Below are positions 1 through 37,685 of a stretch of DNA of 37,685 nt, in pieces. A model generated the notes under the pieces. That model searched no databases, had not been told where the DNA came from, and saw only the letters and a program-made list of their open reading frames with translations. Source of the stretch: a virus. Where the stretch lies: positions 1 to 37,685 of the IMG/VR virus record IMGVR_UViG_3300045950_000333, one strand, 5' to 3'. Each line of letters opens with the position of its first letter. Position 1 is the stretch's first letter. Both the position numbers and the translations under genes were made by a program.

Positions 1-1254
1 ATGAAGGTGCATCTAACCGAACGCATGGTCAAAGCGGCGGAAGGCCGTCCCGGCAAGGATACGCTGATCTTCGACGACGAAATCGCCGGGTTGGCGCTCT
101 GCGTCTACGCATCCGGTAACCGGGCCTTCTGCCTTATCTATCGCATCGTAGGGCGGCAACGTCGCCTTACCATCGGAAGCTGGCCGGATTGGTCGGTAAC
201 GGCGGCGCGCGAAGAAGCAAGGGCTCTGAAGCGGCGCATCGATCAAGGCGACGATCCCCTCGGCGAACGCCAAGAAGCGCGCGCGGCCGCAACGATCCGC
301 GAATTGATCGGCCGCTATATCGAAGAGCATACGTCCAAGCTCGCGCCGCGATCAGCCACCGATCAAGTATCCATGTTGCACAAGCTCGTCGATCCGGAAT
401 GGGGCGCGCGCAAGGTGGCGGAAATCACCCCTTCCGATGTCGATCGTCTCTTGAAGAAGATCGCCGAAGGACGCGCGCGGCCGCACAAGGAAAAAACGAC
501 GCGGCAGCGGAAGAAACCGCTCTCGAAGCCGCGGCCAACGCCGATCCGCGCAAACCGCGTGGGCGAGGTGCTCCGAAAGATGTTCAACCTCGCGATCGGC
601 TGGAAGATGCGCGAAGACAATCCCGCCGCCAACTTCGCGCGGCGCGTCGAAAACGAGCGCGAGCGCTTCCTCACGCTCGAAGAAATCGAGCGCATCGCCA
701 ATATCATCGACGCCCACAAAAACCGACGCGCCGCCGGGATCGTGCGCATGCTTCTCCTAACGGGCGCGCGCTTGGGCGAAGTCCGTTGCGCACGATTCGA
801 GCAATTCGATCTCGATCACGCCATATGGACAAAGCCGGCCGCTACCACGAAGCAAAAGAAGACGCATCGCCTGCCGCTGTCTTCCGCAACGGTGGCGTTT
901 GTTCGGGCGCGCCGTGCCGAAGTTCCGAAGGGCTGCCCCTGGCTTTTCCCCGGCGACGCGCTCGACGAAAACGGCGATCCCAAGCCGGTTCAGGAAATTC
1001 GCAAGTTCTGGCACGATGTGCGGAAGCGTGCCGGCATGCCGGATTTGCGCATCCACGATCTGCGGCATACCTACGCCTCGCTGCTCGTGTCAGGCGGCAT
1101 GTCGTTGCCGATGATCGGCAAGCTCTTGGGCCATACGCAGGCGAAGACAACCCAGCGCTACGCGCATTTGATGGACGATCCGCTTCGGCAGGGGGTCGAA
1201 GCGGTCGCCGATATGCTGCGGCCAAAGCTTCGCTTGGTCGGGGATGCCGGCTAG
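1..1254 (+). CDS. int: Tyrosine recombinase (prophage integrase, Arm-DNA-binding/DUF4102 type)
   Basis: Site-specific recombinase that would integrate and excise the prophage at an att site. Residues 1-90 look like the DUF4102 arm-binding domain (LxLxVxASGxR-type core), followed by a core-binding SAM-like domain at about 98-215 and the catalytic domain at about 222-400. Catalytic residues visible are R257 (TGARLGE), H352 and R355 (HDLRHTYAS), H378 (LLGHTQ) and Y387 (TTQRYAHL). A very basic linker (about 158-183) splits the core-binding domain. The 417-residue length fits the family. The ATG is the first base of the window, so an upstream start cannot be excluded. It ends by overlapping the convergent minus-strand gene by 4 bases. 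Enzymes of this group often use tRNA 3' ends, but no tRNA lies in the window, so the attachment site probably lies left of base 1. Confidence 0.96.
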   Translation: MKVHLTERMVKAAEGRPGKDTLIFDDEIAGLALCVYASGNRAFCLIYRIVGRQRRLTIGSWPDWSVTAAREEARALKRRIDQGDDPLGERQEARAAATIRELIGRYIEEHTSKLAPRSATDQVSMLHKLVDPEWGARKVAEITPSDVDRLLKKIAEGRARPHKEKTTRQRKKPLSKPRPTPIRANRVGEVLRKMFNLAIGWKMREDNPAANFARRVENERERFLTLEEIERIANIIDAHKNRRAAGIVRMLLLTGARLGEVRCARFEQFDLDHAIWTKPAATTKQKKTHRLPLSSATVAFVRARRAEVPKGCPWLFPGDALDENGDPKPVQEIRKFWHDVRKRAGMPDLRIHDLRHTYASLLVSGGMSLPMIGKLLGHTQAKTTQRYAHLMDDPLRQGVEAVADMLRPKLRLVGDAG

Positions 1255-1445
1255 TTTGCGCCGGCGAGCCATCCCGCGATTGGCCGCCAAAGCGGCGCTA
1301 GGTTCAACGCCCATAGGCCGACGCAAAGCACCGCGATCAGGACCGTTGCGGCGACATCCCTGATGAAGCGGTGCCACGGATGCATGTTCGCGCGTCGCTC
1401 CCGATGGCGGATATTGGCTTCGCCGATTTGCTCCCAATAGCCCAT
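1251..1445 (-). CDS. Small single-pass membrane protein, unknown function
   Basis: A 64-residue protein with a charged, Arg-rich N-terminal part (residues 1-30) and one clear hydrophobic segment at about 31-52, then a short amphipathic tail. The ATG at 1445 was chosen over longer in-frame starts because a G-rich Shine-Dalgarno-like stretch (GGGGCGGGG) lies just upstream and the longer form adds unstructured Arg-rich sequence. It converges on the integrase with a 4-base overlap and lies downstream of the gene at 1507-2136 on the same strand. Function is not recognisable. A role as a lysogenic membrane protein (for example superinfection exclusion) would be a guess. Confidence 0.55.
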   Translation of the reverse strand: MGYWEQIGEANIRHRERRANMHPWHRFIRDVAATVLIAVLCVGLWALNLAPLWRPIAGWLAGAN

Positions 1446-1506
1446 TGCCCCGCCCCTTCGAAAGTACCCGAAGAACGCATAGTCAAAAGCAAATCCCGCC
1501 GGATAA

Positions 1507-2136
1507 TCAAGCCGGCGCGGCTTGAAGCGCATGCCAAACGGCCTGAACCTTCCGGCGGATTGTGCTTTCGTCCGGCGCGCCGTCAACGCCCGAGGCGCGG
1601 CTATCGAACCATTCCTGCATGTCGCGGATCAAATCGGCCTGGCGCTCCGGCAAACCGAATTCATGGATGCGCTTGCAAAGCGCGATATAGAATCCATCCC
1701 AATCATGCGCGGCCGGCCGCCCCGGCCCGCTGCGACGGGACGCGGCCTGCCTTTCCTGCATGGTGATCAATTCATGCGCCGCTTCGAAACGCATGATTTC
1801 CCTTCGCGATATGAGAACATCCCAAGGCGTGATCGGAACGCCATCGGAGGGATCGGTGATCCAAACCCAATCTTCGCCTTGCCTATCCGCGTCCCGGATG
1901 CGGCGGATCATAACGCTCGCCGGCCCCGATCCGTCGCGCCGAAACAAGGCATACACATCGGGGGCTGCAATTTCGACAAGCCCAGCAATGGTCCGCCCGG
2001 CTCCTTGAACCGGCGGCAATGTCGCCGACAACGCAATGCGGCCTTCGATGGCCCAACCAACAACATCGGCCGCCATGGTATCCCAACGGGCCGCGGCCTC
2101 ATGGACCGAGTAAAATGAGCGCGCTGGCAATGCCAT
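1507..2136 (-). CDS. Conserved-looking prophage protein, unknown function
   Basis: A 209-residue soluble protein. I do not recognise the family with certainty. The N-terminal 45 residues (SVHEAAARWDTMAADVVGWAIEGRIALSA) have the layout of an excisionase/AlpA-like helix-turn-helix that picks a DNA site, followed by a mixed alpha/beta region and a C-terminal part (about 165-205, STIRRKVQAVWHAL) that again looks like a DNA-binding helical segment. The start ATG at 2134-2136 is supported by GGGAG six bases upstream. It lies in the leftward lysogeny block, downstream of the XRE regulator, so a regulatory DNA-binding role is plausible but inferred only from shape and context. Confidence 0.75.
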   Translation of the reverse strand: MALPARSFYSVHEAAARWDTMAADVVGWAIEGRIALSATLPPVQGAGRTIAGLVEIAAPDVYALFRRDGSGPASVMIRRIRDADRQGEDWVWITDPSDGVPITPWDVLISRREIMRFEAAHELITMQERQAASRRSGPGRPAAHDWDGFYIALCKRIHEFGLPERQADLIRDMQEWFDSRASGVDGAPDESTIRRKVQAVWHALQAAPA

Positions 2137-2218
2137 TTCACTCTCCCGCGCAAATCAATTTCCAGCCTCTCTGCTCTGCATGCTCCGTTCTTCTCTCGCA
2201 ACTCAGAGACCTAGCGAT

Positions 2219-2500
2219 CTATCGATTTTTTTTCTTGTCGCGACGCCGCCAATGCTGCACGACCGCGCGAAGATCGGAACGCATATCGGGCGGTAGGCGG
2301 CCGGCATCGACGAACAAATCGTCAAGGCGGATCTCCAAGATGGCGGCGGCGCGTTCGATCAAGTCGTCGCGCGGCGGCTTCTCCTGATCGCGCTCGATGC
2401 GCGACCAATACGCTGGCGAAACCCCCAAGCGTTGCGCCAATTCCGTCAGGCCGATGCCATGCGCTTCGCGCTGGCGCCGGATATGTTCGCCGAAAGTCAA
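2219..2500 (-). CDS. XRE/Cro-CI family transcriptional regulator
   Basis: A 93-residue single-domain HTH_3 protein. The helix-turn-helix is at about residues 5-60 (HIRRQREAHGIGLTELAQR, then LGVSPAYWSRIERDQEKPP), with the usual LTELAQRLGVS-x-YWSRIE core. The tail (about 60-93) is basic. The start is inferred as TTG at 2498-2500: it overlaps the TGA of the upstream peptidase gene (TTGA junction), has GAAGGGAGG just upstream, and begins exactly where the domain begins; there is no ATG in a sensible place. It is co-transcribed with and translationally coupled to the ImmA-like peptidase. In such pairs the peptidase typically cleaves or removes the HTH repressor; that partnership here is inferred from adjacency. 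It probably binds the 3226-3503 control region. Confidence 0.9.
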   Translation of the reverse strand: MTFGEHIRRQREAHGIGLTELAQRLGVSPAYWSRIERDQEKPPRDDLIERAAAILEIRLDDLFVDAGRLPPDMRSDLRAVVQHWRRRDKKKNR

Positions 2501-3225
2501 GTGCCCCTCCCTTCGCCCCCGGCCACGAAGCCGTTGCGGGCAAGCCGAACCTCCATGAAGGCATAGGAAACGCCGAATCGTTCCGCCAACGCGCCGACGA
2601 TCGAATCCAATGCCGCGAAATCTGCATTCGCGATGCGCGGCATCGGCTGGCCGCCGCTTTCGCGCCAATGCAAAGGGATGCCATGCGCCGATGCCTCGCG
2701 CGGAAGCGCCTTCGCAAGCAAGGCGCGCGGCGCCAGAAATTCCCCCATGAACTCGTCCGCGCGCCATTCGGCCCAATCGAAAGGCGTATCGGATGGCGGT
2801 CGTTCGGCTTTGGAACGGAACGCGCAACGATGGCGCGCGCCGATCGCCGCCGGCATGTCGAAGATCGCATGCGCCAATTCGTGCGCGGCGGTCGATCGAA
2901 GCAGTTCCGGGCGGTCGCCCAGCACTTCGCCGTTCAAGCTGATCATGATCGTATCGGGCACGGCGGGATCGTGTTCGCAAACGCCCCAAGCGGGATTCCC
3001 TTCGGGATCGTGAACGGAATGCCCCCAGTCCCATTCGATCCGCAAAGGTAGGCCATTGATCCGAATTCGTTCGGTGCGGCGCGCCAGGCGATCGATTTCG
3101 AGGGGCTTCGGAGTGTGTCCGGCAAAAAGTCGGCGCCCGTTCGCCGCCAAGGCCCTGATCGCCTTGGCGGAAAGGCGCGCCGGTTCGCGCGATGCCCGGC
3201 ATGGATAGGTGATCTCGATCGCCAT
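2497..3225 (-). CDS. ImmA/IrrE-family metallo-endopeptidase (DUF955)
   Basis: A 242-residue zinc peptidase of the ImmA/IrrE family. The gluzincin signature HELAH lies at residues 115-119 within STAAHELAHAIFD, and the third zinc ligand is probably E153 in the WAEWRADEFMGEFLAP segment, which corresponds to the family's ExxAxxFAxxLL(M)P motif. In ICEBs1 and related elements such peptidases inactivate the XRE repressor after a damage or population signal. Here it is upstream of, and overlaps, the XRE gene, so the two are made together. The start ATG at 3223-3225 follows GCGGGGGCG. Its promoter must lie in 3226-3300, where the SOS box sits, so damage-dependent expression is a reasonable inference. 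Confidence 0.9.
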   Translation of the reverse strand: MAIEITYPCRASREPARLSAKAIRALAANGRRLFAGHTPKPLEIDRLARRTERIRINGLPLRIEWDWGHSVHDPEGNPAWGVCEHDPAVPDTIMISLNGEVLGDRPELLRSTAAHELAHAIFDMPAAIGARHRCAFRSKAERPPSDTPFDWAEWRADEFMGEFLAPRALLAKALPREASAHGIPLHWRESGGQPMPRIANADFAALDSIVGALAERFGVSYAFMEVRLARNGFVAGGEGRGT

Positions 3226-3248
3226 CGTCGCCCCCGCTTCGTTGAGTC

Positions 3249-3261
3249 ATCGGTTAACGAT
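3249..3261. promoter_or_regulatory. Short inverted repeat, possible repressor half-sites
   Basis: ATCG-GTTAA-CGAT is an inverted repeat with a five-base spacer, just upstream of the ImmA/XRE operon and beside the LexA-type box. Its size and place suit a small XRE operator, but there is only one clear copy. Confidence 0.3.
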
Positions 3262-3265
3262 ATTT

Positions 3266-3280
3266 GTTCCTTATATGTTC
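3266..3280. promoter_or_regulatory. Alphaproteobacterial LexA (SOS) box, GTTC-N7-GTTC
   Basis: The sequence GTTC CTTATAT GTTC is an exact match to the direct-repeat LexA operator described for Alphaproteobacteria (GTTC-N7-GTTC). It lies in the divergent region between the leftward ImmA/XRE operon and the rightward early genes, in an AT-rich patch (3254-3282) that probably contains promoter elements. The spacing is exact and the location is the one expected for host-LexA control of the lysogenic switch. Which of the two transcripts it controls is not clear from sequence. Confidence 0.7.
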
Positions 3281-3410
3281 TAGTCGTCGCGGAGTCGAGT
3301 CGATTCGCTGCCCAAGCCAATCTTGATGCCACCAAAGCGGCGCCCGCCGCATTTCGATGGCCTTAAGCCGCTATGAATACGGCGTTTTCCCGCCTTTGGA
3401 CGATCTTTCC

Positions 3411-3430
3411 GCCGGTTTACGCCGGTTTCC
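3411..3430. repeat. Tandem 10-base repeat, possible operator
   Basis: Two adjacent 10-base units, GCCGGTTTAC and GCCGGTTTCC, followed by GCC. The period is about one helical turn, which would put two protein contacts on one face of DNA. It sits about 75 bases upstream of the AlpA-like gene, so it may bind that protein or the XRE regulator. Evidence is pattern and position only. Confidence 0.35.
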
Positions 3431-3503
3431 GCCTAAGCCGCAACGACGCCCCCTCGCTAGCATCCGACCGCATCGAACCGCATCCGTTGCATGGAGGGTT
3501 TGC

Positions 3504-3767
3504 ATGAATGGTCAACCGATGGGGGCATCTTCCCAAGAGCAGGCCATGGCGGCGGAAGCCGACATGGCGGTGCTTGATGGATGGATGACGCGCCCCGAAA
3601 TGGCGGAGCAGATCGGCATATCCGTCGATACGCTCGCGCGTTGGGAAACCCGGCGCATCGGGCCGCCCTGCGTCCGCATCGGCCGCAAGGTCTACTACCG
3701 CGTCGAGGCCTTCCGCGAATGGCTTCGGGATCAAGAGGCGCGGAAGGCGCGCGGGGGGCGGCGATGA
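3504..3767 (+). CDS. AlpA/excisionase-like helix-turn-helix DNA-binding protein
   Basis: An 87-residue protein with an HTH_17/AlpA-type domain at about residues 26-75: WMTRPEMAEQIGISVDTLARW supplies the helix-turn-helix and RRIGPPCVRIGRKVYYRVEAF the winged strand typical of MerR-like excisionases. The start at 3504 is set by GGAGGG six bases upstream. It is the first gene of the rightward early operon and overlaps the next gene by ATGA. Likely roles are recombination directionality factor for the integrase or early regulator; both are inferred from family and position. Confidence 0.85.
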   Translation: MNGQPMGASSQEQAMAAEADMAVLDGWMTRPEMAEQIGISVDTLARWETRRIGPPCVRIGRKVYYRVEAFREWLRDQEARKARGGRR

Positions 3768-4561
3768 AGGGGGCGAACGCCAGCACAGGCGCCTTGCTGC
3801 GCAGCTTCCTCGAACGGGTCGAACGCCTCGAAGAAGAGCGCAAGCAACTCGCCGACGACATCCGCGACGTGAAATCGGAGGCGCGGGCCGCCGGTTTCGA
3901 TCTCAAGGTCTTCAATCAAATGCTGCGCGAAAGGCGGATGGATCGCCTCGAACGCATCGAATTCGAAGCCTTGTGCCAAGTCTACCGCGCGGCTTTGGGG
4001 ATGCTCGATGGCACTCCCCTTGGCGATGCCGCGCGCAAGCGCCTTATGGGCCAACCGGAAAGCGCGGCGCCGCCGGCCGAAGACGCCCGCCAGGCGATCC
4101 CGAACCCGGAACCCGCCATCGATCTTGAGGGCGCTCGCGAGGCCGGACGGCTCGCCGCGCGCGAAGGTAAGCGGATCATCGACAACCCCTACATCGCGGG
4201 CGATCCGCGTCGCGCCGCCTGGGATGAAGGCTGGTGCGCCGAAACCGGCACCGACGGGATGGAAATCCCCGAAGCCTGGCGGCGCAAATCGAAGAAGCAA
4301 CCGCCGGCATCGGCGGGCGACGCGCCGGACGAAGAACACGCGCCGGCCAATGCCGAAACGTCCGAACCCGATGACGAGGGGCCGATGCCAACGGCGCCGA
4401 CCGGGAAGACATACGCCAAGAAGTTCAACGCCGAACGCGCGGCGAAGGCGGCTGGCTACGGGCTCGATGCAATCGAAATCGTCAATGCGCCGAACGGCTA
4501 CGCATGGCGGCCGAAGGCGAAGGGCTCCAAGCCCGATGGGGACGGGGAGGATCAACCATGA
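3764..4561 (+). CDS. GapR-like (DUF2312) protein fused to an Rmf-like domain and a C-terminal repeat domain
   Basis: A 265-residue multidomain protein. Residues 9-80 match the DUF2312/GapR coiled-coil nucleoid protein (LLRSFLERVERLEEERKQL and GFDLKVFNQMLRERRMD). Residues 124-173 resemble ribosome-modulation-factor (Rmf) domains (GRLAAREGKRIIDNPY then DPRRAAWDEGW). After an acidic Ala/Pro linker, residues 215-254 (KTYAKKFNAERAAKAAGY to AWRPKAKG) form a separate domain that recurs in the minus-strand gene at 14898-15584. GapR binds overtwisted DNA and helps chromosome replication in Caulobacter; a similar role on phage DNA is inferred. The start at 3764 overlaps the preceding stop (ATGA). The three-part architecture is unusual. 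Confidence 0.85.
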   Translation: MKGANASTGALLRSFLERVERLEEERKQLADDIRDVKSEARAAGFDLKVFNQMLRERRMDRLERIEFEALCQVYRAALGMLDGTPLGDAARKRLMGQPESAAPPAEDARQAIPNPEPAIDLEGAREAGRLAAREGKRIIDNPYIAGDPRRAAWDEGWCAETGTDGMEIPEAWRRKSKKQPPASAGDAPDEEHAPANAETSEPDDEGPMPTAPTGKTYAKKFNAERAAKAAGYGLDAIEIVNAPNGYAWRPKAKGSKPDGDGEDQP

Positions 4562-4842
4562 AGCTTGCCGACATAGCGCACATCGAACGATTGGGCCGCG
4601 ATCGCCGCGATATCGACGAGGCAATTGAGAATGTCCGAACGAAAGCGTCATTCGGGCGCCAACGCGAATTTTGGCTCCACATTCGCTTCGAATATGCCGA
4701 TGGCGCCATGCAAGAGGCCCTTCGGCAGGCGGCCGTCGCCGAGCTCATGCGCCGCCGCAACGCGATCGACGAAAAGCTGATCGCGATGGGAATCCAAATC
4801 GATGACGAAGCCGCCGATTGGGCGGAGGGGGAATGCGCATGA
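4558..4842 (+). CDS. Hypothetical early protein
   Basis: A 94-residue, mostly helical charged protein (MKLADIAHIERLGRDRRDI at the start, acidic end EAADWAEGECA). No domain is recognised. It starts in an ATGA overlap with the GapR-like gene and itself overlaps the AAA ATPase start, so it is clearly part of the operon. Heptad-like spacing of Ile/Leu/Ala suggests a coiled coil, perhaps an adaptor for the GapR-like protein or the ATPase; this is inference from position. Confidence 0.75.
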   Translation: MKLADIAHIERLGRDRRDIDEAIENVRTKASFGRQREFWLHIRFEYADGAMQEALRQAAVAELMRRRNAIDEKLIAMGIQIDDEAADWAEGECA

Positions 4843-5789
4843 ACCGTGATCGCTCGAACCCCTTTCAGGATCGCGGCGAAATCGTGCGTTCCGGGCGCCG
4901 CGATCTTTCCCCGGCTTTGGGCAAACTCGAAAGGTTCGCCGATATCCTGTTGCCGCGCGACGCGGAAGAACCAATCCTGGCGCCCGGCCCGCGCGCGGCG
5001 CTATTCGAATGGCTTACCGAAATCCGTTGCAAGAACGACCTCGCGGCGGTTGGGATCAAGCCGCGCCGCACCGTTCTTCTGTATGGGCCGCCCGGCTGCG
5101 GCAAGACAACCTTCGCGCATCATTTCGCGGCGCGCCTTGGCCTCCCCTTGGCCTGCGTCCGATCGGAAAGCCTCGTCGAATCGTTTCTTGGCAAGACCGG
5201 CCAGAACATCGGCGCGCTTTTCGATTGTATGAAGGAAACCGAGGGACAAGCGGTCATCTTCTTCGATGAAGTCGATGCTCTTGGCGGCCGGCGCATGAAC
5301 GATCAAGGCGCGTCGGTGGAACGCGCGAATTCGTTGAACGTGCTTCTCCGTCGCATCGAAACCTTCGATGGCATCGCGCTTGCCGCGACGAACCGGCAAG
5401 ACTTCCTCGACTCGGCGCTATGGCGCCGGTTCGACATGCAAGTTTCGATCGATCTTCCGGGCGCGGATGAACGCTTCGCGATCTTGCGCCGCTATATCGC
5501 GCCCTTCGATCCGCCGGACGAAGACATCGACATCTTGGTCGATCTTACGGTCGGCGCATCGCCCGCATTGCTGCGGGCGTTGATGGAGGGGTTGAAGCGG
5601 ATCGTCATCGTCGGCCCGAAAGTTGGCCGGCCGATCGGCGATCCCATCGATGCATTCGGGCCGGTTGTCGCCGCCGTGGCGCCGCCCCCCGAATACGATC
5701 CGCCTCCCCCGCTTTGGAAGAACGCCAACGCGCTCGAAGAGCTCGCGGCCTGGCAATGGCCCATGGGGCGGAAAAAGGGGGATGGCTGA
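4839..5789 (+). CDS. AAA-family ATPase (FtsH/Cdc48-like core)
   Basis: A 316-residue single-ring AAA ATPase. Walker A GPPGCGKT lies at residues 83-90, Walker B VIFFDEVD at 139-146, sensor 1 AATNR at 182-186 and an arginine-finger candidate in LWRRFD at 194-199. The pore-loop region is SFLGKTGQN (115-123). No transmembrane segment, protease or N-terminal substrate domain is present, only about 75 N-terminal residues and a Pro-rich tail, so it would remodel a protein given to it by a partner. The ATG at 4839 was chosen because it forms the ATGA overlap used throughout this operon; ATG 4833 is an alternative close to GGAGG. Prophage AAA ATPases of this type are common but their substrates are unknown. 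Confidence 0.88.
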   Translation: MNRDRSNPFQDRGEIVRSGRRDLSPALGKLERFADILLPRDAEEPILAPGPRAALFEWLTEIRCKNDLAAVGIKPRRTVLLYGPPGCGKTTFAHHFAARLGLPLACVRSESLVESFLGKTGQNIGALFDCMKETEGQAVIFFDEVDALGGRRMNDQGASVERANSLNVLLRRIETFDGIALAATNRQDFLDSALWRRFDMQVSIDLPGADERFAILRRYIAPFDPPDEDIDILVDLTVGASPALLRALMEGLKRIVIVGPKVGRPIGDPIDAFGPVVAAVAPPPEYDPPPPLWKNANALEELAAWQWPMGRKKGDG

Positions 5790-6049
5790 TGTCGAAGTGC
5801 AATTGTCCGGAATGCTCTCTGAGCGATGGCGCGGCCGATATCGCCATCCAGATCGTCTGCGAAGCATTGCGTGTCGGCGGCGATTTGCGAACCGCGATGA
5901 TCTTGACCGAACGAATCGCGGCCTTGGTCTTCACGTCGGCCGTGAAACCGGAATGGGATGGATCGGCGTTCGGAAGCTTTAGCGGGAACATCCGGACGCT
6001 CATTTCCGAAATGCGCCTGGCGAAGGCGAAAGCGGAAGGGCGCGCGTAA
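5789..6049 (+). CDS. Hypothetical early protein with CxCxxC motif
   Basis: An 86-residue protein that begins MSKCNCPECSLSDGAAD. The CxCxxC near the N-terminus could bind one metal ion or cluster, but only three cysteines are present, so dimerisation or another ligand would be needed. The rest is helical. It starts by a TGATG overlap with the ATPase gene and ends in a TAATG overlap with the next gene, which makes it a firm operon member. The family is not recognised. Confidence 0.72.
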   Translation: MSKCNCPECSLSDGAADIAIQIVCEALRVGGDLRTAMILTERIAALVFTSAVKPEWDGSAFGSFSGNIRTLISEMRLAKAKAEGRA

Positions 6050-7155
6050 TGGCCAATCGCTCATCCATCGAATGGACCGATGCGACTTGGAATCCGATTA
6101 CCGGGTGCTCGGTCGTTTCGCCCGGATGCACGCACTGCTACGCAATGCGATTGGCCGGAACGAGGCTAGCGCAACATACATCGCGCGCCGGCCTAACGAT
6201 CCAAACGAAGACTGGTCTCGTTTGGAACGGCAACGTCCGCCTCAACAAGGAATGGCTCTATCAACCGCTGAGCTGGCGGCGGCCGCGCATGATCTTCGTC
6301 TGTGCGCATGGCGATCTATTTCACGAGAACGTTCCTGACGGATGGATCATGGCGGTGCTGCGGATCATGGCAATGACGCCGTGGCACACCTATCAAGTGC
6401 TGACGAAGCGCACTGATAGGATGCGCGATTTTTTCGCCAAGTGGGCCGATCTTTCCGGCGAAGACCTGGCCGACTTCAAGGACGCGCGCGGCCCCGAAGA
6501 AGTACGGGGCGCTCATCCGAGCGGGCGCGGCCAGCTTTTTGCCGCATGGCTCGAAACATTGTTGGAAATAAGCGGCGGAAAGGTTCCAGATGGTGCCGCT
6601 TGGCCGACCTTCGATTGGATGAATGGCGAGGCGTGGTGGCCGAACGTCTTCCACAATATTTGGGTTGGGGTATCGGTTGAGGATCAACGCCGCGCCGACG
6701 AACGTCGCGACAATCTGGGCGCGCTCGCCGATATGGGATGGACCACGTTCGTCTCGTACGAACCGGCGCTTGGGCCGGTCGATTGGAATGGCTGGGAGTT
6801 CCTCCGCTGGTTGATTTCGGGCGGCGAAAGCGGACGCGATGCCCGACCGAGCCATCCCGATTGGCATCGCGCCGCGCGTGATTTCTGCGCGCGGAACGGC
6901 ATCCCTTATTTCTTCAAACAATGGGGGAGTCATCGCGTCGTCTACGACCGGGACGCTGACGATCCGCATTGGCGCCGTTGCAGCGACATTGAGCGCAAAA
7001 ACCCGTCCGGTCGCTGGCTTAATCTCGAAGGCGGTCACGGTTTCCATGGCGAGCGCGTCGTCTACGTCGTCCCTTCGAACAAAAAGGCCGCCGGCCGCTT
7101 GATTGATGGCCGCGAACACAACGATGTTCCGCGCCCTTGGAACGCGGGGGCATGA
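6049..7155 (+). CDS. Phage Gp37/Gp68 family protein (DUF5131)
   Basis: A 368-residue protein of the Gp37/Gp68 (DUF5131) family, recognised from the N-terminal block SIEWTDATWNPITGCSVVS, then GCTHCYAMRLA, and the later WVGVSVEDQ, SYEPALGPVDW and ISGGESG segments. Cysteines C20, C27 and C30 make a three-cysteine cluster that resembles, but does not match exactly (CxxxCxxC), the radical SAM iron-sulfur motif; the fold is thought to be radical-SAM-like. The biochemical role of the family is not established to my knowledge. It lies in the nucleic-acid metabolism block. GC content is a little lower than its neighbours. Confidence 0.9.
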   Translation: MANRSSIEWTDATWNPITGCSVVSPGCTHCYAMRLAGTRLAQHTSRAGLTIQTKTGLVWNGNVRLNKEWLYQPLSWRRPRMIFVCAHGDLFHENVPDGWIMAVLRIMAMTPWHTYQVLTKRTDRMRDFFAKWADLSGEDLADFKDARGPEEVRGAHPSGRGQLFAAWLETLLEISGGKVPDGAAWPTFDWMNGEAWWPNVFHNIWVGVSVEDQRRADERRDNLGALADMGWTTFVSYEPALGPVDWNGWEFLRWLISGGESGRDARPSHPDWHRAARDFCARNGIPYFFKQWGSHRVVYDRDADDPHWRRCSDIERKNPSGRWLNLEGGHGFHGERVVYVVPSNKKAAGRLIDGREHNDVPRPWNAGA

Positions 7156-7156
7156 A

Positions 7157-7486
7157 ATGCGCGAACGCCTTCCGCAACGCCGGCCGGCCGAGGTGGTCGA
7201 ATTCATCCATAACGGCCATCTCTACCGCGCTACGCTCGGGTTCTATGTGGCCGAGGATGGGCTTACGCCGGAGCGCCTCGGTGAAGTGTTCATGACCGCC
7301 GGCAAGTCCGGCGGTCATCTCGATATCGCCATGCACGACGCCGCGATCGCGGTTTCGTTGGCCCTTCAACATGGCGCGCCGCCGGAAACGTTGCGCCATG
7401 CCTTCCTTCGCGATGCCAAGGGGCGCCCGGAAGGGGCGCTCGGCGCGCTTTTCGATCTCATCGTTGGAGGCACCGATGCTGTGTGA
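7157..7486 (+). CDS. TSCPD-domain protein (resembles C-terminal region of ribonucleotide reductase)
   Basis: A 109-residue protein resembling the TSCPD domain found near the C-terminus of class II ribonucleotide reductases: RLGEVFMTAGKSGGHLDIAM, then SLALQHGAPPETLRHAFLRD and GALGALFDLIVGG. No catalytic reductase domain is in the window, so it is a stand-alone domain. Similar short TSCPD proteins occur in prophages. It may bind nucleotides or a host reductase; both are inferences. ATG 7157 follows GGGGG and begins one base past the preceding stop; upstream in-frame ATGs would overlap the DUF5131 gene and lack the domain. Confidence 0.7.
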   Translation: MRERLPQRRPAEVVEFIHNGHLYRATLGFYVAEDGLTPERLGEVFMTAGKSGGHLDIAMHDAAIAVSLALQHGAPPETLRHAFLRDAKGRPEGALGALFDLIVGGTDAV

Positions 7487-7820
7487 ACGTTGCCACGGCG
7501 CGGGCAAGATCGCCCCAATCGAACGCATTGGCAATGAATTGATGCAAGGCGCTTGGGAACAATGCCCGGATTGCGGTGGATGCGGCATCAATTCGAAGAA
7601 TATTCAGCTTGATCCATCGAAAATCGATTGGGCGCAAGTCGAACAGGAAACGGTTCGTAAGCTGCGGTTTCTTCGCGCCGCTTGGAAATCGTCCTTTGAA
7701 CATAGCGCTGAACTACATAAGCGCATGGTGCTCGGCATCTACATGCCGGCTTTGGCGAATCTCGCGGCATTTTGTGAAGCGGTTGAAAAGGAAGTAAATG
7801 CGGAGGGCGATCATGGCTGA
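7476..7820 (+). CDS. Zinc-ribbon protein with DnaJ-type CxxCxGxG motifs
   Basis: A 114-residue protein. C3/C6 (MLCERCHGAGK) and C30/C33 (EQCPDCGGCG) are two DnaJ-like CxxC motifs that would hold one zinc ion. The C-terminal two thirds are helical and not recognised. The start overlaps the preceding gene by 11 bases and its end overlaps the ASCH-like gene by 8 bases. Isolated DnaJ-type zinc ribbons are common in phage early operons; the target is unknown. Confidence 0.75.
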   Translation: MLCERCHGAGKIAPIERIGNELMQGAWEQCPDCGGCGINSKNIQLDPSKIDWAQVEQETVRKLRFLRAAWKSSFEHSAELHKRMVLGIYMPALANLAAFCEAVEKEVNAEGDHG

Positions 7821-8460
7821 TCGTCCGATCCTGTTCAGCGCCCCCATGGTCTGCGCCCTTCTCGACGGGCGGAAGACCATGACGCGGCGCATTCTGAAGC
7901 CGCGCGGCGCAGATCTGTGGCAGCACGCGACAACTGGCAAGTGGTTTGAGCGTCACGGGGTGCACGGCTCCACGTCGTCGCCGGTGAAGGCCCCCTGCGC
8001 CCCCGGCGACCGCCTCTGGGTGAAGGAGCCCTATCGCCTCGGCGACCATCTGAACGACCTCTCCCCATCGAAGTGCTCGCCCTCCTACGTCTGGTATGAG
8101 GCGGATGGGAAGGTTCTCGTGCACGGACGAGAGACAAACGACCCCATACAGGACAGCCCTGGCCGCTACCGTCACGCCCGCTTCATGCCGAGATGGGCCT
8201 CCCGCCTGACCCTGATCGTCACCGACGTTCGCGTTCAGCGCTTGCAGGACATCAGCGAGGAGGATGCGCGGGCCGAGGGCGTGTTCGTTCCAGAGGCGCA
8301 GTACGCGCAGCAAGGCGAACGTGCGCCAGTCCTTGCCTTCGCTGGCCTCTGGGAAAGCATCAACGGCCCCGGCGCATGGAAGGCGAACCCTTGGGTGGTC
8401 GCGCTTACGTTCCGCGTCATAAAGCGCAACATCGATGAATTCGCGAGGGATGCCGCATGA
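7813..8460 (+). CDS. ASCH/PUA-like phage protein
   Basis: A 215-residue protein that opens with RPILFSAPMVCALLDGRKTMTRRIL, a widely seen phage block. The motif pattern (F-S-x-P-M-v-x-A-l-l-x-G-R-K-T-x-T-R-R) and the later GDRLWVKEPY and LWESINGPGAW segments fit the ASCH-like, PUA-fold group that binds RNA or modified nucleotides. ATG 7813 is chosen for GGAGGG five bases upstream. Codon choice at about 7850-8330 differs from the neighbours (more CTC, CCC and GAC, fewer GAT-CGC runs), which suggests a more recent acquisition. The biochemical role is unknown. Confidence 0.8.
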   Translation: MADRPILFSAPMVCALLDGRKTMTRRILKPRGADLWQHATTGKWFERHGVHGSTSSPVKAPCAPGDRLWVKEPYRLGDHLNDLSPSKCSPSYVWYEADGKVLVHGRETNDPIQDSPGRYRHARFMPRWASRLTLIVTDVRVQRLQDISEEDARAEGVFVPEAQYAQQGERAPVLAFAGLWESINGPGAWKANPWVVALTFRVIKRNIDEFARDAA

Positions 8461-9356
8461 GCCGATGGCATTCAGCGCGCGAGATTTGCGCCAAGCTTGG
8501 CGGCCGATGGGCCGGGCGAAGCGGCATGTGCCGCTGCCCCGCGCACGAAGACCGATCGCCGTCCCTCTCCGTTTCCGAAACCCGCGATGGGCGCGTACTC
8601 GTCTATTGCTTCGCGGGTTGTTCGCAGCGCGATGTCATCGAGGCTCTGAAAGCCCGTGGCCTTTGGGGGGATGGCGAAACGGTTGCCGATCCTTCCTATC
8701 CGGGGCGGCTTACGTCCCGGCACGACGGCATGCGTTCGCGCGATGATCGCGAACGCCGGCGCGCGGCGCAGGATATTTGGGATGCGGCGAAACCGGCCGC
8801 TGGAACGCTTGTCGAACGTTATTTGCGCGGTCGGGGCGTCCGCATGCGCATGCCGGATCAATTGCGGTTCCTTGGCGCGTGCAAGCATGGGCCTTCCAAG
8901 CAGAACTTTCCGGTGATGGTCGCGCGCATCGCGGATAATCGCGGCTTCTGCGGCATCCAACGCACATGGTTGACGCCGGATGGATCGGGGAAGGCGCCGA
9001 TAAAGCCTGCCAAGATGACCCTGGGGCCGATGGAACGGGGCGCGGTGCGCCTTTTCCCGGTTGGCGAACGCTTGGGCATCGCCGAAGGGATCGAAACCGC
9101 CTTCTCGGCCGCGCAAATCTATTCCGTGCCCGTTTGGGCAACACTTTCCGCGAACCGCTTGGCGAAAATCGATCTGCCGGAAAGCGTCCGCGTGGTCATC
9201 GTCTTCGCCGATAACGGCGAAGTAGGACGCCGCGAGGCTTGGGTGGCCGCCGACGAATACGAACGGCGCGGTCTTCATTGCGAAATCATCACGCCCGACG
9301 CCCATTTCGCGGAACGCGCTCCGGGCGATTTCAACGATGTCGTGCAGGAGGCGTGA
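8457..9356 (+). CDS. CHC2/Toprim primase-like protein
   Basis: A 299-residue primase-like protein. A CHC2-type zinc site is formed by C25, C27, H30, C51 and C55 (CRCPAHEDRSPSLSV, then YCFAGCS). Residues 200-275 form a Toprim fold with the catalytic-glutamate motif GIAEGIETAFSA (207-218) and the second acidic motif IVFADNGEVGR (248-258). In most relatives this second motif reads ADNDxxG; here the second aspartate is glycine (N253-G254), so one metal ligand may be lost. The usual C-terminal helicase is absent; the broken RepA-like ATPase downstream probably supplied it. It starts by an ATGA overlap with the previous gene. Confidence 0.9.
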   Translation: MSRWHSAREICAKLGGRWAGRSGMCRCPAHEDRSPSLSVSETRDGRVLVYCFAGCSQRDVIEALKARGLWGDGETVADPSYPGRLTSRHDGMRSRDDRERRRAAQDIWDAAKPAAGTLVERYLRGRGVRMRMPDQLRFLGACKHGPSKQNFPVMVARIADNRGFCGIQRTWLTPDGSGKAPIKPAKMTLGPMERGAVRLFPVGERLGIAEGIETAFSAAQIYSVPVWATLSANRLAKIDLPESVRVVIVFADNGEVGRREAWVAADEYERRGLHCEIITPDAHFAERAPGDFNDVVQEA

Positions 9357-10282
9357 TGAACGACGTTACCGATTTCCGGCTTGAAGCACCAATGTCGAAG
9401 AAGCGCGGACGTGTTCGTCGCGGCGGCTGGTCATGGGGGGCAACTGAAGGGGCAAGGCTGCGCGTTATCTCATTGGGCGCCGGCGTGCAATCGTCGTGCT
9501 TGGTTCAAATGGCATTGGATCGCGAGATCGGGCCGCTGCCAGACGCCATCATCATGGCCGACACGGGCGACGAATCGGCGCAAACGCTTCGCCACGCCGA
9601 GTATCTTGAACAACAGGTTGCCCTCAGGAGCAATGGGGCAGTCCAATTCATCCGAGTATCCCGCGGCGAGCGACTAAGCGACAGTATCCGCGCCCGCGCC
9701 GCAGGCGATATTACCCGACGCTTCGTCTCTGCACCGTTCTACACCGAAGGAACACAGCGGCGTCCGCGCGGAGGTCAAGGTCGTCGGCAATGTACGCGAG
9801 AATTCAAGATCGAGCCGATTGAACGCATGCAGCGGCAGCTCCTGGGATATGCGCCGAAACAACGCATCCCGCGCGGATCGTGCGAAGTGTGGATTGGCAT
9901 ATCGACTGATGAAGTGGTGCGCGCGGGCGCAGCCTTTGCGCCATGGGTGGTTAACCGTTACCCGCTGTTGGAACTCCGGATGTCTCGATCCGATTGCGCG
10001 ATCTGGTTGCGGTCGCGCGGATATCCCGTTCCGCCAAAATCCGCGTGCGTGTTTTGCCCGTATCGGAGCGATGCGGAATGGAGATGGCTTCGCGAAAACG
10101 ATCCCGAAGGTTGGGGGCAAGCCGTCGAAATTGACCAGCTGATCAGAAATACGCCCGGCATGCGCGTTAAGGAATACCTGCATCGCAACCGGCGTCCGTT
10201 GGCGGAAATCGACTTCTCAACGGCCGAAGAGAATGGCCAAAGCAGCTTCATCGATCATTGCGATGGAGGCTGCGGCCTATGA
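9356..10282 (+). CDS. PP-loop ATPase, phosphoadenosine phosphosulfate reductase family
   Basis: A 308-residue protein with a PP-loop SLGAGVQSS at residues 39-47 that activates a substrate by adenylation, followed by MADTGDES (68-74). Cysteines at 146 (RRQCTREFK), 231 and 234 (ACVFCPYR), and 302 and 306 (HCDGGC at the extreme C-terminus) could hold an iron-sulfur cluster or act in sulfur transfer. Phage members of this family resemble DndC (DNA phosphorothioation) and PAPS reductase in fold only; there are no other Dnd genes here, so the substrate is unknown. The start at 9356 is supported by AGGAGG five bases upstream and a TGATG overlap. Confidence 0.88.
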   Translation: MNDVTDFRLEAPMSKKRGRVRRGGWSWGATEGARLRVISLGAGVQSSCLVQMALDREIGPLPDAIIMADTGDESAQTLRHAEYLEQQVALRSNGAVQFIRVSRGERLSDSIRARAAGDITRRFVSAPFYTEGTQRRPRGGQGRRQCTREFKIEPIERMQRQLLGYAPKQRIPRGSCEVWIGISTDEVVRAGAAFAPWVVNRYPLLELRMSRSDCAIWLRSRGYPVPPKSACVFCPYRSDAEWRWLRENDPEGWGQAVEIDQLIRNTPGMRVKEYLHRNRRPLAEIDFSTAEENGQSSFIDHCDGGCGL

Positions 10283-11439
10283 ACGGCGCCATCGATTACC
10301 ATGATCGGCGCCAACAACGGCCGCAACCGATCCGCATCCGCAACGCGGGCGATTTCGAGGGCAAGCCGATCCCGGAGCGGGAATGGTTGGTTCCCTCGAT
10401 TTTGATCCGCCGCGGCATAACCATGCTTTCCGGCGCCGGTGGCGTCGGCAAGTCGCTCTTGTGTCTACAATTGCAGGTCGCCGCGGCCTTGGGCATGCCG
10501 TGGCTTGGCATCGAAATGCCGGCGCCGCTTACGTCCTTCGGCTTCTATTGCGAAGACGACGAGGAAGAAATCCATCGGCGCTTGGCGGATGTTTGCCGCC
10601 ATTACGGATGCACGCCAGGCGATTTGGGCGATCGGGTGCGCTTCGCCTCGCGCGTCGGCGAGCAAAACGAATTGATGACCTTCTTCGGACGCGGGGACAA
10701 GGGAACCCGGACCGCGTTGCTTGCCCAATTGGAAGAAGAAGTTCGGATGTGGGGCGATCAACTCATCATCATCGATACGGTCGCCGATACCTTCTTGGGC
10801 AACGAGAACATCCGGCCGCAGGTTCGAGCCTTCGTTACAGCCATCCGGCGCCTGGCTTTGATCAATAACGGCGGCGTCATCATCACCGCGCATCCGTCGT
10901 GAGCGGGTCTTTCCGACGGCAGCGGCCTTTCCGGTTCGACGGCATGGGAAGGCAGCGTGCGCAATCGCGTCTATTTCACACGGCCGCGAAGCCCGGACAA
11001 GGATGTCGACGGCGAAGACGAGCCGACCGACGAACGCATCTTGAAGACGATGAAGTCCAATTATGGACCGGCCGGCGACAAGATGCGCGTGCGTTGGAAG
11101 GAAGGGTGCTTCGTCCGAACCGATCTCGCCGGCGGCGGATCGATGTTCGACGCGCTTGCCGATCAACGGAAACTTCTCGAAGCGGCGGAATATCTGGTCA
11201 ATCGCGGCGCCATGCTGGCGGCCGATCCGAACGCCCGAACAAGCTTGGTGGTGCTCGCGCGCAATCTGCCGTCGTGCAAGGCGATGTCTTGGAAGGCCGC
11301 GCTCAATGCCCAAGAACGGCTATTGGATGAAGGGCGTTTGGTCATTGTCGAATTGGGGCCGCCGTCCAAGCGGCGCCGTTACATCCGCCCGACGCATTGC
11401 CGTTATCCGGGCGAAGGGGAAGGCGGGGAAACCGAATGA
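10279..11439 (+). pseudogene. RepA-like AAA ATPase (replicative helicase/loader) broken by an in-frame TGA
   Basis: Two pieces in the same frame give one RecA-like ATPase of about 386 codons. The N-terminal 207 residues contain Walker A GAGGVGKS (52-59), Walker B LIIIDTVAD (162-170) and end at ITAHPS. A TGA at 10900-10902 stops translation. Directly after it the frame continues as AGLSDGSGLSGSTAWEGSVR, the well-known family block (HPS-L-x-G-L-x-x-GSGLSGSTAW), and runs to 11439 with a winged-helix-like C-terminal part. The stop replaces the conserved Leu. Compared with an expected CCGTCGTTGAGCGGTCTT, the window looks like one T lost and one G gained in short homopolymers, so two compensating indels (real or sequencing error) explain it. 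The ATPase core is complete but the second half would be lost. Confidence 0.85.
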
Positions 11440-11469
11440 GCATCCCGCATAGAGGAAAGGAGGTCGAAC

Positions 11470-11688
11470 ATGGGGTTGGAAAAGGACGCGCGATTCCCCC
11501 GCGCGGTCGGGGGCTTCGGGCACGGATGGCGAGCGACGAAGCCGGAACTGATCGAGGAAATCATCGCGATGAAGAGCGCGGGGATAAGCCTTGCATCGAT
11601 CGCCCGCCGAACGGGCGTGCCGCTTTCGACCGTCCATCGCATCGCGCGCGGATGTCTGCCGAAGACGAAGGAGCGGCAGGAGATATGA
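11470..11688 (+). CDS. Small HTH DNA-binding protein (resolvase-type HTH)
   Basis: A 72-residue protein with a helix-turn-helix at about residues 33-60 (MKSAGISLASIARRTGVPL, then STVHRIARG), like the C-terminal HTH of serine resolvases. The start is clear: AAAGGAGGT, almost the full anti-16S complement, lies six bases before the ATG, the strongest ribosome site in this operon. A longer overlapping frame starting at 11436 was rejected because it has no domain and is low in complexity. It lies directly upstream of the repeats at 11749-11850 and may bind them. Confidence 0.82.
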   Translation: MGLEKDARFPRAVGGFGHGWRATKPELIEEIIAMKSAGISLASIARRTGVPLSTVHRIARGCLPKTKERQEI

Positions 11689-11748
11689 CCGGAATGGAAA
11701 TGCGTTTGACGCAGGGTTGGAAGGAAAGCGCATTAGTTCCGTCCCCCC

Positions 11749-11850
11749 TTCCGACGGGTCTTCCAACGGGGTCTTGCCTGCGGGGGTCGGAAGCTTCCGA
11801 CGGGTCTTCCGACCTCTTCCAACCGGGTTCCCACGGGTTTCCGACGGTCG
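11749..11850 (+). repeat. Degenerate direct repeats, consensus TTCCRACGGGTC
   Basis: Copies at 11749-11760 and 11795-11806 are identical (TTCCGACGGGTC). Variants are at 11761-11773 (TTCCAACGGGGTC), 11807-11816 (TTCCGACCTC), 11817-11828 (TTCCAACCGGGT), 11828-11838 (TTCCCACGGGT) and 11839-11849 (TTCCGACGGTC). Seven copies in about 100 bases are more than chance in this composition. They suggest a protein-binding array, either origin iterons or operators. Confidence 0.6.
11786..11801. promoter_or_regulatory. 16-base perfect palindrome inside the repeat array
   Basis: GTCGGAAGCTTCCGAC reads the same on both strands and contains the repeat core (TTCCGAC) in both orientations. This is consistent with a dimer-binding site for one of the adjacent HTH proteins. 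Confidence 0.45.
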
Positions 11851-11911
11851 CGCGCACGTGCGCGCGTGCGCGCGCCTTGAGTATTTATCTCTATGGTTTT
11901 GGGGCAATCAC

Positions 11912-12376
11912 ATGGTGAGCAAGATCACTGCATCCGAGATCGAAGAACGGTTCGAGGAAGCGGCGCGAACGCTGCGGCGCCTGCCCGATCCGGCGAAGGG
12001 ACCGAAGGGATACGGTTCGAGTTGGCCGCCAATTATCCGGTCCTATTGGGAAGCTTACGGTGCCGATCCCGCGCGGCCGCCGTGCATTTCGCCGAGCCCC
12101 GAGGCAATCAGCCGGATGGAGGAAACCTTCGATTGGTTGCTTTGGATCGAACCCGACGATGCCCGCATCGTGTGGCTTCGCGCCGAAGGCGTTCGTTGGC
12201 GCCAGGTATGCAACCGGGTTGGGCTTTCGCGTTCGGCGGCATGGCGCAGGTGGGTTGCGGCGCTGGTTATGATAGCAAACCGTTGCAATTCAAGGGATTT
12301 CCAGAAAGGCCAAAAGTTCCGGCGAAACGGCATAACCGCAACGCTCGACAGAGCACGTAGTGACGGCGTGTTTTGA
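11912..12376 (+). CDS. DUF6362-like HTH protein
   Basis: A 154-residue protein resembling DUF6362, a phage family with a C-terminal sigma/HTH-like domain: YGSSWPPIIRSYWEAYG, PSPEAISRMEETFDWLLWIE, then DDARIVWLRAEGVRWRQVC and VGLSRSAAWRRWVAAL. The last two blocks (about residues 75-125) form the helix-turn-helix. Its extra C-terminal 30 residues (NSRDFQKGQKFRRN onward) are basic. The start at 11912 was chosen because it begins the family-like sequence; upstream frame is only the translated repeat array. No good Shine-Dalgarno is visible (GGGGC about seven bases upstream). A role in late gene control or packaging is possible. Confidence 0.75.
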   Translation: MVSKITASEIEERFEEAARTLRRLPDPAKGPKGYGSSWPPIIRSYWEAYGADPARPPCISPSPEAISRMEETFDWLLWIEPDDARIVWLRAEGVRWRQVCNRVGLSRSAAWRRWVAALVMIANRCNSRDFQKGQKFRRNGITATLDRARSDGVF

Positions 12377-12670
12377 TGCGCGTTCGATTGGCCGACGGCG
12401 ATGAACTTCGGGCGCGACAAGATCAACGGTTTTCGGCATCATTTCGGATAGGCTGGGCGCCCCGCCCCCATCCCCGCCGGCTTAGGTTCTTCCCGGCGAT
12501 TGGCGTATGCGGGCGGCGGGGGCCCCCGGTTTCGCTAGCGGCAAGGTTTTTTTCGGGGTTCGCGGGGTTGGTGCGCGCTTTTGGGTGCGCGGTGCGCGGT
12601 GTGTCTTGGTGGGTTGGCACGGGCAACTTGGGGGTTCCAATCGGAGCCCCCGTTTTCTTTGGGGGCTTCG
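12377..12670 (+). other. Gene-poor region between early operon and ParB/methyltransferase cassette
   Basis: A 294-base stretch in which no frame looks protein-like. It goes from C-rich (about 12450-12475) to strongly G/T-rich (about 12530-12640). It holds a GGGGGCCCCC palindrome near 12517-12531, a T7 run at about 12546-12552 and the terminator-like hairpin at 12630-12660. It marks the end of the early operon. A promoter for the next cassette, an origin or a packaging site could lie here but no defined signal is seen. Confidence 0.5.
12630..12660 (+). terminator. Rho-independent terminator-like hairpin with competing downstream hairpin
   Basis: GGGGGTTCC-AATC-GGAGCCCCC gives a nine-pair stem with one G-T pair, followed by GTTTTCTTT. 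The 3' arm AGCCCCC (12645-12651) can instead pair with GGGGGCT at 12661-12667, which would break the terminator. The second hairpin covers the likely ribosome site (GGGGGC) of the ParB-like gene. The signal is therefore either a plain terminator for the early operon or a switch. Confidence 0.6.
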
Positions 12671-13402
12671 TTGCAAATCGAAATGCGTTCGATCGACGGC
12701 TTGATCCCCTACGTGCGCAACGCGCGCACGCATTCGGAGGATCAGGTTGCCCAAATCGCCGCCTCCATCGCCGAATTCGGGTTCGTCAATCCGATCCTGA
12801 TCGATGGCGATGATGTGATAATCGCGGGCCACGGGCGCTTGATGGCAGGGAAGATGCTCGGCCTCGATGAAGTGCCGGTCATCGTCGTCGATCATCTTTC
12901 CGATGCCCAACGCCGCGCGCTTGTCATCGCCGACAACCGTATCGCCGAGAACGCAGGGTGGGATGAAACGATGTTGCGCGCGGAACTCGCCGCGCTCCGC
13001 GACGACGATTTCGATTTGGACCTTATCGGCTTCGACGAAGGCGAGTTGGATCGCCTTCTCGATGGCGCGGGCTTGGAGGACGGCGTTGCCGTACCATCCG
13101 AGGGCGCCGGCGATGCGGAGAGCCCCCCAGGCATCGCCGGCGCTTCGAAACTGGCCGAGCGTTTCGGCGTGCCGCCCTTCACGGTGCTCGATGCGCGAAA
13201 GGGATGGTGGCAAGACCGTAAGCGGGCGTGGCTCGATCTCGGCATCCGCTCGGAGCTCGGCCGTGGCGCAGCGCCGGGCGGAAGCCCGCAGCCGATAGAT
13301 CGCGAGAAAGCGAAGTCGGCCGCGCCAGGCGGATCGGCGATGCCGGCGACCAACTATTCGAAATCGAAGGCCCGCGGCGACGGGCGGGGGCGCCCGCTGT
13401 GA
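12671..13402 (+). CDS. ParB-like nuclease-domain protein linked to a DNA methyltransferase
   Basis: A 243-residue protein with a ParB/sulfiredoxin-type domain at residues 4-92 (SIDGLIPYVRNARTHSEDQV, GFVNPILIDGDDVIIAGHGR, then RRALVIADNRIAEN). The second half contains PPFTVLDARKGWWQDRKRAW and LGIRSELGRG, sequence normally found at the front of phage DNA methyltransferases. In many phages ParB and methyltransferase are one polypeptide; here the methyltransferase is the next gene in the -1 frame with a GTGA overlap. Start chosen as TTG 12671 (MQIEMRSI), which has GGGGG five bases upstream; ATG 12683 is the alternative. ParB-like domains may bind DNA and hydrolyse CTP; the usual role here is inferred as guiding the methyltransferase. 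Confidence 0.85.
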   Translation: MQIEMRSIDGLIPYVRNARTHSEDQVAQIAASIAEFGFVNPILIDGDDVIIAGHGRLMAGKMLGLDEVPVIVVDHLSDAQRRALVIADNRIAENAGWDETMLRAELAALRDDDFDLDLIGFDEGELDRLLDGAGLEDGVAVPSEGAGDAESPPGIAGASKLAERFGVPPFTVLDARKGWWQDRKRAWLDLGIRSELGRGAAPGGSPQPIDREKAKSAAPGGSAMPATNYSKSKARGDGRGRPL

Positions 13403-14196
13403 GCAATCTTACCTTCGTCAAGGGCGATCGCGAGCCGGTCGATCTCGATCCGGTATCGCAAGCGATCCTCGATGTCGGATCTGGAACGTCGATCTTCGAC
13501 CCGGTCGTTTGCGAAATAGCCTACCGGTGGTTTTGCCCACCGGCGGGAACGGTGCTCGATCCGTTCGCCGGTGGATCGGTTCGCGGGATTGTGGCATCGC
13601 GCCTCGGGCGCCGATACGTTGGCGTCGAACTACGAAAAGAACAGGTCGCGGCGAACCGCGCGCAGCTCCATCTTGCTGGCGATCCAGCACCCGAGTGGCG
13701 ACAAGGCGACGCCCGGAGCGTCGCCAAGTTGGCGCGCGATGTTACTGCCGATCTTGTTTTCTCGTGCCCGCCATACTGGAACTTGGAAGAGTACTCGGAC
13801 GATCCGGCCGATCTTTCCAACATGGGCCGCGACGAATTCTTCGCGGCCTACGAGGCCGTCATCGCGGCGGCGGTGGCACGCATGCGCGAGGATCGGTTCG
13901 CCGTTTGGGTGGTTGGCGATGTTCGCGACGCGGACGGTTTCTACATCAACCTGCCGGGTCGGACGGCCGAGGCCTTCGAACGCGCTGGCGCGCGCTACTA
14001 CAACGATGCGATCCTCGTTACGGCGGTCGGATCGTTGCCTATCCGCGCCGGGCGCCAATTCGTGGCGTCGCGGAAGCTCGGGCGCACCCATCAGAATGTG
14101 ATGGTGTTCTGCAAAGGCGATCCGAGGCGTGCTACAGAGGCGTGCGGCATCGTCGAATTCGGCGAAATCGCGCCGGAAGGGGAAGCGGACGCATGA
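13399..14196 (+). CDS. DNA methyltransferase (N6/N4 amino type)
   Basis: A 265-residue SAM-dependent methyltransferase. Motif I is DPFAGGSVRG (54-63) and motif IV is SCPPY (122-126), the S/D-P-P-Y form used by N4-cytosine and N6-adenine enzymes; GTSIFDPVVCEIAYRWF (29-45) is the preceding helix and FSCPPYWNLEEYSDDPADLS the extended motif IV. The order I-then-IV is seen. No restriction endonuclease is nearby, so it is an orphan (protective, regulatory or packaging-related) enzyme. GTG start at 13399 overlaps the ParB-like stop by four bases. It is downstream of, and possibly a split part of, the ParB protein. It is also adjacent to a PLP-like enzyme. Confidence 0.9.
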   Translation: MSNLTFVKGDREPVDLDPVSQAILDVGSGTSIFDPVVCEIAYRWFCPPAGTVLDPFAGGSVRGIVASRLGRRYVGVELRKEQVAANRAQLHLAGDPAPEWRQGDARSVAKLARDVTADLVFSCPPYWNLEEYSDDPADLSNMGRDEFFAAYEAVIAAAVARMREDRFAVWVVGDVRDADGFYINLPGRTAEAFERAGARYYNDAILVTAVGSLPIRAGRQFVASRKLGRTHQNVMVFCKGDPRRATEACGIVEFGEIAPEGEADA

Positions 14197-14897
14197 CCGC
14201 GCCCGTCATTCGCGAGCACGACGGCATGTTGGTGGTGCGGGACGATCTCTTTCCCGGTGGCACCAAGGCGCGCTTCATGTCGATATTGTTCGACAGCGCG
14301 CAAGAGGCGGTCTATGCGTCGCCAGCGGAAGGTGGTGCGCAAACCGCCTTGGCGCATGTCGCCCGACGCCTCGGCAAGCGCGCGACCATCTTCGTCGCCG
14401 CGCGCAAGCGCATGCACGATCGAACGCTCGAAGCCTCGCGCTTGGGTGCCAAGATCGTCCCGGTTTCGCCTGGGTATCTTTCGGTGGTTCAAGCCCGCGC
14501 GCGGGAATATGCCGCGCAGCATGGCGCGGCATTGGTTCCTTTCGGGGTCGATACGCCCGCCGCGGTCGATGCCATCGCGGCGGCGGCGCGCGCTACAGGC
14601 GTCGAACCAGACGAAGTGTGGTGCGCCGCCGGATCGGGAGTTTTGGCGCGTGGCCTGGCGAAGGCGTGGCCGAACGCTCAGCGGCATGTCGTGCAAATCG
14701 GGCGCGAACTAGTGCCAGCAGATGTGGCTGGCGCGCGCATTCATGTGTATCGCCTTCCCTTCGGGCAAGCGGCGAAGGTGGCGCCACCCTTCCCATCCGA
14801 TCCGCACTACGATGCGAAGGCTTGGGAAATAGCAACGGCCCGCCGAGGGGCGGGCCGAGTGCTGTTCTGGAATGTGACGGGGCCGGCGCGGCCCTGA
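14193..14897 (+). CDS. Fold-type-II PLP-dependent enzyme-like phage protein
   Basis: A 234-residue protein with the layout of the tryptophan synthase beta/ACC deaminase superfamily. VVRDDLFPGGTKARF (14-28) carries the probable Schiff-base lysine K25, like the RDDL...GGNK motif of ACC deaminase and D-cysteine desulfhydrase. YASPAEGGAQTALAHVARRL resembles the substrate-binding loop, TIFVAARKR the cofactor domain and CAAGSGVLARGL (144-155) the Gly-rich phosphate-binding loop. It is shorter than cellular relatives (about 330). Reaction unknown. It overlaps the methyltransferase by ATGA. A PLP enzyme next to a DNA methyltransferase suggests a role in nucleotide or DNA-base modification, but only context supports this. 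Confidence 0.75.
   Translation: MTAPVIREHDGMLVVRDDLFPGGTKARFMSILFDSAQEAVYASPAEGGAQTALAHVARRLGKRATIFVAARKRMHDRTLEASRLGAKIVPVSPGYLSVVQARAREYAAQHGAALVPFGVDTPAAVDAIAAAARATGVEPDEVWCAAGSGVLARGLAKAWPNAQRHVVQIGRELVPADVAGARIHVYRLPFGQAAKVAPPFPSDPHYDAKAWEIATARRGAGRVLFWNVTGPARP
14836..14857. terminator. Strong GC hairpin near the convergent gene ends
   Basis: CGGCCCGCC-GAGG-GGCGGGCCG has a nine-pair perfect stem inside the last 60 bases of the PLP-like gene, in front of the tail-to-tail junction with the minus-strand gene. It lacks a proper U-tract on the plus side (AGTGCTGTTCT) and has only a weak one on the minus side (GTTGCTATTT), so it could be an attenuating or leftward terminator. Confidence 0.35.
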
Positions 14898-15584
14898 TCA
14901 TTTCCGGGCGCGCGCCAGCAGGGCGATGACGCACAGATCGCGATAGCGGGCCATCGCCTTTGGGCTGCTCGAAACCGGATTGATCTCGATGGTCTTCAAG
15001 CCGTCAATGTCGCCGGCCTTGGCCAGCGCAACGATCTTTGCGAGCTTGCCGCGAAACCGCGTGTGGGTCGCGGCGCTGAAATCCGGCGGATCGGGCAGAA
15101 CACCTTCCCGCGCCGCCGCCTCGATCTCGGCGAAGCGGCCGGGAGTCATCCGTGGGCGCTCGCCTTGCTTCGATGCCGCCTTGGCGGTGGCTGCCTTTGC
15201 CGCCTTCGCCTTCGGGCGCCATGAGAAGCCACCGGCCGTCTTGACGATTTCGATGTCGGCAAGGACATAGCCGGCTGCCTTCGCGGCGCGTTGGGCATTG
15301 AATCTTTTTGCGTATGTCTTCTGCATCGGTTCCTCCGTTGCCTCCGGTAAGCGGTATTCGATAAGTGCCGAGCGGCCCGCCGCATCGATGGCGTAGATCA
15401 AGGGGCGACGGCCGTTCTGATATTCGAGAACGAGGCGCGCGGCGGCCGCGGGTATTTCGTCGAAGGCCGATACGCTCGCCTTCGCGTATGCGCCGCGCCC
15501 CAAGAAGAGGGCGAGTTCGTAGCGAACGGCGCGGGCGATGATCTCGGCGTTTCGAACGTCGGCGGGATGCGGCTGCTTGGGCAT
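14898..15584 (-). CDS. Unknown protein with the GapR-linked C-terminal repeat domain in its middle
   Basis: A 228-residue protein in three parts. Residues 1-85 form an unrecognised alpha/beta domain (DVRNAEIIARAVRYELALFL, then LVLEYQNGRRPLIYAIDAAG). Residues 89-128 (KTYAKRFNAQRAAKAAGYVL to SWRPKAKA) closely match residues 215-254 of the GapR-like protein at 3764-4561. A Lys/Ala linker leads to a C-terminal helical domain (about 145-228, HTRFRGKLAKIVALAKAGD, then MARYRDLCVIALLARARK). The ATG at 15584 has AAGGGGAG eight bases upstream. It is the only leftward gene between 3.3 and 37 kb, transcribed away from the terminase operon, so it may be expressed in the lysogen. Function unknown. Confidence 0.78.
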   Translation of the reverse strand: MPKQPHPADVRNAEIIARAVRYELALFLGRGAYAKASVSAFDEIPAAAARLVLEYQNGRRPLIYAIDAAGRSALIEYRLPEATEEPMQKTYAKRFNAQRAAKAAGYVLADIEIVKTAGGFSWRPKAKAAKAATAKAASKQGERPRMTPGRFAEIEAAAREGVLPDPPDFSAATHTRFRGKLAKIVALAKAGDIDGLKTIEINPVSSSPKAMARYRDLCVIALLARARK

Positions 15585-15679
15585 GGATGATGCTCCCCTT
15601 GAACCGCCGCAGTCAGGCTCATTCCGCCAACGAGAGCAACTCGTAAGTCACTGATTTTTCTCAAGGTTGGAGCGTTTCC
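15585..15679. promoter_or_regulatory. Divergent spacer upstream of the late operon
   Basis: This 95-base spacer separates the leftward unknown gene from the terminase operon and should hold both promoters. A TTGAAC at 15599-15604 could be a -35 element but no good -10 follows at 17 bases. The terminase small-subunit ribosome site (AAGGTTGGAG) is at its right end. Confidence 0.4.
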
Positions 15680-16285
15680 ATGGGTATCTCGCGGCGCGAA
15701 TACGCGCGCCTTCGCGGCTGTTCGGAAAGCGCCGTGCGCAAGGCGATCGCGACAGGGCGCATCGTGTTGGAACCGGATGGGACGATCGATCCTGAAAAGG
15801 CCGACGCCCAATGGGCAGCGATGTCCGATCCCGCGCGGCAGCGCGGCGCTGCCGCCGAGCGTTCGTGGCGCGATGCGGGGCGTCCAGGCGAAAAGGCGGT
15901 GCCGCGCGCGGCGATCGAGGCGGTGCAGGCAACGCTGAACGAATCCGGTGAAGCGCCGGCTACCGCGGGGGATGCGCCGCAGGGAGACCTTACATTTCTC
16001 AAGGCGCGCACGGCGAACGAAGTGCTCAAGGCGCAAACCGCGCGGGTTCGCCTGGGCAAGATGAAGGGCGATCTGGTCGATCGCGCCAAGGCGATTGCCA
16101 CAGTCTATGCGCTGGCGCGGCGCGAACGCGATGCGTGGGTGCAATGGCCGGCGCGCGTTGCCGCGCTGATGGCGGCCGAACTCGGTATCGAAGCGCACGC
16201 GATGGAGGCGGCGCTAGCGAAGCACGTCCGCGCGCATTTATCGGAACTGGCGGAAATAAGGGTCGATCTTGGCCGAAGCGTATGA
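15680..16285 (+). CDS. terS: Terminase small subunit-like protein
   Basis: A 201-residue protein directly before the large terminase. Residues 1-35 (ISRREYARLRGCSESAVRK, AIATGRIV) form a Nu1-like helix-turn-helix that would recognise the packaging site; residues 100-145 are a charged helical oligomerisation region (TFLKARTANEVLKAQTARV, then LVDRAKAIATVYALARRER), which matches the phage Nu1 layout. Its last 17 bases overlap the large subunit start. ATG 15680 is preceded by AAGGTTGGAG. Together they would recognise and cut concatemeric phage DNA. Confidence 0.83.
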   Translation: MGISRREYARLRGCSESAVRKAIATGRIVLEPDGTIDPEKADAQWAAMSDPARQRGAAAERSWRDAGRPGEKAVPRAAIEAVQATLNESGEAPATAGDAPQGDLTFLKARTANEVLKAQTARVRLGKMKGDLVDRAKAIATVYALARRERDAWVQWPARVAALMAAELGIEAHAMEAALAKHVRAHLSELAEIRVDLGRSV

Positions 16286-18293
16286 CGGCGAAAGCGACAT
16301 CGCGCGCGCCTGGGCGCGCGGCCTTGCGCCCGATCCGCTGCTGACCGTTTCCGAATGGGCGGATCGTTATCGGTTTCTTTCGTCGCGCGCCGCGTCGGAG
16401 GCCGGACGGTATCGAACCGATCGCACGCCCTATATGCGGGCGATCATGGACGCGCTATCGCCGATGCATCCGGCGCGGCGCGTGGTCTTCATGGCCGGCG
16501 CCCAATTGGGCAAGACCGAAGCCGGCAACAATTGGGTCGGCTACATCATGCATCAGGCACCGGGGCCGGTGCTTGCGGTGCAGCCGACCACGGAAATGGC
16601 GAAGCGGCTTTCGCAACAGCGCATCGAACCGCTGATCGAGGAAAGCCCGGAGCTTCGCGAGATCGTGTTGCCGGCGCGGTCGCGCGATAGCGGCAATACG
16701 GTCTTCGCGAAGCGTTTCGTCGGCGGCCAGCTTGTGCTTGCCGGCGCGAATAGCGCCGTCGGTCTTCGCTCAATGCCGGCACGCTTCGTCTTCCTGGATG
16801 AGGTCGATGCCTATCCGGGCGACGTTGACGGCGAAGGCGATCCGATCGCGCTCGCGGAAGCGCGCACGCAAACCTTCGGCCATCGCGCGAAGGTCTATAT
16901 CGTATCAACGCCCACCATCCGCGGGCTTTCGCGGATCGAACGGGAATACGAGGCCTCCGATCAACGGCGCTACTACGTGCCATGCCCGCATTGCGGGGAA
17001 ATGCAATGGCTCAAGTTCGAGCGCTTGCGGTGGGAACCGGGCGCTCCGGAAACGGCGCGCTACCATTGCGAACATTGCGAACGTCTGATCGCCGAACATC
17101 ACAAGACGGCGATGCTCGCGGCAGGCGAGTGGCGCGCGACGGCGCAGGCCGCCGATCCGCATACGATCGGATTCCATATATCGGCGCTCTATTCGCCGGT
17201 CGGATGGCTGTCGTGGGAAGCGATCGCGCGGCAATGGGAAGCGGCGCAGCGCAACGACGCGCTGTTGAAGGCGTTCAAGAACACGATCCTCGGCGAAACC
17301 TGGCAGGAACGCGGGGAGGCACCGGATTGGCGGCGCTTGTACGAACGGGAAAAGGAGCATCGCCTTGGGATTGTCCCCGCCGGCGGCCTAGTCCTGGCGG
17401 CGGGTGGCGACGTTCAACACGACCGCATCGAAGTCGATGTTTGGGCATTCGGCCGCGGGCTCGAAAGCTGGCTGGTCGATCATGTCGTGCTTGAGGGCGA
17501 TACGTCCTCGCCGGCCGTTTGGGACGATCTCACCGAGCTGATCGGGCGCGAATGGCCGCACGAAAGTGGCGCGGTGATGCGCATCGCCAAATTGGCGATC
17601 GATGCCGGCGATGGGCGCACGACGGCCCAAGTCTATTCGTGGGTGCGCCACTACGGCGCCGGCGTTGGAGCGGCGATCAAGGGCGTCGAGGGGTTCGATC
17701 GCTCGGCGCCGGTCAACGGCCCAACCTATGTCGATGTGACGGAGGGCGGCCGGAAAATTCGGCGTGGCGTGCGGCTCTACACGATCGCGACAGCGGTCTT
17801 CAAGTCGGAAACGTATCGCTTCCTGCGGCTCGATCGGCCGACGGAAGAAGAATTCGCCGAGGGCAAGGGGTTTCCACCCGGCTACATCCATTTGCCGCAC
17901 GGCGTTACAGCGGAATGGGTGAAGCAACTCGTCGCCGAGCAGCTTGTCTCGGTTCGCGACCGCCGTGGCTTCCAAAAGCTGGAATGGCGGCAAATGCGCG
18001 AACGCAACGAGGGGCTCGATTGCCGCGTCTACGCGCGCGCCGCCGCGTGGTTGCTCGGCGTCGATCGATGGACCGACGCGCGATGGATCGACTTTGAAAG
18101 GCAAATCGAGCCGCCGCCGGAACCGGACGATCAAATGGAACTGCCGTTGGCGGCCGCCGCCGCGCGATCCATGGAAGCGCCGCGCATCGCCGGGCAGGTC
18201 AAGCAAGCGGTCGCCATAAAGGGCAAGCGGCAATCGGATTGGTTCGCCGGCGCCCAAGGCCTGGGCGGCCGCCGCGAGGGGTGGTTTCGATGA
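16269..18293 (+). CDS. terL: Terminase large subunit, lambda GpA family
   Basis: A 674-residue packaging motor and nuclease of the GpA (lambda-type) family. Walker A is AGAQLGKT at 76-83, Walker B FVFLDEVD at 173-180, coupling motif VSTP at 212-215. Two CxxC pairs (C239/C242 and C267/C270) form the GpA zinc insert. The nuclease domain begins about 375 with AAGGDVQHDRIEVDVWAFG, where D381 is a metal ligand. The TTG start at 16269 lies within the small-subunit gene and is preceded by GGG. GpA-type enzymes normally cut at cos sites, so cohesive-end packaging is suggested, although no cos site is identified. Confidence 0.96.
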   Translation: MAEAYDGESDIARAWARGLAPDPLLTVSEWADRYRFLSSRAASEAGRYRTDRTPYMRAIMDALSPMHPARRVVFMAGAQLGKTEAGNNWVGYIMHQAPGPVLAVQPTTEMAKRLSQQRIEPLIEESPELREIVLPARSRDSGNTVFAKRFVGGQLVLAGANSAVGLRSMPARFVFLDEVDAYPGDVDGEGDPIALAEARTQTFGHRAKVYIVSTPTIRGLSRIEREYEASDQRRYYVPCPHCGEMQWLKFERLRWEPGAPETARYHCEHCERLIAEHHKTAMLAAGEWRATAQAADPHTIGFHISALYSPVGWLSWEAIARQWEAAQRNDALLKAFKNTILGETWQERGEAPDWRRLYEREKEHRLGIVPAGGLVLAAGGDVQHDRIEVDVWAFGRGLESWLVDHVVLEGDTSSPAVWDDLTELIGREWPHESGAVMRIAKLAIDAGDGRTTAQVYSWVRHYGAGVGAAIKGVEGFDRSAPVNGPTYVDVTEGGRKIRRGVRLYTIATAVFKSETYRFLRLDRPTEEEFAEGKGFPPGYIHLPHGVTAEWVKQLVAEQLVSVRDRRGFQKLEWRQMRERNEGLDCRVYARAAAWLLGVDRWTDARWIDFERQIEPPPEPDDQMELPLAAAAARSMEAPRIAGQVKQAVAIKGKRQSDWFAGAQGLGGRREGWFR

Positions 18294-18493
18294 TCGAACC
18301 CGATTCCTTCGAGGAACGCGCGGCGATCCTCGAATTCGACGGCGGGTTCGCGCGGCCGGAAGCGGAAGCGCGGGCCTTCGCCGAATGCATCGCCAAGATC
18401 GATCCGCGCGCGAACGCGACGGAACAACGGCTGATCGCCAATCAATTGGCGGCGGCGGGCATTCGCATCCCGCCGCGGTGGCGGCCGCGTTGA
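18290..18493 (+). CDS. Small conserved-looking protein between terminase and gpW
   Basis: A 67-residue acidic protein (MIEPDSFEERAAILEFDGGF at the start) with a basic end. It overlaps the terminase stop by ATGA. Short proteins with this position and the EERAAILEFDGG block occur between terminase and head-tail joining genes of related prophages; the function is not known. Confidence 0.75.
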   Translation: MIEPDSFEERAAILEFDGGFARPEAEARAFAECIAKIDPRANATEQRLIANQLAAAGIRIPPRWRPR

Positions 18494-18505
18494 AGGGAAG
18501 AACCG

Positions 18506-18715
18506 ATGTCGTGGACGCAAACCGAACTCGATGCGCTTCGCAAGGCATATTCGAGCGGAACGCTCCGGGTTCGCTACGGGGACAAGGATGTCCAATATGC
18601 ATCCGAGGCCGATTTGAAGCGCCGCATCGAAACGCTTGAGGCCGCGTTGACGGTGGAAGCCGGCCGCAAGCGTCCGATCGCCGGCTATGCCGGTTTCAAT
18701 CGCGGGGATCGATGA
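18506..18715 (+). CDS. gpW-like head-to-tail joining protein
   Basis: A 69-residue protein resembling lambda gpW, which plugs the portal after packaging and gives the docking site for gpFII. The WTQTELDALRKAYSSGTLRV, then VQYASEADLKRRIETLEA pattern (alpha-beta-beta-alpha) is typical. The start follows GGAAGAA. It overlaps the portal gene by ATGA, as in lambda-like operons where gpW precedes the portal. Confidence 0.9.
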   Translation: MSWTQTELDALRKAYSSGTLRVRYGDKDVQYASEADLKRRIETLEAALTVEAGRKRPIAGYAGFNRGDR

Positions 18716-20235
18716 TTATGGCCGGGTCGCGCAAGACTCCGGCGCCGTCGTTCATCGACCGCGCCATAGCGGCGATCGCGCCGCAGGCCGGCGTCAAGCG
18801 CTTGCTTGCGCGCCAGGCCTTCGCGAACCTGGCGGAGCGCGCCTATGATGGCGCCGCGCTCGGTCGCCGCACGGACGGATGGCGAACCGCCGGAACATCC
18901 GCCGATACCGAAATAGCGGGCGCCGGGGCGATCCTCCGCAATCGCATGCGCGATCTCGTGCGGAACAATCCGCACGCGGCGCGCGCCGTTGCCGCGTGGG
19001 TCAACAACATCGTGGGCGATGGCTTTACGCCGTATGCCAACACGGGCAACGATGAGCTCAACAAGCGGATCGACGATCTTTGGACGGAATGGGCCGCCCG
19101 ATGCGATGCTGACGAACGGGGCGATTTCAATTCGCTGACGACGCTCGCCGTTCGCGAGATGGTCGAAAGCGGCGAGTGCTTCGTCCGCCGCCGGCGGCGT
19201 TCGGCGGCGGCTGGCTTGCCGGTGCCCCTGCAAATCCAAGCGCTTGAAATCGATCATCTCGACGAGGCGCGCATCGATTTTCAGCGCGCCGATGGGGGGC
19301 GGACGATCCGCGGCATCGAGTACGATCGGGTCGGACGCCGGCAGGCGTACTGGCTCTTTCCCGATCATCCCGGCGACATCGGGGTGGCGCTATCGGTCAA
19401 CCGATCGTCGGTGCGGGTGCCGGCCGATCAAATCGTTCATTTGTTCCGGCGCGATCGCGTTCAGCAGCGCGGCGTGCCGTGGGGAGCGCCGGTGCTTCGC
19501 GCCCTGCGCGATTTCGACGATTGGACCAACGCCGAACTCGTGCGGAAGAAAACCGAGGCGTGCCTTGTCGGCGTCGTCGTGGGCGCCGACGAGGGGCAGG
19601 AGGGCATCGCGCCGACGGTTACGAACAGCGACGGCGAAATCATCGAGCAATTCGAACCGGGTCTGATCGCCTATGCGCGCGGGGCGAAGGCGATCGAGTT
19701 CAACCAGCCTTCGGCGGCGGCCGGTATTGCCGAATGGCAGAAGGTCCAATTGCATATCATCGCGGCCGGATGGTGCCTGCCATACGAAATCCTTACGGGC
19801 GATCTTTCGGAAGTGAACTTTACGTCCCATCGCGCCGGGTTGATCGAATTCCGCCGCATGGTGAGCGCGATTCAATGGCAATTGGTCATTCCGGTTTTTT
19901 GCCAGCCGGTTTGGGATTGGTTCATTGAATCCGCGTGGCTGGCCGGCCTCCTACCCGAACCGCGCGCAGGCGTCGAATGGCAGCCGGACGGATTCGAGGC
20001 GGTCGATCCGAAGGCCGACGCCGCGTCCGATCTCATGGAAATGCGCATGGGGACGATGACGCTCCCGCAGGCGATCGCAAAACGCGGCTACAACCCGGCA
20101 GCCCAACTCAAGGCCATCGCGGAAAGCAACGCGATGCTCGATGCGCTCGGCATCACGCTCGATTCCGATCCGCGCAAGGTCACGCAACAGGGCCTGATGC
20201 AAAAGGCCATCGGCGGCGAGAAAATCGAGGATTGA
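18712..20235 (+). CDS. Portal protein, lambda gpB family
   Basis: A 507-residue portal protein that forms the dodecameric ring through which DNA enters the head. Family blocks include ILRNRMRDLVRNNPHAARAV, then NIVGDGFTP; LWTEWAARCDADERGDFNSL; MVESGECFVRRR; VPADQIVHLFRRDRVQQRGV; and YEILTGDLSEVNFTSHRAGL, all typical of the GpB/phage_portal_2 group. It has a basic N-terminus. ATG 18712 overlaps the gpW stop; ATG 18718 is an alternative. Length is normal. Confidence 0.96.
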   Translation: MIMAGSRKTPAPSFIDRAIAAIAPQAGVKRLLARQAFANLAERAYDGAALGRRTDGWRTAGTSADTEIAGAGAILRNRMRDLVRNNPHAARAVAAWVNNIVGDGFTPYANTGNDELNKRIDDLWTEWAARCDADERGDFNSLTTLAVREMVESGECFVRRRRRSAAAGLPVPLQIQALEIDHLDEARIDFQRADGGRTIRGIEYDRVGRRQAYWLFPDHPGDIGVALSVNRSSVRVPADQIVHLFRRDRVQQRGVPWGAPVLRALRDFDDWTNAELVRKKTEACLVGVVVGADEGQEGIAPTVTNSDGEIIEQFEPGLIAYARGAKAIEFNQPSAAAGIAEWQKVQLHIIAAGWCLPYEILTGDLSEVNFTSHRAGLIEFRRMVSAIQWQLVIPVFCQPVWDWFIESAWLAGLLPEPRAGVEWQPDGFEAVDPKADAASDLMEMRMGTMTLPQAIAKRGYNPAAQLKAIAESNAMLDALGITLDSDPRKVTQQGLMQKAIGGEKIED

Positions 20236-20238
20236 TTC

Positions 20239-22275
20239 ATGAAAAAGGAAACGACGAACCTGCCCGTTCTCGGGCGGGACGTGGCCGTGCGCGCCGAAAC
20301 GGCCAACGAGGACGCGCGCACCGTCGATGTAGTTTGGACTACCGGCGCGCGCGTGCGCCGGCGCAGGCTATGGGAAGACGATATCGACGAAGAACTCGTC
20401 GTCGATCCGTCGGCGGTGCGGCTCGATCGCCTGAACAACGGCGCGCCGTTCCTCGATACTCATAACGCCCACGAGCTCGGCGCGATCATCGGCGTCGTCG
20501 TCGAAGGCTCGGCGCGCATCGAGAACGGCCAAGGCATCGCGACCATTCGATTTTCCGAGCGCGAGGATGTCGAACCGATTTGGCGCGATGTTGCCGCCGG
20601 CATCATCCGCAACGTTTCCGTCGGCTACCGCGTCCATCGCTTCGAAATCGAGAAACGCGACGGCGCGCCCGAGCTTTGGCGCGCGGTCGATTGGGAACCC
20701 CTCGAAATTTCCGCCGTCCCGATCGGGGCGGACCCAGGCGCCCATATCCGCACGGACGGCGGGCTTGGGCCGTGCGTTATCGTTCGGGAAGCGGAAGAAC
20801 CTGCCGCCGCGCCGGCGGCGCATTCGGAAAGGAAGGCTGCAATGGCTGAGAAGAAGACGTCCGTCGCCGGCGAACAGGGCGACAAGAATACCGTCGATGC
20901 GCGCGCGAATGCTCCCGCCGCGCCGGCGCCGAACGAGGCCGAAATCCGCCGGGCCGAACGCGAACGCATCGGCGCCATCAACGCGCTCGGCACGCGCTTC
21001 AATCTCGAACGCGCGTTCGTCGATGGCCTGATCGCATCCGGCGAAGCGGTCGAAAGCGCCCGCTCCAAAATCCTCGATCATCTCGCTGAAAAGGACGAAC
21101 GCGGTATCGGCCATACGCAGGTTTCGATGCCGGCCGGCGGCATCGATGCCACTGTAACGCGGCGCGAGGCAATGGCCGAGGCGATGCTGCATCGAGCGCA
21201 GCCGACCGTCTTCCCGATCACGGATCGGGCGCGGGAGTATCGCGGCATGACGCTGCTCGATCTGGCGCGCGATTGCCTCGAAGCGGCGGGCGTGCGGGCG
21301 CGCGGTATGACGCCGAACGAAATCGCCTATGTGGCGACGCGCGGCGCCATTCCCGGCGGCATCGATCCACTTTCGATCCGCGGCGCCGGGCTGCATTCGA
21401 CCAGCGATTTTCCGTTGATCCTCGCGGCCGTGGCCGGCAAGCGCCTGCGCGGCGCCTATGCTTCCACGCCGCGGACATTCCAGCGTTGGGCGCGGGGTAT
21501 TACGGCCACCGACTTCAAGCCGATGTACCCCACGCAAATCGGTAACTTCCCGGCCTTGAAGGCCGTCATGGAAGGCGCCGAATTCAGCTACGGAACCATC
21601 GCGGAAGGGCGGGAAAGCTACCAGCTCGCGACCTACGGACGCATCGTCGCGCTGACGCGCCAAGCGATCATCAACGACGATCTCCGCGCCTTCGATCGCG
21701 CCGTCGCGACCGCCGGGCAGCGCGCGGCCGATCTCGAATCGGCCATCGTCTACAACGTGCTGATCGCGAACGCCAACCTGGCGGACGGCGTGCCGCTGTT
21801 CCATGCCAACCATGGGAACCTCGGCGCCGCGTCGGTCATCAGCGAGGCGGCGCTTTCGGCGGCCCTTGAGATGTTCGCGCAGCAGAAGGACTTGGACGGC
21901 GAGGAATACATCGCCAACCGGCCGCGCTTCATTCTTGTGCCTCCGGGCCAGCGTTCGGTTGAGGCTCGCAAGCAGGTAGCGGCTACGACACCCAATTCGA
22001 CGCAGGACGTGAATGCTTTCGCCGGATCGTTCGAGGTCATCGAGGAACCGCGCCTGTTCGTGGCCGGCGGCCCGCAGCCCTGGTACATGGCCGCCGATCC
22101 GAACCTCGTCGATACGGTCGAATACGCTCATCTTGAGGGCCAAATGGAGCCCTTCATCGACCAGCGCGTCGGCTTCGAGGTCGATGGTGTCGAATTCAAG
22201 GTCCGCCACGATTTCGCGGCGAAGGCGCTCGATTACCGCGGTCTCTACAAGAACGCCGGCGCGAACCCGGCTTAA
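20239..22275 (+). CDS. Prohead protease/major capsid protein fusion
   Basis: A 678-residue fusion. Residues 1-175 are a HK97-type prohead protease (U35 group): PFLDTHNAHELGAIIG holds the catalytic histidine (H75 or H78) and IIRNVSVGYRV the serine S127. After an Ala/Glu-rich linker with a charged helical, scaffold-like segment (about 200-300), residues 300-678 are the capsid fold, with the Mu-like blocks REYRGMTLLDLARDCLEAAG and AEFSYGTIAEGRESYQLATY, then TRQAIINDDL and VDTVEYAHLEG. Fused protease-capsid genes are known. An apparent internal ribosome site before M202 (ATG 20842) could give a separate scaffold-capsid product of 477 residues. Confidence 0.93.
   Translation: MKKETTNLPVLGRDVAVRAETANEDARTVDVVWTTGARVRRRRLWEDDIDEELVVDPSAVRLDRLNNGAPFLDTHNAHELGAIIGVVVEGSARIENGQGIATIRFSEREDVEPIWRDVAAGIIRNVSVGYRVHRFEIEKRDGAPELWRAVDWEPLEISAVPIGADPGAHIRTDGGLGPCVIVREAEEPAAAPAAHSERKAAMAEKKTSVAGEQGDKNTVDARANAPAAPAPNEAEIRRAERERIGAINALGTRFNLERAFVDGLIASGEAVESARSKILDHLAEKDERGIGHTQVSMPAGGIDATVTRREAMAEAMLHRAQPTVFPITDRAREYRGMTLLDLARDCLEAAGVRARGMTPNEIAYVATRGAIPGGIDPLSIRGAGLHSTSDFPLILAAVAGKRLRGAYASTPRTFQRWARGITATDFKPMYPTQIGNFPALKAVMEGAEFSYGTIAEGRESYQLATYGRIVALTRQAIINDDLRAFDRAVATAGQRAADLESAIVYNVLIANANLADGVPLFHANHGNLGAASVISEAALSAALEMFAQQKDLDGEEYIANRPRFILVPPGQRSVEARKQVAATTPNSTQDVNAFAGSFEVIEEPRLFVAGGPQPWYMAADPNLVDTVEYAHLEGQMEPFIDQRVGFEVDGVEFKVRHDFAAKALDYRGLYKNAGANPA
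20829..20844 (+). promoter_or_regulatory. Internal ribosome site and in-frame start inside the protease/capsid gene
   Basis: AAAGGAAGG ends five to six bases before an in-frame ATG (20842, M202), followed by MAEKKTSVAGEQ. The Arg codon used is AGG, rare beside the CGC/CGG/CGA codons of the surrounding gene, which fits selection for ribosome binding. It lies just after the protease domain and linker. The proposed product is a protease-free capsid precursor. Confidence 0.55.
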
Positions 22276-22377
22276 GGCGGCCGTCTTCCTTCCGCAGCCG
22301 CCTTGGTCCGCGCCGGCTCTCGTTGCCTCGGTCGGCGCGGGCCAACCGTCCTTTCCCTTCTTCAAGGAGCAAATCCG

Positions 22378-22728
22378 ATGAAAAACTTCGTGCAAGCTGG
22401 CAATACGATCATCGTGCCGGCGCCGGCGGCGGTCGCTTCCGGCGCCGGCGTATTGGTCGGCAACATCTTCGGCGTCGCGTTATACGCCGCCGACAACGGC
22501 GCCGACGTTCCCATCAAGACCACCGGCGTCTTCGAATTGCCGAAGGTCGGAGGCCAGGCATGGGCCGTCGGCGCGAAGGTTTTCTGGGATAACGGCAACA
22601 ATCGTTGCACCACCGCCGCGACCGGCAACTATCCCATCGGCGTCGCGACGGTGGCTGTCGGTAACGGCGCCGGCGAAACGACGGGAACCGTACGCCTCGA
22701 CGGCATCGCCACCGAAGCGGCGGCGTAA
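22378..22728 (+). CDS. DUF2190 capsid decoration (cement) protein
   Basis: A 116-residue protein: MKNFVQAGNTIIVPAPAAV, ASGAGVLVGNIFGVALYAAD, then TTGVFELPKVGGQAWAVGAK and GVATVAVGNGAGETTGTVRL, all characteristic of DUF2190, whose members bind the outside of capsids. ATG 22378 has AAGGAGC eight bases upstream. It is separated from the capsid gene by 102 bases that contain a small hairpin-capable GGCGGCCG...GCCGCC. It is the usual gene after the capsid. Confidence 0.92.
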   Translation: MKNFVQAGNTIIVPAPAAVASGAGVLVGNIFGVALYAADNGADVPIKTTGVFELPKVGGQAWAVGAKVFWDNGNNRCTTAATGNYPIGVATVAVGNGAGETTGTVRLDGIATEAAA

Positions 22729-22734
22729 CGCCCC

Positions 22735-23049
22735 ATGACCGCGTTCGCCGCCGCCATCGACGTTCTGTTCGCCGATCCGAACATCGGCCGCGATGCGATT
22801 TGGCGCGCCGGTGGCGGGGGCGCCGGCATCGGCGTGCGGATCGTCTTCCGCGCGTCGGACGCGATCGCGAATTTCGGGAACGGCCGTTTCGTGACGCAAT
22901 CGCGGTTCTTGGACGTTCGCATATCCGAAATCGCTACGCTCGAAGCAGGCGATACCTTCGAAATCGGTGCCGTCGTCTATGTCGTTCAAGGCGATCCCTT
23001 GCGCGACGACGACGGCCTGATTTGGCAGGCTGAAGTGCGGCCCCAATGA
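22735..23049 (+). CDS. Head-tail joining protein (gpFII-like)
   Basis: A 104-residue beta-rich protein: DVLFADPNIGRDAIWRAGG, then VRISEIATLEAGDTFEIGAV and VVYVVQGDPLRDDDGLIWQ, the layout of the lambda gpFII/phage head-tail connector family that binds the gpW-plugged portal and receives the tail. The gene order portal-capsid-cement-connector supports it. It overlaps the next gene by ATGA. Confidence 0.85.
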   Translation: MTAFAAAIDVLFADPNIGRDAIWRAGGGGAGIGVRIVFRASDAIANFGNGRFVTQSRFLDVRISEIATLEAGDTFEIGAVVYVVQGDPLRDDDGLIWQAEVRPQ

Positions 23050-23693
23050 GCGTCCGTATCAAGGCCGCCATCGTCGGCGATTTGCGCCGGCATATGGAGG
23101 CGGAAACCAAGGCCGCCGAGAGGGCCGTTACCGCCTCCATCCGCGAAGCGGGGGCCGCCTTGAAGGGGGATTGGCGCAAGCAAATCGTCGCCGCGAAATT
23201 GGGCGATCGATTGGCCCGAACGATTCGCGACCAATACTACCCCAAGGCCGGCGAAAGCATCCGCGCGGCCGCCATCGTCTATTCCCGCGCCTCGAAAATC
23301 GTCGATGCATTCGATCGCGGGGTCGTCATCAAATCGAAGGATGGATTCTGGCTCGCCGTGCCAACCGAATTGGCCGGCCGCGGCTTGAAGGGCGGCCGCA
23401 TTACGCCCGGCGAATGGGAGCGGCGAACGGGCATCCGCCTTCGCTTCGTGTATCGGCGCGGTCGGCCGGGGTTGCTTGTCGCCGACGACGCGCGGATCAA
23501 CAAGCGCGGCCTGGCGGTAGCGTCGCGTTCCAAGACCGGACGGGGAAAGGTCACCGCCGTGATCTTCATCCTTCTTCCGCAAGTGACCTTGAAGCGGCGA
23601 TTGGATCTCGATCGCGCCGCGCGGGAATGGGAAGCGCGCCTGCCCGATCTCATCGCGCGCAATTGGCCGGATATCAAATCGGAGGGCGACTGA
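23046..23693 (+). CDS. DUF6441-like phage tail-region protein
   Basis: A 215-residue protein that resembles DUF6441: AVTASIREAGAALKGDWRKQ near the N-terminus, then YYPKAGESIRAAAIVYSRAS, IVDAFDRGVVIKSKDGFWLA, PGEWERRTGIRLRFVYRRG and TAVIFILLPQVTLKRRLDLD. The helical N-terminus followed by a beta-rich middle suggests a tail completion or neck protein of the gpZ type, but the function has not been shown to my knowledge. It overlaps both neighbours and lies at the neck-gene position. Confidence 0.8.
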   Translation: MSVRIKAAIVGDLRRHMEAETKAAERAVTASIREAGAALKGDWRKQIVAAKLGDRLARTIRDQYYPKAGESIRAAAIVYSRASKIVDAFDRGVVIKSKDGFWLAVPTELAGRGLKGGRITPGEWERRTGIRLRFVYRRGRPGLLVADDARINKRGLAVASRSKTGRGKVTAVIFILLPQVTLKRRLDLDRAAREWEARLPDLIARNWPDIKSEGD

Positions 23694-24124
23694 TGGCCTC
23701 CAAGCGCGAGGAAATCCTGCAAGCGCTTTTCGGCGCGCTCACCGCCATCTCCGGTCCTCGCGTATCGCGCAACGATCCGTTGCCCGAGCGCGTGCCGGCC
23801 GCCGGCGCCATCATCCTTCGCGACGGCGATCCGGGCGAGCCCGATGTTCTGCTTTCGCCGCCGGAATGGGTCTACGCGCACCGAGCGGAAATCGAAGTCA
23901 CGGTCGATCGCGCGACGCCGCCCGAACGGGACGCGGCGTTCGATGGCCTCATGATCGCGATCGGCAACGCGATCGCCGCCGATCGCACGCTTGGCGGCCT
24001 TTGCGATTGGGTCGAAGCCGAAGCGCCGGCCCCGATCGATGTTGTCGTCGAAGGCGCGCCCGGCCTCAAGGCCGCGGTCGTTCCCGTCGTTCTTCATTAC
24101 GGGACCGCCGATCCGCTGTCCTGA
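23693..24124 (+). CDS. Tail terminator/completion-like protein (gpU position)
   Basis: A 143-residue alpha/beta protein (ILQALFGALTAISGPRVSRN, then EVTVDRATPPERDAAFDGLM). Position between a neck protein and the tail tube, size and the hydrophobic strand EWVYAHRAEIEVTV match gpU-type tail terminators that cap the tail tube. Relatives are sometimes labelled acyl-CoA transferase in databases, for which I see no support. The start is a TGATG overlap with GGAGGG upstream. Confidence 0.68.
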   Translation: MASKREEILQALFGALTAISGPRVSRNDPLPERVPAAGAIILRDGDPGEPDVLLSPPEWVYAHRAEIEVTVDRATPPERDAAFDGLMIAIGNAIAADRTLGGLCDWVEAEAPAPIDVVVEGAPGLKAAVVPVVLHYGTADPLS

Positions 24125-24147
24125 CAACCCGAAAAGGAGGTTCCGCG

Positions 24148-25101
24148 ATGGCACGCGCTCAGGGCGCGCGGGCGCAATTGGCGCTCGCGTTCGAATCCGT
24201 CTACGGCACGCCACCGACGCCCCCGGCGTTCTGGCGGATGCCGTTCGCCTCGTCCACCCTCGGCTCCGAACGGCCGCTCCTCGCGTCCGAGTTGCTCGGC
24301 TACGGCCGCGATCCGTTGCCGCCGGTGCCGGATGTCGAAACCGGCGACGGCGATATCGTCGTGCCGATCGATCTTCGCGCCTGGGGCGTATGGCTCAAGG
24401 CGGCCTTCGGCGCGCCGAACACGACCGGCGCCGGGCCGTATACGCATGTCTTCCAATCGGGCGGCTGGTCGCTGCCGTCAATGTCGATCGAAGCCGGCAA
24501 CCCGGAAGTGCCGTCCTATCGTATGTCGTCCGGTTGCGTGCTCAACTCGCTTTCGTGGACCATGCAGCGATCCGGGTTGCTTACCGCGACCGTCGGCTTG
24601 GTTGCCCAAGGCGAAACGGCGGCCGGAACAAGTTCAGCGGGAACGCTTACCGATTTCGATGTCGTGCGCTTCGGGCAATTCAACGGCGCCGTCGAACGCA
24701 ACGGCACGCCGTTGGGCAACATCGTCTCGGCGCAGATCACCTATTCGAACAACCTCGATCGTATCGAAACCATCCGCAACGACGGCAGAATCGAGGGCGC
24801 CGATCCGACGATCGCGGCCCTTAGCGGTACGATCGATGTCCGCTTCGCCGATCAAACGTTGCTTAACCAGGCAATCAACGGTGATCCGGCCGAACTCACG
24901 TTCGGGTTCGTGCGCTCGGCGAGCCAATCCTTCGAATTGGTCGCGCACGCCGTCTACCTGCCGAAGCCGCGCCTGCCGATCCAAGGTCCGGCGGGCGTGC
25001 AGGCGACCTTCGAATGGCAGGCCGCCCGCGACGCCGTTCTCGGGCGCATGTGCACCGCCACGCTGATCAACGACGTGGCCGATTACGACAATCCGACCTG
25101 A
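24148..25101 (+). CDS. Phage tail tube protein
   Basis: A 317-residue protein made of two beta-rich halves. QGARAQLALAFESVYGTPPT at the N-terminus, then GPYTHVFQSGGWSLPSMSIE, ITYSNNLDRIETIRNDGRIE and DPTIAALSGTIDVRFADQTL are typical of the phage tail tube family in which two tube folds occur in one chain. It is the main structural protein of the non-contractile tail. Start ATG 24148 has a strong AAAAGGAGG seven bases upstream, consistent with high expression. Confidence 0.9.
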   Translation: MARAQGARAQLALAFESVYGTPPTPPAFWRMPFASSTLGSERPLLASELLGYGRDPLPPVPDVETGDGDIVVPIDLRAWGVWLKAAFGAPNTTGAGPYTHVFQSGGWSLPSMSIEAGNPEVPSYRMSSGCVLNSLSWTMQRSGLLTATVGLVAQGETAAGTSSAGTLTDFDVVRFGQFNGAVERNGTPLGNIVSAQITYSNNLDRIETIRNDGRIEGADPTIAALSGTIDVRFADQTLLNQAINGDPAELTFGFVRSASQSFELVAHAVYLPKPRLPIQGPAGVQATFEWQAARDAVLGRMCTATLINDVADYDNPT

Positions 25102-25111
25102 TGGGCGCTTC

Positions 25112-25552
25112 ATGATCCGGTTGAACATCGCCGCCGAACCGTTTTGGCTCGATCTTTCGCATGGCGTGCGCGTCAAGGTGCCGCCGCTTACGGCAGCCAT
25201 CATGATGGCGGCGCGAAGCGATCCCGCCGTCGCCGATCTTCCCGACGATACGCCGCTGGGCGTTCGGTCGCTCGCCTTCTGTAAGGCGGTTGGGCGGCTC
25301 ACGATCCAAGAATGGGATGGTGTCGGCGACATGAACGGCGATCCCGTGGCGCCAAGCCCGGCGGGGATCGATGCCTTGCTTGATCTCTATCCGATATTCG
25401 AAGCATTCGAAATCAAGTACGTGGCCGGCCAGGGGCTCGCGTTGGACGCCGAAAAAAACGCATTCGCGCCCTCGCCGAATGGCATTTCGGCGGGGGCGAA
25501 CGATATTGCGCCGCCTGCGAAGGGAAATGCGCCGAATGCCCCGCGGTCCTGA
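25112..25552 (+). CDS. Tail assembly chaperone, short form (gpG-like)
   Basis: A 146-residue protein: FWLDLSHGVRVKVPPLTAAI, then LAFCKAVGRLTIQEWDGVGD and GIDALLDLYPIFEAFEIKYV, a mostly helical chaperone-like sequence. Between tail tube and tape measure, this is where lambda gpG/gpGT lies. Residues after about 116 (FAPSPNGISAGANDIAPPAK) are low-complexity, as expected when the functional continuation is in another frame. It contains the A AAA AAC slip site at codons 114-116. Confidence 0.82.
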   Translation: MIRLNIAAEPFWLDLSHGVRVKVPPLTAAIMMAARSDPAVADLPDDTPLGVRSLAFCKAVGRLTIQEWDGVGDMNGDPVAPSPAGIDALLDLYPIFEAFEIKYVAGQGLALDAEKNAFAPSPNGISAGANDIAPPAKGNAPNAPRS

Positions 25553-25788
25553 ATGCCCCTCGAACGCTTGAGGGCTGGCAAGTCTGGGATTTGGCCTTGC
25601 GGCTCGGCGGACAACTCCGGGCGGTGCCAACCGCCATCCTCGGATGGGATTTCGGGGCCGCCCTGGCGATGGCGCGCGCGCTGGGCGTCAATCCCGTGGT
25701 TGCCGCGGAAGTCCTGCCCGAAATCGAAGCAATCGCGATCCGGCAAATGAACGATCGCCTAAAGATCGGGGTGCAATCCGATGGCTGA
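25112..25788 (+). CDS. Tail assembly chaperone, -1 frameshift long form (gpGT-like)
   Basis: Predicted 225-residue product made of codons 1-116 of the short form (25112-25459) then a -1 shift, reading CGC at 25459-25461 onward to TGA at 25786-25788. The extension is 109 residues: a short RIRALAEWHFGGGERY, a zinc-ribbon-like CAACEGKCAEC (C-x2-C-x3-C-x2-C), then LEGWQVWDLALRLGGQLRAV, TAILGWDFGAALAMARALG and EVLPEIEAIAIRQMNDRLK. The -1 frame has no stop over the full 330 bases, no usable start of its own before the folded part, and ends in overlap with the tape measure gene, as gpGT-type frames do. Confidence 0.75.
25453..25459 (+). promoter_or_regulatory. Programmed -1 frameshift slippery heptamer, A AAA AAC
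   Basis: In the chaperone reading frame the codons are GAA AAA AAC, so the heptamer A AAA AAC is in the exact X XXY YYZ register. A run of seven A in a roughly 64% GC gene is striking. Downstream, GGCGG (from about 25488) and CCGCC (about 25512) could form a weak stimulatory stem. Confidence 0.72.
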
Positions 25789-28183
25789 ACGTCGCGCATC
25801 CGTGCGCCTGCAAGTGGTCGGCGGCACCGAAGCCAAGGCCGAATTGGCGTCCGTCGGCGCGGAAGGGCAGCGGTCCCTCGAACGGATTACGCGCGCGACG
25901 CAACCGGCGTCCGCCGGCCTGCGCGTCGTCGATGCCGTCGCCGGAGAAGCGCGGCAATCGGTCGAACAATTCGCGGCGCGCGCCGGTGTCGCAGGCACGG
26001 CCCTTAGCGCGTTGGGAGCCGTTGGAGCCGTCGCGGCGGCGGGCGTTGGCGCCGTCGTCGCCGCGCTCGCCGCCGGCGTGCGGGAATTCGAGCAAAAGGA
26101 ACGCGCGTTCCTGCGGCTTGAGCAGGTCATTCGCGCGACCGGACACGCGGCCGGCATCACGGCGGGCGAAATCCGCGATATCGCCGACGAGCTCGAAAGC
26201 ACAACGCTCGCCGGCGATACCGATGTCATGGGCGCTGGCGCGGTGCTTGCCACCTTCCGCGCGATCTCCGGCGACGAATTCAAACGCGCGCTGCGCGCGG
26301 CGCAGGATCTGGCCGCGGTCTTCGGGCAGGATATCCAGTCGGCAGCCGTCCAGTTGGGCAAGGCTTTGGAGGACCCCATCAACGGCATCACTGCGCTTCG
26401 GCGTGTCGGTGTCTCGTTCACCGCATCCCAAAAGGAAATGATCGCGGAAATGGTCCGCGTGGGCGATATCGCGGCCGCCCAACGGATCGTCCTCGAAACG
26501 CTCGAACAACAGGTCGGCGGAGCCGGCGCGGCCGAGGCCGGTGGCGTTAGCGGCGCGTTCCATCGGGCGAGCGCCGCAACCGGGAATTTCCTCGCCAAGC
26601 TCGCGGAAGTGACCGGCGCCGCCGGCTTCGCCCAAGGCGCTTTGGACGGATTGGCCGGCGCCGTCAACGCGGTGACGAACGCCTTGTCGCGCATGAATGA
26701 CGAAGGCGATGTCGGCCAAGTCGTCGTGCGTTTGAACCGCCAATTGATCCAGGCGCAGGATTACCTCAAGCACCTTGAAGAGGCCGGCGCCGATCCGATG
26801 GCGATCGCGATCGCGCGCAGCCAAGTCGACGATCTCGATCGCCGAATCAACGCGGTGATCGAGCGCGGCCGCAAGGAGGTTGCCGAGGCCGAACGGGCCG
26901 AAGCCGGCCGCTTGGCGGCAGAAGCCGAGGCGAAAACCGAAAAGGGGCTCGCCCGCCTTGCCGAACTGCGGAAGGAATTGGAAGGGTTAGGAACGCCGGA
27001 AGAAAAGCTCGCCGCGATCAACCGGCGCGTGGCGGAAACGGTGACGCAGCTCGAAAAGCTTCGCACGCAGGGCAACACGGCGGCCATCGACGATGCGATT
27101 CAGGCGGCGCAGGAAATCGCCCGGCGGCAAATCGAGGCGATCGAAAGGCCAGCGCGGGAAGCGGCCGAGCGCGAGGCGAAGCGCACGCGGGAACTGATCG
27201 ACGATCTCGCCGGCTCGATTTCGCGGTTCGGCGACGAACGGGCGAAATTCGTCGAGCGCTTCGTTTCGCGCTTGGGCGAGAACGCCACAGCCGAGCAGCG
27301 GGCCGAAGTCGAGCGCCTGGCGAACCGATTGTACGATCTCGAAAGGGCGGAAAAGAAGGCGACCGAAGCGGGGCGCGAGGCCGATCGCCTTCGGCAGGAA
27401 GGCAAGACGATCACCGAATCGGTGCGCACCGCCGCCGAACAATACGCCGATACGCTCGCCAATCTGAATCGCCTGCTCGAAGCGGGCGCCATCTCGCAAG
27501 AAACCTATGCGCGGGCGGTGGCGCGGGCGCGCGAACAATTGGAAGCGGCGGAACGAACCGAATGGCGCCGCACGATGCGGCAATCCGGCGATCTGTTCGG
27601 ACCGGCGCGCGCGGCCTTGGACGAATATATCGAAAAGGCCGGAACGACCGCGCAACTCATCGAGCAGAGCCTTACGAAGGCATTTGCGTCGGCCGAGGAA
27701 GCTGTCGCGCAATTCGTGCGAACCGGCAAGATCGATTTTTCCTCGCTCGTTTCCTCGATGCTCGCCGATCTCGCGCGCCTGTCCATCCGGCAGGCGGTCC
27801 TGTCGCCCTTGGCGAACGCCCTCGGCGGATTGTTAGGGGGGCTTTTCGGCGGCGGCGCGGGCAACATCTTCGCCGGCATCTACCATGCTGGCGGCAAGGC
27901 CGGCGTCGGCGGCGTCATGCGCTCGGTTCCGGCCATCGCCTTCGCCGGCGCGCCGCGCTTCCATCAAGGATCGGGGATGCTCGGGCTGCGGCCCGACGAA
28001 ATCCCAGCCGTGCTGCAACGGGGAGAGCGCGTTCTAAGCCGACAAGAAACGCGGGAATACGAACGCGGCCGCGCCATCAACATCAACATCGCCACGCCCG
28101 ATGTCGAAAATTTCCGGCGCGCGCGCACGCAAATCGCCGCCGACATTGCGCGGGCGGTCGCATTCGGATCGCGGGGCATGTAG
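25781..28183 (+). CDS. Tail tape measure protein
   Basis: An 800-residue protein that sets tail length and is ejected with DNA. It opens with VRLQVVGGTEAKAELASVGA, has a hydrophobic Ala/Gly/Val segment at about 70-100, a typical tape-measure block (about 150-240: ADELESTTLAGDTDVMGAG; FGQDIQSAAVQLGKALEDPI; NGITALRRVGVSFTASQKEM), long Glu/Arg/Ala-rich coiled coils (about 330-620), and a C-terminal lambda-type block with Gly-rich LANALGGLLGGLFGGGAGNI, then FHQGSGMLGLRPDEIPAVLQ and GERVLSRQETREY. The start overlaps the chaperone extension by 8 bases. The length suggests a medium tail (about 100-120 nm if the usual ratio holds). Confidence 0.95.
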   Translation: MAERRASVRLQVVGGTEAKAELASVGAEGQRSLERITRATQPASAGLRVVDAVAGEARQSVEQFAARAGVAGTALSALGAVGAVAAAGVGAVVAALAAGVREFEQKERAFLRLEQVIRATGHAAGITAGEIRDIADELESTTLAGDTDVMGAGAVLATFRAISGDEFKRALRAAQDLAAVFGQDIQSAAVQLGKALEDPINGITALRRVGVSFTASQKEMIAEMVRVGDIAAAQRIVLETLEQQVGGAGAAEAGGVSGAFHRASAATGNFLAKLAEVTGAAGFAQGALDGLAGAVNAVTNALSRMNDEGDVGQVVVRLNRQLIQAQDYLKHLEEAGADPMAIAIARSQVDDLDRRINAVIERGRKEVAEAERAEAGRLAAEAEAKTEKGLARLAELRKELEGLGTPEEKLAAINRRVAETVTQLEKLRTQGNTAAIDDAIQAAQEIARRQIEAIERPAREAAEREAKRTRELIDDLAGSISRFGDERAKFVERFVSRLGENATAEQRAEVERLANRLYDLERAEKKATEAGREADRLRQEGKTITESVRTAAEQYADTLANLNRLLEAGAISQETYARAVARAREQLEAAERTEWRRTMRQSGDLFGPARAALDEYIEKAGTTAQLIEQSLTKAFASAEEAVAQFVRTGKIDFSSLVSSMLADLARLSIRQAVLSPLANALGGLLGGLFGGGAGNIFAGIYHAGGKAGVGGVMRSVPAIAFAGAPRFHQGSGMLGLRPDEIPAVLQRGERVLSRQETREYERGRAININIATPDVENFRRARTQIAADIARAVAFGSRGM

Positions 28184-28186
28184 CCG

Positions 28187-28813
28187 ATGGCCTTTCACGA
28201 AATCCGCTTCCCCGACGCCATCTCGCGCGGGGCGCGCGGCGGCCCGGAACGGCGAACGCGCATCGTCGAACTGGCCTCCGGCGACGAAGAGCGCAATTCG
28301 CCATGGGCGGATAGCCGGCGGAAGTACGATGTTTCGTACGGCATTCGCCGCGCCGACGATCTCGCGGCGGTCATCGCCTTCTTCGAAGCGCGTTACGGGC
28401 GCCTGTACGGATTCCGCTTCAAGGATTGGGCCGATTACAAATCTTGCACGCCGTCGCAAACGCCATCGGCAACGGATCAGTTCATTGGCGAAGGCGATGG
28501 CGTCGCGACCGAATTCCAATTGGTCAAGGTCTACGCGTCCGGGGCGCAAAGCTACGCGCGGCGGATCGTCAAGCCGGTGGCGGGGACGGTATCGGTGGCG
28601 GTTGACGGCGTTCCGCAATCGTCGGGATGGTCCCTCGATACGACAACGGGCGTGGTTGCCTTTACCGCCCCGCCGGCGAACGGCGCGATCGTCACCGCCG
28701 GGTTCGAATTCGATGTTCCCGTCCGCTTCGATAGCGATCAACTGGACGTGACGCTCGATATCGAACGGCTCGGCTCCATTGCCTCCATCCCCCTCGTCGA
28801 AATCCGCAAGTAA
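28187..28813 (+). CDS. DUF2460/TIGR02217 distal tail protein (GTA gp12-like)
   Basis: A 208-residue protein: MAFHEIRFPDAISRGARGG, then YDVSYGIRRADDLAAVIAFF, EARYGRLYGFRFKDWADYKS and PVRFDSDQLDVTLDIERLGS, characteristic of DUF2460 (TIGR02217). It is the equivalent of Rhodobacter GTA gp12, a distal-tail ring protein. It starts three bases after the tape measure stop and leads a tail-tip gene set in GTA order. Confidence 0.93.
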   Translation: MAFHEIRFPDAISRGARGGPERRTRIVELASGDEERNSPWADSRRKYDVSYGIRRADDLAAVIAFFEARYGRLYGFRFKDWADYKSCTPSQTPSATDQFIGEGDGVATEFQLVKVYASGAQSYARRIVKPVAGTVSVAVDGVPQSSGWSLDTTTGVVAFTAPPANGAIVTAGFEFDVPVRFDSDQLDVTLDIERLGSIASIPLVEIRK

Positions 28814-28815
28814 CG

Positions 28816-29118
28816 ATGTTCGGATATCCGCCAAAGCGGCTTCCCCACGCCGCGATGATTTCCGCCTGGCTCGACGCAAACGGCGGCGCGCGCCGGTTCG
28901 AAGAAGGCGAAACGGCCGATGGGGAGCGGATACGCAAGGAACTCAGGGAAGCGGGCTACCGCATCCATCGCCGCGCCGGTTCGTGGTTCGTCGGGCGCGG
29001 CCACGGGCGCCCGAAGAAGATGCCTTGGGCAGGCGTGATCGCGTTGTGGGACGAATTGCGTGCCGCGAAAGGGCTTCCGCCATTGCTTCCGCCGGCGAAG
29101 AAGAAGGCGCATCGATGA
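28816..29118 (+). CDS. Small basic protein inserted in the tail-tip operon, unknown function
   Basis: A 100-residue basic protein (LPHAAMISAWLDANGGARRF, then LREAGYRIHRRAGSWFVGRG, KKMPWAGVIALWDELRAAKG). Not part of the GTA gp12-gp13 pair, which are normally adjacent. Two similar W/L-containing helical segments and a basic tail suggest a small winged-helix-like nucleic-acid-binding protein. It starts two bases after the DUF2460 stop with no evident ribosome site (coupled translation) and overlaps the next gene by ATGA, so it is well integrated in the operon. Possibly an acquired accessory gene. Confidence 0.68.
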   Translation: MFGYPPKRLPHAAMISAWLDANGGARRFEEGETADGERIRKELREAGYRIHRRAGSWFVGRGHGRPKKMPWAGVIALWDELRAAKGLPPLLPPAKKKAHR

Positions 29119-29999
29119 AGGCGATTCCGGCCGCTTTGCAGGCCCATCTCGATAGCGGGGCGACAACGCTCGCGTGGTGCTGGCGCATCGAGCGGGCCGA
29201 TGGGCAAATCTTCGGCTTCACGGATCACGATAGACCGCTTGCCTTCGGGGGCACATCCTACGAACCGGAATCCGGGTTCGATGCCTCGGAAATCCGCGCC
29301 GGCTCGGATATGGCGGTCGATGCGCAAGACGCCGCCGGCGCAATCACTTCCGATCGGATCACCGAAACCGACATTCTCGATGGCCGGTGGGACAACGCGA
29401 CCATCGAGGTTTGGCGCGTCAATTGGAACGATACGGATCAGCGCGTGCTGATGCGCCGGGGCAATATCGGGCAAGTCCGACGCGGCAAGGCGGCCTTCGT
29501 CGCCGAGGTTCGTTCCCTTTCGCATGTGCTGAACCAAACGATCGGCCGCACCTTCCAATACTACTGCGATGCGGCTTTGGGCGACGCGCGATGCGGGATC
29601 GATCTTGATAGCGCCGCTTACAAGGGAAGCGGCCAAATCATCTCGGTCGATGCCGATCGCGTCTTTACGGCTTCCGGCATCGACGGCTTCTTGCCGGATT
29701 GGTTCGCGCTGGGGTTCGTAACCTGGCTTTCCGGCGCCAATGCGGGTCGTCGCGCGGAGGTTACCCGACATTCCGTCTTGGGAGGCGTCGTCCAAATCGA
29801 ATTGTTCGAACCGCCGGTGCGCCCGCTGGCGATCGCCGATGCCTTCGATATCCGCGCCGGGTGCGACAAGCTCGTTTCCACTTGCCGCGCCAAGTTCGCC
29901 AACGCGGTCAACTTCCGCGGCTTCCCGCATATGCCGGGCGATGACGCGGTGGTGCGCTACGCCAATCGTGGCGACGCGAACAGCGGGCAACCGCTTTAG
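29115..29999 (+). CDS. DUF2163 tail-tip hub protein (GTA gp13-like)
   Basis: A 294-residue protein: PAALQAHLDSGATTLAWCWR, then GFTDHDRPLAFGGTSYEPES, EIRAGSDMAVDAQDAAGAIT and SHVLNQTIGRTFQYYCDAAL, GDARCGIDLDSAAY, and C-terminal CDKLVSTCRAKFANAVNFRG, FPHMPGDD, all marks of DUF2163/phage_BR0599. It corresponds to Rhodobacter GTA gp13, a hub protein at the tail tip. Conserved cysteines in YYCDA and GDARCG are present; structural work on the GTA places such cysteines at a metal site. Start ATG 29115 is in an ATGA overlap. Confidence 0.93.
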   Translation: MKAIPAALQAHLDSGATTLAWCWRIERADGQIFGFTDHDRPLAFGGTSYEPESGFDASEIRAGSDMAVDAQDAAGAITSDRITETDILDGRWDNATIEVWRVNWNDTDQRVLMRRGNIGQVRRGKAAFVAEVRSLSHVLNQTIGRTFQYYCDAALGDARCGIDLDSAAYKGSGQIISVDADRVFTASGIDGFLPDWFALGFVTWLSGANAGRRAEVTRHSVLGGVVQIELFEPPVRPLAIADAFDIRAGCDKLVSTCRAKFANAVNFRGFPHMPGDDAVVRYANRGDANSGQPL

Positions 30000-30015
30000 C
30001 CGAGGGAACTATCCG

Positions 30016-30072
30016 ATGAAGAAAGTCGTCGAACCGCGCTTGCGCGCGAAGGGTACCCATGCGCCCGGCTGA
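30016..30072 (+). CDS. Possible 18-residue leader peptide upstream of the NlpC/P60 gene
   Basis: ATG at 30016 follows GAGGGA eight bases upstream and opens a frame of 18 residues (MKKVVEPRLRAKGTHAPG) ending at 30072, 14 bases inside the next gene. Its start signal is as good as that of real genes here, and translation through it would bring ribosomes to the NlpC start. It may be only a by-product of composition. Confidence 0.3.
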   Translation: MKKVVEPRLRAKGTHAPG

Positions 30073-30502
30073 TCCGTCGGCGGTTATCCAAGCCGCGCGG
30101 TCTTGGATCGGCACGCCCTACCACGATCAAGCGTCCGTCAAGGGCGTCGGCTGCGATTGCCTCGGCCTGGCGCGCGGCGTTTGGCGCGAGGTGATCGGGC
30201 GCGAACCGATCAAGCCGCCGCCCTATTCGCGCGATTGGGGCGAAATCGATCGCCGGGAAACCTTCGCGGAAGCGATCCGGCCCTTCATGATCGAAATCGA
30301 TCCCGCCGAGGCCGGACCTGGTGCGCTGATCCTGTTCCGCATGCGCGATCGCGCGCCGGCGAAGCATTGCGGCATCCTCATCGCCCAAGGCGCGGCATTG
30401 ATCCACGCCTACGAACGCTGCGGCGTCATCGTCGAACCCTACGATCGCGCATGGAAGCGCCGGGCCGCGTTCGCGTTTCTCTTTCCCGCATCGGAGCCCT
30501 GA
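30059..30502 (+). CDS. NlpC/P60 family peptidase (GTA gp14-like)
   Basis: A 147-residue cysteine peptidase that would cut peptidoglycan stem peptides during DNA entry. SWIGTPYHDQASVKGVGCDC, then LGLARGVW is the family core with catalytic Cys C34 (GCDCLG); H103 in AKHCGILI is the catalytic histidine, with a third polar residue at H116 (LIHAY). This is the same gene in the same place as GTA gp14. The start ATG 30059 has AAGGG six bases upstream. Confidence 0.93.
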   Translation: MRPADPSAVIQAARSWIGTPYHDQASVKGVGCDCLGLARGVWREVIGREPIKPPPYSRDWGEIDRRETFAEAIRPFMIEIDPAEAGPGALILFRMRDRAPAKHCGILIAQGAALIHAYERCGVIVEPYDRAWKRRAAFAFLFPASEP

Positions 30503-30505
30503 TCC

Positions 30506-33500
30506 ATGGCATCCGTGATCCTGAATGTCGTCGGCACGGCTCTTGGCGGCCCCCTTGGCGGCGCGATCGGCGCCATCATCGGCGCGGCCATCGATAGCCA
30601 GATCGTTCGCGCGATAACCCCGAACCAAACGCAACGGATCGAGGGGCCGCGGCTGAACGATGTCAAGGTTACGACGTCCACCGAAGGCATGGTGATCCCG
30701 CGCGTCTACGGAACCATGCGCGTCGGCGGGAACATCGTTTGGGCAACGGATTTTCGGGAAGAGGTGCGTACAACCACCCAAAGGACGGGCGGCGGCAAGG
30801 GCGGCGGGGGCGGCGGCGCAACGACCGTTACGACCGAATATTTCTACTATTGCTCGTTCGCCGTGGCGCTTTGCGAAGGCCCTATCGCCGCGATCGGGCG
30901 CATTTGGGCCGATGGCAAACCGTTCGACGTTCCCGGCGCGGTCTATCGCGTCTATCGCGGGACCGAAGATCAGGGGCGCGATCCGCTGATCGCAAGCATG
31001 ATGGGGGCCGACAACACCCCCGCCTATCGCGGGACCGCCTACGTCGTCTTCGACAATCTTCCCTTGGAAAAGTTCGGCAATCGCATTCCGCAACTATCCT
31101 TCGAGGTCTTCCGGCCCTTGGACGATCCGGAATCCGCCGAGCAGCTCGTCAAGAGCGTCACGATGATTCCTTCCGCCGGCGAGTTCGTTTACGCAACCGA
31201 TCCCATCGTCCGGCGCGAGGCAAATGCGTTGTCGGGCATGTTCGTTCGAGACGTTTCGGAAAACGTCCATTCGACCGACGGCCGGCCCGACTTCACCGTT
31301 TCGCTGGATCATCTGGCCGCGATCGCGCCGAACCTGCAATCGGTGGCGCTCGTGGTTTCGTGGTTCGGGACCGATCTGCGATGCGGTCAATGCCTCATCG
31401 TCCCCGGCGTCGAAACGGCAGAGAAGATCACCTACCCGAAGGCATGGTCGGTCAACGGCATCGGTCGCTCCAACGCGCATGTCGTTAGCCAATACCAAGG
31501 CGGCCCCGCCTATGGCGGCACGCCGGCCGATTTCGCGGTTGTGCAAGCCATCCAGGCGCTCAAGGCGCGCGGTCTTCGGGTGACATTCTATCCGTTTGTC
31601 CTCATGGACATTCCCCACGGCAACGGCCTACCGAACCCATATTCCGACAACGCCGGCGCAAGCGGGCAACCGGCCTATCCATGGCGCGGCCGCATTACGT
31701 GCTCGCCGGCGCCGGGGTATGCGGGGAGCCCGGACAAGACCCCATCCGCCGCCGCTCAAGTCAACGCCTTCTTCGGCAACGCGCAGCCGTCGCATTTCCT
31801 TGTATCGGGCACGAACGTTTCGTGGATCGGCCCGGCCGGCGATTGGGGCTTCCGCCGCATGATCCTGCATTACGCGCATCTTTGCGCGGCGGCAGGCGGC
31901 GTCGATGCGTTTCTGATCGGCTCGGAATTGCGCGGGCTTACGCACGTGCGGTCCTCGGCATCCGCCTATCCGGCGGTGGACGCCCTGCGGTCGTTGGCGT
32001 CCGCCGTTCGATCGATCCTCGGCGGCTCGGCCAAGATCTCCTACGCGGCCGATTGGTCGGAATATTTCGGTCATCATCCGCAAGACGGAACGGGCGACGT
32101 GTACTTCCATCTCGATCCGCTATGGGCGGATAGCAACATCAACTTCATCGGCATCGATAACTACATGCCGTTGTCCGATTGGCGCGATGGCTTCTCGCAT
32201 GCCGATGCCGTCGCGGGATGGCGATCGATCTACGATCGCGATTACCTCGAAGCCAACATCGAGGGCGGCGAGGGTTTCGATTGGTACTACGCGAACCAAT
32301 CCGATCGCGACGCGCAGAACCGCACGCCGATAACCGACGGCGCGGGTAAGCCGTGGGTCTTCCGCTACAAGGATATTCGGGCGTGGTGGTCAAACCAACA
32401 TTTCAACCGACCGGGCGGGATCGAAAGCGGAAGCCCGACCGCATGGGTTCCGCAATCGAAGCCGATCCGGTTCACGGAGGCGGGATGCCCCGCTGTCGAT
32501 AAGGGGACGAACCAACCGAACGTCTTCGTCGATCCGAAATCCTCCGAAAGCAACCTGCCCTACTATTCGCGCGGGGCGCGCGACGATTTCATTCAACGCC
32601 GCTACATCGAGGCGCTCTATCACTACTGGTCCGCTAACAACCCCACGTCATCGGGCTACGGTGGCTCGATGATCGAAATGGACGAATTGTCCATATGGAC
32701 ATGGGATGCGCGGCCCTATCCCGCCTTTCCGGCGCGTTCCGACGTATGGGGCGATACCGAAAATTGGCGCCTGGGGCATTGGCTCAACGGCCGATTGGGA
32801 TCGTCCGGCTTGGCCGCGCTCGTTCGCGAACTTTGCCGCCGCGGCGGCATGGCGGATGCCCATATCGACGTGGCGCAATTGGCAGCGACCGTGCCGGGCT
32901 ACTTGATCGAAGCGATCGAAAGCCCGCGCGGATCGATCGAACCGCTTGCGCGCTTTTATGGTTTCGATGCGGTCGAATCCGATGGGGCGATCCGCTTCAT
33001 TCCGCGCGGCCTGGCGCCGGTCGCCACGATCGCGCCGGGCGAACTCGTCGCCGCCCAGCGCCGCGAAAACGACGATATCGAATTCACGCGGAGCCAAGAA
33101 ACGGAATTGCCCCTCGCCCTGAAATGGCGCCTGATCCAGGCGGGCGAGGAATACAAGGGCATGACCGTCGAGGCGCGGCGCATCGCGGTCGATACCGCGC
33201 GCATCCGCTCCGAGAATTTTTCGATCGCGGCCGCCGGCGCGGAGGCCGATACGCGGTGCCGGCGGGCGTTGTTCGAATCGTGGATCGAACGCGAGCAGGC
33301 TAAGTTCGCGTTGCCGCCGTCCCGCATCGCGCTCGATCCGGCCGATGTCGTTTTGGTCGAACACGATGGGCGCCTCATCGAAATGCGCATCGGCGTCATC
33401 GCCGATACCGACGCGCGGACCATCGATGCCGTGCGCACGGATGCGGTCCTCTACGGCGCGCGTCCCGGCGCGGAAAGAACGCCATCGGTTCCCGCGCCGA

Positions 33501-34474
33501 TCGTCTACGGGCTGCCGACCGTCGCCCTCATGGACCTGCCGCTGATCAACGGGGACGTGCCGGCGCATCGGCCCTATATCGCCGTGCATTCTTCGCCGTG
33601 GTACGGCCGGGCGGCGATTTACCGGAGCGTCACGCAAGATGGGTTCACGCTGCTCGATACCGTTGACGTTCCGTCGCGCATCGGTGTCTTGGCCTTCGAT
33701 TTTCATGCGTCGGGCGCGGCCGCCCGGAACTTCGATCTCGGAAACGAGCTCTACATCGATCTGATTTCGGGGACGTTGCAAAGCGTGGCCGATATCGAAT
33801 TGTTCGCCGGCGCCAATACGGCGGCAATCGAATCCGAGCCGGGCGTTTGGGAAATCGTGCAATTCGGCGAAGCCGAGTTGATCGATACCAACCGCTATCG
33901 ATGCCGTCGCCTGTTGCGCGGTCAGTTGGGAACGGAAGGCGCCATGGGAAACCCGGCGCCGGCCGGAAGCCGCGTTGTCATTCTCGATTCAACCATTACG
34001 CCGCTTTCGATCGCGGAAGCGGATGTCGGCATAGCTTTCAATTGGCGCGTCGGCCCGGCGTCGCTTGCTCCGGATGCCGATTCCTACGCGGCCCTGCAAT
34101 TCGCGCCGGCGGCCATTGGCCTACGCCCCTATTCCGTCGGGCATGTAAGCCAACCCTACAAATTCGCCCGCCAACCCGGCGACCTAACGATCTCGTGGGT
34201 GCGGCGCACCCGCTCCCCCGCGGGGGACAACTGGGCGGCTGCGGAAGCGCCGCTGTTCGAGGATTCGGAAGCCTACGCCGTCGACATCCTCGACGGCGCG
34301 ATCATCAAGCGGACGCTTACCGCGAACACGGCATCCATCATCTATACCGGCACGCAGCAAATTGCCGATTGGGGCGGCCTTCTAGGGCCGGGCGATACGC
34401 TCGATATCGCGATCTACCAGCTTTCGGCCGTCTTCGGGCGCGGCGCGCCGAAGACCGCGCGGTTGTACTTCTAG
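30506..34474 (+). CDS. GTA TIM-barrel-like tail megaprotein (gp15-like)
   Basis: A 1322-residue tail-tip protein equal to Rhodobacter GTA gp15. The N-terminus (ILNVVGTALGGPLGGAIGAI) is hydrophobic. Residues about 390-740 form the GTA TIM-barrel domain related to glycoside hydrolases (AFLIGSELRGLTHVR; ISYAADWSEYFGHHPQDGTG; DVYFHLDPLWADSNINFIGI; RPIRFTEAGCPAVD-like PIRFTEAGCPAVDKGTNQPN), and the rest is the phage-tail_3 like hub with fibronectin-like repeats toward the end (ISWVRRTRSPAGDNW). RGLTH and the FTEAGCP segments carry the conserved glutamates E at SELRG and FTEAG. It likely punctures or degrades cell-surface glycans. Four bases separate it from the previous stop. Confidence 0.93.
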   Translation: MASVILNVVGTALGGPLGGAIGAIIGAAIDSQIVRAITPNQTQRIEGPRLNDVKVTTSTEGMVIPRVYGTMRVGGNIVWATDFREEVRTTTQRTGGGKGGGGGGATTVTTEYFYYCSFAVALCEGPIAAIGRIWADGKPFDVPGAVYRVYRGTEDQGRDPLIASMMGADNTPAYRGTAYVVFDNLPLEKFGNRIPQLSFEVFRPLDDPESAEQLVKSVTMIPSAGEFVYATDPIVRREANALSGMFVRDVSENVHSTDGRPDFTVSLDHLAAIAPNLQSVALVVSWFGTDLRCGQCLIVPGVETAEKITYPKAWSVNGIGRSNAHVVSQYQGGPAYGGTPADFAVVQAIQALKARGLRVTFYPFVLMDIPHGNGLPNPYSDNAGASGQPAYPWRGRITCSPAPGYAGSPDKTPSAAAQVNAFFGNAQPSHFLVSGTNVSWIGPAGDWGFRRMILHYAHLCAAAGGVDAFLIGSELRGLTHVRSSASAYPAVDALRSLASAVRSILGGSAKISYAADWSEYFGHHPQDGTGDVYFHLDPLWADSNINFIGIDNYMPLSDWRDGFSHADAVAGWRSIYDRDYLEANIEGGEGFDWYYANQSDRDAQNRTPITDGAGKPWVFRYKDIRAWWSNQHFNRPGGIESGSPTAWVPQSKPIRFTEAGCPAVDKGTNQPNVFVDPKSSESNLPYYSRGARDDFIQRRYIEALYHYWSANNPTSSGYGGSMIEMDELSIWTWDARPYPAFPARSDVWGDTENWRLGHWLNGRLGSSGLAALVRELCRRGGMADAHIDVAQLAATVPGYLIEAIESPRGSIEPLARFYGFDAVESDGAIRFIPRGLAPVATIAPGELVAAQRRENDDIEFTRSQETELPLALKWRLIQAGEEYKGMTVEARRIAVDTARIRSENFSIAAAGAEADTRCRRALFESWIEREQAKFALPPSRIALDPADVVLVEHDGRLIEMRIGVIADTDARTIDAVRTDAVLYGARPGAERTPSVPAPIVYGLPTVALMDLPLINGDVPAHRPYIAVHSSPWYGRAAIYRSVTQDGFTLLDTVDVPSRIGVLAFDFHASGAAARNFDLGNELYIDLISGTLQSVADIELFAGANTAAIESEPGVWEIVQFGEAELIDTNRYRCRRLLRGQLGTEGAMGNPAPAGSRVVILDSTITPLSIAEADVGIAFNWRVGPASLAPDADSYAALQFAPAAIGLRPYSVGHVSQPYKFARQPGDLTISWVRRTRSPAGDNWAAAEAPLFEDSEAYAVDILDGAIIKRTLTANTASIIYTGTQQIADWGGLLGPGDTLDIAIYQLSAVFGRGAPKTARLYF

Positions 34475-34486
34475 AGGGCATCATCA

Positions 34487-35563
34487 ATGGCCGACGAATC
34501 CGTTCATCTTCATTTGCCCTACATCCTCGCCAACCAGGCGCAAAAGCACGTTACGCATAACGAAGCGATCCGGCTTCTCGATGCCTTGGTGCAATTGGCG
34601 GTCATCGATCGCGATCTATCGGCTCCGCCATCGTCGCCGGCGGACGGCGATCGTTACATCGTGGCGTCCGGCGGTTCCGGCGCGTGGGACGGCTGGGATC
34701 TGAATATCGCCTATTACGTCGATGGCGCCTGGATGAAACTCGTTCAGCAGGTCGGGTGGCGCGTTTGGATCGCCGACGAAAGCTTGTTGGCTGTTTGGAA
34801 CGGCAACGCTTGGGTCGATGCCGGCATGACGGCGGAGGCGCTGGGCAACGGCAGCCTCTCCGTATTGGGAATCAACACCGCGGGGGATGCAACGAACCGC
34901 CTGGCGGTGAAATCCGATGCGGCGTTGTTCAGCCACGACGATGTGACGCCCGGCACCGGCGATATTCGGTTGGCCGTCAACAAAAGGGCGGCGGACAAGG
35001 ATGCCGGGTTTGTGTTTCAAACCGGGTTCAGTACCCGCGCCCTGTTCGGGTTGTTTGGCGATGACGATTGGACGGTGAAGGTCTCGCCGGACGGTTCGAC
35101 ATTCCACACCGGGATCGTGATCGATAAGGACAACGGCGCGGTAGCACTGACCCGGCACCCGAAGTTCAGCGGCTACGTGAATTATGCCCAATACAACGCC
35201 GCCGGCGCATGGTTCAAGATCGACATCAACAACAACCGCCACAACGATCAAGGCGCGCTTTCCGGTGGTACTTTCACCGCGCCTCACGACGGTTACTACA
35301 TGATGGGGGGCGCATATATCTTCCAACTCAACGCCTCCCCGCCGTCGTCGATATGGATCGGTATCAGCGTCAATGGCGCCGCGCCGCTGTCCGATCGTGT
35401 TGGCATTCAACGGGCCAACATCAGTACGAACGATTGGGTGGACGTATCCGCCCTTTTGAAGTTGTCGGCCGGCGACACGGTAGAACTATGGGCGCAATTC
35501 ATCGGCAACGATGGATATATCTTGGCGAATAGCGGAGTGTTTTGGGGATACCAGGTTCCCTGA
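34487..35563 (+). CDS. DUF2793 tail fibre protein with C-terminal C1q-like domain
   Basis: A 358-residue putative receptor-binding protein. Residues 5-115 match DUF2793 (LPYILANQAQKHVTHNEAIR, LLDALVQLAVIDRDLSAPPS, GDRYIVASGGSGAWDGWDLN), the usual partner of the GTA-like tail tip. From about residue 224 (SGYVNYAQYNAAGAWFKIDI) to the end there is a C1q/TNF-like jelly-roll pattern: GTFTAPHDGYYMMGGAYIFQ, then LKLSAGDTVELWAQFIGNDG, YILANSGVFWGYQVP. Such heads trimerise and bind ligands. GC is lower (about 58%) in the C-terminal half, a sign of exchange of the tip domain. Confidence 0.85.
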   Translation: MADESVHLHLPYILANQAQKHVTHNEAIRLLDALVQLAVIDRDLSAPPSSPADGDRYIVASGGSGAWDGWDLNIAYYVDGAWMKLVQQVGWRVWIADESLLAVWNGNAWVDAGMTAEALGNGSLSVLGINTAGDATNRLAVKSDAALFSHDDVTPGTGDIRLAVNKRAADKDAGFVFQTGFSTRALFGLFGDDDWTVKVSPDGSTFHTGIVIDKDNGAVALTRHPKFSGYVNYAQYNAAGAWFKIDINNNRHNDQGALSGGTFTAPHDGYYMMGGAYIFQLNASPPSSIWIGISVNGAAPLSDRVGIQRANISTNDWVDVSALLKLSAGDTVELWAQFIGNDGYILANSGVFWGYQVP

Positions 35564-35609
35564 ACGGTTGCTTTCCGAAACGCTACCTTCAATGCACGGA
35601 TTTCCAACG

Positions 35610-35858
35610 ATGACCGATGATGAAGTTCGCGAGATCGCGCGAACGGCCGCGCGCGAGGCCGTTCGCGAAATGATGATCGCCATGGGCGTCGATACCTCGA
35701 ACCCGGCGGCTATCATCGAAATGCAGAAGGATTTCCAATCGCTGCGAGATTGGCGCCAATCGATGCAGGCCGTGCGGCGCCATGGGCTCATGACAGCCAT
35801 CGGCGTGCTGACCGTAGGCACGTTGGGCTTGATCTACATGCACTTCATGCACCGCTAA
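35610..35858 (+). CDS. Small single-TM protein of the lysis region, possible holin-like
   Basis: An 82-residue protein: a charged helical N-terminal part (MTDDEVREIARTAAREAVRE) and one membrane segment at about 57-78 (GLMTAIGVLTVGTLGLIYMH). The layout resembles small class III holin or Rz-like accessory proteins. The start at 35610 is inferred from the beginning of the helical domain; ATG 35592 is in the same frame and possible. It lies between the fibre gene and the endolysin and is followed by a terminator. Confidence 0.65.
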   Translation: MTDDEVREIARTAAREAVREMMIAMGVDTSNPAAIIEMQKDFQSLRDWRQSMQAVRRHGLMTAIGVLTVGTLGLIYMHFMHR

Positions 35859-35884
35859 CGCCCCATGCCCTCCGAACCGATCCG

Positions 35885-35907
35885 CCCGCCGCAAGGCGGG
35901 TTTTTTG
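35885..35907 (+). terminator. Rho-independent terminator after the tail/holin-like operon
   Basis: CCCGCC-GCAA-GGCGGG with a GNRA tetraloop and an uninterrupted T6 tail. It is the best intrinsic terminator in the window. It lies between the single-TM gene and the endolysin, so the lysis genes after it need their own promoter or read-through. Confidence 0.9.
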
Positions 35908-35934
35908 TTGCCTGAACGATAGGAGAAGACATCG

Positions 35935-36678
35935 ATGCCGACGCTATCGCTGCCGGACAAGTTCCGGCGATGCCACGAGGTGACCAAGAAATGGGAGGGA
36001 GGTTGGTCCGATCATCCCGCCGATCCCGGCGGCAAGACCATGTATGGCGTTACGGAAGCGGTCTACCATGGGTGGCTGAAGAAACATGGCAAGGCACCGA
36101 AACCGGTGCGCCAAATCACCATCGAGGAAGCCGAGCGGCTCTTTTATGAGGAATATTGGGTCGCCTGCGATGGCCCTGGCCTAGCGCCGGGCGTCGATCT
36201 CGCGACCTACGACGCTTCGGTGAATTCCGGCGTTGCGCGCGGCCGCAAGTGGCTGATGGCCTCGATCGGCGGCCCCGATCATGAAACCGTCAAGCGCATC
36301 TGCGCGAAGCGTCTAAGCTTCATGCAAAGCCTCGCCATCTGGAAGACCTTCGGCAAGGGATGGGCGCGGCGTGTTGCCGATATCGAGGCCAAGGGCGTTG
36401 CCTGGGCCTTGGCGGCCGCGAACGATAGCGCGGTCGTGCAGCAGCGGCTCGAGGACGAAGCATCCGTGGCGCGCGGCGCTTCGAAGAAGCAAACCGCAGG
36501 CGCCGGCGGCGCGGGCGGCGGGGGCTTGATCGGCGCCGAGCAAGCCACACAAGCCGGCGATTGGATCGCGGCCAGCATCGCTTTGCTAGCCGTTGCGGCC
36601 TTGGTCTACCTGATCGCGCGGGCGATCATCAACAAGCGTCGCGCCGATGCCTATTTGCGGGAGGCGGCCCATGCTTAG
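35935..36678 (+). CDS. GH108-family endolysin with C-terminal membrane segment
   Basis: A 247-residue peptidoglycan hydrolase. The N-terminal GH108 motif is WEGGWSDHPADPGGKTMYGVT (the E at 21 is the catalytic glutamate), and the peptidoglycan-binding_3 part follows at about 85-165 (TYDASVNSGVARGRKWLMAS, then RICAKRLSFMQSLAIWKTFG). A Gly-rich linker (180-200) leads to a transmembrane segment at 210-232 (WIAASIALLAVAALVYLIAR) and a basic tail. No N-terminal signal is seen, so export would use the C-terminal anchor or the holin. The membrane end is an unusual addition. AGGAGA lies eight bases before the ATG. Overlaps the holin gene by 8 bases. Confidence 0.9.
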   Translation: MPTLSLPDKFRRCHEVTKKWEGGWSDHPADPGGKTMYGVTEAVYHGWLKKHGKAPKPVRQITIEEAERLFYEEYWVACDGPGLAPGVDLATYDASVNSGVARGRKWLMASIGGPDHETVKRICAKRLSFMQSLAIWKTFGKGWARRVADIEAKGVAWALAAANDSAVVQQRLEDEASVARGASKKQTAGAGGAGGGGLIGAEQATQAGDWIAASIALLAVAALVYLIARAIINKRRADAYLREAAHA

Positions 36679-37177
36679 CGTGCTTGCCCCGATCCTCGTA
36701 AGCCTGGGCGCGCCGATCCTCGGATCGATCCTGCGCGACAAGATCGGTGGCGTCGCCGGCGACGCATCGGCGCGGGTTGTCGAAGCGCTCGCGCAGGCCT
36801 TCGGCACGCGGCCAAACGAAGAGGCCATCGCCGACGCGATCAAGGCGGACGTGAACGCCGCCGTTAAGGTGCAAGCGATCGAAAACGAACGGCGCGCCGA
36901 ATGGATCGCTTACCTTACGATGGCGACCGCCGAACGCGACCGCATGTTGAAGCGGGAGGACGAACGCGAAAGCCTGTTCTCATGGGGATGGCGCCCGGCG
37001 ATGTCCTGGCTTCTGCTGTTCCTGTGGTCGTGGAACGGGGTGATCCTGCCGGTCATCAACGCAACGGCCGGATCATCGATCGTGCCGATCCCATGGGAGC
37101 ATCTGCTTGGCTTCGCCGGGCTTTGGCTCGCGATCTATGGCGGCGGCCATACGATCAAGTCGGTGCTGGGGAAGTAG
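36671..37177 (+). CDS. Holin, three-TM family (Holin_3TMs)
   Basis: A 168-residue membrane protein with hydrophobic segments at about 3-20, 109-128 and 143-157 and a long charged helical section between the first and second (DKIGGVAGDASARVVEALAQ to RDRMLKREDERE). The arrangement WGWRPAMSWLLLFLWSWNGV then HLLGFAGLWLAIYGGGHTIK fits the Holin_3TMs/phage holin family that releases the endolysin. It starts inside the endolysin gene end. Confidence 0.9.
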   Translation: MLSVLAPILVSLGAPILGSILRDKIGGVAGDASARVVEALAQAFGTRPNEEAIADAIKADVNAAVKVQAIENERRAEWIAYLTMATAERDRMLKREDERESLFSWGWRPAMSWLLLFLWSWNGVILPVINATAGSSIVPIPWEHLLGFAGLWLAIYGGGHTIKSVLGK

Positions 37178-37193
37178 ACGGGACCAATCGCGT

Positions 37194-37685
37194 CTATCTT
37201 CCAGCCTTCTTCGCGGCGGCCTCGATCCAACTTCCGATGTTGTCCCTGCCGCTGTCGTTCACCCAATCATACGTCGGATAGATTTCCGACAGCAGAACCT
37301 TCCTGCCGTTCTGCTGAATGCTCCAATTCGCGAATGGGTTGTCGCCGCTGGAATCCGTGCGCCCATTCGAATCTTTCATGTTATGGATGTAGATACCCAG
37401 CATCCCGTTGCCTTTCTTATGGCTCTGCTGGATTTCATAGCCTACGTATTTGCGTCCGGATGTTTCCGCGCCAATCAACACTACCGTCACGGATGTTCCA
37501 TTGAGCTGATTATCGATCCATCGATGGATTGCATCCTCGCCCTTCTTCTTCACTTCCTCCCAAGCCGCTGCATCCCAGAACCCGGCGCTTTCCCGATCCG
37601 GCTTCATCAGCCAGCAGTTGCGAACCTGCCCGGCCCGCCAGACATCGCGCTCATAATGAAAGCTGAAAAACGTTCGCCGCGCCAT
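37194..37685 (-). CDS. TIR-like domain protein (DUF1863/ThsB family), probable defence gene
   Basis: A 163-residue protein, complete: it starts with ATG at the last base of the window. It matches the ThsB/DUF1863 TIR-like fold: RRTFFSFHYERDVWRAGQVR, then SVTVVLIGAETSGRKYVGYE and SHKKGNGMLGIYIHNMKDSN. E84 (YEI) is the conserved acidic residue near the NADase site. In Thoeris, ThsB senses infection and makes a cyclic-ADP-ribose signal for ThsA. GC (about 54%) is well below the rest of the prophage, and it lies outside the late operon in reverse orientation, so it is a transferred moron gene. A ThsA partner, if present, would lie beyond 37685. Confidence 0.85.
   Translation of the reverse strand: MARRTFFSFHYERDVWRAGQVRNCWLMKPDRESAGFWDAAAWEEVKKKGEDAIHRWIDNQLNGTSVTVVLIGAETSGRKYVGYEIQQSHKKGNGMLGIYIHNMKDSNGRTDSSGDNPFANWSIQQNGRKVLLSEIYPTYDWVNDSGRDNIGSWIEAAAKKAGR

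Follow-up and report, generated by a model that had tools for sequence, protein, structure and literature searches.

A putative programmed -1 ribosomal frameshift would add a four-cysteine T domain to the tail assembly chaperone of a siphophage-like virus

A short open reading frame (ORF) between the tail tube and tape measure genes of this virus appears to encode two proteins. From the whole stretch of DNA that was analysed, a virus record of 37,685 bases that we call the window, we put the probability at about 90% that a programmed -1 frameshift of the lambda gpG/gpGT type yields both a short tail assembly chaperone and a fusion of this chaperone with a cysteine knuckle and a T domain. An in-phase slippery heptamer, a -1 frame without a start, selection on that frame, a hairpin downstream and the family of the 0-frame protein together point to this explanation. 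Tail chaperone genes are a classical place for programmed -1 frameshifts; the lambda gpG/gpGT chaperones were reportedly described by Xu, Hendrix and Duda in 2004. The features of the locus are as follows.

24148-25101, + strand: tail tube protein gene, upstream of the chaperone ORF (Pfam Phage_tube_2, 3.2e-58)
25112-25552, + strand: 0-frame tail assembly chaperone, gpG-like short product of 146 amino acids, ending 31 codons past the slip
25453-25459, + strand: slippery heptamer A AAA AAC (-1), in phase within the chaperone ORF
25460-25466, + strand: spacer between heptamer and hairpin, 7 nt
25467-25498, + strand: probable stimulatory hairpin with a 13-bp stem (25467-25479 with 25486-25498) and a 6-nt loop
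25459-25788, + strand: -1 frame extension, the T-like part of the fusion, 109 amino acids plus stop, with no usable start before 25591
25507-25539, + strand: C-x2-C-x3-C-x2-C cluster, a probable zinc knuckle with two CxxC pairs and conserved cysteines
25570-25764, + strand: helical T domain, the DUF7697 match plus its DUF1799-like extent
25781-28183, + strand: tape measure gene (Pfam Tape_meas_lam_C, 7.7e-19; TMP_2, 3.2e-9)

Around the slip site, ORF 25112-25552 reads GCC GAA AAA AAC GCA, which sets A AAA AAC in the phase that a -1 slip requires, just as a preliminary description of this DNA had said. The fusion is predicted to have 225 amino acids, against 146 for the 0-frame product. The -1 frame had been described as open from exactly the slip point to an overlap with the tape measure gene. 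The overlap is there, with the TGA stop of the -1 frame at 25786-25788 and the ATG of the tape measure gene at 25781, but the frame is open from 25384, already upstream of the heptamer. That this frame has no good start of its own held up: the first ATG, GTG or TTG to occur in it, a TTG at 25591, comes only after the cysteine codons.

The gene content of the window fits a temperate siphophage. An integrase lies at the left end, and further genes encode a terminase, a portal, a fused protease-capsid, the tube, the tape measure and a GTA-like tail tip. Pfam matches on either side of the chaperone ORF establish the order tail tube, chaperone, tape measure. The tail module is RcGTA-like, with a GTA_TIM hub and a sub-threshold match to the RcGTA tape measure (window positions 25781-28183 and 30506-34474). 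The phage genome also carries a pyridoxal-phosphate enzyme-like ORF at 13509-14897 (PF00291; PHROG_7093, threonine dehydratase). In the early region, ARAGORN calls a tRNA-Glu (TTC) at 5681-5771 on the - strand, which may be spurious.

The 0-frame protein matches PHROG_313, tail assembly chaperone, with an E value of 3.3e-11, and its length up to the slip is about 115 amino acids in nearly all homologs. Its AlphaFold2 model is good (pLDDT 89). A Foldseek search of this model against the PDB gave no significant match, and tail chaperones surfaced only in the VIA comparison. There, the best VIA-align rows were 3klu (YqbN, which we take to be a tail chaperone; Z 4.9) and then 2ob9 (HK97 tail assembly chaperone; Z 4.1), over 93-95 residues. 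Since Z scores of 4 to 5 are modest, these rows support the identity of the chaperone but do not prove it.

We collected homologs by peptide patterns of the extension, not by the heptamer, and retrieved 80 IMG/VR loci and six phage records that have it. Cysteines 1, 2 and 4 are kept in all 70 distinct homologs, and cysteine 3 in 69 of them. The spacer between the two CxxC pairs is usually 3 residues and ranges to 17, while divergent members retain four cysteines in another arrangement, C-x2-C-x6-C-x11-C. A spacer this variable would suit a metal knuckle rather than a catalytic motif; two CxxC pairs separated by a spacer of variable length are the usual pattern of a zinc knuckle. The cluster had been described as part of a zinc ribbon. 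The C-x2-C-x3-C-x2-C pattern is indeed present and its cysteines are conserved, but the zinc itself is read from a pattern with a variable middle spacer; we conclude that the knuckle probably binds it.

An unlikely alternative is that the frameshift is as described and the cysteines hold an iron-sulfur cluster or redox-sensitive disulfides instead. A ligand cannot be read from sequence alone, and no Pfam zinc family matched the extension homologs above threshold, sub-threshold matches appearing in single members only. The paired CxxC motifs and their variable spacer nevertheless favour zinc, and the reducing cytoplasm would disfavour disulfides. As to its role, the knuckle most likely provides structural support to the T domain or forms part of a face that would bind the tube. 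We consider it improbable that it acts as a metal or redox sensor of the frameshifted form only, such that the small number of GT molecules initiating a tail work, or are released, only when loaded with zinc. If true, this would mean metal-gated tail initiation across a large group of alphaproteobacterial phages.

The C-terminal part of the extension matches Pfam DUF7697 (PF24752) with an E value of 3.2e-20 and 72.2 bits, against a gathering score of 27 (P0002, 57-102), and 42 of 42 homologs match this family as well. PHROG_11212 matches the same helical domain with an E value of 1.2e-19. A second Pfam family, DUF1799 (PF08809), matches residues 39-94 below its gathering score, at 14.6 bits versus 26. 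When the extension was aligned to the DUF1799 set with hhalign, the probability was 95.5; the two are related at the profile level only, and some members of the extension family bridge DUF7697 to DUF1799. DUF1799 is present in 16 of 200 Pseudomonadota genomes. In all 17 of its matches above the cut-off, the domain is encoded in the -1 frame and preceded by A AAA AAC or G GGA AAC, and none of the 17 has the cysteine cluster; the four matches that fall short of the cut-off are those bridging members, of DUF7697 type. Given the shared position of the slip site and the profile homology, members of DUF7697 and of DUF1799 seem to be the T domains that frameshifting adds to tail chaperones. This suggests that the two families represent the part of these chaperones that is made only by frameshifting, and the cysteine knuckle looks like a feature of one branch of T domains. 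In the DUF1799-type chaperones (L172-L190), the 0-frame stop usually comes directly after the heptamer (AAAAAACTGA or similar), versus a 31-codon tail in the DUF7697 branch.

Neither the frameshifted origin nor the knuckle can be seen in the DUF7697 and PHROG_11212 models (52 and 55 positions), because these begin after the cysteines; a frameshifted T domain explains why database models begin mid-domain. At two loci, L003 (3124-3357) and L005 (2124-2357), gene callers place the extension in a CDS of its own, which begins about 120 nt past the slip point. The extension yielded a structural model of only fair quality (pLDDT 73). Foldseek found no significant match to it, several weak viral rows being tape-measure or tail chaperones, and the rows from PDB and VIA comparisons of this model were uninformative. 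Solved structures searched by sequence with both profiles returned nothing.

For the heptamer, we examined 70 distinct phage and viral-contig sequences, the window included, together with 80 bacterial contigs, mostly from Rhodobacterales with some from Rhizobiales and Sphingomonadales. A slippery heptamer is found at the same residue, exactly where the match begins, in all of these sequences except one contig, where Ns adjoin the site. Nearly all phage and viral homologs have A AAA AAC; five distinct sequences have G GGA AAC and a few have A AAA AAA or A AAA AAG. The heptamer changes between slippery sequences only. Among the bacterial contigs, A AAA AAC is present in 79 of 80, the remaining one being the contig with Ns. 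The slip codons of 67 homologs are GAA AAA AAC in 59 cases and GAG GGA AAC in five, even though, across these genes, Lys is encoded by AAA in only 27% of cases and Glu by GAA in 47%. These numbers bear out the earlier view that the heptamer is improbable by chance.

The hairpin, which the preliminary description had overlooked, is present in almost every homolog. Paired bases fill 95.7% of the cells in the stem columns of the alignment, versus 43-57% after a shift of the partner by 1-3 columns. Native hairpins also fold more stably than synonymous recodings of the -1 frame (median z -2.5), with 12.3 pairs observed versus 9.2. The recoding control used the codon usage of the window and left the 0-frame tail unprotected, although no selection at the protein level is seen in that frame. 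By this test the stem is weak in a few homologs, such as L024, L028, L038 and L065. A Gly residue encoded within the stem uses GGG in 62 of 68 homologs, whereas GGG encodes roughly 18% of glycines across the window. Because the region hardly varies, the stem shows modest covariation, with few changes and a weak shuffle-based test; we therefore placed weight on the shifted-partner controls and the synonymous recoding. Judged by these comparisons of aligned sequences, the hairpin is conserved beyond coding need. No Rfam family was found at the hairpin. Stimulators are known to act at a spacing of 5-9 nt, which the 7-nt spacer fits (PMC5009743), and hairpins after such sites in tail genes were proposed earlier for phages KL1 and AH2 (PMC3483164).

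The homopolymeric run of seven A could also cause RNA polymerase to slip, which would put some mRNAs in the other frame. We regard such transcriptional slippage as very unlikely: homologs have GGGAAAC, with no long homopolymer, at the same position, and a hairpin spaced 5-9 nt from the site is typical of ribosomal stimulators.

Over the 31 codons after the slip, dN/dS is 0.35 in the -1 frame versus 1.3 in the 0-frame continuation and 1.4 in the third frame, which indicates protein-level selection on the -1 frame from the slip point on. In the overlap, this selection acts on the -1 frame only. The first starts of the -1 frame are scattered over many positions among the homologs, and a Shine-Dalgarno-like site precedes the first start in only 1 of 70. 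The alignment of homologs that had been proposed as a check thus shows the heptamer and the four cysteines to be conserved, and the missing start with them. Homologs that have their own start and ribosome site, or that lack a slip site, did not emerge from it, apart from the single Shine-Dalgarno-like site and the contig with Ns.

These data bear directly on whether the second half is a separate protein, made with no frameshift from an internal start, for example the TTG at 25591, or by reinitiation. A separate downstream CDS is annotated in Nostoc phage Nsp-JY21 and in Synechococcus phage Sc-Yong805-1. An internal start would lie after the cysteine cluster, yet the region of the -1 frame that precedes it is under selection; the varied starts and the near absence of ribosome sites also speak against it, and a conserved heptamer would not be needed. 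We give this possibility slightly less credence still than slippage of RNA polymerase. A sequencing error or a decayed gene has a negligible chance of explaining the split: although some sequencing methods make errors in A7 runs, phage, viral and bacterial contigs of many sources, isolate genomes included, show this split at one and the same codon. All three of these explanations were judged unlikely from the heptamers of homologs, the selection and the data on starts and Shine-Dalgarno sites.

We infer that a programmed ribosomal frameshift takes place here, and at a low rate. Most ribosomes would produce the 146-residue, G-like chaperone. The hairpin 7 nt downstream would slow a minority of them, and a slip at A AAA AAC, from AAA AAC to AAA AAA, would give the 225-residue GT-like fusion. 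The added 109 residues would start as a short helix and the four-cysteine knuckle and continue as a helical domain of the DUF7697/DUF1799 type. One point against this explanation is that, in E. coli, slippage is less ready on A AAA AAC than on A AAA AAG (PMC5009743). In lambda, the G part binds the tape measure and the T part binds the tube protein (PMC5009743). By analogy, the G part, as the abundant short form, would coat the tape measure protein, and the T part, in the rare long form, would recruit tail-tube subunits to it.

For DUF7697 and DUF1799, both of unknown function in Pfam, our analysis suggests a role in tail assembly chaperones. The probable zinc knuckle may offer a handle for purifying the T domain and solving its structure. 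The homologs, with their conserved hairpin and interchangeable heptamers, form a natural series for studying what sets the ratio of G to GT.

The frameshift is not new, since records of related Rhodobacter phages already show it as a joined CDS. A close likeness is to the RcC-cluster phages of Rhodobacter capsulatus (RcKemmy, RcKai and others), whose homologous extension is 49-51% identical and has the four cysteines and the hairpin; the RcKemmy and RcKai records annotate the joined CDS as a tail assembly chaperone. The heptamer is G GGA AAC in the RcC-cluster phages and A AAA AAC in the window. In the passages of the RcC-cluster paper that a term search matched, the frameshift is treated as usual and the cysteines and hairpin are not mentioned (PMC8601537). 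Within the subset of open-access literature searched, we found no paper that names DUF7697 and none that ties zinc to a frameshifted extension. The knuckle, the conserved hairpin of the family and the assignment of DUF7697 and DUF1799 as T domains appear to be undescribed in that subset, which agrees with the earlier suggestion that the zinc-ribbon-like part might be new.

Members of DUF7697 and PHROG_11212 share the C-terminal helical domain of the extension. The DUF1799 extensions of siphophages and prophages have a homologous T domain behind A AAA AAC or G GGA AAC; unlike the window, they have no cysteine cluster, and their 0 frame usually stops right after the heptamer. HK97 gp13/gp14 (AF069529) is likewise a tail chaperone, with an annotated -1 frameshift, and a search of this record for DUF1799 gave no match. 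The precedent of lambda gpG/gpGT, invoked from the start for this locus, fits by gene order, frame and family of the 0-frame protein. In both, tail tube and tape measure genes flank the chaperone gene, a -1 heptamer sits near the end of the 0 frame, and the extension ends beside the tape measure gene. The window differs from lambda in its cysteine knuckle, in a 0-frame product that continues for 31 codons past the slip, and in its conserved hairpin.
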